Part shown: one piece after another, positions 1 to 64,000 of the stretch
Layout: the number at the start of each line of letters is the position of its first letter
Position numbering within the stretch: the stretch's first letter is position 1
From: Herpetosiphon giganteus
GTDB lineage: Bacteria > Chloroflexota > Chloroflexia > Chloroflexales > Herpetosiphonaceae
NCBI RefSeq assembly: GCF_016907925.1
Contig: NZ_JAFBCZ010000015.1
Coordinates: 62,001-126,000, forward strand
Direction: 5' to 3'
DNA length: 64,000 nucleotides
Notes under the pieces: generated by a model
Databases searched by the model: none
What the model was told of the DNA's origin: nothing
What the model saw: the letters and a program-made list of their open reading frames with translations, nothing else
Program-made: the position numbers and the translations under genes

Positions 1-42
1 GCCCATTTGGTAGGTTTTGTGAATATCGCGCAAGCTAATCAT
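1..42 (-). CDS. ABC transporter ATP-binding protein, N-terminus only (MacB/LolD type)
   Basis: Only the first 14 codons are in the window; the gene continues beyond base 1. The translation MISLRDIHKTYQMG is the typical first strand of a MacB/LolD-type ATPase, just before the Walker A region. Its ATG shares one base with the TAA stop of the upstream adaptor gene (TAATG), so the two should be translationally coupled. Together they predict a MacA/MacB-like exporter whose permease lies outside the window. The family call is inference from a short peptide plus context. Confidence 0.6.
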   Translation of the reverse strand, partial: MISLRDIHKTYQMG

Positions 43-1970
43 TAGCGGCCTCCGCCGAACAAGCCACGGCTGCCGCTATCCGAGGCGGCGGTTGGCACGG
101 CAATAATCGTATCGCCTTCGTTTAAGCCGCTCAGCACTTCGGTAAACGAGCCATCGCTAATCCCCGTTACGACATCGACTTCGCGCACACCAGCGCCATC
201 GGGCACTTGCACCGCTCGCCCACTACCTTTGGGCAACAATGCCGAATTAGGCACCAGCAAAACATCGCTTTTTTCGCTGAGAATAATGTTCGTATTAACC
301 GTCATGCCAACTTTAACCAGCGGATCGTTGCTGGGCACGCTGATTTTGACCCGATAAATCACCACGCCATTCGAAACTTCAGCAACTGGCGAGATATAAC
401 TGACCGTGCCTTCGGCGCTCCATGTATCAAGCGCATCAATTGTTAATTCAACTTTTTGATTCAAGGCAACCAAGGCAACATCGGTTTCACTCAAGTTGAG
501 TTCAACATAGAGGTTGCTGCGATCAAGAATATGCATCACCACGCCGCTCGACGAGCCACCTGGCACAATCGAAACTGAGGTAATTACGCCAGCAAACGGG
601 GCGCGCAAGGTCGCGTTATCACGTTGTAATTGGGCTTGATTCAACGATTGTTCGCTTTGCGAGACCGCCGCCGCTTGAATTGCCAAATCAGTATCGGTTG
701 GCGGCGCGGTGAGTTTATCGCGATTGGCTTCAGCTTGATCAACATTGGCTTGGGCCGCAGCCACATCAGCCGCCGTGCCACCTTGGGTCAATTTGCGCAA
801 ATTGGCTTTGGCTTGGTCGAGGTTGGCTTGGGCTGCTGCCACATCATCGGGCGTGCCGCCTTGCTTGAGTTTATCCAGATTGGCCTTAGCTTGGTCGAGC
901 GCAGCCTCTGCCTGAGTAATTTCGAGTGCCGTCGCGCCCTTCAACACCGTTTGCAATTGCACCTCAGCATCGCGCACTTTGGCCTCGGCGTTGGCAATAT
1001 CCAAGCCTTCTTGGGTTACTGCGTTGTCGTAGGCTAGTTGGGCGGCGTTGAGCTTGGATTGGGCATCTTGCTCATCGCGCTGGGCATTGGTATAGCGATC
1101 AACATCGTTTTGATAGCCAGCATCGTCGGGCTTTTTCTTCCAATTGCCAGCCTCATCGTGGGTTTCCCAATAAATTTGGCTGAGGCTAGTTTGGGCATTG
1201 CGCACCGCATTCGCCGCGGTATCGCGGTCAAGCCCAGCTTGGGTTTTGGCCTTCGAGGCATCGGATTTAACTTGCTCTAGGCTTGATTTGGCTTGATCGA
1301 GCGTGGCTTGGGCACTTGAGACTTTTTCTGGCTTCGGCCCTGCCCGCAGATCGTCGAGTTTGGCTTGGGCAGAGCGCACCGAGGCTTCAGCATTGGCCAA
1401 ATCGGCAGGCGTGGCAGTGCCATTTTTGGCCTTGCGCAATTGGGCTTCTGCATTGGCAACGCTGGCTTGGGCGGCAGCAATATCGGCAGCGGTCGTGTTG
1501 CCTGTCACGGTTTTTTGCAAATTGGCCTTAGCATTATCAACGCTTGCTTGCGAGGCCGCTAAATCTTCTGGTCGGGCATTGCCATCTTGGGTTTGGCGCA
1601 AACGAGCTTGAGCACTTTGCAAATTAGCTTCTGCCGAAAGCACACTTAATGCCAAATTGCGATCATCAAGCTCAGCCAGAATCTGGCCTGCAACCACATT
1701 TTGACCTTCGCTCACCAAGACCGTGCTGACGATTCCCGTGGTCTGAAAGCTCAAATCAAGGCTTTGCTTGGGGTTGATCGTGCCACTCCCAAGCACCGAC
1801 GAAACCAAACGGCCACGTTGGATGGTCGTAGTCGTGCTGGCCGAGACGGTCGCAGAATTCTTGCCGCCAAGCACAAACGGCAGCAAGACCAACACTAAAA
1901 TCACCGCCCCGCCAATCACAAACCATTTGTAGCCACGTTTTTTGGGCTGTGCTGAGCTTGATTCAGCCAT
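42..1970 (-). CDS. HlyD/MacA-family efflux adaptor with very long coiled coil
   Basis: 642-residue membrane-fusion/adaptor protein. One transmembrane segment lies at about residues 16-36. A first lipoyl half-motif follows at about 73-102 (VSEGQNVVAGQILAELDD). A long Ala/Gln/Asp-rich coiled coil built from repeated QANLDQAKANL-like units spans about 105-445. The second lipoyl half (LRAPFAGVITSV) is near 455 and a beta-barrel region follows. Family members usually have about 350-450 residues; the excess here is coiled coil. A ribosome site AAGGAG precedes the ATG by about seven bases. The stop overlaps the start of an ABC ATPase gene, as in macA-macB operons. Chloroflexota are thought to lack a classical outer membrane, so the adaptor may serve a single-membrane exporter. 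Substrate unknown. Confidence 0.88.
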   Translation of the reverse strand: MAESSSAQPKKRGYKWFVIGGAVILVLVLLPFVLGGKNSATVSASTTTTIQRGRLVSSVLGSGTINPKQSLDLSFQTTGIVSTVLVSEGQNVVAGQILAELDDRNLALSVLSAEANLQSAQARLRQTQDGNARPEDLAASQASVDNAKANLQKTVTGNTTAADIAAAQASVANAEAQLRKAKNGTATPADLANAEASVRSAQAKLDDLRAGPKPEKVSSAQATLDQAKSSLEQVKSDASKAKTQAGLDRDTAANAVRNAQTSLSQIYWETHDEAGNWKKKPDDAGYQNDVDRYTNAQRDEQDAQSKLNAAQLAYDNAVTQEGLDIANAEAKVRDAEVQLQTVLKGATALEITQAEAALDQAKANLDKLKQGGTPDDVAAAQANLDQAKANLRKLTQGGTAADVAAAQANVDQAEANRDKLTAPPTDTDLAIQAAAVSQSEQSLNQAQLQRDNATLRAPFAGVITSVSIVPGGSSSGVVMHILDRSNLYVELNLSETDVALVALNQKVELTIDALDTWSAEGTVSYISPVAEVSNGVVIYRVKISVPSNDPLVKVGMTVNTNIILSEKSDVLLVPNSALLPKGSGRAVQVPDGAGVREVDVVTGISDGSFTEVLSGLNEGDTIIAVPTAASDSGSRGLFGGGR

Positions 1971-2016
1971 GGGAACGCTCCTTGTTGGGCAATTTGGATT
2001 AAGTACCTAGCGCAAC

Positions 2017-2030
2017 GATCAAGCTTGATC
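2017..2030. promoter_or_regulatory. Perfect 14-bp palindrome upstream of efflux adaptor gene
   Basis: GATCAAGCTTGATC is self-complementary and lies about 50 bases before the adaptor start, downstream of a TTGACA box (2050-2055 on the minus strand). That is where a repressor would block transcription. No regulator gene is adjacent, so the role is a guess. Confidence 0.3.
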
Positions 2031-2274
2031 ATCATCGCCATACAAATTATGTCAATTTAAAATTATGCTGTAGCTGTGAAGAGAATGTTTGCTGAGCACC
2101 TGGATGCGCTTGGGGAGTAATCAACAAGCCGTGGCGTTGTGTTCAGCACACAAAAGCATTGTATAGCGCAGTAGTGGCCTAGCCCTACCAGCAGATATTA
2201 TCCAACTATTACCATTGATTGCCGCCCAATCGTATCTGCAAATAGTTATGTCAATATCAAACGAGGCATAAAAA

Positions 2275-2301
2275 ACATCCAGCTTTGTAAGAGCTGGATG
2301 T
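2275..2301 (-). terminator. Rho-independent terminator of the STM4011-4015 operon
   Basis: The 10-bp stem ACATCCAGCT/AGCTGGATGT has a 7-base loop and, read on the minus strand, is followed by TTTTTTA. It starts 21 bases past the stop of the STM4011-like gene, so it closes that operon. Confidence 0.85.
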
Positions 2302-2321
2302 GAGGGATCAACTGCTGAAAT

Positions 2322-3188
2322 TTAGCCCAAGGTTTCAAGCGGAATTTGCGGAATGCGTTCGAGCATGCCTTGACCAAAGACCTGTTGCAAACCCAAATGC
2401 GGCATATGGATGTAGCCAATATGGCAGCCACAGGTGGCATTGGCACAAACTCGTGGTTGCAACGCAGCCTGCCAATCGGGATTGTAAATATTGCCAATTG
2501 GCTCGCGCACAAAATGACAACGCCGGATCGTGCCATCGCCATCGACCGAAATCACGCTCTCGCCCGTGGCACAAGCCCGCCCCGCCGAAGGATGGCGGGT
2601 ATTGTTGATCGGAAAGAGCGGATCAATCGCTGTCAGTTGGGCAATTTCCTCAGGACTGTAATAGCCAACTTCGCGTTTATAGGCATTGACCCAAAGGTAA
2701 ATTTGCTCGGGCAGCAATTCACGCAAGGCCGCAATTTCGGCCTGATGTTCATGCATGCCGACCACACCAACGCTAATTGGAATGCCGCGCTCAATTGCTT
2801 CGTGGCAACGGGCCAAAAAGCGCTCGCGCGGCGTTTGGGTTGGATGATAGGTTGCCCACAAACCAAGCCGCTCTTTCGGGCAATCCTCGGCCCAATCGAG
2901 CCGCGCCGAAAGATTGGTCTGAATCGCGACTTTTTGCACATGGGGCATGGTGGCCAGCGCCACGATTGCCCGTTGATAGCGCCGCCGAATCAGGGCCTCG
3001 CCCCAAGGTGTAAAGAAAATGCTTAGTTGAAGCTGAGTTTGTTGAGCAGACCATTCTACAAAGCGTTGTAGTGCAGCTTCATCGTGGGCATGCTCGGCGG
3101 CAGTTTCTTGGTGCTTAGCAAACGGGCAATAGCTACAGCCATAATTACAGCTTGATAAGGGGCCACGATACAGAATTGCTAAATTCAT
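2322..3188 (-). CDS. STM4011-like radical SAM protein
   Basis: 288-residue radical SAM enzyme. Residues C14, C18 and C21 form the CX3CX2C motif (CNYGCSYC) that binds the 4Fe-4S cluster and S-adenosylmethionine. A second cysteine group near the C-terminus (C206, C224, C248, C253, C255) resembles the SPASM/twitch-type auxiliary clusters of peptide-modifying radical SAM enzymes. It is last in the operon, and its ATG overlaps the stop of the STM4012-like gene by four bases (ATGA), so the two are probably made together. Size, order and neighbours match the family NCBI names after Salmonella STM4011. The reaction is not known to me; protein or peptide modification is inference from the auxiliary cysteines. 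Confidence 0.85.
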   Translation of the reverse strand: MNLAILYRGPLSSCNYGCSYCPFAKHQETAAEHAHDEAALQRFVEWSAQQTQLQLSIFFTPWGEALIRRRYQRAIVALATMPHVQKVAIQTNLSARLDWAEDCPKERLGLWATYHPTQTPRERFLARCHEAIERGIPISVGVVGMHEHQAEIAALRELLPEQIYLWVNAYKREVGYYSPEEIAQLTAIDPLFPINNTRHPSAGRACATGESVISVDGDGTIRRCHFVREPIGNIYNPDWQAALQPRVCANATCGCHIGYIHMPHLGLQQVFGQGMLERIPQIPLETLG

Positions 3189-4504
3189 CGCAGAATAAAC
3201 TCCTCGCTAAGCTGACGAATCTGGGGCGAGTAAAGCCACGGCCCAATCAGATCCGAGCGTTCTAGGCCTGCGGCGGTTAGTTGATAGCTGCCATTATGAT
3301 ATTCAGCCCAGCCACATTCCAATAATTCGTTGATTTGGCCTAAATCGTCTAAAAGCTCACTGCCGAATTGCGTTCGATAAGCCTGCGCATCCAGCCCGCT
3401 GACCTGCAACAGCGATTGAATCACAAAGCGGCGGCGTTGCTCAGCGCTCGACACCTCACAGCCATAATCAACCTGGCTTAAATCAAACAGGCTGCGTTGG
3501 TTGTAGCTCTGAATAATTTGGCGTACCGAGCTGGCTCCGACCGCATAATCGCTGGAGTAGTGCAAAGCGCGGGTGTACGAACGAGCGCCAGCGCCCAAGC
3601 CCAGCATGCCATCGGTTTGGCAACAATAGCTTGGCCCTTGGCTATCGTCGGGGGCGTGAGCGGCGCGAAACATACGCATTGAAATTTGTTGGTAGCCTGC
3701 CGCCAACAAGCGTTCGCGGCCAACTCGATAGCATTCCAAGCGCACATCCTGTTCCCAGCCCGTGCCACGCCGATCCAAGCCAGTCAACGGTCGCACATAC
3801 AACGGATACAAATACAGTTCTTCTGGCTGCCATTGCAAGGCAATTTCCAACGATTCGAGCCAGGTTGCCACGCTTTGGTTGGGCAAGCCATAGATCAAAT
3901 CAATATTCAACGTGGGAATTTGGGCAGCGCGAATTGTATTTAATGCCTGCTCAACCTCAGGGCGGCGTTGGGCACGGCCAGCTCCATTCGCTTCATGATC
4001 AAGGAAACTTTGCACCCCAATGCTCACCCGATCAACCCCTGCTTGGCGCAAAATTGCCATGCGATCGGCGGTTGCGGTATGCGGCGAGGTTTCAACCGAA
4101 AGCGGAATCGCGCGCGAATTCACTCCTAGCCAGCGTTGGCTCATGCTAAATAGTTGCTCTAACTCGGCTGCATCAAGGTAGGTTGGCGTGCCGCCGCCAA
4201 TCGCCATGCGGCTAAACTGCAATGGGCCAAGCTCATTATGCACTGCCTGCATCTGAGTTTCTAAAGTTGCCAAATAGCGTTGCACCACTACTTCTTGTGG
4301 GTTAGTGGTGGTGAACAAATTGCAAAAACCACAGCGCATTTCACAAAACGGAATGTGCAAATATAAAAATAATTGCGCGTGCGACTCGCTGGCCCAAACT
4401 TCGCGCAATGAACGTGGCGCGAGCTGGCGATAGGCCGATTTGTGCGGGTAACTATAGCTATAGCCCATATAGGGCGTAGCATTGGCATATTCACGCAGAT
4501 GCAT
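3185..4504 (-). CDS. STM4012-like radical SAM protein (HemN/HemW-related)
   Basis: 439 residues from the chosen start. C54, C58 and C61 (FCEMRCGFC) form the radical SAM motif, and GGGTPTYL follows as in coproporphyrinogen oxidase-like (HemN/HemW) enzymes. The N-terminal YSYPHKSAYR stretch is what I recall as typical of STM4012 proteins. The longest frame begins at 4603, but that adds 33 residues inside the upstream hydrolase gene; ATG at 4504 gives a normal N-terminus and a 14-base overlap. Despite the HemN resemblance, the context argues against heme synthesis: partners are a second radical SAM protein, an ATP-grasp protein and LRR proteins. Substrate unknown. Confidence 0.85.
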   Translation of the reverse strand: MHLREYANATPYMGYSYSYPHKSAYRQLAPRSLREVWASESHAQLFLYLHIPFCEMRCGFCNLFTTTNPQEVVVQRYLATLETQMQAVHNELGPLQFSRMAIGGGTPTYLDAAELEQLFSMSQRWLGVNSRAIPLSVETSPHTATADRMAILRQAGVDRVSIGVQSFLDHEANGAGRAQRRPEVEQALNTIRAAQIPTLNIDLIYGLPNQSVATWLESLEIALQWQPEELYLYPLYVRPLTGLDRRGTGWEQDVRLECYRVGRERLLAAGYQQISMRMFRAAHAPDDSQGPSYCCQTDGMLGLGAGARSYTRALHYSSDYAVGASSVRQIIQSYNQRSLFDLSQVDYGCEVSSAEQRRRFVIQSLLQVSGLDAQAYRTQFGSELLDDLGQINELLECGWAEYHNGSYQLTAAGLERSDLIGPWLYSPQIRQLSEEFILR

Positions 4505-5294
4505 CGGCTTCCTCCAAGCAGCAATCAGCATAGGGCACAGTCCAAACACTGGGATGCGCCAAGCGATGGCCGTAAAAACCATCGTCGCCATAGGCCGTGC
4601 CATGATCCGAACAGAGCATCATAAAGGTTGGGTTGCGTTGGCGTAACGCAGCAAATAACGCAGGCAATTGGCTATCAACATAGCGCAACGCAGCAGCATG
4701 GCTCGCCAGCGTATCGCCCGTAGCGCCAGCCAAATAATGGGCATTTGGTTGATGCAACGCTGAAATATTGATAAACAAAAAGATCCGTTGCTCAGCAGGA
4801 ATCGCCTGCAAGCGCTCAACTGCCAAGGCCACCTGAAACTCGGTCGAACGTGGCTCGGTTACGCCCAAGCGCGGCTCCCAATACGCTTCGTGAAATAAAT
4901 CGGGCAGTACGCAACTCAAGGCGGTTTGGCGATTAAAAAAGCCCACGCCGCCAATGCAAATTGTGCGATAGCCAACCTGCGCCAAGCCAGTTACCACCTC
5001 GGGAGCATCAAACACAAAGGTTTGGTCAACCGTGGTTTCGCTGCCAGCAAAGCGCGCTGCAAACAAGCGTGGATGCGGGCCGGGCGTGGCTGGGGTTGGC
5101 ATAAAGCCAGCAAACATTGCTTGATGGGATGCATAGGTAAACGAGCCTGGGCTATGCCGTTCCTGCCAACCATGCGGCAAAAGTGCGCGTAAATTGGGCG
5201 TGCCGCCATTGGCCCACTCAGCACACGCCACGTCGTAGCGCAAGGTATCAAAGGTCACGAGCACAATATCGTGCGTTGGAATGTATTGTTTCAT
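4491..5294 (-). CDS. STM4013-like hydrolase of the alkaline phosphatase/sulfatase superfamily
   Basis: 267 residues. VTFDTLRYD near residues 14-21 carries the first metal-binding Asp (D16). The segment SFTYASHQAMFAGF is where the nucleophile Ser/Thr of this superfamily sits. SDHG at about 229-232 and H243 complete the metal site. The protein is about half the length of true sulfatases, matching the compact STM4013/SEN3800 family. It probably hydrolyses a phosphate or sulfate ester, but the substrate is unknown. It overlaps the next gene downstream by 14 bases, and a 95-base repeat-bearing gap separates it from the upstream ATP-grasp gene. Confidence 0.82.
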   Translation of the reverse strand: MKQYIPTHDIVLVTFDTLRYDVACAEWANGGTPNLRALLPHGWQERHSPGSFTYASHQAMFAGFMPTPATPGPHPRLFAARFAGSETTVDQTFVFDAPEVVTGLAQVGYRTICIGGVGFFNRQTALSCVLPDLFHEAYWEPRLGVTEPRSTEFQVALAVERLQAIPAEQRIFLFINISALHQPNAHYLAGATGDTLASHAAALRYVDSQLPALFAALRQRNPTFMMLCSDHGTAYGDDGFYGHRLAHPSVWTVPYADCCLEEADASA

Positions 5295-5304
5295 TGTATC
5301 TTTC

Positions 5305-5430
5305 GAGGGTTTAGGATTCAGGGGTCAGGGGTCAGCATAGTTGAATTCTAGGAAAGACAAAGAATCTGTTTTCAGTACAGATCGTATCCCTAAACCCTGA
5401 CCACTAGCCCCTGATCCCTAGCCCCTACTA
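5305..5430. repeat. Degenerate GGGGTCAG/CCCTGA repeat pair around an operon gap
   Basis: Two blocks of near-tandem 7-8-base units lie in opposite orientation: GGGTTTAGG then TCAGGGGTCAGGGGTCAG from 5307, and CCTAAACCC then CTGACCACTAGCCCCTGATC from 5389. The 9-base arms 5307-5315 and 5389-5397 are perfect inverted repeats and could pair in the mRNA between the ATP-grasp and hydrolase genes. The same sequence family recurs at 20370 and 42005-42265. The right block runs into the 3' end of the ATP-grasp gene. Confidence 0.65.
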
Positions 5431-6526
5431 TTTCTGCTTCATAACTATCAAGCCCATCAACCAAAACATTAGGTAGCAAATCACCAAAGGCATTGACTTC
5501 GCCAACCAAGCAATGCTTGAGGCTGTTGGCAATCAGCAAATCAACCCCAGCATACAGCGAATGATCAAAACATGCTGCCGCCGCTTGAGCTTGCTGCTGC
5601 ACGGTTTGCCAAAACTCAGCACCTAACTGCGCTTGCACCGCTGCCAAATCGCCACGCGGGTTCAACAGGTGCAAGTTGGTAATTGGCGAAGTGCTGGTGC
5701 GCACCACCGTGTGCTGAGCCTTGCCCGCAATCACCAACATGCGCAGATCGTAGACCTTGCCAGCCAGCCGCGCCTTAGGAACCCATTCCTCGACATGGAT
5801 TCGTTGCCGCGCCAAAGCATCGATTAATGGTTGAATCTCATGCAGATGGGTATAAGTACGCAAATTGCGCGAGTTATACAATTGTAAGCCAGCGCTGGTT
5901 TGCACCAACTCAACCGTGGTAATGGCCTGCATCTGACGGCCATTGGTGCGGTAGGCGACCACGCCTGAGGCACTTGAGCCATGGGCTAGTTTGATAAACA
6001 CCCGCTGCCAGCGCTGGGCTTGCATCGCCGTTTGCAATTGCTCAAACGAGCCGACCGCTGGCAACGCTCTTGGAACGATCACATTGGCCGCATCTAAACG
6101 CGCATGGCAAGCTACTTTATCAAACATCACGGCGATGTCTGTGGGGTGTTGCAACAATCGCGCATTCAAGGCAGATAATTGTCGTTCGAGCTGGCCCAAC
6201 AAATGGCGATAACCCCGATACCACTGGCGATTGCCCCACAAACGCCCGCGTTCTTGCGGCAAATCAGCATCGATTGGCCAATGCTCAAAATCCGGCTCAG
6301 GCGCGAGTTCAGCAGCAAAGCACACTAATTCTCGATACAGCTGCTCATCTTTGCCCGGCGATTCGATCCGCACCAACTCGTTGGGCTTGATCAAACTCGC
6401 TAAATCAAGCGTGCCAGCCAGCACATCGTAATAGCTGATGACCCGCGCGGGCGGCTGGCCTTGACGAGCCAATGCCGCCTGCCAAAGCGCCACCCGCCGA
6501 TCACGCGGATTGCCAATAACGATCAT
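5390..6526 (-). CDS. STM4014-like ATP-grasp protein
   Basis: 378 residues with an ATP-grasp fold resembling RimK-type ligases. VFIKLAHGSSASGVV (Lys near residue 178) is the ATP-binding Lys and small-residue loop. VEEWVPKARLAGKVYDLRML follows, then YAGVDLL and, near 342, GEVNAFGDLLP with the metal-binding Glu and Asn. Such enzymes join a carboxylate to an amine or similar nucleophile by acyl phosphate. The start overlaps the upstream STM4015 stop by four bases (ATGA). The last 11 or so codons (GARDQGLVVRV) are encoded by the intergenic repeat at 5390-5430, so the C-terminus may be a repeat-derived extension. Acceptor and donor unknown. Confidence 0.82.
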   Translation of the reverse strand: MIVIGNPRDRRVALWQAALARQGQPPARVISYYDVLAGTLDLASLIKPNELVRIESPGKDEQLYRELVCFAAELAPEPDFEHWPIDADLPQERGRLWGNRQWYRGYRHLLGQLERQLSALNARLLQHPTDIAVMFDKVACHARLDAANVIVPRALPAVGSFEQLQTAMQAQRWQRVFIKLAHGSSASGVVAYRTNGRQMQAITTVELVQTSAGLQLYNSRNLRTYTHLHEIQPLIDALARQRIHVEEWVPKARLAGKVYDLRMLVIAGKAQHTVVRTSTSPITNLHLLNPRGDLAAVQAQLGAEFWQTVQQQAQAAAACFDHSLYAGVDLLIANSLKHCLVGEVNAFGDLLPNVLVDGLDSYEAEIVGARDQGLVVRV

Positions 6527-7455
6527 TCACTCACCGCGATATAGCGGCGATCATGGCGATTAGGGTCTTGCGGCTCGGAAATATCAACCTCAATTCCCAG
6601 TTGTTTAAATTGCTGGGCCAGCTCACTATCGATAAAATGATAGTGCAAATCGAGCAATTTCAGCTGTTTAATCGCAGGGCAGGCCAACAAGGCCTTTGCA
6701 CCTTCATCGCCAAGGTTGCCAAGCGAAAGATCAAGGATCTCAATGCGGTTAATAATCGGCGCTTGGCTCAGAGCAATCGCTAAATCATCAGCAAATGAGC
6801 AATCGCGCAACGCCAACACCTTGAGTTGCGGGAACAATTCGCCGTTGAGCAATGGTTCAAGATCAGTCAAGGTCACATCGCCGCCATACCAATCGGAGCC
6901 GAGCCACAATTCCAAATGCTCCAGCGCTGGCAATTTGCCTTGAAAAATCTCTTGCACAACCCGATTGGCCAAGCCGCCGCTTTGAATAACCAAGGTTTTG
7001 AGCTGAGCATGCTGGCACGAACCAAGGCTTAAGCCGTTGGCTCCGCGAATGGCAAAATGCTGCAAGTTGGGAAACGCCGAAAGCAATGGCGAAAGATCAT
7101 CCTGCTCGATCCACGAGATTTCCGATTCTTCGCTCATAATATCGCCAACGAATAAGGCGCGTAAATTGGGCAATTGCGGGGCAGCGCTGACTAAACTTTC
7201 AACGACTTCATCAACTGGGCCGTTGCCATCATCAAGCTCCCACCAAGTTCCAATCACCAAACCAGTGGTTTTTTCAACACCTGGCAAAGCCAAAAAATCA
7301 GCAAAGCGATCGCTCCACACTACCTTGCTATCGTAATCATCTTCGTAGCTCAGCCCAACCCGATGCACCACGCCGCTTGGTTGCAAAATACCAGGGTGAT
7401 CCCAATCGGCAATGTTCGATGGCAAAAGCTCCGCCATCCATGGCAATTGAGCCAT
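6523..7455 (-). CDS. STM4015-like LRR protein, copy 4 of 4
   Basis: 310 residues. It contains leucine-rich-repeat-like segments such as LPALEHLELWLG, FPQLKVLALRDC and RIEILDLSLGNLGDEGAKAL, with the short ribonuclease-inhibitor-like spacing seen in the STM4015 family. It ends in a charged linker and the tail RRYIAVSE. This is the most divergent copy in sequence and lies directly before the ATP-grasp gene, sharing ATGA with it. GGAG precedes the ATG. No enzyme motif is visible; LRR proteins generally bind other proteins. It could be a scaffold, recognition subunit or substrate of the modifying enzymes encoded downstream. Confidence 0.8.
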   Translation of the reverse strand: MAQLPWMAELLPSNIADWDHPGILQPSGVVHRVGLSYEDDYDSKVVWSDRFADFLALPGVEKTTGLVIGTWWELDDGNGPVDEVVESLVSAAPQLPNLRALFVGDIMSEESEISWIEQDDLSPLLSAFPNLQHFAIRGANGLSLGSCQHAQLKTLVIQSGGLANRVVQEIFQGKLPALEHLELWLGSDWYGGDVTLTDLEPLLNGELFPQLKVLALRDCSFADDLAIALSQAPIINRIEILDLSLGNLGDEGAKALLACPAIKQLKLLDLHYHFIDSELAQQFKQLGIEVDISEPQDPNRHDRRYIAVSE

Positions 7456-7466
7456 TCTTGTGCTCC

Positions 7467-8408
7467 TTACTCGCTAACGGCGATATAGCGATATTCTTCG
7501 TCACCATCTTCATCGGCGGTTTCTTGGCCGCTCACATCGCTTTTAAGTTCAATCGTGGCCCAGCAATCGCGCATACCATCGCTCATATAGTGGTGGTGCA
7601 AATCGAGAAATTCGAGTTTGCGAATGGCTTCGCTGGTAAACAGCACTTCAGCACCAGCATCGCTCAGATTGCCCAGCGAAAGATCGAGCACTTTGATTCG
7701 TTCAAGAATTGGGGCTTTGGCCACTGCTTGGGCCAGCGCATCGGCATATTCACAATCGCGCAAACCCAAATTGATTAAGCTTGGAAAACGCTCACCGCTT
7801 AAAATCGGTTGCAGATCATCGACGGTCGAATTGCCACCATATTCATCATTACCCAGCCAGAGTTCCAAATGCTCAAGCGCTGGCAAATTGGCAGCAGCCA
7901 CGTCGCGCACCACGTGCACCGGCAAACCACCAGTCTGAATCACCAAGCCTTTGAGCTGTTGATGTTGAATCGCGCCAAAGCTCAAGTTCGAGCCACCGCG
8001 AATTGCCAAATACTCAAGCTGTGGGTAAGCTGCCAAAATCGCAGCATAATCGCCTTGGATAATCCACGAAATTTCCCATTCTTCATAGGTAAAATCGCCG
8101 ACGAACAAGGCTTTGAGCAAGGGCAAGCGTTCGCGAGCATTCACGATGCCTTCTAAAACAAGCTCAATATCATTATCTTCTGGCGAGTCGTGCCACCAAC
8201 GCCCAATCACCAAGCCCGTGGTTTGGGCAGGCTCATCGGTCGCCAACCACGCATTAAAATAATCTTGCCAAGTTGGGGCTGGCGCTTTCGAGCTATAGTC
8301 GTATTCCAAATGCAGGCGCACAGGGTGACCAAGCGGCGCAAGGTTTTTTCGTCCGTCCCAATTAGCGATCGTCGAATCGCCAAAATAGCCCATCCATTCA
8401 ACAATCAT
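7467..8408 (-). CDS. STM4015-like LRR protein, copy 3 of 4
   Basis: 313 residues starting MIVEWMGYFGDST. GAGG lies eight bases before this ATG, which is the homologous start of the neighbouring copies; the frame stays open to 8486 but that upstream part looks like leader. Marker segments are GLVIGRWWHD, LFVGDFTYEEWEISWI, LPALEHLELWLG and LDLSLGNLSDAGAEVLF. The C-terminus is an acidic linker followed by YRYIAVSE. It is very similar to copy 2, pointing to recent tandem duplication. An 11-base gap separates it from copy 4. Its leader carries a hairpin at 8430-8451. Confidence 0.82.
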   Translation of the reverse strand: MIVEWMGYFGDSTIANWDGRKNLAPLGHPVRLHLEYDYSSKAPAPTWQDYFNAWLATDEPAQTTGLVIGRWWHDSPEDNDIELVLEGIVNARERLPLLKALFVGDFTYEEWEISWIIQGDYAAILAAYPQLEYLAIRGGSNLSFGAIQHQQLKGLVIQTGGLPVHVVRDVAAANLPALEHLELWLGNDEYGGNSTVDDLQPILSGERFPSLINLGLRDCEYADALAQAVAKAPILERIKVLDLSLGNLSDAGAEVLFTSEAIRKLEFLDLHHHYMSDGMRDCWATIELKSDVSGQETADEDGDEEYRYIAVSE

Positions 8409-8429
8409 GCAAACCTCACAAACAACCAG

Positions 8430-8451
8430 CGTAGGCCGATTGAAGCCTACG
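8430..8451 (-). promoter_or_regulatory. Leader hairpin of STM4015 copy 3
   Basis: In mRNA sense the stem CGTAGGC/GCCTACG has an 8-base loop and ends 21 bases before the ATG. A matching hairpin stands at the same distance before copy 1 (10461-10488), with a T:A pair changed to C:G. It has no U-tract, so a terminator is unlikely; a translation-control or mRNA-stability element fits better. Confidence 0.45.
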
Positions 8452-8501
8452 AGTAGGATACCTGACGATGCGACAAAGACTGTCACAAGCCATGCAAGCG
8501 C

Positions 8502-9443
8502 TTATTCAGTAACCGCCGCATAGCGATGTTCTTCGCCCGCGTGTTCTTCGGCAATTTGTTGCTCGCTCACATCGCACCATAACCCAATTGTATCCCAGCA
8601 TTCAAGCATGTCGTTGCTCATATAGTGATGATGCAAATCGAGAAAGTTGAGGCTGCGAATTGCCTCGCTGGCAAATAACACTTCGGCTCCAACATCGCTC
8701 AAATTGCCCAACGAAAGATCGAGCATGCTAATTTGCTCAAGAATCGGCGCATTCACCAGCGCTTGGGCCAGTTCATCGGCATATTCACAATCGCGCAAGC
8801 TCAAAATTTCTAAATTTGGAAAGTTTTTGCAATCTAAAATTGGTTGCAAATCAGCAACCGTCGAATCGCCACCATAATAATCACAGCCGAGCCAGAGTTC
8901 CAAATGCTCAAGCGCTGGCAAATCGGCAGCAGCAATCTCACGCACAATTTGGGCCGCCAAACCGCCAGTCTGAATCACCAAGCCTTTGAGCTGTTGATGT
9001 CGCAGCGTGCCAAAACTCAGCCCATTGCCACCACGAATGACTAAATATTCAAGTTGCGGAAACGCAGCCAACACAGGCGCATAATCACCTTGGTTGATCC
9101 ACGAAATTTCCCATTCTTCGTAGGTAAAATCGCCAACAAACAAGGCTTTGAGCAAGGGCAACTGCTCACGAGCATTGATGATGCTAGCTAAAACGCGGTC
9201 AATATCGCCAGGATCAACCGTATCGTGCCACCAGCGCCCAAGCACCAAGCCTGTGGTTTGGGCTGGTTCGGCGGTTGCCAGCCACGCATTGAAATACTCG
9301 TCCCACGTTTTGGTCGTGGCTTTGGCCGTATAATCGTATTCCAAATGCAGGCGCACAGGCTGGCCAATTGGCGCAAATTGCTCTTTAGCATCCCAATTGG
9401 CCAGCGTTGAGTCACCAAAGTAGCCGATCCATTCAAAAACCAT
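8502..9443 (-). CDS. STM4015-like LRR protein, copy 2 of 4
   Basis: 313 residues starting MVFEWIGYFGDSTLANWD. The repeats and spacing match copy 3 almost segment by segment (GLVLGRWWHD, LFVGDFTYEEWEISWI, LPALEHLELWLG, LDLSLGNLSDVGAEVLF). The tail is an acidic linker then HRYAAVTE. GGGAG precedes the ATG. The gap to copy 3 is 93 bases and contains that copy's leader hairpin. No catalytic motif is visible. Confidence 0.82.
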   Translation of the reverse strand: MVFEWIGYFGDSTLANWDAKEQFAPIGQPVRLHLEYDYTAKATTKTWDEYFNAWLATAEPAQTTGLVLGRWWHDTVDPGDIDRVLASIINAREQLPLLKALFVGDFTYEEWEISWINQGDYAPVLAAFPQLEYLVIRGGNGLSFGTLRHQQLKGLVIQTGGLAAQIVREIAAADLPALEHLELWLGCDYYGGDSTVADLQPILDCKNFPNLEILSLRDCEYADELAQALVNAPILEQISMLDLSLGNLSDVGAEVLFASEAIRSLNFLDLHHHYMSNDMLECWDTIGLWCDVSEQQIAEEHAGEEHRYAAVTE

Positions 9444-9491
9444 AGCCTAGCTCCCAAATAGCAATAAAAGCCAGCGAAGCCCGCAATAAGT

Positions 9492-10442
9492 CTAGGCAAG
9501 ATAGCCGCTGATGGCGATTGGGTAGGCTTCTTCTTCGTCGTCGTCTGGCACAAATTGTTGATAACTTACTTCGACCGCAAGCTCAATCGATGCCCAACAA
9601 TCAAGCATTGCATCGCTCAGATAGTGGTGGTGCAGCACAAGCATATCGAGTTTGCGAATCGCTGGGCTAGCGAATAATGCTTCGGCTCCAACATCGCTCA
9701 AATTGCCCAGCGCAAGATCAAGCACCTTAATCCGCTCAAGAATGGGGGCATTGGCAAGGGCTTGGGCCAGTAGATCAGCATAATCACAATTGCGCAAGGC
9801 CAAGGTTTTTAACTGTGGCAAGCCTACGCCATTCAACATTGGCTGCAAATCGGCAATTGTCGAATCGCCACCATGCTCAGCGCAGCCCAGCCACAGCTCC
9901 AAATGCTCAAGCGCTGGCAAATCGGCAGCAGCAAGCTCGCGCACCACTTGGGCTGATAAACCATTGGCTTGAATCACCAAAGTTTTGAGCTGATGATGCT
10001 GAAGCGAACCAAAACTCAAACCAGGGCCACCGCGAATAACCAACGATTCAAGTTGCGGGTAGGCTGCTAAAAATGGCCCATAATTGCCTTGCCTAATCCA
10101 CGAAAGGTCGAATTTCTTATCAGTAACTTCGCCAATAAACAGCGCTCTAAGCAATGGCATCCGTTCGCGGGCAGCAGCAAGTTGAGCTAAAACATAATCA
10201 GCACTCATGCGCTCAACGGGATCATCCCAATGCCACCAGCGATCAAGCAAGATGCCATTGATCCGTTCTGGATCATCGCTCAACAGCCAATCATTAAAGA
10301 AAATCTCCCATGGCTCTGGCTCGTAATTGTGGTCATCTTCGACATAAAAACGCATCAGATCATCATTGGGCTTAAAGTGCTCCCATCCAGTTGAATTGTG
10401 GACGGCCAATTCACCATAGTGGTTTTTCCATTCAAAGATCAT
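9492..10442 (-). CDS. STM4015-like LRR protein, copy 1 of 4 (first gene of cluster)
   Basis: 316 residues from the ATG at 10442, which has GAGG seven bases upstream and gives MIFEWKNHYGE, homologous to the other copies. The open frame reaches 10520, but that region also holds the leader hairpin and the end of the transporter gene. LRR segments match the other copies (LPALEHLELWLG, LDLALGNLSDVGAEALF). The tail departs from the others: after DDDEEEAY it reads PIAISGYLA, losing the final VSE/VTE. It is the promoter-proximal member, so the operon probably starts in the 74-base gap behind the transporter gene. Confidence 0.8.
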   Translation of the reverse strand: MIFEWKNHYGELAVHNSTGWEHFKPNDDLMRFYVEDDHNYEPEPWEIFFNDWLLSDDPERINGILLDRWWHWDDPVERMSADYVLAQLAAARERMPLLRALFIGEVTDKKFDLSWIRQGNYGPFLAAYPQLESLVIRGGPGLSFGSLQHHQLKTLVIQANGLSAQVVRELAAADLPALEHLELWLGCAEHGGDSTIADLQPMLNGVGLPQLKTLALRNCDYADLLAQALANAPILERIKVLDLALGNLSDVGAEALFASPAIRKLDMLVLHHHYLSDAMLDCWASIELAVEVSYQQFVPDDDEEEAYPIAISGYLA

Positions 10443-10460
10443 CCCAACCTCGCAAATATG

Positions 10461-10510
10461 AATGGCAGGCCGTGATTGGCCTGCCATTAGTATATGTAGG
10501 TATGTGTCAA
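10461..10510 (-). promoter_or_regulatory. Leader hairpin and possible promoter of the STM4015-STM4011 operon
   Basis: A perfect 11-bp stem AATGGCAGGCC/GGCCTGCCATT (10461-10471 with 10478-10488) ends 18 bases before the ATG. Upstream on the minus strand a consensus TTGACA stands at 10505-10510, but -10 candidates are poorly spaced (TATACT 10 bases away, TAATGG 15). The hairpin may also attenuate read-through from the transporter gene. The promoter call is tentative. Confidence 0.35.
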
Positions 10511-10516
10511 CCGCTG

Positions 10517-12154
10517 TCATAGCAGTTGAATGAGCATCAGCTGGGCAAGAATAATTTTGATGATTAATGCTAGTGGATAGACCGCTGCATAGCCTTGATT
10601 TGGCAGTTCGTTATTGCTTTGTTGCACGGCAAAACTGAGCAAGGCGGGCTGGGTCTGAAAACCAGCCAACATCCCCGTGAGAATGCCCATTGGAATTTTC
10701 AACACTTTATAGCCAATTGTCAGAATCAGCATCGCGATTGTAAAGGTGATTGCAGCGCCAACCCCAAATAAGAGCAAGCCATTGCTGCTGAATAAGAATT
10801 TGACGAAATCGTAGCCAGCGCGCGTGCCAACTCCAGCGAGGAACATCACAATCCCGATTTGACGCAAGGTTAGATTGGTGCTATAGGGCATGTTCCAAAC
10901 CAACGGGCCAGTCCGATCAAGCGCCCCCAAAATCAGGGAAACGACCAACGGCCCGCCAGCAAAGCCAAGTTTGATGCTCACGCCGCCAGGTAATGGCAAG
11001 ACCAACGACCCAATCACCAAGCCCATCACCAAGCCCAAGGTGAAGGTCAAAATATCAACTTCACTCAAGGCGCGATACGAATCGCCAAAGAAACGACTCA
11101 CTTGGGGAATATCGGCGCGGCGAGCAATCACCCGCACTCGATCGCCAAGCTCCAAGCGTGTATCTGCGGTTGGCAACATTTCCACGTCGCCACGGCGAAT
11201 GCGGGTAATCGTTGCACCCAGCACTTGCGGCAAATTCAGTTGCTCCAGCCGAATCCCCACAATTTTGGAGTTGGAGACAAACATGCGGCGATAATCAAGC
11301 TCGCGCCGATCGTTGGAAATATCTTCAGTTTCTTGGCCAAGCACCGCAATAACTTGCTCTAGAACCTCGCTTGAGCCAACAATGCTGACGTGATCGCCGA
11401 GCATAAATTGGGTTGCGCCAGTCGTCACTGCCACATGGCCATCACGGCGATAGCGCCCAAACACCATCGACCAATGATACTTGGCAATCAAGGCTTGAAC
11501 TGAAAGCTGGGTTGCTTCAGGATTAGTAATTTCAACCGTGCGGCTGGTAATATCGTGGTGATTGCCTTCTAAATCGTGGCGCGAAACCAATTCTTTGGCA
11601 TAATCGACCCGCCACAGACGTTGCACCAATACAATTGCCAACATCATTGCCACTACGCCCATTGGGTAGGCAATCGAATAGCCAACCACCGGATCATTGA
11701 CCACAGCAGCTAATTGTTGCTCAGGCAAGGCCGATTTCAAATATTCAATGGCTGCTGCTAAGGCTGGCGTATTGGTGATTGTGCCAGTGAACAGGCCGAC
11801 AGTTAACGTTGGTTTAATGCTCAAGAACGAATGGGCTAGAATTGCAAACACATAGGCTATGACGATCATCCCGCCAATAAACAGATTATCGCGTAAGCCT
11901 TTGCTGCGCCACGAGCGAAAAAACTGATGCCCGCTGCTCAACCCGACGGTGTAGACAAACAGCACCAAGCCAAATTGATACAGCACTTCGGGCAGTTTCA
12001 GCCGCTCATCAAGCGAGCCAATTGCCAAGCCCACAAACAAAACGGCGGCAACGCCGAGGCGCACACCGCCGAGATTCAATTGCCCCAAAGGATAGCCGAT
12101 TGCTGCAACCACAAACAGCAGCAATAGAGGATTCGACGCTAGCAAGTCCAACAT
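10517..12154 (-). CDS. AspT/YidE/YbjL-type transporter with two TrkA-C domains
   Basis: 545-residue inner-membrane protein. Residues about 1-170 and 380-545 are two homologous membrane halves (the AspT/YidE/YbjL duplication). Two TrkA-C-like regulatory domains lie between them at about 205-290 and 290-375, recognisable by G-D-VS/IVG and LGDRVRVIAR. Characterised relatives exchange small carboxylates, for example aspartate:alanine antiport; the substrate here is not deducible. AAAGGA precedes the ATG. It is on the same strand as the STM4015 cluster, 74 bases upstream, but a hairpin separates them, so co-transcription is uncertain. Confidence 0.85.
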   Translation of the reverse strand: MLDLLASNPLLLLFVVAAIGYPLGQLNLGGVRLGVAAVLFVGLAIGSLDERLKLPEVLYQFGLVLFVYTVGLSSGHQFFRSWRSKGLRDNLFIGGMIVIAYVFAILAHSFLSIKPTLTVGLFTGTITNTPALAAAIEYLKSALPEQQLAAVVNDPVVGYSIAYPMGVVAMMLAIVLVQRLWRVDYAKELVSRHDLEGNHHDITSRTVEITNPEATQLSVQALIAKYHWSMVFGRYRRDGHVAVTTGATQFMLGDHVSIVGSSEVLEQVIAVLGQETEDISNDRRELDYRRMFVSNSKIVGIRLEQLNLPQVLGATITRIRRGDVEMLPTADTRLELGDRVRVIARRADIPQVSRFFGDSYRALSEVDILTFTLGLVMGLVIGSLVLPLPGGVSIKLGFAGGPLVVSLILGALDRTGPLVWNMPYSTNLTLRQIGIVMFLAGVGTRAGYDFVKFLFSSNGLLLFGVGAAITFTIAMLILTIGYKVLKIPMGILTGMLAGFQTQPALLSFAVQQSNNELPNQGYAAVYPLALIIKIILAQLMLIQLL

Positions 12155-12792
12155 AACATTCCTTTCGCAGCGTACAGCCAGCAGGCTGTTTCTCTCGATG
12201 CCATCTTAGCATAGCCGAATCATCGCGCTTGCAGCGTTGCAGCCTCGCTACGATTATTGTGAATTTCGTAACGAGAATTCGAGCATATTTTCTAAAACCA
12301 ACATTCAGTTTCTCTGCGCTTGTAATCGCAACTGCAAATTGCCCGAATGTTTATTGTTAAGCCACAGTTTCCACAGATTGTTTTGATTATTGTTTTGCTA
12401 GCCAAGCGCCATTAGCCACATCTTTTCACCACAAATTCCACGAATTGCCCGAATGTTTATTGTTAAGCCACAGTTTCCACAAATTGTTTTGATTATTGGT
12501 TTGCTAGCCAATAGCCCTCTTTCTTCTACGTTAAGGACTGAAACTGCGAAGGACACGAAGTGCATGAAGAAGGGCTATGGGCTTCTGGCTCTTGATTTTT
12601 GCCTTTTGCCTTCTGATTTTTGACTTCATCCTTCATCCTTCGGTTCCTTTGCGCCGCTGCGTTAAAGCTATAATTTTTGCCTTCTGCCTTCTGCCTTTTG
12701 ACTTCTGACTTTGCCGCTTGCAAGCCTATGTATAATCGTGCTAGCTTTTCTCACAATGGGAAAACCAACCAAGCGACATGAAAGGATCGTGT
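12155..12792. other. Intergenic repeat-rich region
   Basis: About 640 bases without a credible gene. It contains a 70-base direct repeat (12337 and 12443), then a degenerate island at about 12530-12720 with CTTTTGCCTTCTGATTTTTG-like and CTGCGCCGCTGCGTTAAA-like units. A TATAAT at 12731-12736 could be the -10 of the SDR gene, though no good -35 is spaced for it. Short frames here are repeat translations and are not annotated. Confidence 0.6.
12337..12511. repeat. Direct repeat of about 70 bp, two copies
   Basis: The segment beginning AATTGCCCGAATGTTTATTG at 12337 recurs at 12443 with two mismatches over about 69 bases, offset by 106 bases. No terminal inverted repeat or gene is associated. It resembles an intergenic repeat unit duplicated in tandem. 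Confidence 0.75.
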
Positions 12793-13533
12793 GTGCCAGA
12801 GGATTTTGTTGGGCAAGTTGCCCTGATAACTGGAGCATCGCGCGGCATTGGAGCCGAAATTAGCCGCCAACTGGCCCAACGGGGAGCCGATATTGTCATT
12901 AATTATCGCAGCAAGGCTGCCCGGGCCGAAGCGGTTGCTGCCGAAATAACCGCCATAGGAAGGCAAGCGTTGCTAGCCCAAGCCGATTTAACTCAAATCA
13001 ACGATCTCATAACAACCCAAACCCAAATTCAGCAACGCTTTGGCAAGCTTGACATTTTGGTACTGAACGCTAGTGGCGGCCTCGAAAAAGATAAGCCAGC
13101 AACCTATGCCATGGATCTGAATCTGACCGCGCAAGTGCAAACTGTCGAAACAATGCTGCCATTGATGCAGGCTGGCAGTTGCATTGTATTCGTCACCAGC
13201 CACTGGGCACATTTTTATGGCGAACGGCCAATTATCGCCGGCTACGAGCCAGTAGCGAGCAGTAAAAAAGCTGGCGAAATGGCATTGCGCGAGCGCATCG
13301 CCGAATTCAGCCAACGCGGCATTCACTTCTATGTTGTGAGCGGCGATATGATCGAAGGCACGATTACGCCCAAATTGCTTGATCGGGTTCAGCCTGGCTT
13401 TTTAGCTGCCCGCAAAGAACACAGCCCTGAGCCAATTCCTACGATCGAGGAATTTGCCCAAGCAATTGTCGATGCCGCCGCCGATCGTAGCCAACCAAAC
13501 GGGCATACGGTGTTTGTGGGGCCGATTATTTAA
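12793..13533 (+). CDS. SDR-family oxidoreductase with enoyl-ACP-reductase-like Y-x6-K site
   Basis: 246 residues from the GTG at 12793, preceded six bases upstream by AAAGGA; an ATG at 12778 would add five residues but has no ribosome site. The Rossmann motif TGASRGIG binds NAD(P). NASG replaces the usual NNAG. The active site reads YEPVASSK, spacing Tyr and Lys by six residues as in enoyl-ACP reductases (FabI and FabL) and not by three as in classical SDRs. That suggests enoyl-thioester reduction, but the substrate is uncertain and a generic SDR remains possible. It is followed by a very strong hairpin. Confidence 0.8.
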   Translation: MPEDFVGQVALITGASRGIGAEISRQLAQRGADIVINYRSKAARAEAVAAEITAIGRQALLAQADLTQINDLITTQTQIQQRFGKLDILVLNASGGLEKDKPATYAMDLNLTAQVQTVETMLPLMQAGSCIVFVTSHWAHFYGERPIIAGYEPVASSKKAGEMALRERIAEFSQRGIHFYVVSGDMIEGTITPKLLDRVQPGFLAARKEHSPEPIPTIEEFAQAIVDAAADRSQPNGHTVFVGPII

Positions 13534-13543
13534 CAAGTAATTA

Positions 13544-13586
13544 AAACAGAACCTCATGGACGGTATAATTCCATGAGGTTCTGTTT
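13544..13586. terminator. Bidirectional 17-bp hairpin terminator
   Basis: A perfect 17-bp stem from AAACAGAACCTCATGGA (13544-13560) pairs with 13570-13586 across a 9-base loop. It lies between the convergent SDR gene and the M23-like gene and can terminate both. Confidence 0.85.
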
Positions 13587-13639
13587 AAGTTTCTCCATTA
13601 TTTCAAAAGGTGAAGCTTGCTAGTAACAAGGATTTTATC

Positions 13640-15100
13640 CTAGTATCCAGCAGGCAGTGTACCATAAATATAACCTTCATGTCGAATCAGCTGATAACTA
13701 TGATTAAGTGCATCGGTTGCGCCTGAGAGTGTAGCAGTTGTAAAATTGTCCCCTCGTCCATCATGATAAAATAGCTCCAAAGGCCGCATTCCTTCACCAG
13801 GTGTTGGTAAAACATACCCTTCAGTTCGTACTAAAAGATATCCTGCTGTTACCGCAGATGTTTCACCTTCTTGTGTTGCAGTAATATAATTATCTTGGCG
13901 GACATCACTCCAAAACAATTTCAGTGGAACGGTTCCGGGTAATTGATCAGCAAAAACATAGCCTTCAGTTCGTATAAAACCATAGGCTGATATTTGCGCC
14001 GAAGAGATTCCGTCAGCCGTTGCAGTAGAAAAATTATCGCCACGGTCGGAGTGCCAGTAAAGTTGTAGTGGCTGAGCAACAAAAACATAGCCTTCAATTC
14101 GTATAAAACGATAACCTGCAGCCAATGCTGATTGTTCTCCTTCAACGGTTGAAGTTGTAAAATTATCTTGGCGAGCATCATTCCAAAAGAGTTTCAATGG
14201 AACCGTATATTGTTGTTGTGTAGGATAAATATAACCTTCGGTTCGCACAAAACTATAGCCAGCATTAAGTGCATCATTGATACCTGCACTGGTAGCAACC
14301 ATAATGTTATCGCCTCGACCACTGTGCCAATATTGCTGAAGCGGTACTCTCTCTGATGCTGAATGAGTAAATACAAATCCTTCAGTTCTAACCGAAGTAT
14401 AGCCATTGGCAGCAGCAGAAATTTCTGCTTGGATTGAAGCTGTTGTAAAGTTATCTTCCCGATCACCCTTCCAAAATAGCCGTAGTGGTCGATAGGGAGC
14501 TGTCAACAATGGTGGTAATTGATTGGTCGAATACAAGCCACGTTGGCCTGAACGTAGTCGATTGGCATCAGTAATCCCATCAATCGGTACTGGAATTACC
14601 CCAGCATTAGCGGTTCGTTGGCCTTGATATATTTGAAAGTGCAAATGCGGAGCAAAATTAGGATACCCACCACACGTACCAATTTGTTGGCCTTGAAATA
14701 CTTCAGTTCCAACAGCTAAGCCAGAGCTGACTGTATTTAAGTGGGAATATAACGAACGATAGTTATTAACCCGATGATCAATCTGAAGTTCGTGACCATT
14801 ATTAGCAATAATAATTCCGTTGGCAGCTGCCAAAATAGGTTGGCCTAAACATGGTCGGTCAGCAGGAACCATATCAATCGCATAATAATTCCATGCTTGT
14901 TGATGATTACCAGCTTCCCACCCCGCAGTTACTCGCCATTCTACACCTGGCTGAAACGGCATTTTTAATTCTAGGCCATCAACCATGATTTGATGTTGCT
15001 GGACTTCTTGCGCAAAACTCACCTGAGGAGCTACAAGCCCCATACCTACGAAAAGAGCAACCAACAAACAAGCCATCATTCGCTTTGCATCCATATTCAC
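13640..15100 (-). CDS. Secreted M23-like (LytM) protein with six C-terminal repeats
   Basis: 486 residues with a signal peptide (about 1-30, cleavage near SFA-QE). A LytM/M23 domain at about 35-175 shows YSHLN and APHLHFQIY (HxH at about 152-154). The first zinc ligand is unclear: AIDM carries the Asp, but the residue four before it is Tyr, so the His may come from the earlier NHQQ. Activity is therefore not assured. Residues 205-486 hold six repeats of about 45 residues with LxLFW-D-R-DNF-TAT and GY-F-RTEGYVF, a pattern like the lectin-like repeats of secreted hydrolases. Third codon positions look AT-richer than in neighbours. GAGGTG precedes the ATG, and a LuxR-type gene lies upstream on the same strand. 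Confidence 0.8.
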   Translation of the reverse strand: MNMDAKRMMACLLVALFVGMGLVAPQVSFAQEVQQHQIMVDGLELKMPFQPGVEWRVTAGWEAGNHQQAWNYYAIDMVPADRPCLGQPILAAANGIIIANNGHELQIDHRVNNYRSLYSHLNTVSSGLAVGTEVFQGQQIGTCGGYPNFAPHLHFQIYQGQRTANAGVIPVPIDGITDANRLRSGQRGLYSTNQLPPLLTAPYRPLRLFWKGDREDNFTTASIQAEISAAANGYTSVRTEGFVFTHSASERVPLQQYWHSGRGDNIMVATSAGINDALNAGYSFVRTEGYIYPTQQQYTVPLKLFWNDARQDNFTTSTVEGEQSALAAGYRFIRIEGYVFVAQPLQLYWHSDRGDNFSTATADGISSAQISAYGFIRTEGYVFADQLPGTVPLKLFWSDVRQDNYITATQEGETSAVTAGYLLVRTEGYVLPTPGEGMRPLELFYHDGRGDNFTTATLSGATDALNHSYQLIRHEGYIYGTLPAGY

Positions 15101-15243
15101 CTCACAAATTAATAAACCAATTTAGCTTGATCAATTGCCTTGTAGATTGAGTCTCCAAAACCACTATTGACAATTGATTTTTACTAATCTCTATCAAGCA
15201 TATAGCCATGTGTCAGGATTTGGGAATACACGAACGTGTTAAA

Positions 15244-15462
15244 CTAGCAGCAACCATGAGTAAATTCGGGTTTAAGCTGGAGATTAAAAACCCGATTAAT
15301 CAGTTTGGTACGGCTGCCCACATCAAGTTTGCTATAAATTTCGCGTAAATAGCAGCCAATAGTGTTTTCTTTCAAATTCAATAATTCAGCAATCTCACGG
15401 TCAGTATTGCCAGCAGCAATCAAGCACACAATTCGCAATTCGATTGGAGTTAAGTCTGACAT
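15244..15462 (-). CDS. Stand-alone LuxR-type helix-turn-helix protein
   Basis: 72 residues, essentially one GerE/LuxR DNA-binding domain: LTPIELRIVCLIAAGNTDRE, then EIAELLNLKENTIGCYLREI, then the YSKLDVGSRTKL recognition region. There is no receiver or ligand domain, unlike most family members. AAGGGGGAA precedes the ATG. It is 143 bases upstream of the secreted M23-like gene on the same strand and divergent from the HTH/concanavalin gene, so it may control either. Both inferences rest on position only. Confidence 0.8.
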   Translation of the reverse strand: MSDLTPIELRIVCLIAAGNTDREIAELLNLKENTIGCYLREIYSKLDVGSRTKLINRVFNLQLKPEFTHGCC

Positions 15463-15570
15463 TGGTCTTCCCCCTTGCAGTCGCTATTCCATACCAAGCA
15501 GACTAGCAAAGCCGCTCTGACCAAGTTGCATGTTTGCGCAACTCGGCCTAACATTTGAGGAAATTCACCC

Positions 15571-16599
15571 ATGCATAGCTCAAACTACACGTTTGCCGAC
15601 TTGTTACACATCTTTTTTGCTCTACGCCCTAACCCTGAGCGCATTCGCACCTATGACGATCTTGCCACTGCCACTGGCATTTCGCGCCGTTCATTGGCTC
15701 ATTGGTTTGCTGGCGCTTATGCTCCGCGTAAGCAGGAAGCAGTTGAGCGCTTAGGTGATATGTTGGGTCTTACTGGATTTCAGATCGATCTCATGCTCTA
15801 TGCAATTAACCCACGTTGGTCACGGTACAACACACCAGTTGATCAATTGCAAACCGCTGAGGTAATTCGGCGGGTTGAACAACGCATTTCTGATCCAACC
15901 ATCAGCACCAACGATCTTCCTCATCCAAATCGTATCGAAAGCACATGGCCAATTTTATTTCGCGATCGATTTGAATCAAATGCTCAGCATTGGGGGTTGG
16001 GAACTAAGGATGACGACTCAGGCCAAGTCGAACGTTCGCTCAGCAATCAATGCCTCGAACTGCGGTTAAATAATCGATTTGTCAGTGAAATGTTTATTGG
16101 TGCTGATTCGCAATGCTTTACACCAGATCGCTATTACTGCTCAGTTTATGGGCAATTTGTCAGCGAAGCTGGGCCTGATGATGGCTTGGCACTCGTGTTC
16201 GAGGAGATCAGCGATGCTTGCCATGCTTTAGTTAGGATTCGCGATCAAACGGGCGAGTTTTCGATTATTCAAGGCTTTCACGGGGGCGATTTTTGGAAGA
16301 TTTATCTGCAGCGGCGGCCAATCTATGGCTATCGATCTGGGCAATTTAATAAAATCGCTCTGCTCGTTGATGAGCAACAGCATTCACTCTTTATCAACAA
16401 TTATCATCAGGCCAGTTGGGAAATGCCACGGCTCCCCGCAAGCAGGCTCGATCTCGCAATTATTGCAGGGGGACAACGCCAAGCAATTGTTCATTTTAAG
16501 GATTTTTGTGTTCGAGTGCCCGCCGAGCAGCGGCCTTTTGCAACGCTTGAAAATCTGATCGGCGGAACCTTAGCTAATTCAACGTGGCGTAACCAATAA
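15571..16599 (+). CDS. HTH protein fused to a concanavalin A-like domain
   Basis: 342 residues. Residues about 10-85 look like an XRE-type helix-turn-helix (TYDDLATATGISRRSLAHWF, then AVERLGDMLGLTGFQ). Residues about 125-315 form a beta-sandwich of the LamG/3-keto-disaccharide-hydrolase-like kind (LFRDRFESNAQHW at its start, IVHFKDFCVRVP at its end). No transmembrane segment joins them, so the sandwich should be cytoplasmic, perhaps sensing a sugar. It ends one base before the convergent SDR stop. The same sandwich type ends the J-domain protein at 34104. Target genes unknown. Confidence 0.7.
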   Translation: MHSSNYTFADLLHIFFALRPNPERIRTYDDLATATGISRRSLAHWFAGAYAPRKQEAVERLGDMLGLTGFQIDLMLYAINPRWSRYNTPVDQLQTAEVIRRVEQRISDPTISTNDLPHPNRIESTWPILFRDRFESNAQHWGLGTKDDDSGQVERSLSNQCLELRLNNRFVSEMFIGADSQCFTPDRYYCSVYGQFVSEAGPDDGLALVFEEISDACHALVRIRDQTGEFSIIQGFHGGDFWKIYLQRRPIYGYRSGQFNKIALLVDEQQHSLFINNYHQASWEMPRLPASRLDLAIIAGGQRQAIVHFKDFCVRVPAEQRPFATLENLIGGTLANSTWRNQ

Positions 16600-16600
16600 A

Positions 16601-17527
16601 TTAGGCTAAACCAAGTAGCTCCAACGAAACATCCCACAGACGCTGGGCATTCTGGCGATCAAGTGCATAGCCAGCAACGCCCAACAACGGGTTTTGCAGC
16701 GAACGCCTGGTTACAACTGGTTGCTCATTACAATCGGCAAAATAGCGCCCGCCAACCTCGGCCAGCAACGGCGAAATTGCCAGCAGCACCGAGGTTGCCG
16801 CGCCTTGCGCAACAGTTTTTTGAATTTCCGGCGCAACCCGCATTGTGCCGCCAACATGGCGTTGCAAGTTGGTCAAAATCGCGCCTGGCATTAAGGCATT
16901 AACTCGAATGCCTTGGGCAGCCCAGCGCGCATCAGCCTCAACCGCAAACAAAACATTGGCGGTTTTAGCTTGGCCATAAGCGAGCCATGGATCATAGGGA
17001 CGAAAGGCAAAATGCAAATCATCAAAAATCACTGGCGAACGCATATGCGCGCTAGAACTAACCGAAACCACCCGTGCGCCGCCAGCCGCCGCTAAAGCAG
17101 GCTGCAAACCAAGGCTGAGCGCAAAATGGCCAAGATGATTAACCGCAAACTGCGATTCCCAACCTTCGTTGGTATATTGCTCAGGCGAAGCCATCACCCC
17201 AGCATTATTCACCAGCACATGCAACGGCCCTTGCCATTGAGCCACAAAGTGCGCAATCGAAGCCCGATCAGCCAAATCAAGCTGGCTGACCAAAATCGCA
17301 GCATTGCCAGTGCTGGCCCGCAGCTCAGCAGCAACCTTTTCACCAGCAGCAGTGTCGCGCACGGCCAAAGTAACTTCGGCTCCAGTGCTAGCCAAGGCGC
17401 ACGCAGTTTCAACCCCAATGCCCGACGAAGCGCCCGTTATAAGCATGCGCTGGCCACGGCAATCGATTCCGGCGGCAACCTCGGCGGCGGTGCTGGCAAA
17501 GCCAAATGGTGTGGTTATCAAACTCAT
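16601..17527 (-). CDS. SDR-family oxidoreductase (retinol dehydrogenase-like)
   Basis: 308 residues from the ATG at 17527, preceded by AAGGA with an 8-base gap; the ATG nine bases upstream is too close to that site. TGASSGIG binds NADP, NNAG supports the fold, SSSAHM holds the catalytic Ser, and YGQAK near residue 180 gives the Tyr and Lys. The pattern matches the SDR group with retinol dehydrogenases and WW-domain oxidoreductases. It is divergent from a MerR regulator, and its promoter has the 19-base spacer typical of MerR-controlled genes, so it is probably the regulator's target. Substrate unknown. Confidence 0.85.
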   Translation of the reverse strand: MSLITTPFGFASTAAEVAAGIDCRGQRMLITGASSGIGVETACALASTGAEVTLAVRDTAAGEKVAAELRASTGNAAILVSQLDLADRASIAHFVAQWQGPLHVLVNNAGVMASPEQYTNEGWESQFAVNHLGHFALSLGLQPALAAAGGARVVSVSSSAHMRSPVIFDDLHFAFRPYDPWLAYGQAKTANVLFAVEADARWAAQGIRVNALMPGAILTNLQRHVGGTMRVAPEIQKTVAQGAATSVLLAISPLLAEVGGRYFADCNEQPVVTRRSLQNPLLGVAGYALDRQNAQRLWDVSLELLGLA

Positions 17528-17559
17528 CACAAGCATCCTTCACACTAAATCACCAGCTT

Positions 17560-17590
17560 AGTCTAAACCTTAGTGCGCGCTCTAAGTCAA
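17560..17590 (-). promoter_or_regulatory. MerR-type promoter with operator for the SDR gene
   Basis: On the minus strand TTGACT (17585-17590) and TAGACT (17560-17565) are 19 bases apart, the over-long spacer that MerR activators correct by twisting DNA. The near-perfect dyad CTTAGAGCGCGCACTAAG (plus-strand 17569-17586, 16 of 18 symmetric) sits in the spacer. Confidence 0.75.
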
Positions 17591-17616
17591 GCCCTGATTT
17601 TTGGCAAAATTGCTAC

Positions 17617-17647
17617 TTGCTTTAGAACGCACTCTAGGCTATACCAT
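17617..17647 (+). promoter_or_regulatory. Probable autoregulated promoter of the MerR gene
   Basis: TTGCTT at 17617-17622 is followed by an imperfect dyad TAGAACGCACTCTA (17623-17636), related to the dyad in the SDR promoter. The -10 could be TATACC (17-base spacer) or TACCAT (19-base spacer). This is about 40 bases before the MerR start. Confidence 0.5.
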
Positions 17648-17684
17648 AGGTCGTAGCTGATTGTTATTGTGCAGGAGCTTAATC

Positions 17685-18068
17685 ATGGTGATGCAACAAG
17701 TAGTGCCCGAAAACCTAACCATTCAACAAATGGCCCAAGTTACGGGCTTGAGCGCCCATACCTTGCGCTATTACGAACGCGCTGGCTTGCTCGATCTGGT
17801 TGATCGCAATCAGCAAAACGGTTATCGCTACTACAACGAACGTCATATCAAATGGATTCACTTTATCAAATGTTTGCGCGCCACTGGCATGCCCATTCGC
17901 GATATTCGGCGCTATACCGAACTGTTATACGAAGGCGACCACACCGTGCGAGACCGATTGAATCTCTTGAAAGCCCATCGCCAGCGGGTTGAGCAACAAT
18001 TGCTTGAGGTAAAAGAACACCTTGAAGCAGTTACCCGCAAAATTGGCTATTATGAAACGCTTGATTAA
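17685..18068 (+). CDS. MerR-family transcriptional regulator
   Basis: 127 residues. The MerR helix-turn-helix IQQMAQVTGLSAHTLRYYER is near the N-terminus, followed by the wing (GYRYYNERHIKWIHFIKCLR) and a C-terminal coiled-coil dimerisation helix. There is no Cys cluster of the metal-binding kind, so an organic effector is more likely. AGGAG lies seven bases before the ATG at 17685. It is divergent from the SDR gene and the two promoters carry related dyads, a standard regulator-target pair. Confidence 0.88.
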   Translation: MVMQQVVPENLTIQQMAQVTGLSAHTLRYYERAGLLDLVDRNQQNGYRYYNERHIKWIHFIKCLRATGMPIRDIRRYTELLYEGDHTVRDRLNLLKAHRQRVEQQLLEVKEHLEAVTRKIGYYETLD

Positions 18069-18139
18069 CGCTGATTAAAAATTCAAGCAATTGCCCCAAA
18101 ATAGGCACTTAACCTGATGTTTCTGGCCCAAGCTATGGT

Positions 18140-18571
18140 ATGATCGCGCTAGATTGGTCGATCAAGGGTTTGGGTGTGCTGAAATTACGCCAAATAACCA
18201 GCGTTCTCGGAATTTTATGGCAGCCATTGCTCTGTTGGGCAATGGTGTTGCACCTTGGCGTTGGCTGTCCAGTTGGCTGCGTCGTCAACGGGGTTGCCCA
18301 AGAACAGTTTGGCCAGCCCATTCCACGCAGCGATCAATCAAGCGCCTTGGATTGTCCAAGTCAGCGCAAATTGCTGCCGAGCCAAGCGCTCGAGCCAAGC
18401 ACACCCACCAACACGGTTGTGCAGTTGGTGGCTTGGTTTCCAATGGTGTTGATTGTGCCTCGGCTCAAGCAAAGCCTTGTAAGCCAGCGCCGCCAATGGC
18501 GCATCCCGCGGCAAAAGGCTTGCTCGTATATTATGCTGCCAATCACGCCACCTCCTCGTTCAAGCATTTGA
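18140..18571 (+). CDS. Hypothetical protein, possibly membrane or secreted
   Basis: Open frame of 143 codons with codon use like true neighbouring genes. It is Cys-rich near the N-terminus (LLCWAMVLHLGVGCPVGC), which could be a signal or membrane segment. A TATGAT at 18139-18144 looks like a -10 and would put the RNA start downstream of this ATG, so translation may begin at the GTG at 18176. A competing frame at 18154-18612 overlaps it and looks less gene-like. No family is recognised. It precedes the DsbA-like gene on the same strand. Confidence 0.4.
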   Translation: MIALDWSIKGLGVLKLRQITSVLGILWQPLLCWAMVLHLGVGCPVGCVVNGVAQEQFGQPIPRSDQSSALDCPSQRKLLPSQALEPSTPTNTVVQLVAWFPMVLIVPRLKQSLVSQRRQWRIPRQKACSYIMLPITPPPRSSI

Positions 18572-18641
18572 ATCCAAATTTATTCGCGATTCAAGTGTTG
18601 TTAATGCTGTAAGGCTACAGCGTTTATTGAGGATGTGAACT

Positions 18642-19391
18642 ATGGCTAGCTCAACTCGTTCTGGCAAAGGCCAGCGCCGCAATCAACCAACCCCTTCATT
18701 CAAAATGTTTTATCTTGGCTTGGGCTTAATCGCTGTTTTGGGAATTGGCTTTGTGCTCTTTCAAGCCCTGAGCAAGCCCGCCAGTGTCAGCAACACCGGC
18801 CCAATGCCCAACCAAGCTGGCCTCAATGCTCCCGTTGGCAAAACCGACGATAATTATTGGTACAAAGGTAAGCCCGATGCGCCAGTTAAAGTCGAAATCT
18901 ATGCCGATTATGAATGCCCTGCTTGCCGTAGCCTAGAAGTTGAATTGGCGCAAGCCAATTTCGATGGCTTGTATGTGGAAACTGGCAAGGCCCAAGTGAT
19001 TTTCCGCGAGTTTCCACTGAAAACCATCCATAAATCGGCCCAATTAACTGCTGAGATTGCCCGCTGTGCTGGTGATCAAAATTTGTTCTGGCCAATTCAC
19101 AATGCCTTATTCGATAGCCAAACCCAATGGGCCAAAAGCCTTGGGCCAAAAACCCAAATTATGGCTGCTGTCGAGCAGGCTGGCGCTGATCGCCAACAAA
19201 TCGAAAGCTGCATCGAAGCAGGAACCTATACTGATGTGATTAACGATGCCTATGATGCAGCCATTGAACGTCAATTGCAACAAACGCCAACCGTCTTTGT
19301 TGATGGCCAGCAAGTCAATTTCGAAACCGATTTTGCCAAAACCTTGATGGCCGCCGTCGATGCCAAATTGCCAGCCAGCAGCAATAATTAA
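18642..19391 (+). CDS. DsbA-family thioredoxin-fold protein, membrane anchored
   Basis: 249 residues. A transmembrane or signal anchor at about 24-45 places the thioredoxin domain outside the membrane. APVKVEIYADYECPACRSLE contains C92-P-A-C95, the redox pair, with Ala where DsbA usually has His. VIFREFPL and the cis-Pro segment TPTVFVDGQ complete the fold. It should form or shuffle disulfides in exported proteins (DSBA/BdbD-like). GAGG precedes the ATG. It is closed by a bidirectional hairpin. Confidence 0.88.
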   Translation: MASSTRSGKGQRRNQPTPSFKMFYLGLGLIAVLGIGFVLFQALSKPASVSNTGPMPNQAGLNAPVGKTDDNYWYKGKPDAPVKVEIYADYECPACRSLEVELAQANFDGLYVETGKAQVIFREFPLKTIHKSAQLTAEIARCAGDQNLFWPIHNALFDSQTQWAKSLGPKTQIMAAVEQAGADRQQIESCIEAGTYTDVINDAYDAAIERQLQQTPTVFVDGQQVNFETDFAKTLMAAVDAKLPASSNN

Positions 19392-19404
19392 CCACAACGA
19401 GCGA

Positions 19405-19434
19405 GCGAGCGATCCAGTTTTCTGGATCGCTCGC
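19405..19434. terminator. Bidirectional hairpin terminator
   Basis: A perfect 13-bp stem GCGAGCGATCCAG/CTGGATCGCTCGC with a TTTT loop lies between the convergent DsbA-like and coiled-coil membrane genes. Confidence 0.85.
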
Positions 19435-19441
19435 ATTTGAT

Positions 19442-20221
19442 TTAGGCTTGTTTGAAGAAGCGAATCAGCTCGCGGGCATGCTCCAAAAATTGGCCATCAG
19501 TCGAAATTTGGGCCACAGCATGCTCAATCTCGCGGCTAATTTGGCGATGCGCCGCTTCGTTATTGGTGTTCAGGCTTTGCAACTCAACTTTTAATTGCTC
19601 AATTTGGCGCTCCAATTGCTTGGCATGTTTGACCTGCTGACTGGCCCATGAATCGGCTTCTTCAAGGTCTAATTGCTCAATTTTAGATTCCAAGCTGGCT
19701 ACTTGATGTTTCAGCAACTGAATATCATCGCGAGGAAAGCGCACTTCCTCGTGAATGGTTGCCAAGCGTTGGGCAACATATTCGTAGCCGCGCAAAGCAG
19801 GGCGCAAACCAGTCAACAAAATCGCTGCACCCGCTGCAACATAGCCCACGCTGCTAATATTGCTGGCAGCAATCGCATACAACACGCCTGCCGAAACCAG
19901 ATGCAAAAGCACAGCGCCAACCAATGAGCGTTTGGCAATGCTGGCAGCATAGTGCTGTTGGCTAGCTTGAACGGTAATTCCCCGTTGCTGCGAAATTTCA
20001 GCATCAGCTATCACCGTGCGCGCATCAAAATAAATATTCCAAGGAATGATGGTAATCGCCAGCAGCCACCACACGCTGATAATCCCCACCAACCAATCGG
20101 TCACATCGCCAGCAGGAATATCAAACCAACGAGTCATCGCAAACAGCAGAATCAAAAGCCCCGTCAGAAGGCTACTCATGAGCAAAAAACGGCTAAAACT
20201 TGGGCGGCGAGCAGCAATCAT
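19442..20221 (-). CDS. Hypothetical membrane protein with C-terminal coiled coil
   Basis: 259 residues. Four hydrophobic segments (about 12-32, 42-62, 100-118, 120-140) are followed by a long charged coiled coil (about 150-245, ESKIEQLDLEEADSWASQQ and QLERQIEQLKVELQSLN). GGAGG precedes the ATG. I recognise no family. The layout suggests a membrane-tethered cytoplasmic coiled coil, perhaps a scaffold. It is a single gene between a terminator and a repeat region. Confidence 0.75.
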   Translation of the reverse strand: MIAARRPSFSRFLLMSSLLTGLLILLFAMTRWFDIPAGDVTDWLVGIISVWWLLAITIIPWNIYFDARTVIADAEISQQRGITVQASQQHYAASIAKRSLVGAVLLHLVSAGVLYAIAASNISSVGYVAAGAAILLTGLRPALRGYEYVAQRLATIHEEVRFPRDDIQLLKHQVASLESKIEQLDLEEADSWASQQVKHAKQLERQIEQLKVELQSLNTNNEAAHRQISREIEHAVAQISTDGQFLEHARELIRFFKQA

Positions 20222-20784
20222 GGTCAGACCTCCAGCGCATTAATCAAGGGTGCTAGTGCTAGTCTAACAGGCTGCTCGCTGCTCGCAATGCATCATTCGA
20301 TACAGCTGAGGGCGTATAGGGATCAGGCACGTTGAAACCGCGAAGAACGCGAAGCGCACGAAGGGGCAATGGATAAGGGGTCAGGGGCCAGAAATCATGA
20401 AAGGCTTATGTTTAGCCACAGATTCTATTTCTCAGCTGAATATTCCGATAACCCATAGCCCATAGCCATGCTTCCTCTGCGTTAGCTATTCGATCCACGA
20501 AGGACACGAAGGACACCAAATGAGGCTCTAGACTATTGGCTTTTGGCTATTGATGTTTAGTTTCCACCTAATTTCCGATAACCCATAGCCTATAGCCATG
20601 CTTCCTCTGCGCCGCTACGTTACACTTGGCCGTTTTGACTTTTGACCTTTGACTTCTGATTTGGCATTTCATCCCTCATCCTTCATAATTTCGTGGCTCT
20701 GCGCCGCTGCGTTAAACGGCTATTCTGTTTTTGACTTTTGACTTTTGACTTTTGACTTTTGACTTTTGACTTTTGGATTCATCC
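20222..20784. repeat. Intergenic island of degenerate repeats with a perfect heptamer array
   Basis: About 560 bases without a gene. It contains CCGCGAAGAACGCGAAG and CACGAAGGACACGAAGGAC units, AACCCATAGCCCATAGCC units (near 20450 and 20580), CTCTGCGCCGCTGCGTTA units (near 20605 and 20700), and GGGTCAGGGG. From 20729 to 20770 six exact TTTTGAC heptamers occur in tandem, with decayed ones near 20634-20660. The array ends 14 bases before the stop of the MFS gene. Confidence 0.8.
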
Positions 20785-21972
20785 TTAGGCAGCAGGCTTT
20801 AGGCGATTCAAAGCCTCGAAAATGAGTGCCATCGCCAACGCCACCACAAACAAATACGTGCCCAACACTTCAATGCCCATCCAATCGGCAAACAAGCCGA
20901 AGCTACTTGCAATCGAAGCCCCGCCCAACGTTGCGGCGGCAATTTGGAAGCCAATCGTATTGGCCGAGTGGCGTGGCCCCATGCGCGCTGGCGTTAAGGC
21001 AATGAATGATGGGAACATGGGGGCCAGCGCCAAACCAAGCAAGGCAATCCCAATTACTGTGAGCCATGGCGCAAGATTCAGCCAAAACAAAACCACCCCG
21101 ATAATTGCCACTAGCATACTCAAACGCAACAAACTAACCACGCTCATACGGCCAACAATCACGCCTGAAAGCAAGCGGCCAACGGTTAAGCTGCCCCAAT
21201 AAATGCTCACCCAAATGCCAGCGATGCCTGCTTCCATGCCCCGCGAGGTTGTTAGCAACGTATACAACCATTGGCCAGCACAAAATTCTAAGCCCGTATA
21301 CAGAAAGAACAGCAGAATATTCAGCCAGGTGACTGGTAAACGCAAGGTTTGCAGCATCGTTGCGCTTGTAACCGGTTCCACCACGGTTTCAGGTTGATTG
21401 GTTTGCCACTGTTTGCGGGTGATGGCAAAGGCACTAGCGAGCAACAATTGGGCAATGCCAACCACCACATAGCCAATGCGCCACGATTGATTTGCACTGA
21501 TAATGCTACTCATAATGACTGGGCCGCTGGCTGCACCCAAACCAAACGAGGCATGCATCCAATTCAGCATGCGTGGATTGAAATTGTCGGCAGCATAGGT
21601 GTTGAGGCCAGCATCAATCGCGCCCGCACCCAAACCTGCTAAAATACCCAAACTAGCCATAAATAGCCAGGCTGGAGCATAGCCATAGCCCAGTAGGCTC
21701 ACCGCAGTTGCCAAACAACTAAGCACCAACAGCCAACCAACGCCAATTTTGGCCAAAATTCGCCCGCTGCTGAAGCTCGAAATCAAATAGCCAATTGTGC
21801 CGCTAGTAATTAACGCTCCCAGTGCATCAAGCGGCAACCCAAATTCCGCCCGAACCGATGGCCATGCAACTCCTGTTAGGCCATCTGGCAAGCCTAAACT
21901 AATAAATGCTGCATAGGCCAAGCCAACTAAAAGTGTCGAATGCCGCCGAAGCGAAGGTACAGAATATGACAC
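20785..21972 (-). CDS. MFS transporter
   Basis: 395 residues with about 12 transmembrane helices in two halves. SGRILAKIGVGWLL fits the conserved loop between helices 2 and 3. GLPDGLTGVAWPSVRAEFG near the N-terminus resembles FucP/sugar-permease-like MFS members. The start is GTG with a weak ribosome site. It is divergent from a LacI-type regulator, and a large inverted repeat lies just upstream, so expression probably responds to a sugar or related ligand. Exact substrate unknown. Confidence 0.85.
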   Translation of the reverse strand: MSYSVPSLRRHSTLLVGLAYAAFISLGLPDGLTGVAWPSVRAEFGLPLDALGALITSGTIGYLISSFSSGRILAKIGVGWLLVLSCLATAVSLLGYGYAPAWLFMASLGILAGLGAGAIDAGLNTYAADNFNPRMLNWMHASFGLGAASGPVIMSSIISANQSWRIGYVVVGIAQLLLASAFAITRKQWQTNQPETVVEPVTSATMLQTLRLPVTWLNILLFFLYTGLEFCAGQWLYTLLTTSRGMEAGIAGIWVSIYWGSLTVGRLLSGVIVGRMSVVSLLRLSMLVAIIGVVLFWLNLAPWLTVIGIALLGLALAPMFPSFIALTPARMGPRHSANTIGFQIAAATLGGASIASSFGLFADWMGIEVLGTYLFVVALAMALIFEALNRLKPAA

Positions 21973-21991
21973 AATTCAACCTATTGCCTTT

Positions 21992-22037
21992 CTGAAACGT
22001 TTTTTCTGTAACGTTTCAGAAGTATAGCATGTATAAT
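21992..22037. promoter_or_regulatory. LacI-type operator and divergent promoter region
   Basis: Perfect inverted repeats CTGAAACGTT (21992-22001) and AACGTTTCAG (22010-22019) are 8 bases apart. Each arm contains the GAAACG/CGTTTC core common in LacI-family operators. TATAAT at 22032-22037 is a -10 for the LacI gene, so the operator overlaps its -35 and lies 20-47 bases before the MFS start. This predicts joint repression of both genes. Confidence 0.75.
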
Positions 22038-22070
22038 ACAGCCTGACAATCAGTCTAAAGGAGCAGATCT

Positions 22071-23159
22071 GTGGCAAACGAGCACGAATCCGCCAAACCG
22101 CACCGCATCACAATTAGCACCGTTGCCGCTGCTTTAGGTGTCGCCGTCTCAACTGTTTCCAACGCCTACAATCGGCCCGACCAACTTTCAGCAGAACTGC
22201 GCGAACGGGTGCTCGCGGTGGCCGCCGAGCTTGGCTACCCCGGCCCAAATCCTGTGGCGCGCAGCTTACGCCAACAACGGGCTGGCGCGGTCGGCGTTTT
22301 GTTTGCCGAACGCTTGCCCTATGCTTTTCGCGACCCAGCGGCCTTGATGGTGCTCGAAGGCATCGCCAGCACGCTTGAACAAGCCAAACTTGGCTTATTG
22401 CTTGTGCCAGGCCGCGACGACGATACAACTACCGTCCAACAGGCCTTGGTCGATGGCTTTATCGTCTATTCGATGATGGACACTGATCCCTTGGTTGAAG
22501 CAGCCTTGAAGCGGCGCTTGCCAACGGTGTTGCTTGACCAACCGCCACGGCCCGATGTGCCATCAATTATTGTTGATGATGAGGCTGGCGCGCGCATGGC
22601 AACCGAACATTTATTAAGCCTCGGCCATCGCCATTTTGCAATCATCACCGATCGCCTAATCGAGACCCACGTTCGGCCATCACATGCGCCAATCAATGTG
22701 CAGACGCACAGCGAAGCAACCTTTTTTGTCACGCAATTGCGCTTGCAAGGCTATCGCCAGCCACTCGAACAAGCGGGCATTGCCTGGAGCGATGTGCCAA
22801 TTTACGATTGCAATGATAATAACGAAGCCGATGGTGCAGCCGCAATTCAAATTTTGCTGGCGCGCACGCCTCGACCTACTGCAATTCTGTGTTTGACCGA
22901 TCGCTTGGCCTTGGGCGCAATCACTGGGGCGCAACAAGCTGGCTACAACGTACCCGAGCAGCTTTCAATTGTTGGCTTTGATGATATTCCGCAAGCAACC
23001 AGAATCACGCCAGCACTTACGACTATTCGCCAAGATCACCGCCAAAAAGGGTTATCGGCAGGCCAAGCCTTAATTGAATTGCTCGCAGGCCAAAGCCCAA
23101 CCAGCTATCAACGGCTGGCGGTCGAACTTGTGGTGCGAGATTCAACGGCAGCAATTTAA
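22071..23159 (+). CDS. LacI-family transcriptional regulator
   Basis: 362 residues. The N-terminal helix-turn-helix TISTVAAALGVAVSTVSNAY and hinge region (NPVARSLRQQRAGAVGVLF) are classic LacI. A periplasmic-binding-protein-like sugar domain follows, with PTAILCLTDRLALGA and LSIVGFDDIPQAT. The start is GTG with AAAGGAG upstream. It faces a divergent MFS permease across an inverted-repeat operator; local repression with a sugar-like inducer is inferred. Confidence 0.92.
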   Translation: MANEHESAKPHRITISTVAAALGVAVSTVSNAYNRPDQLSAELRERVLAVAAELGYPGPNPVARSLRQQRAGAVGVLFAERLPYAFRDPAALMVLEGIASTLEQAKLGLLLVPGRDDDTTTVQQALVDGFIVYSMMDTDPLVEAALKRRLPTVLLDQPPRPDVPSIIVDDEAGARMATEHLLSLGHRHFAIITDRLIETHVRPSHAPINVQTHSEATFFVTQLRLQGYRQPLEQAGIAWSDVPIYDCNDNNEADGAAAIQILLARTPRPTAILCLTDRLALGAITGAQQAGYNVPEQLSIVGFDDIPQATRITPALTTIRQDHRQKGLSAGQALIELLAGQSPTSYQRLAVELVVRDSTAAI

Positions 23160-23167
23160 ATCAAAAA

Positions 23168-23197
23168 GCCCTGCTCCTTCGTTCAAAAGAGCAGGGC
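23168..23197. terminator. Hairpin terminator between LacI and slipin genes
   Basis: The 9-bp stem GCCCTGCTC/GAGCAGGGC has a 12-base loop and is followed on the minus strand by TTTTT, so it terminates the slipin operon; it may also serve the convergent LacI gene. Confidence 0.8.
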
Positions 23198-23219
23198 ACA
23201 TTGCCGGATTTGGCGCTCA

Positions 23220-24095
23220 TTATTCGAGTGGCAAGCCCGTCATTGGATCAAACAGACCGCGCCGCGCTTCAGGATTCGCAGGGCGTGGTTCATTTGGCTT
23301 TTTACCACCTTCCGAATAGCCATCATTATTCAGACCACTATAGGCGCGGTCAATGAATGGCCGAATCAAGTCGATTGGCAATGGGAAGACCAACGTCGAG
23401 TTCTTTTCCACTGCAATTTCGGTCAAGGTTTGCAAATAGCGCAATTGCAAGGTGACAGGCTCGCGTGAAATCACATCGGCAGCTTCGGCCAAGCGCTTTG
23501 AAGCTTGGAACTCACCGTCGGCGTGAATGATTTTGGCGCGTTTTTCACGTTCGGCTTCAGCTTGTTTCGCCATTGCCCGTTGCATTGATTGGGGCAATTC
23601 AACGTCTTTGACTTCAACGATATTAACTTTAATGCCCCAAGGCTCCGTTTGCTCGTCAATAATTTGTTGCAAACGATGGTTGATTTGCTCACGTTGTGAA
23701 AGCATTTCATCAAGCTCAAATTGACCAACGACTGAACGCAAGGTTGTTTGGGCAATTTGCATGGTCGCGCGAATGTAATCCATCACATTCACCACTGCTT
23801 TGCCCGGATCAATCACCAAGAAGTAGAGTACCGCATTAACCCGAATGGTCACGTTATCGCGGGTAATAACTTCTTGGGCCGGCACGTCCATCGTAATCAC
23901 CCGGGTATCGATGCGGAACATGCGCTCAAGCATGGGAATCACAAAGAATAACCCAGGCCCGCGCACACCGACCAAGCGACCCAAGCGAAAAATGACCCCT
24001 TTTTCATATTCAGGAATAATTTTGATTGCCGAAATCAAAAAGAAAAATAAGATCACGGCAATGAAAATCAAGGCAATACCGCCAAACTCACCCAT
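23220..24095 (-). CDS. Slipin/stomatin-like SPFH-domain protein
   Basis: 291 residues with one N-terminal membrane segment (about 7-25) and a full SPFH/band 7 domain. Key segments are [39 protein letters not shown] and the helical [15 protein letters not shown]. Such proteins oligomerise on the membrane. It is downstream of an NfeD-type membrane protease gene, the usual genomic partner that can cleave slipin near its C-terminus. GGAGG precedes the ATG. Confidence 0.93.
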
Positions 24096-24113
24096 TGTAC
24101 TTACCTCCGCGCA

Positions 24114-25424
24114 TTAGCGCCCACTATGCGCCACACGACGCACAATCAAGGTTAATCCTTCTAAACCAACAATTTCAGCCTGATCACCGACGGTCAAGGC
24201 ATCGTCCGAACGGGCTTGCCACAAGGCTCCATCAACAAAAACCATGCCTTCAGGTGCAACCGCTGAGCGAACTTTAGCAATCGTGCCAATCAGGCGTTCG
24301 CCACCAGCACCCCGCCCAACGAGCTTGCTGCGCCGGATAATCCAAAGGCTTAGCCCAATAATCACTGCCAAACCAACGCTCAGCCCAGTGATTAAAGCGC
24401 GCGAGACGATAATCCCCGGGGCTTCTGCTGGATCAACCAGCAACAACGCGCCAATCACGAATGAGGCCAAACCGCCAACCGTCAAAGCTCCATGCGCTGT
24501 TGCAAAAATATCAACTGCAAACAGCACAAAGGCTAAGATCAGCAGCACAACCCCAACCGTATTCAGCGGCAACACGCTCAGGCCATACAAGCCCAAACAG
24601 ATCGAAATAACGCCCAAAAAGCCACCTACACCTAAACCTGGGTTAGCCGCCTCGAAATAAATCCCTAGGCTGCCCAAGCTAATCAGCATCGTGGCAATGG
24701 TCGGGTCGCCCAAAAAATGCAAGAGGCGTTCGAGCCATGTCATTTCGATGGCTTGAAAGGCGCTGGCTTGGGTTTGCAAGGTAACTTGCGTCCCATTGGC
24801 CAAATTAACCTGACGGCCATTCAGTTGACGCAATAAATCAGCATCATCTTGGGCAATCAAGTTGATCACGCCCAATTCGAGCGCTTCGCTGCTGCCAATC
24901 GAAACACTTTGGCGCACCGCTTGCTCAGCCCATTCAGGGTCGCGGCCATTCGATTTGGCCCAAGTGGTGATGCGCGCAACGGCATCGTTGGTAATTTTAT
25001 CGCGCAGATCACCATCAATATCCGAGCCACTACCATCAACTGGATGGGCCGCCCCAATGTTGGTGTTGGGCGACATTGCTGCAATATGGGCAGCGTAGGT
25101 AATGAAAACGCCTGCCGAGCCTGCATTCGCTCCCTGCGGCGTAACATACACAATCACTGGCAGTTTGGCATTGAGCAAGGTCTCGCCAATTTGCCAGGTT
25201 GAAGATGTCAGGCCACCTGGAGTATTCAGCTTGATAACTAAGCCTTGGCAAGCTTGCCGCTCTGCTTGAATCACGCTGCGTTGCAGATAATCGGCAACCG
25301 CTGGGTTGATAATGCCGCTGACGGAAGCCATACACAGCGCATTATCCGCAGCTGCATAACTAAAGCTTGGCAGCGTTACCAAACTGAGCCAAACAATTAA
25401 CGCTACTATTCGAAGCTGTCTCAT
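24114..25424 (-). CDS. NfeD-family membrane serine protease (ClpP-like, 1510-N type)
   Basis: 436 residues from the ATG at 25424, which has AAGGGAGG six bases upstream; the longer frame lacks such a site. A signal peptide (about 1-25) precedes a ClpP-like protease domain with NTPGGL and the nucleophile in ANAGSAGVF (S103). K143 in RDKITNDAVA fits the Ser-Lys dyad of archaeal 1510-N. Several transmembrane helices follow, then an OB-fold NfeD domain (DGALWQARSDD, GLEGLTLIVRRV). It is 18 bases upstream of slipin in one operon, and probably cleaves slipin-like or other membrane proteins. Confidence 0.9.
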   Translation of the reverse strand: MRQLRIVALIVWLSLVTLPSFSYAAADNALCMASVSGIINPAVADYLQRSVIQAERQACQGLVIKLNTPGGLTSSTWQIGETLLNAKLPVIVYVTPQGANAGSAGVFITYAAHIAAMSPNTNIGAAHPVDGSGSDIDGDLRDKITNDAVARITTWAKSNGRDPEWAEQAVRQSVSIGSSEALELGVINLIAQDDADLLRQLNGRQVNLANGTQVTLQTQASAFQAIEMTWLERLLHFLGDPTIATMLISLGSLGIYFEAANPGLGVGGFLGVISICLGLYGLSVLPLNTVGVVLLILAFVLFAVDIFATAHGALTVGGLASFVIGALLLVDPAEAPGIIVSRALITGLSVGLAVIIGLSLWIIRRSKLVGRGAGGERLIGTIAKVRSAVAPEGMVFVDGALWQARSDDALTVGDQAEIVGLEGLTLIVRRVAHSGR

Positions 25425-25690
25425 CGTACCTCCCTTGGCGATGCCATACAGCCTATACGAGGCAACGTGCAAAATGATGCAATGGTTCTGGCTGTATTGT
25501 AGCAGGCTTCGCAAGGGCTGCGTCAAATGGTAAGATTAAAGAGATTAAACATTCTCATACAATCTTCATTTTAAACAGCGAACTCTAGATACCCGCAAAG
25601 CCGCAACCTGCGGTATACTTAGGGGGTTCTCACTGTGCTGGTTAGCCGTATCGTACACAATTCTATTCACTTATTAAGCTACATGCATCA

Positions 25691-27175
25691 ATGAAAAAAG
25701 CTTTTTTGCTCTTTTGGGTGACGATGCTCTCAATTCTGGCCTGTGGGATAGCAATTTACTATCTTCCTGCCACCGAAGCAGTCACTCCCTCGAATTCACA
25801 TCCTGAACGCACTGCTGCAACTCCTGCCGAGTTTGATGCGCCACCGACGCTTTCGATGCTGACCTCAAGCGAATGGGTTTTTCCTGATCGCGCCAAAATT
25901 GGCAGCATTGAGATTGGTGGCCTCAGCGAAGATCAAGCCCTAACTGCGCTCCAAGCTGCTTATCCCAATGCCACGCTCAGCTTGACCAACCCAAACTTGC
26001 TAGCACCAATCGAACTGAGCATGCACCAACTTGGCTATCAGCATGATTTTAGCCAAGCCTTGCTCGATGCCCGCGATCTGGCCGACAAGCAAATTCCGGT
26101 GCGCTTGGCAATCAATAGCAGCTTCGATCAGCAATTGCTCAATCAAACATTTGCTGAAATTGAGCAGGCAATTGCAATCTCGCCCACGGTTGGCTACGAT
26201 CGCGAACGCTCAGCATTTGTGCTCACTCCAGGCTTAACCCTTGATCGGACAGCGCTGCTAGCAGAAATTAGCCAAACCTTGCAGCTCAGCCAAACCCTGT
26301 TGATTCCAACCCAAGTTGTAACCAACAATCTGCAAGCCAGCCCTGAGCAACTAACGGCGGCCTTGGCCGAACGCGAAGCTGAATGGGAGGGTGTGTTTGG
26401 TATTTCAGTCTACGATATTAAAAACGAGCAATGGTACGATTATCGCGGCGATACGGTCTTCTCAGGCATGAGCGTGCTGAAAATTCCGATTCTGGTGCAA
26501 TCGTTCATCAGCCGCGAAGAATTCACCGACGATCAATATGCCATGATCGATCTGATGATTGGCGATAGCGATAATGAGGCCTCCAATGATTTGCTGGCAA
26601 TGATTGGCGATGGCGATGGCTTAGAAGGTGCAAAAATCCTCGACCAAACCCTGACGGATATTCTAGGATTAGAATATACAACCTTGGCAGCACCGTTTGA
26701 GTCGATCGACTATCTTTCGCTGGTGCAGGGCGTAGAAGTGCCGAAACGCGGCCAAGAAGGCGCACAGCCGTATACCAATGCCGACCCATATGTGCGTTCT
26801 TCGCCACGCGAAATGGCCCAAGTGGTTTGGGCAATTGTCGAATGTAGCCAAGGCCATGGGGTGTTGCTCGATATGGAAGATACGTTGCTCAACGTCGAAC
26901 GCTGTAACGAAATTCTCGCCATTCTCAGCCGCAATCGCGATACCAACAAAATTGTGGCGGGCGTGCCTGAAGGTAGTTTTGTGGCCCACAAGAGCGGCTG
27001 GGTCGATGATGCGCGCGCCGATGCAGGCTACGTGCGCGACCCCAACGGCGATGAATATATCGTAAGTATGTGGATTTGGCAGGATACCGATTTTATTGAA
27101 ACGCCGGTTTCCGACCCCTTACTCGCTGATATTTCGCGGATCATCTATACTGCACGCCATCCCCAAATTCGCTAG
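25691..27175 (+). CDS. Secreted class A beta-lactamase-like serine hydrolase
   Basis: 494 residues. A signal or lipoprotein-like N-terminus (SILACG, with Cys near residue 18) precedes a region at about 70-225 of VanW/YoaR-like peptidoglycan-binding character. The catalytic domain shows S261-V-L-K264, S293-D-N295 and a KSG triad near 434 (HKSGW), the three motifs of class A beta-lactamases. It could be a penicillin-interacting hydrolase or a cell-wall enzyme; drug resistance should not be assumed. No ribosome site stands out at the ATG. Confidence 0.8.
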   Translation: MKKAFLLFWVTMLSILACGIAIYYLPATEAVTPSNSHPERTAATPAEFDAPPTLSMLTSSEWVFPDRAKIGSIEIGGLSEDQALTALQAAYPNATLSLTNPNLLAPIELSMHQLGYQHDFSQALLDARDLADKQIPVRLAINSSFDQQLLNQTFAEIEQAIAISPTVGYDRERSAFVLTPGLTLDRTALLAEISQTLQLSQTLLIPTQVVTNNLQASPEQLTAALAEREAEWEGVFGISVYDIKNEQWYDYRGDTVFSGMSVLKIPILVQSFISREEFTDDQYAMIDLMIGDSDNEASNDLLAMIGDGDGLEGAKILDQTLTDILGLEYTTLAAPFESIDYLSLVQGVEVPKRGQEGAQPYTNADPYVRSSPREMAQVVWAIVECSQGHGVLLDMEDTLLNVERCNEILAILSRNRDTNKIVAGVPEGSFVAHKSGWVDDARADAGYVRDPNGDEYIVSMWIWQDTDFIETPVSDPLLADISRIIYTARHPQIR

Positions 27176-27200
27176 TCGTTGTTTGGAAAGGGTCATAGGG

Positions 27201-27434
27201 ATGCTTGGAACAGAACCACTGTACATCGAACAGTTGAAGGTTGAAGCCGAACGCTTGCAGCGCCGTTTTGAGCAAGCAAGCGATGTCGATGAGTTTATTC
27301 GGGTCAGCCAAGAAGCCAGCCGTCGAATTGCGGTGCTAGCCCCAATTGCCAGCATCATTCAGCGCTATATGCTGATTTCAGAGTTGGCACACCGCGAATA
27401 CGAAGCCCAAAAGCCGCAAACTACCGAAGCGTAG
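27201..27434 (+). CDS. Small hypothetical protein, helical
   Basis: 77 residues from the ATG at 27201, 25 bases after the beta-lactamase-like gene; the open frame extends upstream into that gene, but only this start avoids overlap. The sequence is largely amphipathic helix (EQLKVEAERLQRRFEQA) ending in a charged tail. No family is recognised. It overlaps the convergent HD-GYP gene by 14 bases. Position suggests co-transcription with the hydrolase. Confidence 0.6.
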   Translation: MLGTEPLYIEQLKVEAERLQRRFEQASDVDEFIRVSQEASRRIAVLAPIASIIQRYMLISELAHREYEAQKPQTTEA

Positions 27435-28458
27435 CCGAGGCATAGTGGTCCAGTAATAGCGGCTCACTCGCCTCCTCAACCAGCTGCAAAAAGAGTGGCA
27501 CAAGCGCAGGGTCAAAATGGCTGCCCGCCAAATTTGCAATGTGTTCGCGAATTCGTTCGACCGGCCAGCCCAAGCGGTATGGTCGGTCGGAACGCAATGC
27601 ATCCCACACATCAGCCAAAGCAAAAATTCGCGCCGCTAAGGGAATTTCGGTTCCTTGTAATCCCCGCGGATAGCCACTGCCATCCCATTTTTCGTGATGA
27701 CAATAGGGAATATCCAGCGCTGGCTGCAAATAATGAATTGGCCGCAGCAAATCGTAGGCATAGGTTGGGTGTTTTTGCATCACCAGCCATTCTTCGTTGG
27801 TTAATGGGCCTGGTTTATGCAAAATCGCATCGGGAATGCCCATTTTGCCAATGTCGTGCAGCAATGCGCCGCGCCAAATTTGCTCCAAAGCGTCGCCAGT
27901 AATCCCCAAGGCTTCAGCAATGCGCACGGTCATTTCGGTCACGCGCTTGCTATGACCTTCAGTTTCTTTATCGCGCAGATCCAACGCCCGCGACCAAGCC
28001 TCGATCCCAGCGTTATAGGCATCGATAATTTCTTGATTCAAGCGCTCGACTTGGCGGCGTTCATCTTGCAAGCGGCGGTAACGATTCAGGCGCGTTATCG
28101 TTTGCAAACGGGTTTTGATTTCAAGGCTATCAATCGGCTTGCTCAAAAAATCGTCGGCCCCCGCGCGCAAGCCCTGCAAGCGTGATTCGCGATCATCTAA
28201 GGCGGTTACCATTACCACCGGAATTTCGGCCAGCAATGGGTTGGCGCGAATTTGGCGACAAACTTCAAAACCATCCATATCAGGCATCATTACGTCAAGT
28301 AAAATTGTATCTGGCAAAAGTTCTAGGGCTTTGGCAATTCCAGTGATGCCATTTTCGGCAAAAACCAGCTCATAACCTTCGCCTTGCAACACTGCATTCA
28401 TACTTGCTCGCGCAACGGCGAGATCGTCAATGATCAAAATGGTAGCAGCAGAATTCAC
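27421..28458 (-). CDS. Response regulator with HD-GYP phosphodiesterase domain
   Basis: 345 residues from a GTG at 28458, which has AAAGGAGG eight bases upstream. The receiver domain (about 1-120) has acidic residues D11 and D12 and phosphoacceptor D55 (ILLDVMMPD). A short coiled linker leads to the HD-GYP domain with GALLHDIGKMG and HHEKWDGSGYP, the residues that hydrolyse cyclic di-GMP. It starts two bases after the stop of the hybrid kinase gene, so the kinase is its likely phosphodonor. Confidence 0.93.
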   Translation of the reverse strand: MNSAATILIIDDLAVARASMNAVLQGEGYELVFAENGITGIAKALELLPDTILLDVMMPDMDGFEVCRQIRANPLLAEIPVVMVTALDDRESRLQGLRAGADDFLSKPIDSLEIKTRLQTITRLNRYRRLQDERRQVERLNQEIIDAYNAGIEAWSRALDLRDKETEGHSKRVTEMTVRIAEALGITGDALEQIWRGALLHDIGKMGIPDAILHKPGPLTNEEWLVMQKHPTYAYDLLRPIHYLQPALDIPYCHHEKWDGSGYPRGLQGTEIPLAARIFALADVWDALRSDRPYRLGWPVERIREHIANLAGSHFDPALVPLFLQLVEEASEPLLLDHYASATLR

Positions 28459-28460
28459 GA

Positions 28461-31400
28461 TCAAGCCTCCTTTGATGGATTGCACAAACCATTGATTAAT
28501 CGTTCAAGCTCGACTAAATTTAATGGTTTATATAAAACTGTATCAGCATGCTCGGCAATATGTTGATGTTCAATTATGGCGAGTGCACTCAAGGCAATTA
28601 TTGGTAGATCACGGTAGTGTTTATGGCGACGAATTGTGCTAATCATCTGAATTGCATCGCCACCAGCCAATTGTAAATCGAGCACCAACAAATCGATTGC
28701 TTGATTGGCAATTGCCTCATAAACATCGTGTTGATTGTAAACAAGCGTCACTTCCCAGCCAAATTCACTCAAAAAATCACGAATCAACAGGCTATTAGCC
28801 AAGTTATCAGCAGCAAAGAGAATTTGCTTTGAGCTATTAACTGGCAATTTTTGGGCCATCTGATACGTCGAATCAATATATTTCAGGGTGTTGAACAAAC
28901 GCTGTTGATTCATTGGTTGATACATACAATGCCAATGCTCAGGAAGCGTCATATCGAGCTTGAAATCTTGATCACAGAACAAAATCACCGGATGATTGTT
29001 CGTTTTCTGGCGCAATTGCTCAAAAATTTGCTGTGATAAGCCGATTTGGCGTAGATCATAAAGAATTGTTTGGTTAGCATGCTGCAAATATGGTTGCAAA
29101 TCGAAATAGGGCTTGCAGAAACGCACATCCCAACCTAATTGCTCAGCGTAGGCCACCAATTGAATAGTGAGCGTGCGATCTTCAGTGACAGCTAAGAGCA
29201 TTGGCTGTTGAACTGGTTCAATTTCGGCGTGATCGATGCCATACCAAGGCAAGATTAGGCGGAATTGGCTGCCAACCCCAACCTCGCTTTGCAATTCAAC
29301 CCGACCGCCATGCAAATTGGCCATGTGATATACTAGGGCCAAACCCAAGCCAGTTCCAGCATATTGACGTGAAAGTTTGCTGTCGAGTTGCGAAAATGGC
29401 CGAAAAAGCTTGGGAATATCGTGAGTATTGATACCAATTCCTGTATCCCAAACCGTTAATGCAACCTGACGTAATTGGCTATTAAGCTTGACGCTTAACC
29501 CAATTCGGCCACCATTTGGCGTAAACTTCACTGCATTGCTCAATAAATTGACCAACATCTGCTTCAATCGGCGTGAATCTGCACAAATCAGCGCATCTTC
29601 GGCACATGGCTCGTACAATAATTCAACTTTTTTGTTGTGAGCTAATTTTTGCACCATCCGGATGCTTGCTTGGCAGATTTCGTCAATAATCATCGTTTGA
29701 TAATTAATCGTCAACTTACCTGCTTCGATTTTTGAAAGATCAAGAATATCGTTGATCAGATCGAGCAAATGGCGGCTATTTTCATCAATCTGGCTGAGGG
29801 CTTGGGCTTGCTCTTGGTTCAAAGCGCCATATTGCTCGTAGCGCAGGGCCTCGCTAAAGGCCAGAATACCAGTCAAAGGGGTGCGCAATTCGTGGCTCAT
29901 GCTGGCCAGAAATTCATCTTTGAGCCGCGCTGCTTTGGCTAATTCGGCATTGGCAATGCTTAATTCATCAGTTTGTTGCTGAAGACGCTGCTCAATGCGC
30001 TTGCGTTCGGTAATATTGCGAATCACCATCACAACCTCATCGCCGCCACTCGGCGCAATTCGCGCCTCAAACACGGTGTTACCTTTGGGCAGCGTAAGTT
30101 CATACTCAACATTTTGGGTGCTATTGGTTTCAATCGCCCGTTGGGTTGCACTCAAAATATTAACGACTTGGGGTTGCGGCAGCTGGTTGTGAGCATTCGC
30201 GCCGATCATCGCATCTTGAGGCAAAAAGAGATCGGATGGATCATTGGTGTGATAATCCAAAATTTCGCCCTTGGCAGTAAAGCGAATCATTAAATCGGGC
30301 ATGGCTGCCAAAAGTGCGCGATTTTTGGCTTCGCTCTGGCGCAGTTGCATTTCAGCCTGTTTGCGTTGAAACAGCGTGCCCAGTTGGGTTGCGATGACCG
30401 AAATTAACCTGCTGGTGCGTTCATTATCGGCACCTTTGCTGCTACGGAAGAACTCAAGGATGGCCACAACTTGATCGTTGGCCAAAATTGGCACAACCAC
30501 CGCCGATTGCAGCCCAACCTGCTGCGCCAATTCATAGCCACGCTGACTGAGATTCCATTCAGCCCAATATTGCTGCTCAAGCAAATACTGCGCTGATTGT
30601 TTGGTTTGCCAGACCCGCCCAGCCATGCCAGCTCCTTGGGGTAATTCCAAGTTTTGCATATATTGATAAAAATGCTGAAAGCGCTCGTTGCTGCTCCAAC
30701 GAATTGGAGCTAAGGCGAGATAGTCTTGATTGGCGTTCGGAACCCAAGCCACGCTCAGATCCCAGCCAATCGCGGCGCAAATATTACGCAACACCACTTC
30801 GAGCGCGCTGTTGAAATCGACGGCCTCACTCACCGAGCGGGTTGTACGATAGAGCAAATGAAATTCTTCTTCGGAGCGTTTGCGCGCGGCAATGTTGTTG
30901 CCAATTAGCAAAAAGCCCTCTAAAACATCTGCATTCAAGAGTGGCGTAATAGTTAATTCGACTGGAAAGCGTGAGCCTGAGCGATGCACCGCTTGCCATT
31001 CGTGTGGCTCGGAAATGCCGCGTCGCGCCTCGGCCAGCAAAATATCCAAATCGGAGTAGAAGAAACCTTGATTACGATGTTGCTCCATCTCCCAGCGATA
31101 GCTCAAATCGGAGCGATCGAATAATTTGGTAGGGAAGGGCCGACCCAACAACTCGGATTCTTGATAGCCAAACTCAAATTCGGCAGCTTGATTGAAGCCG
31201 CGTACCACGCCGCCTGGATCGAGCGAAATAATAATGGAGGGTGCGTGTTGAATCATAGTGCGCTGAAATCGATACGATTGAGCTAACTCTTGGGTTCGTT
31301 CGATAACACGTTGTTCAAGCTGCTCATTCAATTGGCGAATTTGTTGCTCTTGCAATTTGCGTTCGGTAATATCGCTGGCTACGCCAAGCAACTGGGCTAC

Positions 31401-32597
31401 GCTCCCATCAGCATCGGTGGTAAAGGGGGTGATACGCAGGGCAAAATAGCGATATGGGCCTTCAGGTGAGCGTAAACGACACTCAAAATCCAGAATTAGT
31501 GGTTGACCATCGTTAGCTACTATACTACCTCGTAGAGCTTGATGGATGCTAGCCTGATCGTCAGGGTGGAAGAGAGACCGAATAGTACTAATGTCTGTAG
31601 GATCAATATTAAAGCTTTTAAACCACTGACGACTCACCTCATTGGTATAGATAATCGAGGCGGAATCGCGGTCGTAGATAAATAATTGCGATGGAAGCGT
31701 ATCAGCAATTTTCTGAATAAAATGTTGATTATCTTGGGCCGCAGTTTCAGCTTTTTTCAAGGCGCTGAGATCGTCGGTAATACCAACAAAGCCACACAAC
31801 ACGCCATCCTCAATCACTGGCGAAATACGCAAGCGCAGCCAGATTAATTGATTCAGGTTGGTGTTCATACGGACGGTTTGGTCAAACAAAACAGCGGGAA
31901 TCGGCAGTTGCTTGACTAACAAGGCTAAATCAAGCCAAAAACTCGTGCTATTTGAGAGATCGGTTGGGTGCAAAAATTCTATCCAGGCATCGCCGAGCAC
32001 CGCTTCGAGCTTAACTTCGAGCATCTGCAAGAGCGCGGTGTTGGCATAGACACATTGGCCCTCGGTATCGCAGAAGAACACACCATAAGGCGCGGCTTCG
32101 TTGATCGCCCGATAGCGGGCTTCGTTGCTGCGCAACATCACTTCGGCCAAGCGACGGCTGCTACTATCGCGGCCCGAAATATTAACCCCCTGCACCACCC
32201 GTTGCGCATCGAGGATTGGCGCAAAATGAAATTCATAATAGCGGGTTGCGCCAGCATATTGATGCACAAATTCTTGGGCAAATGCTTCGCCCTGCAAGGC
32301 ACGGCGATAGGCATCATTCCACGGTTTGGCAATTGCTTTGGGCAGTTGCAACATGCTGATCGGCTGGCCTAACTCAATGTGTTGGTCGTACCATTGATGC
32401 AAATATTCATGAAACGTGCGATTGCTCATAATCAAATGATAATTAGTATCAATCGACCAAATCAGGCTCTCGGTATGATCAATCAAGGCTTGGAGTTTGG
32501 CAGTATGGCCGCGGACGTGCTGCAATTCGGCCTCAAGCAGGCGCACTTGCTGGGTTAATTGCAACTCCAGCAACGATTCATTGGCATAACAGGTCAT
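28461..32597 (-). CDS. Hybrid sensor histidine kinase with multiple PAS, GAF and receiver domains
   Basis: About 1378 residues. Several PAS domains fill roughly the first 560 residues, including PAC-type ends such as LLGVASDITERKLQEQQIRQ. A GAF domain follows at about 575-730 and a further PAS near 740-860. The HisKA motif SHELRTPLTG holds the phosphorylated His (about 902 from this start). The ATPase has NAVKFTPNGG, DTGIGI and GTGLGLALV. A C-terminal receiver carries its Asp in LLVLDLQL. No membrane segment is evident, so it is probably cytosolic. Start uncertain: GAGGA precedes ATG 32597 by ten bases; ATG 32630 and TTG 32648 are alternatives. It is two bases from the HD-GYP regulator gene. 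Confidence 0.9.
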   Translation of the reverse strand: MTCYANESLLELQLTQQVRLLEAELQHVRGHTAKLQALIDHTESLIWSIDTNYHLIMSNRTFHEYLHQWYDQHIELGQPISMLQLPKAIAKPWNDAYRRALQGEAFAQEFVHQYAGATRYYEFHFAPILDAQRVVQGVNISGRDSSSRRLAEVMLRSNEARYRAINEAAPYGVFFCDTEGQCVYANTALLQMLEVKLEAVLGDAWIEFLHPTDLSNSTSFWLDLALLVKQLPIPAVLFDQTVRMNTNLNQLIWLRLRISPVIEDGVLCGFVGITDDLSALKKAETAAQDNQHFIQKIADTLPSQLFIYDRDSASIIYTNEVSRQWFKSFNIDPTDISTIRSLFHPDDQASIHQALRGSIVANDGQPLILDFECRLRSPEGPYRYFALRITPFTTDADGSVAQLLGVASDITERKLQEQQIRQLNEQLEQRVIERTQELAQSYRFQRTMIQHAPSIIISLDPGGVVRGFNQAAEFEFGYQESELLGRPFPTKLFDRSDLSYRWEMEQHRNQGFFYSDLDILLAEARRGISEPHEWQAVHRSGSRFPVELTITPLLNADVLEGFLLIGNNIAARKRSEEEFHLLYRTTRSVSEAVDFNSALEVVLRNICAAIGWDLSVAWVPNANQDYLALAPIRWSSNERFQHFYQYMQNLELPQGAGMAGRVWQTKQSAQYLLEQQYWAEWNLSQRGYELAQQVGLQSAVVVPILANDQVVAILEFFRSSKGADNERTSRLISVIATQLGTLFQRKQAEMQLRQSEAKNRALLAAMPDLMIRFTAKGEILDYHTNDPSDLFLPQDAMIGANAHNQLPQPQVVNILSATQRAIETNSTQNVEYELTLPKGNTVFEARIAPSGGDEVVMVIRNITERKRIEQRLQQQTDELSIANAELAKAARLKDEFLASMSHELRTPLTGILAFSEALRYEQYGALNQEQAQALSQIDENSRHLLDLINDILDLSKIEAGKLTINYQTMIIDEICQASIRMVQKLAHNKKVELLYEPCAEDALICADSRRLKQMLVNLLSNAVKFTPNGGRIGLSVKLNSQLRQVALTVWDTGIGINTHDIPKLFRPFSQLDSKLSRQYAGTGLGLALVYHMANLHGGRVELQSEVGVGSQFRLILPWYGIDHAEIEPVQQPMLLAVTEDRTLTIQLVAYAEQLGWDVRFCKPYFDLQPYLQHANQTILYDLRQIGLSQQIFEQLRQKTNNHPVILFCDQDFKLDMTLPEHWHCMYQPMNQQRLFNTLKYIDSTYQMAQKLPVNSSKQILFAADNLANSLLIRDFLSEFGWEVTLVYNQHDVYEAIANQAIDLLVLDLQLAGGDAIQMISTIRRHKHYRDLPIIALSALAIIEHQHIAEHADTVLYKPLNLVELERLINGLCNPSKEA

Positions 32598-32881
32598 AAC
32601 AGCAATTTCCTCAACACGCTCTTGAAGCATTTTGCATACGCCAAGCAAAGCAAGCGTGCATTTCTGTCGCTAGAGTACGGTTGAGAACCAACGGAGAACC
32701 TTACGATTTGCTCGTCATGAAAACGATTTCAGTCCTATTTAGGCTAGTGCTCACAGGGTAGGATCACGCTCAAAAGGGGGGAGTTTAGCAACGAAGTGCG
32801 GGGTATGGCTCAACGAACCAAGTGCGCAAATCACTGGCGTGTTGAGCGCTGCGAGCATCACAAACGCTACGAATTAAAATC

Positions 32882-33349
32882 TTATGGTAAGTTATGCTTG
32901 GCCAAATCGTAGATTGCTGGCTCAAGCTGAGGACGAGCATTCGCAAGCAACCAACGCTCAAATACCCGATCAGGGTCGGATAGATAGGTGATTGTGCTTG
33001 CCTGTCGAATGGTGATAGCCTCGTTGAACACTGTCACATTCAGGGGTTCGCCAGCGCCGCGCAACTCCAAGGACATTCCAGCAAAGCCAAGGCCCGGTGG
33101 TTCAGCAAGCGTTGAAGGATTGAGCGTAGTTGCAGTTTGGATCACCTGCTGAATATGGGCGACAGCATCGGCATCAAGGAGCCATTGAGGATTCGGCATG
33201 CCCGAAAAAATTGCAATCTGACCACTACCAGCGGTAATTGCGCTTAAATCGCCAAATGGGGTAGCAACTGGAGAAATGGAGGTTTGTTCTGAACAACTTA
33301 ATAAGAGCAACCCCAAACAGCAGCCAAATAGTAATCGCCAAACCATCAT
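32882..33349 (-). CDS. Putative lipoprotein
   Basis: 155 residues. The N-terminus LLFGCCLGLLLLSC is a lipoprotein signal, with Cys as the likely lipidated residue, so the mature protein is anchored outside the membrane. The rest is a small globular domain that I do not recognise. GAGGA precedes the tandem ATGs. A 66-residue frame overlapping its 5' end is a shadow. Confidence 0.75.
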   Translation of the reverse strand: MMVWRLLFGCCLGLLLLSCSEQTSISPVATPFGDLSAITAGSGQIAIFSGMPNPQWLLDADAVAHIQQVIQTATTLNPSTLAEPPGLGFAGMSLELRGAGEPLNVTVFNEAITIRQASTITYLSDPDRVFERWLLANARPQLEPAIYDLAKHNLP

Positions 33350-33415
33350 TCTTCCTCACGGCTAAGTTCATCGAGCAGAGCTTAGCACAAACAAATGAGC
33401 CAGCGATTAAAAAAC

Positions 33416-33442
33416 CCGCCCGCAATTTCTTATTGCGAGCGG
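33416..33442 (-). terminator. Rho-independent terminator of the J-domain/PlsC operon
   Basis: An 11-bp stem (CCGCTCGCAAT with ATTGCGGGCGG, one G:T pair) and 5-base loop is followed by GTTTTTT on the minus strand, just past the plsC stop. Confidence 0.8.
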
Positions 33443-33448
33443 TGCAAT

Positions 33449-34084
33449 TTAGACGCTAAGGGCTTGTTTGTAGAAGCCACGCATGGTTGGCGGTAGCATC
33501 GAGGCAATTTGATGCATGGTTGTGTCCAAGGCAAGTTGGCGGCCTTCGTGGCCTTTAATTTTGCGATCAACGACAATTGGCGCAGCGTAACGCACAATCA
33601 CGGTCGAACGTCGCCATGGCCAACCCATGGTTTTGGTGCCAATCACCGCGGCTGGCACAATCGGTACATTTGCCAACTGGGCCATGGCAATCACGCCATG
33701 TTTGCCTTCGAGCAGCTCACCAGAGCGCGAGCGCGTGCCTTCGGGCAAGATAATTAATGGTTGGCCTGATTGCAACACTGCTTTGCAACGCGCCAAAGCC
33801 TCGCGATCAGCTTCGCCACGGCGCACGGGAATCCCGCCAACTGCGCTGGCAATGCGTCCCAGAATTGGCAATTCAAATAACTCTTGCTTACCGAGTGCAC
33901 CAATCAGATGGCCAGGCGACCCCAACGATAAGGCCACAGGGTCCCAGTTGCTCACATGATTCGAGGCCAAAATATAGCCCCCAGTTGCGGGCAAATGCTC
34001 TTGGCCTTCAACCACCAAGCGCGCTCGCATCCCCATAAGCACACGGCAAATAAACCTAACAATGTAATAGACGAATGGCACCAT
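33449..34084 (-). CDS. plsC: 1-acyl-sn-glycerol-3-phosphate acyltransferase
   Basis: 211 residues of the PlsC/LPLAT fold. NHVSNWDPV contains the HX4D catalytic pair, GGIPVRRGEAD and PEGTRSRSG are the other acyltransferase blocks, and IVPAAVIGT follows. It acylates lysophosphatidic acid to phosphatidic acid in membrane lipid synthesis. It lies 19 bases downstream of the J-domain gene with a terminator behind it, so the two form an operon. Confidence 0.92.
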   Translation of the reverse strand: MVPFVYYIVRFICRVLMGMRARLVVEGQEHLPATGGYILASNHVSNWDPVALSLGSPGHLIGALGKQELFELPILGRIASAVGGIPVRRGEADREALARCKAVLQSGQPLIILPEGTRSRSGELLEGKHGVIAMAQLANVPIVPAAVIGTKTMGWPWRRSTVIVRYAAPIVVDRKIKGHEGRQLALDTTMHQIASMLPPTMRGFYKQALSV

Positions 34085-34103
34085 GGCGCAAACCTTCTAG
34101 CAG

Positions 34104-35447
34104 CTATGGCAAAGCGCGAAGTCGTAGGTTATCAAAATAGACATCAGCACCATTATTGCCAGCCAATACAAAGCCATACGCTCCACCAGGGAACGCAGGC
34201 AACACAACTTCTCCAAGATAGGTATCGTTCCAATAGAGATGGGTTACAGCGCCACGTTGGGCAATGACCAAGCGCCCAGGCCCCAAGCCTTCGCCAGAAG
34301 CCAGCAAATTGGTTTGACCAGCAAAACGCTGCTGAAAAGCCCACGTTCCATCGGAGGCAATCAGAAAGCGATAGTAATTATTGCCATCAATAAAACCCAT
34401 CATCAAACCGCCGCTACCGCTGACCGCCTCAACATCGGCTGCTAAAACCACATTTTGGGCGGGCAAGGCTGGGCCAAACGACCAAACCGAGCCAACGCCC
34501 GGCACCATGGTCATATGGTAGCGGCCATTGATAAACTCAAAATTCCAGTTGCCACCATTGCCAACAGGCCACGTGCCACCATCCAAATTATCGGTCACCA
34601 GCACCGGCCCACTCAGATCGTCGGGCAAGGCGGCAGGCGTATTGCTTGGTACAGCACTTGGCTCAGTGGTTGGGCTTGGTGCGACGGTTGGTTCGATGGG
34701 TGGCTCAATGGTTGGCTCAAGCATTGGTTCGATGGTTGGCTCGATAGTGGGTTCGCTCGTCGCTGCAAGCGTTGGCTCAACGCTCGGCGTAACGATTACG
34801 CCTTCATCGCTGGTCGCAGTGGGATTAATTGCTACGTCGCCTTCAACCGTGAGAGTTGGCAATTCGGCCACAATCGGCGCGGTTGCCGTAGCATTGGGGT
34901 TGTTGGCCCCGTTATTTGAACCACCAAAAAACCAGACAGCCCCAACCAAGGCCGCAACCCCAACGCTGCCGCCAATAATCGCTACGGCTTTTTTATTGAT
35001 TGGACGCTTGGCTTTGGCTGGCTGATTACGTTTTAAGGCAAATTCAGCCCGATACAGCAAATCGGCGCTATCGCGATAAAACGGATCAGCATTTTGAATT
35101 TGGCGAAAAACATTTGCAGCACCAGCAAAATCATTGGCAGCCAACAAACCTCGGCCATGCTCATACAACTGAGCCAAACGCTCAGGGTTGCTGGTTGGCT
35201 CAGGCGTTGCCGCTGCACTCGGGGTTGCACGCCGAACAGGCTTGTCTTTTTGGGTCAAACTATAGGCTTCGGTAATCGCTGAAGCTCGTTTGCGGGCATA
35301 CTCTTGTTCGTTGGCGCTCGCGCTGTTCCAACGATCAGGGTGATATTTGGCAATTTCTTGGCGATACGCCCGTTTGATTTCCTCTGGCGTGGCAGTTCGC
35401 GCCACTCCAAGCAGTTCATAGGAGTCAAGCTGTTCAAAATCGTACAC
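34104..35447 (-). CDS. J-domain membrane protein with extracytoplasmic concanavalin-like domain
   Basis: About 447 residues. The J-domain (residues about 5-65) contains YELLGVARTATPEEIKRAYR and the essential HPD (KYHPDR). A short TPR-like stretch follows. One transmembrane segment near 155-175 (AVAIIGGSVGVAALVGAVWF) divides it from a Pro/Thr/Glu-rich linker and a LamG-like beta-sandwich ending VYFDNLRLRALP. The J-domain should be inside, able to stimulate an Hsp70, and the sandwich outside, perhaps binding glycan. GAGG lies nine bases before this GTG; a GTG at 35453 is the alternative. The linker DNA is a run of GAACCAACCATCGA-like repeats, a source of antisense shadow frames. Confidence 0.8.
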   Translation of the reverse strand: MYDFEQLDSYELLGVARTATPEEIKRAYRQEIAKYHPDRWNSASANEQEYARKRASAITEAYSLTQKDKPVRRATPSAAATPEPTSNPERLAQLYEHGRGLLAANDFAGAANVFRQIQNADPFYRDSADLLYRAEFALKRNQPAKAKRPINKKAVAIIGGSVGVAALVGAVWFFGGSNNGANNPNATATAPIVAELPTLTVEGDVAINPTATSDEGVIVTPSVEPTLAATSEPTIEPTIEPMLEPTIEPPIEPTVAPSPTTEPSAVPSNTPAALPDDLSGPVLVTDNLDGGTWPVGNGGNWNFEFINGRYHMTMVPGVGSVWSFGPALPAQNVVLAADVEAVSGSGGLMMGFIDGNNYYRFLIASDGTWAFQQRFAGQTNLLASGEGLGPGRLVIAQRGAVTHLYWNDTYLGEVVLPAFPGGAYGFVLAGNNGADVYFDNLRLRALP

Positions 35448-35615
35448 GAGCACTATCCTCAGTTCGCTGGTGGTTCTCGGCGATTATACCACGCCGATCA
35501 AGATCATTGTGAAAATTTGGGCAATGAAGCGAAATCAGTGTTACAGTTTAAGCGCAATCGCCCAAACTCCCTACGCACTAGCATAGCACATTCGGTGCCG
35601 ATTAAGTAGGAACAT

Positions 35616-36317
35616 ATGCCAAAAATATTAATTAATCTTGACCATGTTACAAAATCGTTTCAAGAGGCTGGCCAAGAACGTTTAGTACTGCGCGATATTA
35701 ACGCCCAGATTCAGCAGGGCGAAGTTATTGCCTTGCTTGGGCGTTCTGGCTCGGGCAAATCAACCTTATTGAATATTTTAAGCGGAATTGATGCGCCTAG
35801 TTCTGGCAACATTACGATCAATGCGATCGATCTAGGCAAGCTTAACGAGCATCAACGGACGCTCTTTCGGCGGCAACACATTGGTTTTGTGTTTCAATTT
35901 TTCAATTTGATTCCAACCCTCAGCGTCGAGGAAAACGTGCTGCTGCCGCTTGAATTGGCCGGACGACTAACCGCAGCTCAACGTGAACGAGCCTATGAAT
36001 TATTGCGCCGCGTGCATCTGTTTGATCGTCGCCATGTCTACCCCGACAAACTTTCTGGCGGCGAACAGCAACGGATTGCGATCGCCCGTGCCTTGGCCCA
36101 CGACCCGCTCTTGATTCTCGCCGATGAACCAACCGGCAATTTGGATGCCACAACCGGCGAAGAAGTGCTGAATTTGCTTGATGAAATGAGCCGTCAAGCT
36201 GGCAAAACCTTGTTGATGGTCACGCACTCGCTCGAAGTTGCCCGCCGCGCCGATCGGGTGTTGAGCAAGGTCGATGGCCAGTTGGTTGAGCATTCGTTGG
36301 CCGAGGTTGCGCTATGA
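35616..36317 (+). CDS. ABC transporter ATP-binding protein (LolD/MacB-type)
   Basis: 233 residues. Walker A is GRSGSGKST, the signature is LSGGEQQR, and Walker B is LLILADEPT with TGNLD after it. [21 protein letters not shown] is typical of LolD/MacB/FtsE relatives. AGGAACAT precedes the ATG. Its stop overlaps the permease start by four bases, so the pair is one exporter. Confidence 0.93.
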
Positions 36318-38863
36318 AATTGCTCTATCGCAGTAGTTTGCGCTATTTACTGCGCCACCCCGCCCAAGTGTTGTTGGCAATTTTAGGCGTTGCCTTGGGC
36401 GTTGCAGTCGTCATCGCCATCGATTTGGCCAATGGCAGCGCCCAACGCGCCTTTATGCTTTCGACTGAGAGCGTCACCGGCAAAACTACCGATCAAATTC
36501 TGGCCGGACAAAATGGCCTGCCCAGCGATCTCTATGCCAAATTGCGCACCGACCTGCGACTCAAAGCCGTCGCACCCGTGGTTGATCGCACGATTAGCCT
36601 GCCCAACCAGCCTGGGCGCTCATTTCGCCTATTTGGGATAGATCCATTTGCTGAGATGCCGTTTCGTCCATATCTAGCAACTTTATTCAACAACCAAACT
36701 GATCTGCAAGCGCTCTTGACCGAGCCAAATACTGGTCTAATTTCGACCCAAACCGCCCAAACCTTGGCCTTGACCGTCGGCCAAACGCTCGAAACCCGCA
36801 TTGACGGCCAACGCCGCAGCATCACGATTATCGGCTTGATTACTGGCAACGATCAATTGAGCCAAGAAGCGCTGGCCGATTTGATTCTGGTCGATATTTC
36901 AACCGCGCAAGAATTGGTTGGCCAGCCCGATCGCATTAGCCGGATCGATTTGATTTTGCCTGAGGAACAGCGCACAGCAATCTTGGAGCAGATCAAGCCC
37001 TTATTGCCTGCTGATGCGACCCTGAGCACGCCCGCAGCGCGCAGCGAAACCCTGCAACAGATGACGCGGGCTTTCGAACTCAATTTACAAGCGCTGAGTT
37101 TATTGGCGTTAATTGTTGGTGTTTTCCTGATTTACAACACCATGACCTTTTCGGTCGTGCAACGGCGTGGCTTATTTGGCATTTTGCGCTCGTTGGGTGT
37201 AACACGGCGCGAGCTATTCAGCCAAATTTTGCTTGAGGCCGCCGCCATTGGCCTCATCGGCGCTGTGCTTGGTGTGTTGTTGGGGATTGTGCTTGGGCGT
37301 GGCTTGGTACGCTTAGTCACTCAAACGATCAACGATCTCTATTTCAGCGTCAATGTGCAAAATATTAGCATCGACCCAATGCAATTGCTCAAAGGTTTTG
37401 GGCTGGGCTTGGGTGCGACGTTAATTGCGGCCAGTATTCCAGCGCTCGAAGCCATGTTCTCGCCGCCGCGCACCGTGCTGCGCCGCTCATCAATCGAGGA
37501 GCGCATTAAGCAAATTGTGCCACGTTTGACTTTGGCAGGCTTGGGCTTGGCAGGCTTGGGTGTTGGCTTGCTGCAATTGCCATCGCGCAGCTTATTCCTC
37601 AGTTTTACAGCCATGTTTGGCATCATTATTGGCTGTGCCTTGTTTACGCCGTTCGTAACCTTGCAGATGATGAAATTGCTGCAAATTCCCCTCAACCGTA
37701 TGTTTGGCCTGCTTGGCAAGATGGCCGCCCGCGATGTAGTGGCCGCGCTCAGCCGCACTGGCGTGGCAATTGCCGCCTTGATGGTCGCAGTTTCGGTAAC
37801 CGTCGGTGCTGGCACGATGATCGGCTCGTTTCGCACGACAGTTGTGCGCTGGCTTGATCAATCGTTGCAAGCAGATGTCTTTGTTTCTGCGCCCAGCCTG
37901 AGTGCCAATCGCGCCGATACGCCGATTGATTTGAGCTTAGTTGAGCAAATCAGCCAATTGCCAAATATCGCCTCGCTGACGACGTTGCTTAATTTGCGGG
38001 TGGAGAGTGAGCTTGGGCCGGTTCAATTAACCGTTGCCAATTATCAAGACCCTGAATTGAGCAAACGCGCCTTGAGCTTTATCACTAATCCTGAGCGGGC
38101 ATGGCAAGGCTTTGCCGAACAAGGCCAAGTCTGGGTTTCCGAGCCATTTAGTTATCGCTATGGGCGAGGGCTTGGCGATAGCATTACCTTACAGACTCAG
38201 CGTGGCCCACAGCAATTTACGATTGCTGGAGTTTATTACGATTACGCCTCGGATCAAGGCTATATTTCGATGAATCGGCGTGATTTTGCCAAATATTGGG
38301 ATGTTGATACCGTGCATTCGATCACCATTTGGCTAACTGAGAATGCAGAGAGTGCCACCACGATTGGTCAAATTCAGGCTTTGGCTGCGCCAATTCAAGA
38401 TTTGAAAGTGCAATCGAACCAAGTTTTGCGCCAAAGCACCCTCGAAATTTTCGACCGAACCTTTGCAATTACCGCAGTTTTGCAGCTATTAGCAACAATT
38501 GTGGCCTTCATCGGCATTTTAAGTGCCTTAATGGCCTTACAATTAGAACGAAGCCGCGAACTTGGAGTTTTACGCGCCAATGGGATGACCCCGCGCCAAT
38601 TGTGGTTGAGTGTGCTCAGCCAAACTGGTTTGATGGGGTTGACTGCTGGACTCTTGGCGTTGCCAGTTGGCTTAATTTTGGCAGTCGTCTTGGTTTATGT
38701 GATCAACAAACGATCATTTGGCTGGACCATGCAACTCATCCTTGATCCCCAGCTGTTGCTGCAAGCCTTGCTTGTAGCAGTGGTTGCGGCGCTCTTGGCA
38801 GGGTTGTACCCAGCCTGGAAGATGGGCCGTACCTCGCCAGCCTTAGCCTTGCGAGAAGAATAG
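36314..38863 (+). CDS. FtsX-like ABC permease, double domain
   Basis: 849 residues. A first membrane helix near 15-35 is followed by an extracytoplasmic MacB-like domain (about 40-250) and three helices (about 260-390). A second half repeats the pattern with a large soluble region and three C-terminal helices. It belongs to the DUF214/FtsX group of lipoprotein or antibiotic extruders. It pairs with the LolD-like ATPase upstream. Substrate not deducible; lipids, lipoproteins or peptides are all possible. Confidence 0.88.
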
Positions 38864-38896
38864 TCGTCGAGCATCATCATGCTCAAAAGGAGGCCA

Positions 38897-40360
38897 ATGA
38901 GCACAGAAAGTATTTTTGTCATTGCAGGAAGTTTGGTGCTAATTAGCATCGTGGTCAGCACCGTTTCCGATCGCTGGGGTATTCCAGCCTTGGTGCTGTT
39001 TATGGGAATTGGCATGCTCGCTGGCTCTGATGGCCTTGGTGATATTTATTTTGATAATGTAAAAATTGCCCAAGTTGTCGGGATTGTAGCGCTGATTTAT
39101 ATTTTGTTCTCTGGCGGGCTTGAAACCCACTGGAACAGAATTCGCCCGATTATTGGGCCAGGCTTATTGCTGGCCAATATTGGGGTGATGCTTAGCGCTA
39201 GTATGGTGGCTGCGGTTGCCGTTTGGCTCTTCGATTTGCCGCCATTGGTTGGGTTGCTGCTTGGGGCAATCATCTCATCGACCGATGCTGCTGCTGTGTT
39301 CAATGTACTGCGAACGCGCGGCGTGCGCCTGCCGGAGCCAGTTGAATCGCTGATCGAGCTTGAATCGGGCAGCAACGACCCAATTGCTGTATTTTTGACG
39401 ATCGGCTTGACCAGTTTTCTGACCACTAGCGACCATTCGGTTGGCGCATTAGCGATTGAATTCGTAATGGAAATGGTCTTGGGGGTGATTATCGGTGGGC
39501 TAGGCGGTTTTCTGATCACATGGTTGATCAATCGGCTACCCCTGCAAGATGGCCTCTACCCAGTCTTGACCTTGACCATGACCATTATGGTCTATGGGGC
39601 GGCAGTTTTGGTGCATGGCAACGGCTTTTTGGCCGTCTATGTAGCAGGCTTGGTGGTTGGCAATCGGCCAATTATCCACCGCCGCAGCTTAATTCGCTTC
39701 CACGAAGGGATTGCATGGTTGATGCAAATTGCCATGTTCTTGACCTTAGGTTTGTTGGTGTTTCCATCGCAACTGCCGCCGTTGATTGGCAGCGGCATGT
39801 TATTGGCGCTGTTCTTGATGTTTGTGGCCCGCCCGCTCAGCGTGATTATTGCCTTAGGCTTTACGCGTTTCAACATCCGCGAACGCTTGATGATTGCTTG
39901 GGCTGGCTTACGGGGCGCAGTGCCGATTGTTTTGGCAACCTTCCCGCTGATTGCGGGAATTCCCGAGGCAAACAAATTGTTCCACATTATCTTCTTTGTG
40001 GTGCTGGCCTCGGTTACGGTGCAAGGCATGAGCATTGGTTGGGTGGCTGATAAGCTAAAACTGCAGTCGCACGAGATTCAAATCAATAGCAAGCCCTTGG
40101 ATTTTATTCCTGAGATCAGCCCCGAAAGTACCGTGTACGAGGTGGTTGTGCCTGATGACGCGCGCTTAGCTGGGCGCAACATTATGGAATTGCAATTGCC
40201 GCGCGGCGCTTTAGTGGTGTTGATACGGCGGGGGCGTGAAACGATTGTGCCCAGTGGTAACACGCGGGTGCAAGCCAACGACACAATTCTGATGTTGGCC
40301 GACCAACAAGCCTTGGAAGTCATTAACCAACGCTTGAACATCGCCAAACAAGCAGGCTAA
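38897..40360 (+). CDS. K+/H+ antiporter, CPA1/NhaP2 type with TrkA-C domain
   Basis: 487 residues from the ATG at 38897, preceded by AAAAGGAGG. About 12 membrane helices form a Na+/H+-exchanger-like core with the SSTDAAAVFN motif and the ESGSNDPIAV ion-site segment, as in NhaP/CvrA. A TrkA-C domain at the C-terminus (about 395-480, PRGALVVLIRRG) should sense a nucleotide. Potassium/proton exchange is the family function. It starts 33 bases after the permease gene, so it may be co-transcribed. Confidence 0.88.
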   Translation: MSTESIFVIAGSLVLISIVVSTVSDRWGIPALVLFMGIGMLAGSDGLGDIYFDNVKIAQVVGIVALIYILFSGGLETHWNRIRPIIGPGLLLANIGVMLSASMVAAVAVWLFDLPPLVGLLLGAIISSTDAAAVFNVLRTRGVRLPEPVESLIELESGSNDPIAVFLTIGLTSFLTTSDHSVGALAIEFVMEMVLGVIIGGLGGFLITWLINRLPLQDGLYPVLTLTMTIMVYGAAVLVHGNGFLAVYVAGLVVGNRPIIHRRSLIRFHEGIAWLMQIAMFLTLGLLVFPSQLPPLIGSGMLLALFLMFVARPLSVIIALGFTRFNIRERLMIAWAGLRGAVPIVLATFPLIAGIPEANKLFHIIFFVVLASVTVQGMSIGWVADKLKLQSHEIQINSKPLDFIPEISPESTVYEVVVPDDARLAGRNIMELQLPRGALVVLIRRGRETIVPSGNTRVQANDTILMLADQQALEVINQRLNIAKQAG

Positions 40361-40368
40361 ACCAACGA

Positions 40369-40397
40369 CCCCTTGCTCAAATCATTTGGGCAAGGGG
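40369..40397. terminator. Bidirectional hairpin terminator
   Basis: CCCCTTGC(T)CAAAT pairs with ATTTG(G)GCAAGGGG through a one-base loop and one wobble, between the convergent antiporter and YbjN-like genes. Confidence 0.75.
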
Positions 40398-40406
40398 TTC
40401 GGTTGA

Positions 40407-40913
40407 CTATTGTTCGATGACCGTAATGGCTTCAGCAGGCGTTTTCTCGCCATACATCACCATCATCAGGCCTGGGAAATAGCGATTCATCAGATGGACT
40501 GATGGATAAATCGTGTTGCGAATCCAAATAAAGGTTAATGTTTCATCTTCAAAATCAAGGCTGCTCTTGAAGCGCACTTCGCCGTCGTTAAAATCAAGCT
40601 CGAAGTTGCCGATATGCAAGCCATAATTGGCACGGGTTAAATATTCGGCGACCAATTGGCGTTTATCTTCAGGCACTTTCATCGGCGCATAGGCATAAAT
40701 CAACAATTGTTCTTGTTCAAGTTTAATTTGGGCCAAGCAGCGAATATCGACATTTGCGCCTTGATAGTGCATGCGATAGGCAGGCCGATCGTCGACGCGC
40801 TGCGGATACCAGCCATCTTCTTCGAGAAAAAGCCCTAAAGTGCTGAAACCACGCCAGCCAGCGGCCTGTTCATGTTCAGGATCAAGTTCAGGAGCGTATT
40901 CTGGTTCTTCCAT
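40407..40913 (-). CDS. YbjN-like protein
   Basis: 168 residues from the ATG at 40913, which has GAGGTGG upstream; the longer frame starts seven codons earlier without a site. The sequence (FLEEDGWYPQRVDDRPAYR, then LTRANYGLHIGNFELDFNDG) matches the YbjN / type III secretion chaperone-like fold. The function is poorly defined; such proteins are thought to bind partner proteins. No type III system is nearby. Confidence 0.75.
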   Translation of the reverse strand: MEEPEYAPELDPEHEQAAGWRGFSTLGLFLEEDGWYPQRVDDRPAYRMHYQGANVDIRCLAQIKLEQEQLLIYAYAPMKVPEDKRQLVAEYLTRANYGLHIGNFELDFNDGEVRFKSSLDFEDETLTFIWIRNTIYPSVHLMNRYFPGLMMVMYGEKTPAEAITVIEQ

Positions 40914-41308
40914 GAGCCACCTCGCATTGAGCATAACACACAGCGTCGCTGTGCTACACCGGTTTCGTTGCTATTATACCTGAGCAGGTTGTGCATGTCA
41001 TTGGTCTTTGTGCTGCTAGTATCGCACACGGCTGTGTCAACGCTTGTCGCAGAAGAACATAGAACATAGAACATAGAGCATAGGACATAAGGGGTCAGAA
41101 ACTACAAAAGCAGCGAAAATTGATCCACGAAGGGCACGAAGAGCACAAAGAGAATGGAACCGCGAAGAGCGCGAAGAACGCGAAGAGTATGTTTAGCCAC
41201 AGATTGGCACAGATACTTGAGATTATGTTTCTGCTCCCCAATAGCCAATAGCCACGAGGGTTAGTTATAATACTCAGCAACCGCAATAAGCCACAAGGGA
41301 GATGTATT
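40914..41308. repeat. Intergenic repeat region upstream of the small paralogue pair
   Basis: Near 41050-41085 there are tandem AACATAGA/GAGCATAGGACATA units. From 41105 to 41190 come CCACGAAGGGCACGAAGAGC and CCGCGAAGAGCGCGAAGAAC runs, then AATAGCCAATAGCC. TATAAT at 41266-41271 may be the -10 of the small paralogue pair. No credible gene. Confidence 0.7.
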
Positions 41309-41596
41309 TTGAGCAATAGTTCCGACTTCAATCAGACCCTAGAAGAACTCATCCAAATCTGCTACGATCCACCATTGTATCCACATATACCGCCGTTAAA
41401 GCTTAATGCGCCAACCAGCTTCGGATTCAGATTTTCACCAGAACCTGGGAGTGTAGCGGAAAACGAGGTTTATGCATGGCAAAGCGGGGCCTCATTCCAT
41501 GGCTGGGGTTGGATCGAATATGGCAATAGCATCGCCGAAGCTGCGCAGAATTTGCTCCATATGCTTCGTAATCCGCCGCCGATTGATTTGGATTAA
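41309..41596 (+). CDS. Small protein of unknown family, paralogue 1
   Basis: 95 residues, starting at TTG with AGGGAG eight bases upstream; the ATG at 41302 in another frame stops after five codons. Its middle (SFGFRFSPEPG, then WQSGASFHGWGWIEYGNSIA) aligns with the next gene's protein, so the two are tandem duplicates of a family I do not recognise. They are separated by only 13 bases and should be co-transcribed. No catalytic or membrane features. Confidence 0.65.
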   Translation: MSNSSDFNQTLEELIQICYDPPLYPHIPPLKLNAPTSFGFRFSPEPGSVAENEVYAWQSGASFHGWGWIEYGNSIAEAAQNLLHMLRNPPPIDLD

Positions 41597-41609
41597 AGGA
41601 GCAGCCACA

Positions 41610-41861
41610 ATGACTCGCATATTTCCTGCCTTGGATACCAGCATCGAACAGTTGATTCCCTATTTTGTGCAACGACCACGCCATAACAATCAACGGGCTG
41701 AATTTGGTTTTTCATTTACCCCCAAACGCTATCTTACCGCTGATCGTGGGCAGTGGGAGGCAAGCGCCAGCTTTGCAGGCCAGCAGTGGGCTTGTTATGG
41801 CGATTCAATCGAAGAAGTTGCCTATCAACTTGCTTGTTTGATTCACGAGCATAGTGCATAA
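41610..41861 (+). CDS. Small protein of unknown family, paralogue 2
   Basis: 83 residues from the ATG at 41610, with AAAGGAG upstream; a longer frame from 41472 overlaps paralogue 1 and is rejected. EFGFSFTPKR and WEASASFAGQQWACYGDSIE line up with the corresponding segments of paralogue 1. Two aromatic-rich strands followed by a helix (EEVAYQLACLI) suggest a compact alpha/beta domain. Function unknown. Confidence 0.68.
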   Translation: MTRIFPALDTSIEQLIPYFVQRPRHNNQRAEFGFSFTPKRYLTADRGQWEASASFAGQQWACYGDSIEEVAYQLACLIHEHSA

Positions 41862-42268
41862 ACCCTGCTGCTTAAGGGATTAAACCGCGAAGATTGATCC
41901 ACGAAGGGCACGAAGGGTATGGAACCACGCAGAGCGCGAAGGGCACGAAGGCTCCGTTTTTTACCCACAGATTTGTAGGATTGTGTTCCCAAATGTCAAT
42001 AGCCAAGCCCCTGAGCCCTGATCCTTCTTCATCCCTCATCCCTCATCCTTCATCCTTTCGTGCTCTGCGCCTCTGCGTTAAATATTCGATCCACGAAGAG
42101 CACGAAGAACACGAAGGGTATGGAACCGCGAAGAGCGCGAAGGGCACGAAGGCTCCGTTTTTTACCCACAGATTGGCACAGATTCGTAGGATTATGTTCT
42201 ATGTTCTATGCTCTATGTTCTTCATGTTGCGCTCCTGACCCCTAAAAACTAGCCTCTGACCCCTCGAC
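41862..42268. repeat. Intergenic degenerate repeat island
   Basis: About 400 bases containing near-identical blocks at about 41890-41965 and 42080-42165: GATCCACGAAG-GCACGAAG runs, then GGAACC-CG-AGAGCGCGAAGGGC, then AGGCTCCGTTTTTTACCCAC. Between and after them are CCCTGATCCTTCTTCATCCC and CTATGTTCTATGCTCTATG runs and CTGACCCCTAAAAACTAGCC. Two frames that cross it (114 and 61 residues) are repeat translations, not genes. Confidence 0.75.
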
Positions 42269-43348
42269 CTAATTATTCGCGCCGTTTTCGCAGCCTTCTT
42301 TGATCACGGCGATTTCGTCGGGCACTTCGACGGCCTCGACCGCGCCGCTAATAAATGGCTCAAAGAACCCATGAATAATCGTTTTGGCGGCCTCAATTTC
42401 GTTGGCGCGTTGCACATCGCGGCGCAATTGGTTGCTCGCATACAGGCCAATGCTAAATTGACCAATCAATTGCTTGAGTTTGCCCAGCGCTTGGCGCTCG
42501 ACCATGGTTTCGGCACACATATCGACATAGCGCACCAGCAAATCACGCTTATCGCTCGGCGTTGGCACAAACATCGCTTGACCAGCGCGCAATTGGGCAA
42601 TTTGGCGAAAAATCCATGGATTGGCCATAGCAGCCCGCCCAATCATCACCGCCGCAACGCCGGTTTGTTCCAACCGAGCCAAAGCCTCGGCTGGCGTGCG
42701 CACATCGCCCGAACCAATTACTGGAATTGAAACCGCCTGCACAACTTCGGCAACCCGTGACCAATCAGCATCGCCGCTATAGCCTTGCACTTTGGTGCGC
42801 GGGTGCAGAGTAATCGCTGCACAGCCAGCATCTTCGGCAATTTTGGCAGTATCAATATAATTCAGCGTTTGCTCATCCCAGCCTGCGCGAAATTTGAGCG
42901 TAAACGGAATCTTGATTGCAGCATGCACCGCTTTGAGCATTTGTTGCATTTTGGGCAAATCTTTGAGCAACGCCGAGCCATGGCCGCCGCCAGTAACTTT
43001 CGGCGAAGGGCAACCGCAGTTTATGTCAATTACATCAGGGCCAAGCTCTTCGACAAAGCGCGCCGCAGTGGCCACCAAATCTGGGTCGTTGCCCGAAAGC
43101 TGAATCGAGATTGGGCGTTCTTCTGGCATATAATCGAGCAAACGATGGCGTTTCATGGCTTTGGGCGAAACGCTGGCAGCGTTGGTCATTTCGGAAACAA
43201 CCAAGCCACAGCCACCCAACGACAAGACCAACCGCCGAAAAACCGAATCGGTTACACCCGCCATTGGGGCTAGCACCATGTTTGGAAAAATGCGCATTGA
43301 GCCAAGTTGAAATGATTCGGGCAATGCTTGAGTCAGAGTATCAGTCAT
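42269..43348 (-). CDS. dusB: tRNA-dihydrouridine synthase, DusB-type
   Basis: 359 residues, an FMN-dependent TIM barrel. VLAPMAGVTDSVFRRL is the N-terminal signature, DINCGCPSPKV holds the catalytic Cys, and LHPRT, GSGDV and MIGRAAMANPW are the FMN-phosphate and substrate segments. It reduces uridine to dihydrouridine in the tRNA D-loop using NADPH. The start at 43348 rather than 43357 is a weak choice. The stop abuts the repeat island. Confidence 0.92.
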   Translation of the reverse strand: MTDTLTQALPESFQLGSMRIFPNMVLAPMAGVTDSVFRRLVLSLGGCGLVVSEMTNAASVSPKAMKRHRLLDYMPEERPISIQLSGNDPDLVATAARFVEELGPDVIDINCGCPSPKVTGGGHGSALLKDLPKMQQMLKAVHAAIKIPFTLKFRAGWDEQTLNYIDTAKIAEDAGCAAITLHPRTKVQGYSGDADWSRVAEVVQAVSIPVIGSGDVRTPAEALARLEQTGVAAVMIGRAAMANPWIFRQIAQLRAGQAMFVPTPSDKRDLLVRYVDMCAETMVERQALGKLKQLIGQFSIGLYASNQLRRDVQRANEIEAAKTIIHGFFEPFISGAVEAVEVPDEIAVIKEGCENGANN

Positions 43349-43438
43349 AAGCTGCATCCATGTGATTTGATTAATATGACAACAACGCCAGCATCAACTG
43401 ACGCTGGCATTGAAAAAGCCGTTTTTTGTATTATACGC

Positions 43439-44017
43439 CTATTCGCTGGCTGCGGGATCAGCCAATTCGCGGATGACGCAGCAGGGATTGCCCGCCGCAA
43501 ATACATTGGCTGGAATATCTTTGGTTACCACGCTGCCAGCGCCAATTGTGGTGTTATCGCCAATTGTCACGCCTGGGCAGATAATCGCGCCACCACCAAT
43601 CCAAACATTCTTGCCTATCGTCACTGGAAAGCCCAATTCTGGGCCTTTAATGCGTTCGCTGGCGAGCAACGGATGGCTGGCTGCATAAATTTGCACCGCC
43701 GGCCCGCACATTGTATTGTCGCCAATCGTGATGTAGTTACAATCGAGAATCACGCAGTTGGCATTGAAATAAACATTATTGCCTAAGCGAATATGTGCCC
43801 CATAATCGCAAAAGAACGGAGGTTCGACCCAAACATGCTCGCCAATTTCGCCAAACCACTCCTTCAACAAGGCCCGTGATTGCTCAGGATTACCCGGCTC
43901 AATGGCGTGAAACTGGCGGCTTAAGCGTCGGCTACGCAACGAGAGCGCTTGAAGCTCAGGATCAGCCGCCACATATAATTCACCTGCCAACATTTTCTCA
44001 CGTTCAGTTTTGCTCAT
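43439..44017 (-). CDS. Maltose/galactoside O-acetyltransferase-like (LbH hexapeptide)
   Basis: 192 residues from an ATG preceded by AAGGA at nine bases. The N-terminal MAC-type region (REKMLAGELYVAADPEL) is followed by a left-handed beta-helix of hexapeptide repeats. It includes GNNVYFNANCVILDC, IYAASHPL (catalytic His) and KNVWIGGGAIICPGVTIGDN. It should transfer acetyl from acetyl-CoA to a sugar hydroxyl, as Maa or LacA do. Acceptor uncertain. Confidence 0.9.
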   Translation of the reverse strand: MSKTEREKMLAGELYVAADPELQALSLRSRRLSRQFHAIEPGNPEQSRALLKEWFGEIGEHVWVEPPFFCDYGAHIRLGNNVYFNANCVILDCNYITIGDNTMCGPAVQIYAASHPLLASERIKGPELGFPVTIGKNVWIGGGAIICPGVTIGDNTTIGAGSVVTKDIPANVFAAGNPCCVIRELADPAASE

Positions 44018-44097
44018 TATGTGCATCCTTAATAATTATAGTGCTTGAATACTAGCATACTGAAACGTTTTTGAAAATAATTCAGCCCTACGAATGA

Positions 44098-45270
44098 TTA
44101 GGCCATCGCCAAAACGCTATCGAAGCCAATTCGTTTGCCAATTGAGCGGGCCAAACGGGGGCTAAATGCGGCGCGCATCATCAAGCGTGTGAGTTGCACA
44201 CCCAAGCGGGTACGTGGCACAAAGGTTAACGCAACTCGACGAGCGCCTGCCTGTTTGCGCTCAACAAACAGGCGCATGCGTTGCTCATAGGCCTGGAAAG
44301 ATGCTTGATGATCGGCGGTTTTGGCCAGCTCCTCGGCCAGCACGTAGGCTCCGCCCATGGCTGTGGCTGCGCCTTGGCCCGAAATTAATGTCAGACAATG
44401 GGCAGCATCGGCAACCAACGACACTCGCCCTTGCGACCAGCGCGGCATACGAATTTGGCTGATCACATCGCAATAAAAGGCACTTTCATGGTTAATTGAA
44501 TCGATCAATTGTGGAATAATCCAGCCAGCATTGTGATATGCAGCTTGGAGCATCGCCTTGCGCTGATCGGGGGTTGGCAAGCTGGTTTGCGGGCTACGAT
44601 AGGCCAACATCATTAAAAAACCACCCTGCCGATCGGGATAGATTGTTGCTTGGCGCTGTGGCTCGATCAACATCGTGGCATTTGCGCCATAGTCGGCCAA
44701 CGTTGGAATTTTGAAGGTGGCAAAGGTATAGCCCAACGGTCGGGCAAACTGGCTTTCGGGGCCAAACACCAGCTGGCGCGTTTGCGAATGAATTCCATCT
44801 GCACCGATCACCAAATCAAATTGCTGCCTGCTCCGATCGTTAAAACCCACGTCAACATACTCAGCATGCTGGTGTAAATCGACAATCGTGGTGGCATAGC
44901 GCACTGGTAGATCAGGCGGCAAGGCAGCGGCCAAAACTGCCTCTAATTCGGGGCGCATCAGGTGCAACATTGGGTGGGGCAAGGCTTCGCGCAAAGGAGC
45001 CAAGGGTTGTTTGACAATCGTTTGGCCATGGCTATTTTTGATAATCAGTGCTTCGACTTGCATTTGGCGGCGCTCAAGCTCAGCTAAAATGCCCATTCGT
45101 TGCGCCACATCCCAGCCGCTGCCACTAAGATCGATGCCATAGCCTTCGGCGCGGCGTTGGGCTGCTTGCTCGATAATCGTGGGTTGCGCACCATGATGCT
45201 TCAGCCAATAACCCAGCGTCAAGCCCGCAATCCCCCCACCTACAATCAAAATTCGGCGTTTGTGCTGCAT
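44098..45270 (-). CDS. FAD-dependent monooxygenase, class A flavoprotein
   Basis: 390 residues. The N-terminal dinucleotide site is ILIVGGGIAGLTLGYWLK. GADGIHSQTR is the DG motif and LVADAAHCLTLISGQGA the second FAD motif. Relatives hydroxylate aromatic compounds, tetracyclines or polyketide intermediates, so a specific substrate cannot be assigned. A TetR-like palindrome lies 24 bases upstream, which suggests induction by a small molecule, though no tetR gene is adjacent. Confidence 0.88.
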   Translation of the reverse strand: MQHKRRILIVGGGIAGLTLGYWLKHHGAQPTIIEQAAQRRAEGYGIDLSGSGWDVAQRMGILAELERRQMQVEALIIKNSHGQTIVKQPLAPLREALPHPMLHLMRPELEAVLAAALPPDLPVRYATTIVDLHQHAEYVDVGFNDRSRQQFDLVIGADGIHSQTRQLVFGPESQFARPLGYTFATFKIPTLADYGANATMLIEPQRQATIYPDRQGGFLMMLAYRSPQTSLPTPDQRKAMLQAAYHNAGWIIPQLIDSINHESAFYCDVISQIRMPRWSQGRVSLVADAAHCLTLISGQGAATAMGGAYVLAEELAKTADHQASFQAYEQRMRLFVERKQAGARRVALTFVPRTRLGVQLTRLMMRAAFSPRLARSIGKRIGFDSVLAMA

Positions 45271-45293
45271 CGTTCTATCCTCATCAATAATTG

Positions 45294-45307
45294 ACTGACT
45301 AGTCGGT
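45294..45307. promoter_or_regulatory. TetR-like operator palindrome upstream of the monooxygenase
   Basis: ACTGACTAGTCGGT is a near-perfect 14-bp palindrome (12 of 14 symmetric) with the GACTAGTC core often bound by TetR-family repressors. It lies 24 bases from the start of the monooxygenase. Confidence 0.5.
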
Positions 45308-45453
45308 ATATTATTGAGTATAAAGCGCTTTTAGAGGCTGTCAAGAGTGAAAATTACAGGAGCACGAAGATTCGACTATGGCAATTGATCACCAATTCGT
45401 TGATAATCTAGCAGTAGTTATCCAGTCAGATATTGGTCACATAGGAGTTTTCG

Positions 45454-46854
45454 TTGATACAAGCAACTCAATATTCATCAAATCGATTCATTCGGCTGAT
45501 TGGCGGCTTGTTACTACTTAGTACGTTTGGACTAACGAGCAGTTTACTCAAGCCTTCGGCGGCAATGGAAGGAGTGCCAGCAGTTGAGCCACGGTTTAAT
45601 CTGACCCAACGGGGCGGGGTTATCATGATTGGTAATACACTAGGCCATGATTGTGCGGCGGGCGTTCCCGCCACAATAGTGGGCGCGGTTGGGGCATGTG
45701 GTACAAACACGAGCGATTCTGGCATTGACGTTTTTTGGCGAGCCGATTCGCCTACCACAAGCCAAGCCGAAGCTAATACCGCAATCACGAATACACAGGC
45801 TCGGAGTAGTGCAAGGCTCAATATTCCAGTCGGGGCTAGTGTAACCCATGCCTACCTCTATTGGGCTGCCCATTGGGATAGCGTCCCATCCACAGGCGAT
45901 CCTGATGCTACGCTCGAATTTAATCGGGGCAATGGTCAAACAGTTACAGCCATAAACTCCGTTGTAAGCGTAAACTCGTTTTATCAATCAGTTGCCGATG
46001 TCACCAGCTACGTTCAAAATCATGGCTCTGGAGCCTATCGCATTAGTGGTGTCCAAAGCAACGTGTTTGGTAATGCCAATGATACCCTCGACTTTGCCGC
46101 TTGGTGGTTAGTAGTAGTCTATGCTGATCCAAGCCAACCCAATCGGACAATCATTCTCCACGATGGCCTAGATCGGGTTGCAATTGGTCTGCCACTTACC
46201 AACACATTGAGTGGATTCAATATTCCCAGCAGCAGCACAACCAACCTTGCGATTGTGGGCTACGAGGGCGATAACTCAAGCGCAGGTGACCAATTGCTGT
46301 TTAATGGTAATAGCGTCAGCAATGCGCAAAACCCTGCCGATAATATTATGAATAGCACTCTCTCATATTTAGGTTATCGAGTTTCAAGACCAGGTGATTT
46401 GCCACAACTAACTGGAGTAGCCAATAGTATGGGCGGTTTTGACCTTGATACCTTTGATGTATCAGCCTTGACTAGCCCAGGCCAAACCACTGCTAACATT
46501 ACCGCCAGCTCTAATGGAGATATCTATTTTGTTGGGGGATTGATTTTAGCGATCACTTCGTTGGTTGCCGATACGCCAACTCCAACCGCAACCAATACGA
46601 CAACTAACACACCGACGAATACGGCCACAAGCACGCCAACCAACACACCGACGAATACGGCCACAAGCACGCCAACCAACACACCAACCAATACTGCAAC
46701 GAGCACGCCAACCAATACTGTCACTGCAACCAGTAGCCCAACCAATACTCCAACCAGCACCACGACCAATACTCCAACCAGCACCACGACCAATACTCCA
46801 ACCCCAAGCCTATGGCGAGCCTTCTTGCCAATCGCAATTCGTTCAGCTGAATAA
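45454..46854 (+). CDS. Secreted surface protein with Thr/Pro-rich stalk and LP-type C-terminal tail
   Basis: 466 residues, starting at TTG with AGGAG six bases upstream. A signal peptide (about 1-37) leads into a beta-rich domain (about 50-365) that resembles DUF3344-like or adhesin-type domains (AYLYWAAHWDSVP, DFAAWWLVVVYADP, FDLDTFDVSAL). A stalk at about 370-448 is built of TPTNT-type repeats, and the protein ends SLWRAFLPIAIRSAE. The short hydrophobic LP tail after a Thr/Pro stalk recurs at the ends of Chloroflexota exported proteins in my memory, so a sorting or anchoring role is plausible but unproved. Confidence 0.75.
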   Translation: MIQATQYSSNRFIRLIGGLLLLSTFGLTSSLLKPSAAMEGVPAVEPRFNLTQRGGVIMIGNTLGHDCAAGVPATIVGAVGACGTNTSDSGIDVFWRADSPTTSQAEANTAITNTQARSSARLNIPVGASVTHAYLYWAAHWDSVPSTGDPDATLEFNRGNGQTVTAINSVVSVNSFYQSVADVTSYVQNHGSGAYRISGVQSNVFGNANDTLDFAAWWLVVVYADPSQPNRTIILHDGLDRVAIGLPLTNTLSGFNIPSSSTTNLAIVGYEGDNSSAGDQLLFNGNSVSNAQNPADNIMNSTLSYLGYRVSRPGDLPQLTGVANSMGGFDLDTFDVSALTSPGQTTANITASSNGDIYFVGGLILAITSLVADTPTPTATNTTTNTPTNTATSTPTNTPTNTATSTPTNTPTNTATSTPTNTVTATSSPTNTPTSTTTNTPTSTTTNTPTPSLWRAFLPIAIRSAE

Positions 46855-46873
46855 GCATCTTGAAGCTAAAAGC

Positions 46874-46902
46874 CAACAGCCGAGACAAAATCTCGGCTGT
46901 TG
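46874..46902. terminator. Bidirectional hairpin terminator
   Basis: A perfect 12-bp stem CAACAGCCGAGA/TCTCGGCTGTTG with a 5-base loop lies between the convergent surface-protein and cyclase genes. Confidence 0.85.
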
Positions 46903-46921
46903 TGGTTAACATCTGCTTGTG

Positions 46922-49900
46922 CTAGATCAACCATTGGGCTACCCGTTGTTGCAGCGCATCCATGCCTAATTGGCCGTAGATTTGATAGGCGTGCTGAAAT
47001 GCGTGGCGGGCCTTATCCAACTGTTGCTGACGTTGCAAAGCTTCGGCCAAAGCCACTTGAATTGCGGCTATTTCTGCCTGCGAACCACTGCTTTCGGCCA
47101 TGTGCAAGGCTTGTTCAAAGCAGGCTTGGGCGGTAGTAGGCAGGCTGGGGGGCAAAAGGATTGGCTCATTCAATTGGCTTAACGCACTGCCCAAAACCCG
47201 CAAGGCGGCGCATAATTCGAGGCTTTGTTGGCGCTCGCGCGCAGCATGATGCGCTTGGAGAATATGCCGAATCGCCTCATCAGGATAGCCCAAACCAAGC
47301 GCAGCCTCGGCCCGAAAACGATGGGTTTCGGCAATGCCATACCACGTGGTTGCCCGCGCTAAATCAAAGGCTTCGTTCAAGGTTGCAATCGCGGTTTCAT
47401 AGGTGCCAAGCCCAACCAGCGCCCCGCCCAAATTGCTCAAATACATGATTAAAGATTCGGGATTGCGCAACTCGCGGCCAATCGCCAAAGCCTGTTGATA
47501 CAAGTCAACTGCGTGTTGGAAATCGCCACGATGGCGGGCGGCTTCGCCCATCACATTCAACATGCGGCCTTCAGCTTCGCGCTGGCCAAGTTGGCGGTGC
47601 AAGGCCAAACCTTCTTCAAACAACACTTCGGCGCTGCTAAATTGGCCCTGCAACACATTCATATAGCCATGGGTCTTGAGCGCCAAAGCCAAACTATGCA
47701 AATCATTAGCATCACGAGCAATTGTGACTGCCGATCCGCTGGTTTGCCAAGCTTCGTGGAGTTGGCCTTGAAAGCTGGCAATCCAGCTCATACGCTGGAG
47801 AATGTTGCAATGAGCACGCTGATCATTGGCTTGTTTGGCATATTGCAAGGCTGATACGATGCTTTGCATAGCCACGTGGTGCAGGCCTTGGCTACTTTGC
47901 ACATCGGCAATTTCGTACCAAACTCGGGCCAAGGCGGCCAGTTGGTTTTGGGGTTGGGCGTGGCTCAATAAGCGCTGGTAGATTGCTTCGGCCTCATTCC
48001 AACGCCCAATTTGCCTGTAAATTTCGCCCATCGCAAAGAAAATATCCAAGCTTTCGTGGGGTTCGAGCAAGGGCAAGCAGCGCTCGTAGTAGCTCAAGGC
48101 GACATCGGTGGCATAACGGGCCGCCGCCGCATCACCAGCCTTGCGAAAATAGTTGCGCTGTTTATCGAGATTGTTGCTCATGCCATAATGATGAGCCAAC
48201 AAATCGGCTGCGCCTTCAACTCCATAGGTTTCGACCAAATAATCGCCAACCTGCTCGTGGAGCGCGGCGCGCGTTGCCAGCGGCAGGCTTTGGTAGGCAA
48301 CTTCTTGGGTTACAACATGTTTAAACAGGTATTCAAGCTCTGGTTCAGCTCGATCAAGCGGCGTAAGATCCATGCGGCTCAGCGTGTTGAGTTGCTGTTT
48401 CACTTGCTCGGCGCTGCCAAGTTGGGGGTATGCGCCCCACAGCCAATTGGCCTTGAACAAACGCCCAATCACGCTCGCCACTTTGAGCGTATGTTTGGTC
48501 GTCTCCTCAAGCTGATCCATGCGACTGATAATCAGGCGGTGTAAGCTGTCGGGCAAATCGAGCTGGGCCATGGCTTTGGGGTCGCTCAAATTGGGCTGAC
48601 GTTCAACCACCAAATTGATCAATTCTTCGATATAAAATGGGTTGCCTTGGGCACGTTCGGTCAATTTGCCAACCAATTGCTCGGAAGGCACTTGGCGATT
48701 GCCCAAAAGTTGTTTGATTTTCAGCCGCACCAATTCGGCAGTTTCATCGAAGGTAAATTCTTGCAGCTCAATTTCGGTCCAATGGTCAAGCTGGCGTAGC
48801 TCGTGCCACATGGTTTGATCGCGCTCGGCTGATGGGCGATAGGCCAGCACAATCAGCACTGGAACATCGCGAATTGCCTTGGTAATGCGGGCCAATAAAT
48901 CATTCGAGAGCGAATCGATCCAATGGCAATCTTCGAGCACCAGCAAAAGCGGCGTTTCGTTGGCGCGATAGCGCAAACAATCCACCAGCAACGATTCAAG
49001 CAACATTTTGCGCGACTTAATATCGAGTAATTTGGTTAATGATTGATCGGGAATTGGCAAGCGAAGTGCACTCGCCAGCAGCGGCATCCAATCCAACAAA
49101 TCTTGATCGATTAATGCTAATTGCGCTCGCAACTGCAACATTTGCAAATCAAGAGGCCACTCTGGGTCAACATTAAAAAATGAGCGCCACAAATTATGCC
49201 AAAGCAAATAGCTAATTGTCGTGCCATACGAGAGGCATTCGCCGCTATAAACCGCCACCCGTTGCGCCCGCGCAATCCGCCGAATTTCGGCCACGAGCCG
49301 CGATTTGCCCATGCCAGCCTCGCCAGTGATGCCCAAAACCTGGCCTTGGCCTTGCTTAATTTTGCTCAGCAATTCGCCGACGAACTGTAATTCTTGGCTA
49401 CGGCCAACCATTGGCAAGGCATAGGTTGGCTCTTGGCCGCGAATTGCGGTTTGGCGCAAATCGGTTAATTCGTGGAGTTCGACCAATTCGCTGCGGCCTT
49501 TGACCCGCACTGCTGGCAATGGCGCGGTTAGAAACGTGGAGCTAAGCGTGGCTTGGGTGGCTTCGGTGAGCAAAATTTGGCCTTGGCTTGCTTGCTGCAT
49601 CAAACGAGCCGCTAAATTCACCGTATCGCCAATGACCGTATATTCTTGGCGGCGCTCCGAGCCAATCAAGCCACAAAATACAAAGCCCGTGTTGATGCCG
49701 ATTCTGGCCTCGAATTCAGGCAATGCGCGCAGTTCTAGAGCACAATGCGCCGCTCGATCGCTATCGTTTTCGTGGGCAACTGGCGCACCAAACAAGACCA
49801 AAAAGCTACTGCCTTTATCGCCAACTTCAACTTTATTCAGATAGCCAGCGTAGCGCTCGACGATGCGCAGCACCTCGCGAAAGTAGTGGTTGAGGCGCTC

Positions 49901-50737
49901 GGCAGCAAACGGGTCGCGATCATAATCGGGGGCATCGAAATTAACAAACAACAAGCTAACCGAGCGCCGTTCGTTGATAAACGCCGTGCGACCTTCACGC
50001 ACTTGTTGGGCAATTGTGGGGTGGAGATAGGCATCAAATTGAGCGGGCGGATGCGGCGTAATTGGTTCGGGCCAGCGAATTGGCTGAGCGCGCACCGTCT
50101 GTTCTAGCCCAAGCACGCGGCTAAAGCGCTGATTAAGTGGCTCGACGGTGAATAAATTACAATCTAGTGAGTCGCAATCGACCACCACATCGCCAGAGCG
50201 GGCCTGATTTTCGGCCTCGGCAGAGCGCAACAAGGCCGAGCCACCAACCACCGAAACACAGCGCTTGCTGGGATCGCCGACCGTGGTATAGAGCACATGG
50301 CCAGCGCCAATGCCAATTTTGAGGGTTAAACGCCAGCTGGTTGCTTGAATCTCAATTGCGCCCAATTGCTGCATTAAATGTTGCATTTCGAGCGCACAGC
50401 GCACGACGCGGGCGGCTACGCGCTGCGCCCGCTGAGGCTGATTGATCGGAAACAAGGCAGTAATTGCATCGCCGCCAAAATTGCTAATCATGCCCCCAAA
50501 GCGCTCAATCACATCGATCAACGGCGCAAAACAACGATTTAACCAACGGGTCAGGGTTTCAGTGCCATGCTGATCATGGTGGCCAAGTGCTTCGCTCAAC
50601 GGCGTAAAGCCAGCAATATCAGCAAAAAGCACGACTGCTTGCCCATGTTTGGTAGTTTGGGTGGCAGCGGAGGCACGTTGGTCGAGCAATCGGGGAACAA
50701 TATACGGCGGCAAATAAGCAAACCAGCGTGCTTGCAT
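46922..50737 (-). CDS. Tandem class III cyclase with AAA-ATPase and TPR domains
   Basis: 1271 residues. The first cyclase domain (about 30-200) has FADIAGFT and FGGDAITALFP, carrying metal-binding Asp residues. The second (about 265-430) has VGDTVNL-type GDTVNLAARL but LFVNFDAP where the first metal motif should be, so each half seems to supply part of one site. A P-loop GEAGMGKSR at about 470-478 opens a large AAA/STAND-type ATPase. Residues about 800-1270 are TPR repeats (AEAIYQRLLSHAQPQ, ADVQSSQGLHHVAMQ). Tandem cyclases, NTPase and TPR resemble the layout of soluble adenylyl cyclase. AGGAG precedes the ATG. Product (cAMP or cGMP) not provable here. Confidence 0.88.
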   Translation of the reverse strand: MQARWFAYLPPYIVPRLLDQRASAATQTTKHGQAVVLFADIAGFTPLSEALGHHDQHGTETLTRWLNRCFAPLIDVIERFGGMISNFGGDAITALFPINQPQRAQRVAARVVRCALEMQHLMQQLGAIEIQATSWRLTLKIGIGAGHVLYTTVGDPSKRCVSVVGGSALLRSAEAENQARSGDVVVDCDSLDCNLFTVEPLNQRFSRVLGLEQTVRAQPIRWPEPITPHPPAQFDAYLHPTIAQQVREGRTAFINERRSVSLLFVNFDAPDYDRDPFAAERLNHYFREVLRIVERYAGYLNKVEVGDKGSSFLVLFGAPVAHENDSDRAAHCALELRALPEFEARIGINTGFVFCGLIGSERRQEYTVIGDTVNLAARLMQQASQGQILLTEATQATLSSTFLTAPLPAVRVKGRSELVELHELTDLRQTAIRGQEPTYALPMVGRSQELQFVGELLSKIKQGQGQVLGITGEAGMGKSRLVAEIRRIARAQRVAVYSGECLSYGTTISYLLWHNLWRSFFNVDPEWPLDLQMLQLRAQLALIDQDLLDWMPLLASALRLPIPDQSLTKLLDIKSRKMLLESLLVDCLRYRANETPLLLVLEDCHWIDSLSNDLLARITKAIRDVPVLIVLAYRPSAERDQTMWHELRQLDHWTEIELQEFTFDETAELVRLKIKQLLGNRQVPSEQLVGKLTERAQGNPFYIEELINLVVERQPNLSDPKAMAQLDLPDSLHRLIISRMDQLEETTKHTLKVASVIGRLFKANWLWGAYPQLGSAEQVKQQLNTLSRMDLTPLDRAEPELEYLFKHVVTQEVAYQSLPLATRAALHEQVGDYLVETYGVEGAADLLAHHYGMSNNLDKQRNYFRKAGDAAAARYATDVALSYYERCLPLLEPHESLDIFFAMGEIYRQIGRWNEAEAIYQRLLSHAQPQNQLAALARVWYEIADVQSSQGLHHVAMQSIVSALQYAKQANDQRAHCNILQRMSWIASFQGQLHEAWQTSGSAVTIARDANDLHSLALALKTHGYMNVLQGQFSSAEVLFEEGLALHRQLGQREAEGRMLNVMGEAARHRGDFQHAVDLYQQALAIGRELRNPESLIMYLSNLGGALVGLGTYETAIATLNEAFDLARATTWYGIAETHRFRAEAALGLGYPDEAIRHILQAHHAARERQQSLELCAALRVLGSALSQLNEPILLPPSLPTTAQACFEQALHMAESSGSQAEIAAIQVALAEALQRQQQLDKARHAFQHAYQIYGQLGMDALQQRVAQWLI

Positions 50738-50833
50738 AGAGCAACTCCTACGCCCAGTTAAATCATCGCGCTTATTACGCTCGCTGCTAGTATAGCCCGT
50801 ACTATAGTCCTATGCAAATCCCCTGACCATGGT

Positions 50834-51487
50834 TTAGACCTGTGCAATCAAACTTGGGTCGTCGTTGCTTGGCGAATTGAGCCTGGTTGAAACCGGATAG
50901 ACGCTCATTTTTTCGCCAGCGAATGGCGTTAAGAGTGGCAGCAAATCAGCAACATCGATCTCAGGGTTGAGCCAATCACGTTCGGTTTCGGGCGCAAGAA
51001 TAACCGGCATGCGATTGTGGACTGCGGCAGCCATGGCATTGGCCGAGGTGGTAATCACGCTAAACGTTGCCAGTGGTGCTTCGCCGCCGTGCCATTCTTC
51101 CCACAAACCGGCCATGGCAAATGGTTGGCCATCGTCGAGCACAAAGCGAATTGGTTGTTTGCCCTTGGCGGTTGCCTGCCATTCATAATAGCCATCGGCA
51201 AGCACTAAACAACGCCGTTTGCGCAATGGCTCGCGAAAGCTGGGCTTTTCGAGCAAAGTTTCGGCGCGGGCATTAATCATTTTGTTGCCAATGCTGGGAT
51301 CTTTGGCCCAATGCGGCACTAAGCCCCAACGCAACCATTGCACACTCTGCGGATCGCGGTTGAGGATAACAGGCAAATTCTGGCTTGGCGCTGCATTATA
51401 GTGCGCTTGCCAATCGCCCGCCACTTGCACCCCAAAACGCATCGCAACCTGTTGACCATCAGCAGTGATCGAATAGCGTCCACACAT
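50834..51487 (-). CDS. yedK: SOS-response-associated peptidase / abasic-site crosslink protein (YedK/HMCES)
   Basis: 217 residues from the ATG that begins MCGRYS; after Met removal Cys2 becomes the N-terminal nucleophile that crosslinks to abasic sites in single-stranded DNA. NARAETL, VLADGYYEW and HNRMPVIL are the other family signatures. The longer frame would hide the Cys and is rejected. GGAG precedes the ATG. Single gene, no SOS box seen. Confidence 0.92.
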   Translation of the reverse strand: MCGRYSITADGQQVAMRFGVQVAGDWQAHYNAAPSQNLPVILNRDPQSVQWLRWGLVPHWAKDPSIGNKMINARAETLLEKPSFREPLRKRRCLVLADGYYEWQATAKGKQPIRFVLDDGQPFAMAGLWEEWHGGEAPLATFSVITTSANAMAAAVHNRMPVILAPETERDWLNPEIDVADLLPLLTPFAGEKMSVYPVSTRLNSPSNDDPSLIAQV

Positions 51488-51682
51488 TGGTTTCACTCCT
51501 TGGTAATCACCCAAAAGCTACTATCGGTTACCCAAGCTTAACTATACCGTTAAAAATTCTAAAAGTAAACACACATGTTCGCTTTTAAGGCAATAAAAAG
51601 CTTTATGCTACAATAGTCGCTTGCAAGCCCATGCGTGGAGGGCTGCACTTAACCCTATCTGCGAACAATGGGAGTTCTCAAC

Positions 51683-52408
51683 GTGAAAAGCATCACGGTG
51701 GCCTTACCCGCCTATAACGAAGCTGAAAACATTCCAGCCATGGTTGAGGAAGTTGTCAATACCCTCGAAAGCCTTGGCCGTACATATGAAGTGATTGTGG
51801 TTAACGATGGCAGCCGTGATAACACTGCGGCAGTTGTGCGTGAATTAGAAGCCCGCTATCCCCATGTGCGCTTGGTCGATCATGAGGTCAACCAAGGCTA
51901 TGGGGCGGCAGTCTGGACAGGCCTCACCAGCGCCAAAACCGATTTGGTCTTTTTTACCGATGCAGATCGCCAATTTGACCTTGGCGAGTTGCCCAAATTG
52001 TTGGCCAAAATTGATCAAGCAGATTTGGTGGTTGGCTATCGCTCGCCACGGCGCGACCCACTGATGCGGCGATTAAATGGCTGGGGCTGGAGCCGTTTGG
52101 TCACGTTATTATTTGGCTACACCGCACGCGATATTGATTGTGCCTTTAAATTGATGCAACGCCATGTGGTCGATACACTCAAAGAGCAAGTGCAATCACG
52201 CGGTGCAACATTTAGCGCTGAATTTTTGGTACGCGCCAAACGGGCAGGCTTTCGCTTTGAAGAAGTGGCGATTAATGGCCATCGCCCACGGGTAGCTGGC
52301 AACCCAACTGGCGCTAAACTCTCGGTTATTTTGCGCGCTTTCCGCGAATTGATTGCGGTGCGCAGCCAATTAGCCCAACAAGAACAAACCAAAACCAAAC
52401 ACATTTAA
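51683..52408 (+). CDS. Family 2 glycosyltransferase (dolichol-phosphate-mannose-synthase-like)
   Basis: 241 residues from the GTG at 51683, with GGGAG seven to eleven bases upstream; ATG at 51668 in the same frame has no site. The GT-A fold shows VALPAYNEAENIP, VVNDGSRDNTA and the DAD-type motif TDADRQF. VVGYRSPRRDP and ARDIDCAFKLM are typical of polyprenyl-phosphate sugar transferases. There is no membrane helix. It probably transfers a sugar to a lipid or cell-surface acceptor; which one is unknown. Confidence 0.88.
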   Translation: MKSITVALPAYNEAENIPAMVEEVVNTLESLGRTYEVIVVNDGSRDNTAAVVRELEARYPHVRLVDHEVNQGYGAAVWTGLTSAKTDLVFFTDADRQFDLGELPKLLAKIDQADLVVGYRSPRRDPLMRRLNGWGWSRLVTLLFGYTARDIDCAFKLMQRHVVDTLKEQVQSRGATFSAEFLVRAKRAGFRFEEVAINGHRPRVAGNPTGAKLSVILRAFRELIAVRSQLAQQEQTKTKHI

Positions 52409-52423
52409 GCACTAAACAGCAAA

Positions 52424-52457
52424 CCCCCGCTCATTGCAAAAGCTGAGCGGGGGTTTT
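52424..52457 (+). terminator. Rho-independent terminator of the glycosyltransferase gene
   Basis: A perfect 10-bp stem CCCCCGCTCA/TGAGCGGGGG with a 10-base loop is followed by TTTT. Flanking A residues make it usable for the convergent gene as well. Confidence 0.88.
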
Positions 52458-52473
52458 GGCGTAACGCCAAAAC

Positions 52474-53733
52474 TTACAGTGCCTCAAGCACAGTTAGCAT
52501 GCGATCGATCTCAGCGCGGGTGTTATAGTGGGCCAAGCCAACCCGCACCATGCCACCTTGATCAAGCAACTTCAAGCGTTCAACAGCGCGCAAGGCATAA
52601 TAATGACCGTCCCAAACACAAATGCCTTCGTTGCCGAGGGTTTGGGCAATCGCCTGCGGCGTAAACCCAGCAAGGCGAAAAGCCACGGTTGGCACACGCA
52701 TATAGCCACGTTCTGGTTGCACAATCCCATACAATTGCACCCCTTTGAGGGTTTGCAAACCTTGAATCAGATATTGACCAAGGCTATGTTCAGCTTCAGC
52801 AATGGCATACATTGCCGCCAACAACACTGCCCGCTGGCCAAAAATATCGCCCAATTGGGCATCGTAGCGCTCCATATAGCCCACGCCCAAGCCACCGAGG
52901 TATTCCAGCGCGCCGTTAATGCCAGCTTGGCCTTCGAAATTCTGGGTGCCAGTTTCCCAACGGCTGGGAAGGGTTTCGGGTGCAGGCCGCACTTTGTAGG
53001 CAAATAGTCGTTCCAGATGTTCGCGTTTGGCCCAGAGTACACCAACATGCGGGCCAAAAAATTTATAGGCTGAACATGCCACAAAATCAGCATCCAAGGC
53101 TTTAACATCACATGGAAGATGCGGCACACTTTGGACTGCATCGACAAAGCATAACGCGCCGACCGCATGCGCTTGCTGCACAATGGTTTGCACATCGTTG
53201 ATTGTGCCAAAAGCGTTCGAAGCCCAGCCGACTGCTACCAACTTCGTGCGCGGCGAGAGATAGCGCTCGAAATCGCTCATCAGCAGCGTACAATCATCAG
53301 GGTTAAAATCAACAAAATGCACGGTTACGCCACGCTCTTCAGCGGCCAACAGCCAGGGCGTAACATTGGCATCGTGGTCGAGCATGGTCAGAATAATTTC
53401 ATCGCCAGCTTGCCATTCACGAGCCAACGAACGGCTCAGCGCAAAGGTCAGCGATGTCATGTTGGCCCCGAGCACAATCTCATCAGGCTCACCGCCAAGC
53501 AAGGCCGCTAGCCCAGCGTGACATTCATCAATCACCGCATCAGTGCGCTGGCTGGTCAGAAACGCGCCATGGGTATTGGCAACCGAGCGCCGCAAATAAT
53601 CGGTCATCTGACCAATAACTTGTTGCGGCACTTGGGTTCCGCCAGGATTATCAAAAAAAACTAAGGGTTTCCCCGCGTGAGTTTGGCTTAATGAAGGAAA
53701 GTGACTACGAAATGGAGCGAGATCGACCGTCAT
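52474..53733 (-). CDS. Cysteine desulfurase-like aminotransferase class V protein
   Basis: 419 residues with a fold type I PLP enzyme plan. FFDNPGGTQVP is the N-terminal signature, DHDANVTPW and DAVQSVPH (PLP-ring Asp) follow, and ACSAYKFFGPHVGVLW carries the Schiff-base Lys. WETGTQNFEGQAG and a C-terminal RVGLAHYNT complete the pattern I associate with the cysteine desulfurase-like VC1184 group. No Fe-S scaffold gene is nearby, so a role outside Fe-S assembly is possible. AAGGAG precedes the ATG. Confidence 0.88.
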   Translation of the reverse strand: MTVDLAPFRSHFPSLSQTHAGKPLVFFDNPGGTQVPQQVIGQMTDYLRRSVANTHGAFLTSQRTDAVIDECHAGLAALLGGEPDEIVLGANMTSLTFALSRSLAREWQAGDEIILTMLDHDANVTPWLLAAEERGVTVHFVDFNPDDCTLLMSDFERYLSPRTKLVAVGWASNAFGTINDVQTIVQQAHAVGALCFVDAVQSVPHLPCDVKALDADFVACSAYKFFGPHVGVLWAKREHLERLFAYKVRPAPETLPSRWETGTQNFEGQAGINGALEYLGGLGVGYMERYDAQLGDIFGQRAVLLAAMYAIAEAEHSLGQYLIQGLQTLKGVQLYGIVQPERGYMRVPTVAFRLAGFTPQAIAQTLGNEGICVWDGHYYALRAVERLKLLDQGGMVRVGLAHYNTRAEIDRMLTVLEAL

Positions 53734-53892
53734 GGCAACTCCTTGGAACTAGACTAGGCTGGTTGGACACTTCCTAGTTGGTACGATAAAGCTATGATAC
53801 AAGATCTGGATAATGCTGATTTATCAGCACAAGCTTTCAGCGTTTAACCCCGTTTAATCCTCATTTTAAGGCCTAAAATGCCTAATCGAGAC

Positions 53893-53921
53893 TTGCAAAA
53901 AGCCCTTATTATCGGTATACT
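53893..53921 (+). promoter_or_regulatory. Sigma-70-type promoter of the secreted repeat protein
   Basis: TTGCAA (53893-53898) and TATACT (53916-53921) with a 17-base spacer, 43 bases before the ATG. The ribosome site AAGGAGGAGG is at 53952-53962. Confidence 0.7.
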
Positions 53922-53963
53922 CAGGAGGGATTCTCATTTTAAATTAATCCATAAGGAGGAGGT

Positions 53964-55337
53964 ATGCTCCCACGTTCGACCGTGCGGCGCAGCATGGGTT
54001 TAATCATCGTCATGATGCTTTTAACTCTGATTGTTGCCCGACCTCACGCCTCTAATGCTGCCGATCCGCCAACCTACTATCCTGAAACCGGTCACTATCT
54101 TAGTGGTGGTTTCCGCGATTACTGGGCTGCCAATGGTGGCTTGCAAATTTTTGGTTACCCGATTACTGAAGAATATCGCGATGCACGCGGCAAAACCATT
54201 CAATGGTTTGAACGGGCACGCTTTGAAATAGCCAGCAATGGCTCGATTGAGTTGGGGCTTTTGGGCCGTGAAGCAACCGTGAATCGGGTGTTTCCGCAAA
54301 TTCCACCGCAGCCAAACGATGCAAACCATCGCTACTTCCCTGAAACCAGCCACATGGTTATGTGGGGTTTTAAAACTATTTGGGAAACCAAAGGTGGTTT
54401 AGGTGTATTCGGCTTCCCAATCAGCGAAGAAATGGATGAAATTCTTTCATCTGATAACAAATGGCATACGGTTCAATATTTTGAACGGGCGCGCTTTGAG
54501 TTCTGGCCTGAGTATCCTGCTGGGCAACGGGTGGTTGTGAGCGATTTAGGTCGCCGCTTGGCTCCACGTGAGCTGACCGCACCATTGCCACCAGGCAGCC
54601 CGCCAGGGCCACCACCAAGCAACCCAGGCAACAAAGATGCAACGGTCAACCCAAGCTCAGGCCCACAAGGCACAATCTTTGTCTACAATGGCTTTGGCTT
54701 TGTAGCTGGCGAAGAAGTTGCGCTCTGGGCAACCACGCCGAGTGGTCAAGTTATGCCAGCTAACGGCACGACCAATGCTGATGCTGATGGCTCATTAACG
54801 TCATCACAAATTTTCTTTGGTAGCGATAATGGGACTGAGCTTGGCAAATGGGCGATTACTGCTCAAGGCTTAAGCAGCGGTCATGCGAGCGTTGGCTATT
54901 TTGAAGTTACGCCAGCACCAGAGCAACCACTGCCAGCAGATTACAACGCGCGGGTTGATCCTCGCGAAGGTCGCCAAGATACGGTTTACAATTTCTATGC
55001 CTCAGGCTTTGTGCCAGGCGAATTAGTAGCTGTTGGTGCGTTAAACGAAGATGGTGATTTGGTAACTGAAGTCCTTGGGGTCATTGCTGATGGCAATGGA
55101 TCGATTGACTATGCCAATGTTTACTTTGCACCCAACAATAATTTGCCACCAGGCATTTATGAAATCTATTCGACCAGCGAAAGTGGTCGCGAGGCCTATG
55201 CCTTCTTGCGCATGCGCAGCAATAGCGTAACCAGTTTATCAACCGCAAGCATGCGTGAAGCTGGAAAATCAGCGCTTAGCTTCAGCCGTGGCGATGGCCA
55301 AGCCAGCGAAGGCCCGCTTGATTTCTTCAAGAAGTAA
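53964..55337 (+). CDS. Secreted protein with two W-GGL-FG-P repeats and two beta domains
   Basis: 457 residues with a signal peptide (about 1-32). Two repeats of about 75 residues (about 38-110 and 115-195) share YYPETGHYLSGGFRDYW or its variant, GGLQIFGYPITEE and QWFERARFE, a pattern I know from many Chloroflexota exported proteins. A Pro/Gly linker then leads to two related beta-sandwich domains (about 225-320 and 325-415) with VNPSSGPQGT/VDPREGRQDT starts and GFVAGEEVALWA/GFVPGELVAVGA cores. No enzyme motif. Probably a wall-associated or matrix protein. Very strong ribosome site. Confidence 0.8.
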   Translation: MLPRSTVRRSMGLIIVMMLLTLIVARPHASNAADPPTYYPETGHYLSGGFRDYWAANGGLQIFGYPITEEYRDARGKTIQWFERARFEIASNGSIELGLLGREATVNRVFPQIPPQPNDANHRYFPETSHMVMWGFKTIWETKGGLGVFGFPISEEMDEILSSDNKWHTVQYFERARFEFWPEYPAGQRVVVSDLGRRLAPRELTAPLPPGSPPGPPPSNPGNKDATVNPSSGPQGTIFVYNGFGFVAGEEVALWATTPSGQVMPANGTTNADADGSLTSSQIFFGSDNGTELGKWAITAQGLSSGHASVGYFEVTPAPEQPLPADYNARVDPREGRQDTVYNFYASGFVPGELVAVGALNEDGDLVTEVLGVIADGNGSIDYANVYFAPNNNLPPGIYEIYSTSESGREAYAFLRMRSNSVTSLSTASMREAGKSALSFSRGDGQASEGPLDFFKK

Positions 55338-55358
55338 GCGTTGGCTTGCGGCTTGATT

Positions 55359-55391
55359 AAAAGAGATGAGCAACTGCTCATCTCTTTTTTT
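55359..55391 (+). terminator. Rho-independent terminator of the secreted repeat protein
   Basis: AAAAGAGATGAGC pairs with GCTCATCTCTTTT across AACT and is followed by more T (seven in all from the stem end). Confidence 0.88.
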
Positions 55392-55439
55392 GTCGCTACA
55401 GGCCGCAGGATGCTATAATGCTCCTACGGTTCGACCGTA
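55390..55439 (+). promoter_or_regulatory. Promoter and inverted repeat upstream of isocitrate dehydrogenase
   Basis: TTGTCG (55390-55395) and TATAAT (55414-55419) with an 18-base spacer. The inverted repeat TACGGT-tcg-ACCGTA at 55425-55439 lies at the transcription start and may be an operator. Confidence 0.6.
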
Positions 55440-55475
55440 AAAATGCAGGGGCTTTTGAATCGAAAGGATCAATCA

Positions 55476-56561
55476 ATGGCTCATCGGGTTACCTTGATTC
55501 GTGGTGACGGAACAGGACCAGAACTTGCCGAAGCAACACGCCGGGTCTTAGAAGCTACAGGCGTGGCTTTTGATTGGGATATTCAGGATGCAGGGGTCGA
55601 TGTGATGGAGCAACTTGGTACTCCATTGCCCGATTCTGTGCTCGAATCAATTCGTTCAACCAAAGTGGCGTTAAAAGCGCCGATTACCACCCCCGTTGGC
55701 ACTGGTTTTCGCTCAGTCAATGTGGCGATTCGTAAAGAACTCGACCTCTATGCCTGTGTGCGCCCATGCCGTTCCTACCCCGGCGTGCGCTCACGCTTCG
55801 AAAACATCGATTTGGTAGTTGTGCGCGAAAATACCGAAGATCTCTATGCAGGGATTGAGTTTGAGCGCGGCACGGAAGAAGTTGCCGAATTGCGCAATTG
55901 GTTGCTGCAAAAACGCCCAAATGCCTTGATCAAAGAGCCAGGCGGGATTTCGATTAAGCCGATGTCAGTGCCAGGCTCAGAGCGCATTGTGCGCTTTGCC
56001 TTTGACTATGCGCGCAGCAACAATCGCAAAAAAGTGACCGCTGTCCACAAAGCCAATATTATGAAGTTCAGCGATGGGCTGTTCTTGGAAGTGGCCCGCG
56101 AAGTTGCCAAAGATTATCCCGATATCGAGTTCGACGATCGGATTGTCGATAATATGTGTATGCAGTTGGTGCAAAAGCCAGAACTTTACGATGTGCTGGT
56201 GTTGCCAAACTTGTATGGCGATATTTTGAGCGATTTGTGCGCTGGTATGGTTGGCGGTTTAGGCGTTGCGCCTGGCGGCAACATCGGCGAACATGGTGCC
56301 GTTTTTGAAGCCACCCACGGCTCAGCACCAAAATACAAAAACCTCAACAAAGTCAATCCAACCGCATTGATTCTCTCTGGCGAGTTGATGTTGCGCCACT
56401 TGGGCGAAACTGAAGCTGCCGATCGGCTCAATGCTGCGGTAGCATCGATCATTGCCGAAGGCAAAGATGTTACCTACGACTTGAAAGATGATCGCAATGA
56501 CCCAACCGCGGTTGGGACTGCCGAAATGGCCGATGCAATTATCGCAAAATTGCAAGCCTAA
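55476..56561 (+). CDS. NAD(P)-dependent isocitrate dehydrogenase family protein
   Basis: 361 residues from the ATG with AAAGGA upstream; the longer frame begins at 55443 without a site. [44 protein letters not shown] and [19 protein letters not shown] are signatures of the isocitrate/isopropylmalate dehydrogenase fold. The [10 protein letters not shown] form favours isocitrate dehydrogenase (TCA cycle) over LeuB. Cofactor choice is not settled by eye. Confidence 0.88.
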
Positions 56562-56569
56562 GTGAGCTT

Positions 56570-56604
56570 TAGCTGGCGATTATGCGCTGCATGATCGCCA
56601 GCTA
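56570..56604. terminator. Hairpin after isocitrate dehydrogenase gene
   Basis: An 11-bp perfect stem TAGCTGGCGAT/ATCGCCAGCTA with a 13-base loop begins nine bases past the stop. No T-run follows, so it may be a processing or Rho-linked element. Confidence 0.55.
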
Positions 56605-56735
56605 CCCACAGCTTAACAATCAAGAACCCTCATTTAATTGGGCTTCATGGTACACTGCATCTCAGCCAATGCGAATGAACAATGGTAGGTAGCTGTGGCA
56701 TGGTGTGATCCACTGTTTGGCATTCTCGAACCCAT

Positions 56736-59700
56736 ATGACACAATCAACATGGCCATCAACATCAGAATTACCTGCGATTCCCAAGGTGCGCATCTTGGG
56801 CGAGATTGGACGGGGCTTGCATAGCACCGTCTATCGCTGTGTGCGCGATGGCCAGACCTATGCCCTAAAAATTCCCCGCTTAAATGGAACCCAATCACCA
56901 ACCATGGCCGCTGCTGCCTTTCGCCGCGAGGCCAGTGCCTTGGCGCTTGTGCGGCATCCCAGCTTGCCCGAAGTGATCGAGGTTGATCACTATAACGAGA
57001 TGCCGTATATCATTATGGAGTTGGTGCAAGGCCAAACCTTGCTCGATTTGGTGGAGCTTGGGCCATTGCCCGAAAGCATGGTCATCCGCTTGGCCAAAGA
57101 TTTGGCGAGTGCCTTGGCCGCCGTTCATCGCCAGGGCATCACCCATCGCGATATTCAGCCGCGCAATATGTTGATTCAGCCCTCAGGCGAGGTTAAATTA
57201 ATTGATTTTGGTTTTGCGATTCACAATAACCTCGACCCAGAACAAATCCATGTTTTAGGCACGCTGCGCTATAGCTCGCCTGAACAAACCGGCTACCTTA
57301 AACGCACGGTCGATGCGCGCTCGGATTTGTATGCCTTGGGCGCTGTGCTGTTTGAATGTTTGGTTGGCGTGCCGCCCTTCAATTCCTCAAATATTGCCGA
57401 TTTGATGCGTCAACATGCCTTGGTGCCAGCGCCTGATGTGCGTTCGTTGGCAGGCCATGTCTCGCCTGCTTTGGCCGAAATTATTGCCCGCTTGCTGGCC
57501 AAAGATCCTGATGATCGCTACCAAACTGCCGAGGGTTTGCTCTCGGATATTACTCAACTTGATAGCTTAAATTTAATGCTGGCTGCTGGGCGGCCAATTC
57601 GGCTGGGCGCAGACGATCTTTGGACTGGCGCGCTATACGATAACGATTTGATTGGCCGCGACGCAGAATTGGCTGTGCTACGCCAAGGCTGGAACAGCGC
57701 ACGCCAAGGCCATGGCAGCGTGATTGTCATCAAAGGCGCGATGGGTTTGGGCAAAAGCCAATTAGGCCGTGAGATTTTGCATCGTGCCCGCTCGCTGGGA
57801 GGCCTAACCTTTGGCTCAACCTGCGTCAAAGATACGGCCTTGCCCTATAGTGCGTTGCGTAGCCCGTTTGAGCAATATTTACACTACTTGGAATTAATGC
57901 CCGAAAGCCAGCGCCGCCATGCAGAGGAGCAACTGCGCCAATTGGTTCAAGGCTACCAAGAATTGATGGTGCGCACATTTCCCGATTTGCAGCCAATTTT
58001 GCCCCCAGCCAAACATCCAGAAATTGCAGTTGATTATGAGCGTTTTAATGCAATTCTGGCCGATTTGCTGCTCTGGATGACGCGCGTACATCCTGCTGCG
58101 GTCTGGTTTATCGACGATTTACAAGCCATTGACGATGCCAGTTTTAATGTGGTGCGCAGGATTATTGGGCGGATTCAACAAGTCCCATTGTGTTTAATTA
58201 TTTCCTTGAATGCCAGCCTCGACGGCCAACAGATTTATGAACGACTAACCAGCAACCAACCAATACCGATTCAACTGATTCAGCTCCAGCCGTTAAGTGA
58301 TGAGGCAGCGACCCAATTTATTACGAGCTATTTGGGCGGCTATAGTGTCGATCAGCAGATTATCAACGAGATTGTGGCTCGCAGCGTTGGTAGCCCATTT
58401 GCCTTGCGCGAATACATCCAGACCTTGTTGGATACTGGGATGTTGCGTTTGGTCAATAATTGTTGGATGATTGATGATCAAAGCCTGACCAAACTAGCCT
58501 TGCCATCGCATGTGGTGCGCTTGGTGCTTGGCCGCATCGACGAGCTTAGCCCTGAGGTGCGGGCGATTCTCGAACTAGCGGCGGTGCTGGGCTTTCAATT
58601 TCGGCGCAATAGCCTGCTTGAACTATGGCACGGCGAAGCCAGCGAGGTTGACGAGGCCTTGACGATTGGTGGCCGCAGCCATCTGATCGAGCGCAGCGCT
58701 TCGGGCCATTATCATTTTGCGCATCAAAATATCTATCAAGTATTTTTGGAAGGCATTGCGCCTGAGCAACAACAACAATTGCACGCCCAAATTGCCAAAA
58801 ATCTTGATCACGAGCAGCTTGAGCCTGAGGCCATGTACCAATTGGCCTATCATTATGCCCGCGCCAAAAGCCACGATCCAGCATTTTTGGCCCGTGGCTT
58901 TACCATTTTGAGCAATGCAGGCCAAGTCGCGCTCGAAAAATATGCCTACGATGAGGCCTATCATTTTTTTGAACAGGCGTATCAGATTGCCCAAGGTCAA
59001 GCCCTGATCTTTCAGCCACAGCAACATGCCCAATTTGCCCAACTTTGCCTACGCTTAGGCCAAAACCAAACCGCCTTGCTCCACCTGCAAGCAGCACTTG
59101 AAGAAACCAATGATTCCGATCAGCGTGCGCGATTGCTGGTCGCGATTGCCCATATTTATGCCTGGCAACAACAGCCGCGTGAGATCTGGCGCTATTTCGA
59201 TCAGGCCTTTCAAGCCTTGGGCGAGCCAGCCTTAGAGCGCACGTTGACTGGTTTGGTTGGCGATATTGGCCGCTCGCTGGGACGTTTGTTTAGCAGTAGC
59301 TGCACATGGATTTGCCCAAGCTCAGAACAACAACAGCAACGGATCATCATTTTGCTGGAAATTTACGATACGGTGGGCATGTATGCCTATCTCAATAGCC
59401 AAATGTTGTTGTTGGTGAGCTTGTTTTTGCGTTCGTTGGTGTGGGCGCGACGTGGGCGCAGCCGCCCGGCCCGCGTGCGAGCTTTGAGCAATTATGCAAG
59501 TATGTGGGCCATGACTGGCCAAAATCGGCTCGCCAAACACGCGCTGAGTAAGGCCAAAACGATCGCCAACACGCCCAGCCCTGATCCTGTCTTGCAAGCG
59601 CGGGTTAGTTTGTACGAAGGCTTTATTAGCCATATTATTGGCGCTGAAGTGCAAGCCGAACGTCTATTGCGTTCAACATTACGTCAACATGCTACCACAA

Positions 59701-62060
59701 TTGATTCGCTCTCCTATGGCCATGCGGTGGCTGATAGCGTGCTCTTGCTCTTTTTGCGCGGCCACGTGCTTGAAGCATGGCAATTGGTGCAAGAAACCTT
59801 TGAGCGCTTTGAGCAACATAATCATCATAATGAACAAACCTGGTTTTTGAAATTATGGGCTGCGCCGCTGCTAATTAGCCTTGGCTTTACCGCCGAAGCC
59901 CAACGCTACCCCGTGCCCGAAATCAAAGCTCGTCAGCAATGGTTGTTGGCGTGGCAAAATTTGGCCGATGCTTCGCAGATGATCGTCAACCTAGAACAAG
60001 GCGATCCTGGCCAGCAAAACGATCAATTATTGCGCCATTTTAATCGCCAACGCCGTAATAATCCGCGCATGATGCCATTCCATTCGCGTTATGTCTATAT
60101 GCTTCAGGGCTATATTCGGATTGCCCAATTTTTACAGCAACGCAAGCGGGTTGCCTTGCGACGACTGCGAATTGCCGCGCGCCAAGCCTTAGTCGTGGCG
60201 ACAACCCCGATTTTGCGCGGCCATGCCTTGGTGATTGTCGCAGCGGCGCATGGCTTCGACGGACGCTTTGCCCAAGCATTAACCCTTTTAGGCCAAGCTG
60301 AACAATTAGCCCATCTGCACGATGCGCCATGGATTTTATACGAGGCCCATCGAATTCGCGCGCATCTGTTTGGCATGCAGCAGCAAATGGCCGCCGCCAA
60401 ACGCGAAGCCAGCCGCGCCTATACAATCGCCTTTGATCATCAATGGGTCTTGCGGATGCGCCATGTGGCCCAAAGCTTCCAACTTGATGACCCAGAACGC
60501 CTGAATTCGACGACCAGCATCATTAGCGAAGAGGGCCTCCGGCCTGATGATAGCCGCATGCAACGCTTATTGGATGCGCTGCTTTCGGTGAGCTTGGCCT
60601 GGGCCCAAAGCTACGATCTCGCTGAGCAAGCCCAAACCGCGCTTGATTCAGTAATTCGGATTTTGGGCGCTGAGCGAGCGTTCCTATTTTTGCTCGAAAA
60701 CGATGAATTACAACTACGAGCGGCGCGTGATGCAGCAAGCAATCAGCTGAGCGAGGGCTTGCAAGGCTATAGCCGAACGGTGCTTGAACGTGTGCGGATT
60801 ACCAAAAAACCGGTCATTGTTAGCGGAGCCGATGATGCCTTAATTATCAGCAGCGAGAGCGTTACGGCCCACAATTTACGCAGCGTTTTGGCAGCACCGC
60901 TGATGCTCGATGGCCAGTTTTTGGGCGTGGTCTACCTTGATAATCGGTTGGCTTGGGGCTTTTTCTCGCAAGAAGATGAGATTATTCTCCGCGCCGTAAC
61001 CACGCATATTGCACTAGGCTTAGAAAAATCGCGCACCACCCAGCTTGAAATGCACATCAGAGCTGAACGCGAGCAACGGCGCTTGGCTGAGCATTTGCGC
61101 CAACTTTCAACCGTGTTGAATGCAACCCTCGATTTGGCCGATGTTTTGAAATTTGTCTTGAATCAGCTTAATTCATTGTTGCCCTATTATGGCGCGTGCA
61201 TTGCCCTCTGCGACGATGCCTATCTCAAATTTGAGCAGGTTGAAAGCCCAAGCCCAACCCTCTGGATGCGCGGCACAAAAATTATAAGCGCCGATGATGC
61301 CTTATTCACCGAGTTGGCGACGACTCGTCAGCCGCTGATTGTTAACGATATAACTAAGGATTCGCGCTTCAACGGCTATGGCGAGCATCCAGCGCGCTCG
61401 TGGTTGGGCTTGCCATTGCTAGCGCGTGGCGAAATTATCGGCTTTATGGCGATCGATCGCGATGAGCCAAACGCCATTTCCGAGCACGAGGCTGAATTGG
61501 GAATGACATTTGCCTCGCAGGCAGCAGTGGCGATTGCCAATGCCCAATTATTTGGCCAAGTCCAACGGCTGGCGATTACCGATTCGCTGACCCAAGTCAA
61601 TAACCGCCGCCATTTCTTTGAGTTGGCCGAACGCCAATGGGTGCTGACGAGCAGCAGCGATCATCCACTGGCAGCGATGATGCTCGATGTTGATCATTTC
61701 AAACGGGTCAACGACACCTATGGCCATTCGGTTGGCGATTTGGTCTTGCGCACGGTAGCCGATCTTTGCCGGGCCAACTTGCGCCCCACCGATCTGCTTG
61801 GGCGCTATGGCGGCGAGGAATTCGCGATTTTGCTGCCAGACACCGATCTATCGGCAGCAGTAACCATCGCCGAGCGTTTACGCTTAGCAATTAGTCGCCA
61901 TCAGATTCAGCATGAACAAGCCAGCATTCGCTTAACCGTCAGCATTGGCGTGACTGGGTTGAGCAAAGATGATACCTCAGTGGCCGGCCTGCTGGATCGG
62001 GCAGATCGAGGGCTGTACATTGCCAAAGAAACCGGACGCGATCGGGTTATGATGGCCTAG
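56736..62060 (+). CDS. Ser/Thr protein kinase-AAA ATPase-GAF-GGDEF fusion
   Basis: 1774 residues. The kinase (about 18-275) has IGRGLHSTVY, ALKIPR (ATP-binding Lys), IDFGFA (Mg2+ DFG), and HRDIQPRN near 137, where Gln replaces the usual catalytic-loop Lys (HRDxKPxN). A P-loop GAMGLGKSQ near 333 opens an AAA/STAND ATPase, followed by a TPR-like helical region (about 700-1200). Two GAF-like domains (about 1285-1430, 1455-1600) precede the GGDEF domain. Its active site is RYGGEEF at about 1689-1695, with an inhibitory RxxD (RPTD) five residues earlier. It should make c-di-GMP under multi-sensor control; kinase activity is uncertain. No membrane segment. Confidence 0.9.
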   Translation: MTQSTWPSTSELPAIPKVRILGEIGRGLHSTVYRCVRDGQTYALKIPRLNGTQSPTMAAAAFRREASALALVRHPSLPEVIEVDHYNEMPYIIMELVQGQTLLDLVELGPLPESMVIRLAKDLASALAAVHRQGITHRDIQPRNMLIQPSGEVKLIDFGFAIHNNLDPEQIHVLGTLRYSSPEQTGYLKRTVDARSDLYALGAVLFECLVGVPPFNSSNIADLMRQHALVPAPDVRSLAGHVSPALAEIIARLLAKDPDDRYQTAEGLLSDITQLDSLNLMLAAGRPIRLGADDLWTGALYDNDLIGRDAELAVLRQGWNSARQGHGSVIVIKGAMGLGKSQLGREILHRARSLGGLTFGSTCVKDTALPYSALRSPFEQYLHYLELMPESQRRHAEEQLRQLVQGYQELMVRTFPDLQPILPPAKHPEIAVDYERFNAILADLLLWMTRVHPAAVWFIDDLQAIDDASFNVVRRIIGRIQQVPLCLIISLNASLDGQQIYERLTSNQPIPIQLIQLQPLSDEAATQFITSYLGGYSVDQQIINEIVARSVGSPFALREYIQTLLDTGMLRLVNNCWMIDDQSLTKLALPSHVVRLVLGRIDELSPEVRAILELAAVLGFQFRRNSLLELWHGEASEVDEALTIGGRSHLIERSASGHYHFAHQNIYQVFLEGIAPEQQQQLHAQIAKNLDHEQLEPEAMYQLAYHYARAKSHDPAFLARGFTILSNAGQVALEKYAYDEAYHFFEQAYQIAQGQALIFQPQQHAQFAQLCLRLGQNQTALLHLQAALEETNDSDQRARLLVAIAHIYAWQQQPREIWRYFDQAFQALGEPALERTLTGLVGDIGRSLGRLFSSSCTWICPSSEQQQQRIIILLEIYDTVGMYAYLNSQMLLLVSLFLRSLVWARRGRSRPARVRALSNYASMWAMTGQNRLAKHALSKAKTIANTPSPDPVLQARVSLYEGFISHIIGAEVQAERLLRSTLRQHATTIDSLSYGHAVADSVLLLFLRGHVLEAWQLVQETFERFEQHNHHNEQTWFLKLWAAPLLISLGFTAEAQRYPVPEIKARQQWLLAWQNLADASQMIVNLEQGDPGQQNDQLLRHFNRQRRNNPRMMPFHSRYVYMLQGYIRIAQFLQQRKRVALRRLRIAARQALVVATTPILRGHALVIVAAAHGFDGRFAQALTLLGQAEQLAHLHDAPWILYEAHRIRAHLFGMQQQMAAAKREASRAYTIAFDHQWVLRMRHVAQSFQLDDPERLNSTTSIISEEGLRPDDSRMQRLLDALLSVSLAWAQSYDLAEQAQTALDSVIRILGAERAFLFLLENDELQLRAARDAASNQLSEGLQGYSRTVLERVRITKKPVIVSGADDALIISSESVTAHNLRSVLAAPLMLDGQFLGVVYLDNRLAWGFFSQEDEIILRAVTTHIALGLEKSRTTQLEMHIRAEREQRRLAEHLRQLSTVLNATLDLADVLKFVLNQLNSLLPYYGACIALCDDAYLKFEQVESPSPTLWMRGTKIISADDALFTELATTRQPLIVNDITKDSRFNGYGEHPARSWLGLPLLARGEIIGFMAIDRDEPNAISEHEAELGMTFASQAAVAIANAQLFGQVQRLAITDSLTQVNNRRHFFELAERQWVLTSSSDHPLAAMMLDVDHFKRVNDTYGHSVGDLVLRTVADLCRANLRPTDLLGRYGGEEFAILLPDTDLSAAVTIAERLRLAISRHQIQHEQASIRLTVSIGVTGLSKDDTSVAGLLDRADRGLYIAKETGRDRVMMA

Positions 62061-62106
62061 GGCTGTGCTACAATAGCTCAAGTTTGGTGCATTTGGAGGG
62101 CCTGAT

Positions 62107-63498
62107 ATGGTGCGTGATATGCTGCGCAACTTGCGGCGCGTGCGCTTAGTTGAAGTTCAGCTGCTCATAACCGTGCTGCTATTGTTTGCCGCTGGCTACA
62201 TGATGGTGTTTGCCACAGGCCAACGCCGTTTAGAGGCCGATGTTGGCTCGTTGCAATCGTTGTTTAGCGTGCTATGGCCATCGTCGTTGCCGCTGCTGCT
62301 GTATTTGGTGGTCAGCGCTGGGCTTTCGTATCGCAACCCCAATGCCGACCAAATTTTGCTGCCCTTGGTGGCGGTACTTTCGGGTTTGGGCTTGCTATTT
62401 ACGGCACGGGTTGCGCCAACCCTCGATAAAGACATTTATGGCGATGTTGCGGCCAAACAATCGGCGTTTGTGACGATTGGGGTCATTTTGCTGGTGCTGA
62501 TGGTCTTTGTCGATTGGGATCGCTGGATCTTTATTCGGCTGTTTCGCACCGGCATGATGGAATGGCTCAAAAACCACCGCTGGACGTGGATGCTGCTTGG
62601 CGTTGGCCTGATGGTCTTGACGTTTATCATCGGCGTTGACCCCAACAATAGCGGCGTGAAAGTTTGGTTTCGCTTGCCTGGCGGCTTTTTGTTTCAGCCA
62701 GCAGAGCTACTAAAAATTATCTTGGTGGTGTTCCTCGCCTCGTACCTAATTGAACACCGCGAGGTAGTTAATCACGGCTATCGGCTTGGGCGCATAACCC
62801 TGCCGCCATTGCCCTATCTGGTGCCGATGGGCGGCATTTGGGCCTTGTGTATGGCCTTGATTGTCAAGCAAAGCGACTTGGGCGCTGCCTTGTTGCTGTT
62901 CGGCATCTTCATTGCAATGTTGTATGTGGCGACGGGCAATGGCTGGTATGTTGGGGCAAGTTTTGGTGCATTCGCGATTGGCTCGTATGTGATGTACCAA
63001 TACATTGGCAAAGTCCAAGAGCGGGTGGCGATTTGGCTTGATCCTTGGTCAGATGCTGCGCGTTTGGGCTATCAGATTGTACAATCCCAATATGCACTTT
63101 CGGCGGGCGGGGTGACTGGCAGCGGGCTGGGCTTGGGCGCGCCCTATTATGTGCCAGCGGTGCATACCGACTTTGCCTATACTGGAATCGCCGAAGAGTT
63201 AGGCCTGATGGGGACAATTGGCATCTTGATTGTGTATGTGCTGATGATTTATCGTGGCTATCACATTGCCTTATCCATTCCAGGCCGTTTTCGCGGCTTT
63301 GAACAATTGCTGGCGGTTGGCCTGACCACAATTTTGGCAGTCCAAGCATTGATCATTATTGGTGGTAACTTGCGCGTCATTCCCTTGACTGGGATTACCC
63401 TGCCGTTTATCTCCTATGGTGGTTCATCGGTTGTGATGAACTTTGTAATTGTTGGCTTGCTTTTGCGCATTTCCACAACAACTCAGAAGCAAACCTAA
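62107..63498 (+). CDS. FtsW/RodA/SpoVE-family peptidoglycan polymerase
   Basis: 463 residues with about 10 membrane helices of the SEDS family. GGFLFQPAELLKIILVVFLA holds the conserved stretch before the fourth periplasmic loop; KQSDLGAALLLFGIF and GLGAPYYVPAVHTDFAYTGI are SEDS signatures, and TLPFISYGGSSVVMNF is the C-terminal one. SEDS proteins polymerise peptidoglycan glycan strands in division or elongation. GGAGGG precedes the ATG and TACAAT at 62069-62074 may be its -10. FtsW versus RodA cannot be told here. Confidence 0.9.
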   Translation: MVRDMLRNLRRVRLVEVQLLITVLLLFAAGYMMVFATGQRRLEADVGSLQSLFSVLWPSSLPLLLYLVVSAGLSYRNPNADQILLPLVAVLSGLGLLFTARVAPTLDKDIYGDVAAKQSAFVTIGVILLVLMVFVDWDRWIFIRLFRTGMMEWLKNHRWTWMLLGVGLMVLTFIIGVDPNNSGVKVWFRLPGGFLFQPAELLKIILVVFLASYLIEHREVVNHGYRLGRITLPPLPYLVPMGGIWALCMALIVKQSDLGAALLLFGIFIAMLYVATGNGWYVGASFGAFAIGSYVMYQYIGKVQERVAIWLDPWSDAARLGYQIVQSQYALSAGGVTGSGLGLGAPYYVPAVHTDFAYTGIAEELGLMGTIGILIVYVLMIYRGYHIALSIPGRFRGFEQLLAVGLTTILAVQALIIIGGNLRVIPLTGITLPFISYGGSSVVMNFVIVGLLLRISTTTQKQT

Positions 63499-63509
63499 GC
63501 GAGGCCAGC

Positions 63510-63842
63510 GTGAATTGGGTTGTGATTGGCATTGGAGCAGCGATTGCAGGATGTCTGCTCGCAATTATTGGTTTTTTTGGGGGCTTGCGCTGGTGGCAAC
63601 GCTTGCGGCCAGTTTGGCAACTCTGCTTAATGCTGGTGATTCCGAGCCTAATGCTGTGCTTAACCCTTTTGATTGCGTGGGTTTTACCATGGCCAATCGA
63701 AGAACTTGGAAGCTTGGTGATTGGCGTTACGCTCGGTAGCGGGCTAGTGTTAATTACAACATCGTATTTGGCAATGCAAATTTGGTGGGCCTTCCAGCCC
63801 GATGAGCCAGCCGCCGCGTCTGAGTCTGATGAGCACGCATAA
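63510..63842 (+). CDS. Small hypothetical membrane protein
   Basis: 110 residues, GTG start with GAGG five bases upstream. Three hydrophobic segments (about 2-22, 35-57, 65-88) end in an acidic cytoplasmic tail. It lies 11 bases after the SEDS gene and overlaps the next MFS gene by 14 bases, so all three look co-transcribed. No family recognised. Confidence 0.7.
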   Translation: MNWVVIGIGAAIAGCLLAIIGFFGGLRWWQRLRPVWQLCLMLVIPSLMLCLTLLIAWVLPWPIEELGSLVIGVTLGSGLVLITTSYLAMQIWWAFQPDEPAAASESDEHA

Positions 63843-64000
63843 TCAGCAGTCGGCCCAAGCCTTAAGCTGGCCATTAATCATCAAACTGCTCATTTCGTTG
63901 CACGTTGGCGTTGGCGATTTTTTGCTGCCCTTGTATGTGCAAGCCTTGGGTGGCTCGCCGCAAGTTATTGGTAATTTGGTTGGCTTGGGCGCAGCATTTG
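63829..64000 (+). CDS. MFS transporter, N-terminus only
   Basis: The ATG at 63829 overlaps the previous stop by 14 bases and gives MSTHNQQSAQALSWPLIIKL and then ISLHVGVGDFLLPLYVQALG, continuing past the window end. The first helix and LPLYVQALGGSP resemble the start of drug-export MFS proteins. Only 57 codons are visible, so the subfamily is not assigned. Confidence 0.65.
   Translation, partial: MSTHNQQSAQALSWPLIIKLLISLHVGVGDFLLPLYVQALGGSPQVIGNLVGLGAAF

Follow-up and report, generated by a model that had tools for sequence, protein, structure and literature searches.

LRR proteins with a near-invariant C-terminal glutamate as candidate carriers in the STM4011-STM4015 gene set

The chemistry and recognition of amino-group carrier proteins (AmCPs) have been described, and in the pearlins (TglA and TmoA, with PEARL) a ribosomal scaffold is built upon at its C-terminus, the tmo cluster including a radical SAM step (PMC9303977). 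The ATP-grasp ligase RimK acts at the C-terminus of ribosomal protein S6 (RpsF). The gene set described here joins an ATP-grasp protein to LRR proteins that end in Glu, and it comprises five families, STM4011-STM4015, which take their names from Salmonella genes. The initial annotation of this DNA took these families to be without established function, and in agreement with this we found no literature on the function of any of the five; the NCBIfam families carry none either.

The cluster and its distribution

The window, that is, the whole stretch of 64,000 nucleotides of Herpetosiphon giganteus DNA that was analysed, holds the cluster at positions 2322-10442, with all eight genes on the minus strand (Table 1). 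The initial annotation had assigned it to the STM4011-STM4015 families, and an HMM check bore this out, since all five exceeded the NCBIfam curated cut-offs. The four LRR proteins that it listed are four STM4015 copies, all above the cut-off, with copy d barely over it (278.9 against 275). Its calls of an alkaline-phosphatase-superfamily hydrolase, an ATP-grasp protein, a radical SAM protein with extra cysteines and a second, HemN-like one also agree with the searches given below. The genes do lie on one strand as it stated, but its wording that they overlap at most junctions was overstated, because overlaps occur at only three of seven (STM4015a/STM4014, 4 nt; STM4013/STM4012, 14 nt; STM4012/STM4011, 4 nt). 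The remaining junctions are gaps of about 11-95 nt. The 14-nt overlap follows from taking the start of STM4012 at 4504, in an ORF that is open to 4603.

Table 1. Features of the STM4011-STM4015 cluster in the window.
Feature	Positions	Strand	Evidence
STM4011 family radical SAM protein	2322..3188	-	NF038073, 411 bits (cut-off 200)
STM4012 family HemN-like radical SAM protein	3185..4504	-	NF006067, 599 bits (cut-off 380)
STM4013 hydrolase, alkaline-phosphatase/sulfatase superfamily	4491..5294	-	NF038075, 410 bits (cut-off 250)
STM4014 ATP-grasp ligase, proposed to act on the STM4015 C-terminal Glu	5390..6526	-	NF038074, 412 bits (cut-off 175)
STM4015 copy a, LRR solenoid and flexible tail RYIAVSE	6523..7455	-	NF038076, 334 bits (cut-off 275)
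Codons of the copy a heptapeptide RYIAVSE	6526..6546	-	Terminal Glu codon 6526-6528; tail statistics
STM4015 copy b, tail RYIAVSE (heptapeptide codons 7470-7490)	7467..8408	-	NF038076, 353 bits
STM4015 copy c, tail RYAAVTE (heptapeptide codons 8505-8525)	8502..9443	-	NF038076, 340 bits
STM4015 copy d, most divergent, degenerate tail ..YPIAISGYLA	9492..10442	-	NF038076, 279 bits, match ends at 274/290

Directly upstream of the cluster lies a gene for an AspT/YidE-type transporter (10517-12154). We rejected it as a part of the system: it adjoins the cluster in three other Herpetosiphon genomes (L219, L221 and L222), does not do so in a fourth (L220) and is no recurrent neighbour elsewhere. An anti-phage defence system was also rejected, as the sole hit to the PADLOC models was a partial one of 28 bits, between STM4012 and a radical SAM model.

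We scanned GTDB genomes with the STM4011 alignment and obtained at least 572 confirmed relatives. The best 80 of these loci, a sample skewed toward the STM4011 relatives nearest to the query, belong, according to their record titles, to Chloroflexota, Acidobacteriota, Planctomycetota, Myxococcota, Cyanobacteriota, Armatimonadota, Verrucomicrobiota, Actinomycetota, Pseudomonadota and Bacteroidota, and plasmid records add Deinococcota and Bacillota. The five-family set is thus common to at least 12 bacterial phyla, with Salmonella and Streptomyces among its holders. Most of about 80 further loci from about 10 phyla have the same genes in the same recurrent order, 4015(n)-4014-4013-4012-4011, and this recurrence of content and order places the cluster far beyond chance. 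STM4014 is opposite in strand to STM4011 in 17 of the 71 loci that hold both, indicating two modules, 4015-4014 and 4013-4012-4011.

Co-occurrence across genomes, a check that the initial annotation had proposed, also showed the set to recur. Among the 198 genomes of one actinomycete class, the identical 19 hold STM4011, STM4014 and STM4015; in these 19, STM4014 and STM4011 occur once each and STM4015 occurs 39 times in total. The enzymes are single-copy, and STM4015 is present in one to five copies, some of them encoded away from the cluster. When we examined 14 genomes without STM4015 near STM4011 (some on truncated contigs), 13 had STM4015 matches elsewhere, six of them above the curated cut-off and usually adjoined by STM4014. 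STM4014 was present in all 28 further genomes tested. Some STM4015 genes stand alone elsewhere in the genome and retain the tail (L223-L228). Since the number of LRR proteins varies around a fixed set of enzymes and stand-alone copies keep the tail, we suggest that STM4015 behaves like a substrate.

Genomes of the genus Herpetosiphon carry the same locus, and a contig of H. llansteffanensis is 95% identical in STM4011. The distribution in Chloroflexota is patchy, because only five of 251 genomes, all of them Herpetosiphon, passed the STM4013 cut-off, yet some Chloroflexota MAGs also contain the set. Weak STM4013 matches throughout Chloroflexota were rejected as ordinary sulfatases. Lone STM4013 relatives were also seen on Streptomyces/Kitasatospora plasmids (L045:6968-7762 and L048:6965-7756) without other STM genes, so that STM4013 alone is a poor marker; the first of them adjoins NUDIX and lasso-peptide B2-like genes. 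When 5,426 complete E. coli genomes were searched by megablast with the Salmonella cluster (L046:5020-9892), nothing matched.

In about 40 of about 90 loci from several phyla (for example L042:10000-11297 and L084:5219-6555), a two-gene cassette lies no more than 2 kb from the STM set. It encodes a DUF6745 protein and a protein of about 98 amino acids with conserved GEVTGHxHR, HEEH and QREYxP, which ends in Asp in nearly all cases. All nine strong DUF6745 matches (>300 bits) in the actinomycete sample were in genomes with the STM set, and the H. giganteus genome has the pair unlinked to the cluster (contig C16 of G000, L230:5043-6465).

The STM4015 tail and the STM4014 ligase

The structural examination of an AlphaFold model of STM4015 copy a revealed a confident solenoid (pLDDT mostly 93-98), whose last ten residues form coil with a mean pLDDT of 61. 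The solenoid residues are strongly conserved, for example in an EISWIxQxD stretch. Outside the solenoid, an acidic linker is followed by the tail consensus R-(Y/F)-x-A-V-(S/G/A)-E. Glu is exactly the last residue in 110 of 115 STM4015 ORFs and in 64 of 66 further distinct ones, compared with 4.6% (33 of 710) for the remaining genes of these loci; these counts are not independent, as many of the sequences are related, though they are spread over many phyla. The four enzyme families of the set show no preference for a C-terminal Glu, and no other protein bearing the STM4015 tail was found in the examined loci. In the tails that end in Glu, position -7 is Arg in 91% and position -6 is Tyr or Phe in 93%, position -4 is mostly Ala, -3 is Val and -2 is Ser, Gly or Ala; positions -9 to -14 are rich in Asp and Glu, within a variable linker. 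Other variants are MNAMYTE in Salmonella and YYPEVTE in actinomycetes, and divergent LRR proteins encoded beside STM4014 in planctomycetes retain only the terminal Glu (GDYE, GDWE, GDIE and GDME). The last residue of STM4015 is therefore under extreme constraint. The conservation of RY-x-AV might also reflect a binding motif.

There are exceptions to this pattern. A Pyxidicoccus copy has Asp as its last residue, and a single Calothrix copy and a fragment from Micromonospora also deviate. Copy d has no terminal Glu in any of the four Herpetosiphon genomes that hold it (the window, L219, L221 and L222), and its ends, ISGYLA, IREYLA and VSEYLQD, indicate that the Glu was lost by replacement or by the addition of a few residues; copies c and d are both absent from L220. 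Among weak LRR paralogues that are not beside STM4014, some have no terminal Glu (L148 and L145). A solved structure, PDB 2ra8 (Q64V53_BACFR, Bacteroides fragilis), belongs to the STM4015 family (profile match 5.8e-76); its native chain ends in Glu (..YPMITE before the tag), and it contains an additional N-terminal WGR-like region that is absent from the copies in the window.

An STM4015 gene immediately precedes STM4014 in 70 of 71 cases, with a median gap of 11 nt, and STM4015 is acidic (median pI 4.5 vs 7.8 for STM4014). STM4015 is supported by computation as the partner of STM4014. A LysW/RimK-like ligation was predicted from the STM4015 tail before the structure searches, and the matches to LysX, RimK and ArgX:LysW came after. 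In a profile search of PDB sequences, LysX ranked first (1.4e-5) and RimK second. With the AlphaFold model of STM4014 (mean pLDDT 94.3, pTM 0.92), the best Foldseek match was ArgX in complex with LysW, and VIA-align also placed ArgX:LysW on top (Z 23.9, 2.7 Å over 269 residues). LysX, RimK (Z 23.2) and LysX/ArgX all lie less than one Z unit below it, and we therefore assign STM4014 to the ArgX/LysX/RimK group and not to a single member; the ATP-grasp fold is widespread, and glutathione synthetase (Z 21.0) and Ddl score only slightly lower. STM4014 is a distant relative, with 14-21% identity to LysX/RimK. RimK proper was rejected (TIGR00768, 24.5 bits against a cut-off of 143.4), and the LysX/ArgX family models gave no match in the family HMM search. 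Residues K137, K179, D329, E343 and N345 are unchanged in all 38 sequences compared, as we would expect of an active ATP-grasp enzyme. These results support the view that STM4014 is kin to ligases whose protein targets have acidic tails ending in Glu and are modified at the C-terminus.

The other enzymes and the proposed mechanism

STM4011 contains the invariant radical SAM motif C14-x3-C18-x2-C21 and five auxiliary cysteines, C206, C224, C248, C253 and C255, that are invariant in 48 sequences; its C-terminal part aligns weakly with the auxiliary-cluster domain of SkfB (E 0.012). The relatives of STM4012 include HemN (1olt, 4.9e-59) and the methyltransferase NocN (2.6e-38), and an identity with HemN or HemW proper was rejected by the equivalog cut-offs (HemW 163.4 vs 205.4, HemN 134.1 vs 325). 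In an alignment of STM4013 with NPP and sulfatases, D16, T53, D230 and H231 are invariant. Thr53 is at the nucleophile position of nucleotide pyrophosphatase/phosphodiesterases, which makes a formylglycine sulfatase less likely and favours phosphoester chemistry. In Salmonella, a gene for a Cof-type HAD phosphatase follows STM4011, and STM4011 of Bacteroides finegoldii has a C-terminal extension that looks HAD-like by eye from the sequence; these two arrangements hint at phosphate. The B. finegoldii set is on a plasmid (L231:5873-9890) and consists of 4015-4014-4011 with only a remnant of 4013.

The initial annotation proposed a protein- or peptide-modification system with the LRR proteins as substrate or recognition factor. 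A modification system is supported by the invariant Glu, by what STM4014 is related to, by the co-occurrence and by the single-copy enzymes beside multi-copy LRR proteins, and this evidence favours substrate over recognition factor. It did not include the STM4015 tail or the kinship of STM4014, both of which point to one site and a carrier-like logic. Based on these observations, we suggest, with a moderate degree of confidence, that STM4015 is an LRR-scaffolded substrate or carrier that is charged by STM4014 and processed by STM4011, STM4012 and STM4013. STM4014 would use ATP to activate a carboxylate of the invariant C-terminal Glu and would couple it to the amine of a building block, much as LysW is charged by ArgX/LysX. 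STM4011 and STM4012 would then process the tethered group, as would STM4013, whose substrate, given the Thr at its nucleophile position, is probably a phosphate ester or diester. The product might be released, or retained as a modification of STM4015; the cluster contains no peptidase-like release enzyme. Judged from the tail and the ligase, ligation at the terminal Glu is quite likely, and for carrier-type processing of a tethered group we regard the case as evenly balanced.

The same ligation could instead serve a plain C-terminal modification, in which STM4014 adds Glu or another amino acid, the radical SAM enzymes complete a permanent tag, and the LRR protein that bears it acts as an effector. 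RimK ties structurally with ArgX/LysX and shares the (S/T)NLH motif region with STM4014, LRR proteins usually act by binding, and no release enzyme is evident. We nevertheless consider such a tag rather unlikely, as polyglutamylation would hardly call for so much machinery as a phosphoesterase-like hydrolase and a pair of radical SAM enzymes, and several nearly redundant substrates per genome suit a carrier equally well. It is improbable that the tail serves only for docking or recognition, or as a degron, with STM4015 acting as a scaffold that binds the enzymes non-covalently and brings them to another substrate. LRR folds do bind partners, and the conserved solenoid stretch as well as the residues at -7 and -6 would suit binding, but this would leave unexplained why the partner ligase belongs to a group that acts on a C-terminal Glu, and why the Glu is exactly terminal while the flanking motif varies.

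PQQ and mycofactocin derive from Tyr/Glu residues that are C-terminal or internal. By analogy, the radical SAM enzymes could crosslink the heptapeptide RYxAVxE, which might then be excised as a RiPP-like product; the SkfB-like auxiliary cysteines of STM4011 and the frequent Tyr/Phe at -6 would speak for this. We hold this to be very improbable, because the Glu alone is invariant across the Salmonella, planctomycete and actinomycete tails, and searches of the cluster gave no match to a protease, to an exporter or of the RRE type; nor did a protease, an exporter or a short precursor recur with the set in the neighbourhoods of the loci compared.

Returning to STM4015 as a carrier charged by STM4014, the new elements are the C-terminal Glu tail and the kinship of the ligase, and they would provide, if true, the first concrete, testable mechanism for an unstudied operon. 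An exact candidate site, the last residue, and a specific ligase make the question directly testable. LRR proteins would then join acyl, peptidyl and amino-group carriers as scaffolds of biosynthesis, and the orphan structure 2ra8 would gain a context. We put forward more tentatively, as a rather doubtful extension, that LRR proteins holding a small molecule on the C-terminal Glu form a new ribosomally made carrier class, on which the phosphoesterase-like hydrolase and the two radical SAM enzymes would make a cofactor or signal in at least 12 phyla, with the DUF6745 and GHxHR/HEEH pair as a frequent partner.

Comparison with known systems

The pearlins would resemble the STM set in C-terminal building on a ribosomal scaffold combined with a radical SAM step; they differ in that loading is done by an aminoacyl-tRNA-dependent PEARL, whereas the STM set would use an ATP-grasp ligase and an LRR scaffold of about 310 amino acids. 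RimK with S6 would be similar in having an ATP-grasp ligase that acts at a protein C-terminus, with a structural score close to that of the best match of STM4014. In contrast, the proposed target of STM4014 is a dedicated LRR partner, radical SAM enzymes are present, and STM4014 falls below the RimK family cut-off.

The AmCP systems (LysW with LysX/ArgX, and Vzb22) share with the STM set an acidic protein whose flexible extension ends in Glu and a dedicated ATP-grasp ligase, and the closest PDB structure to STM4014 is ArgX:LysW. A further trait of LysW-type carriers is an isopeptide bond at the gamma-carboxylate of the Glu. Their carrier is a small LysW domain, whereas STM4015 is an LRR solenoid of unrelated fold without that domain. 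The downstream enzymes of the STM set, radical SAM and alkaline-phosphatase-superfamily proteins, are also different, and several putative carriers occur per genome. Given these other downstream enzymes and the lack of a LysW domain, we suggest that the STM set is not a member of the AmCP systems and would only work in a similar way.
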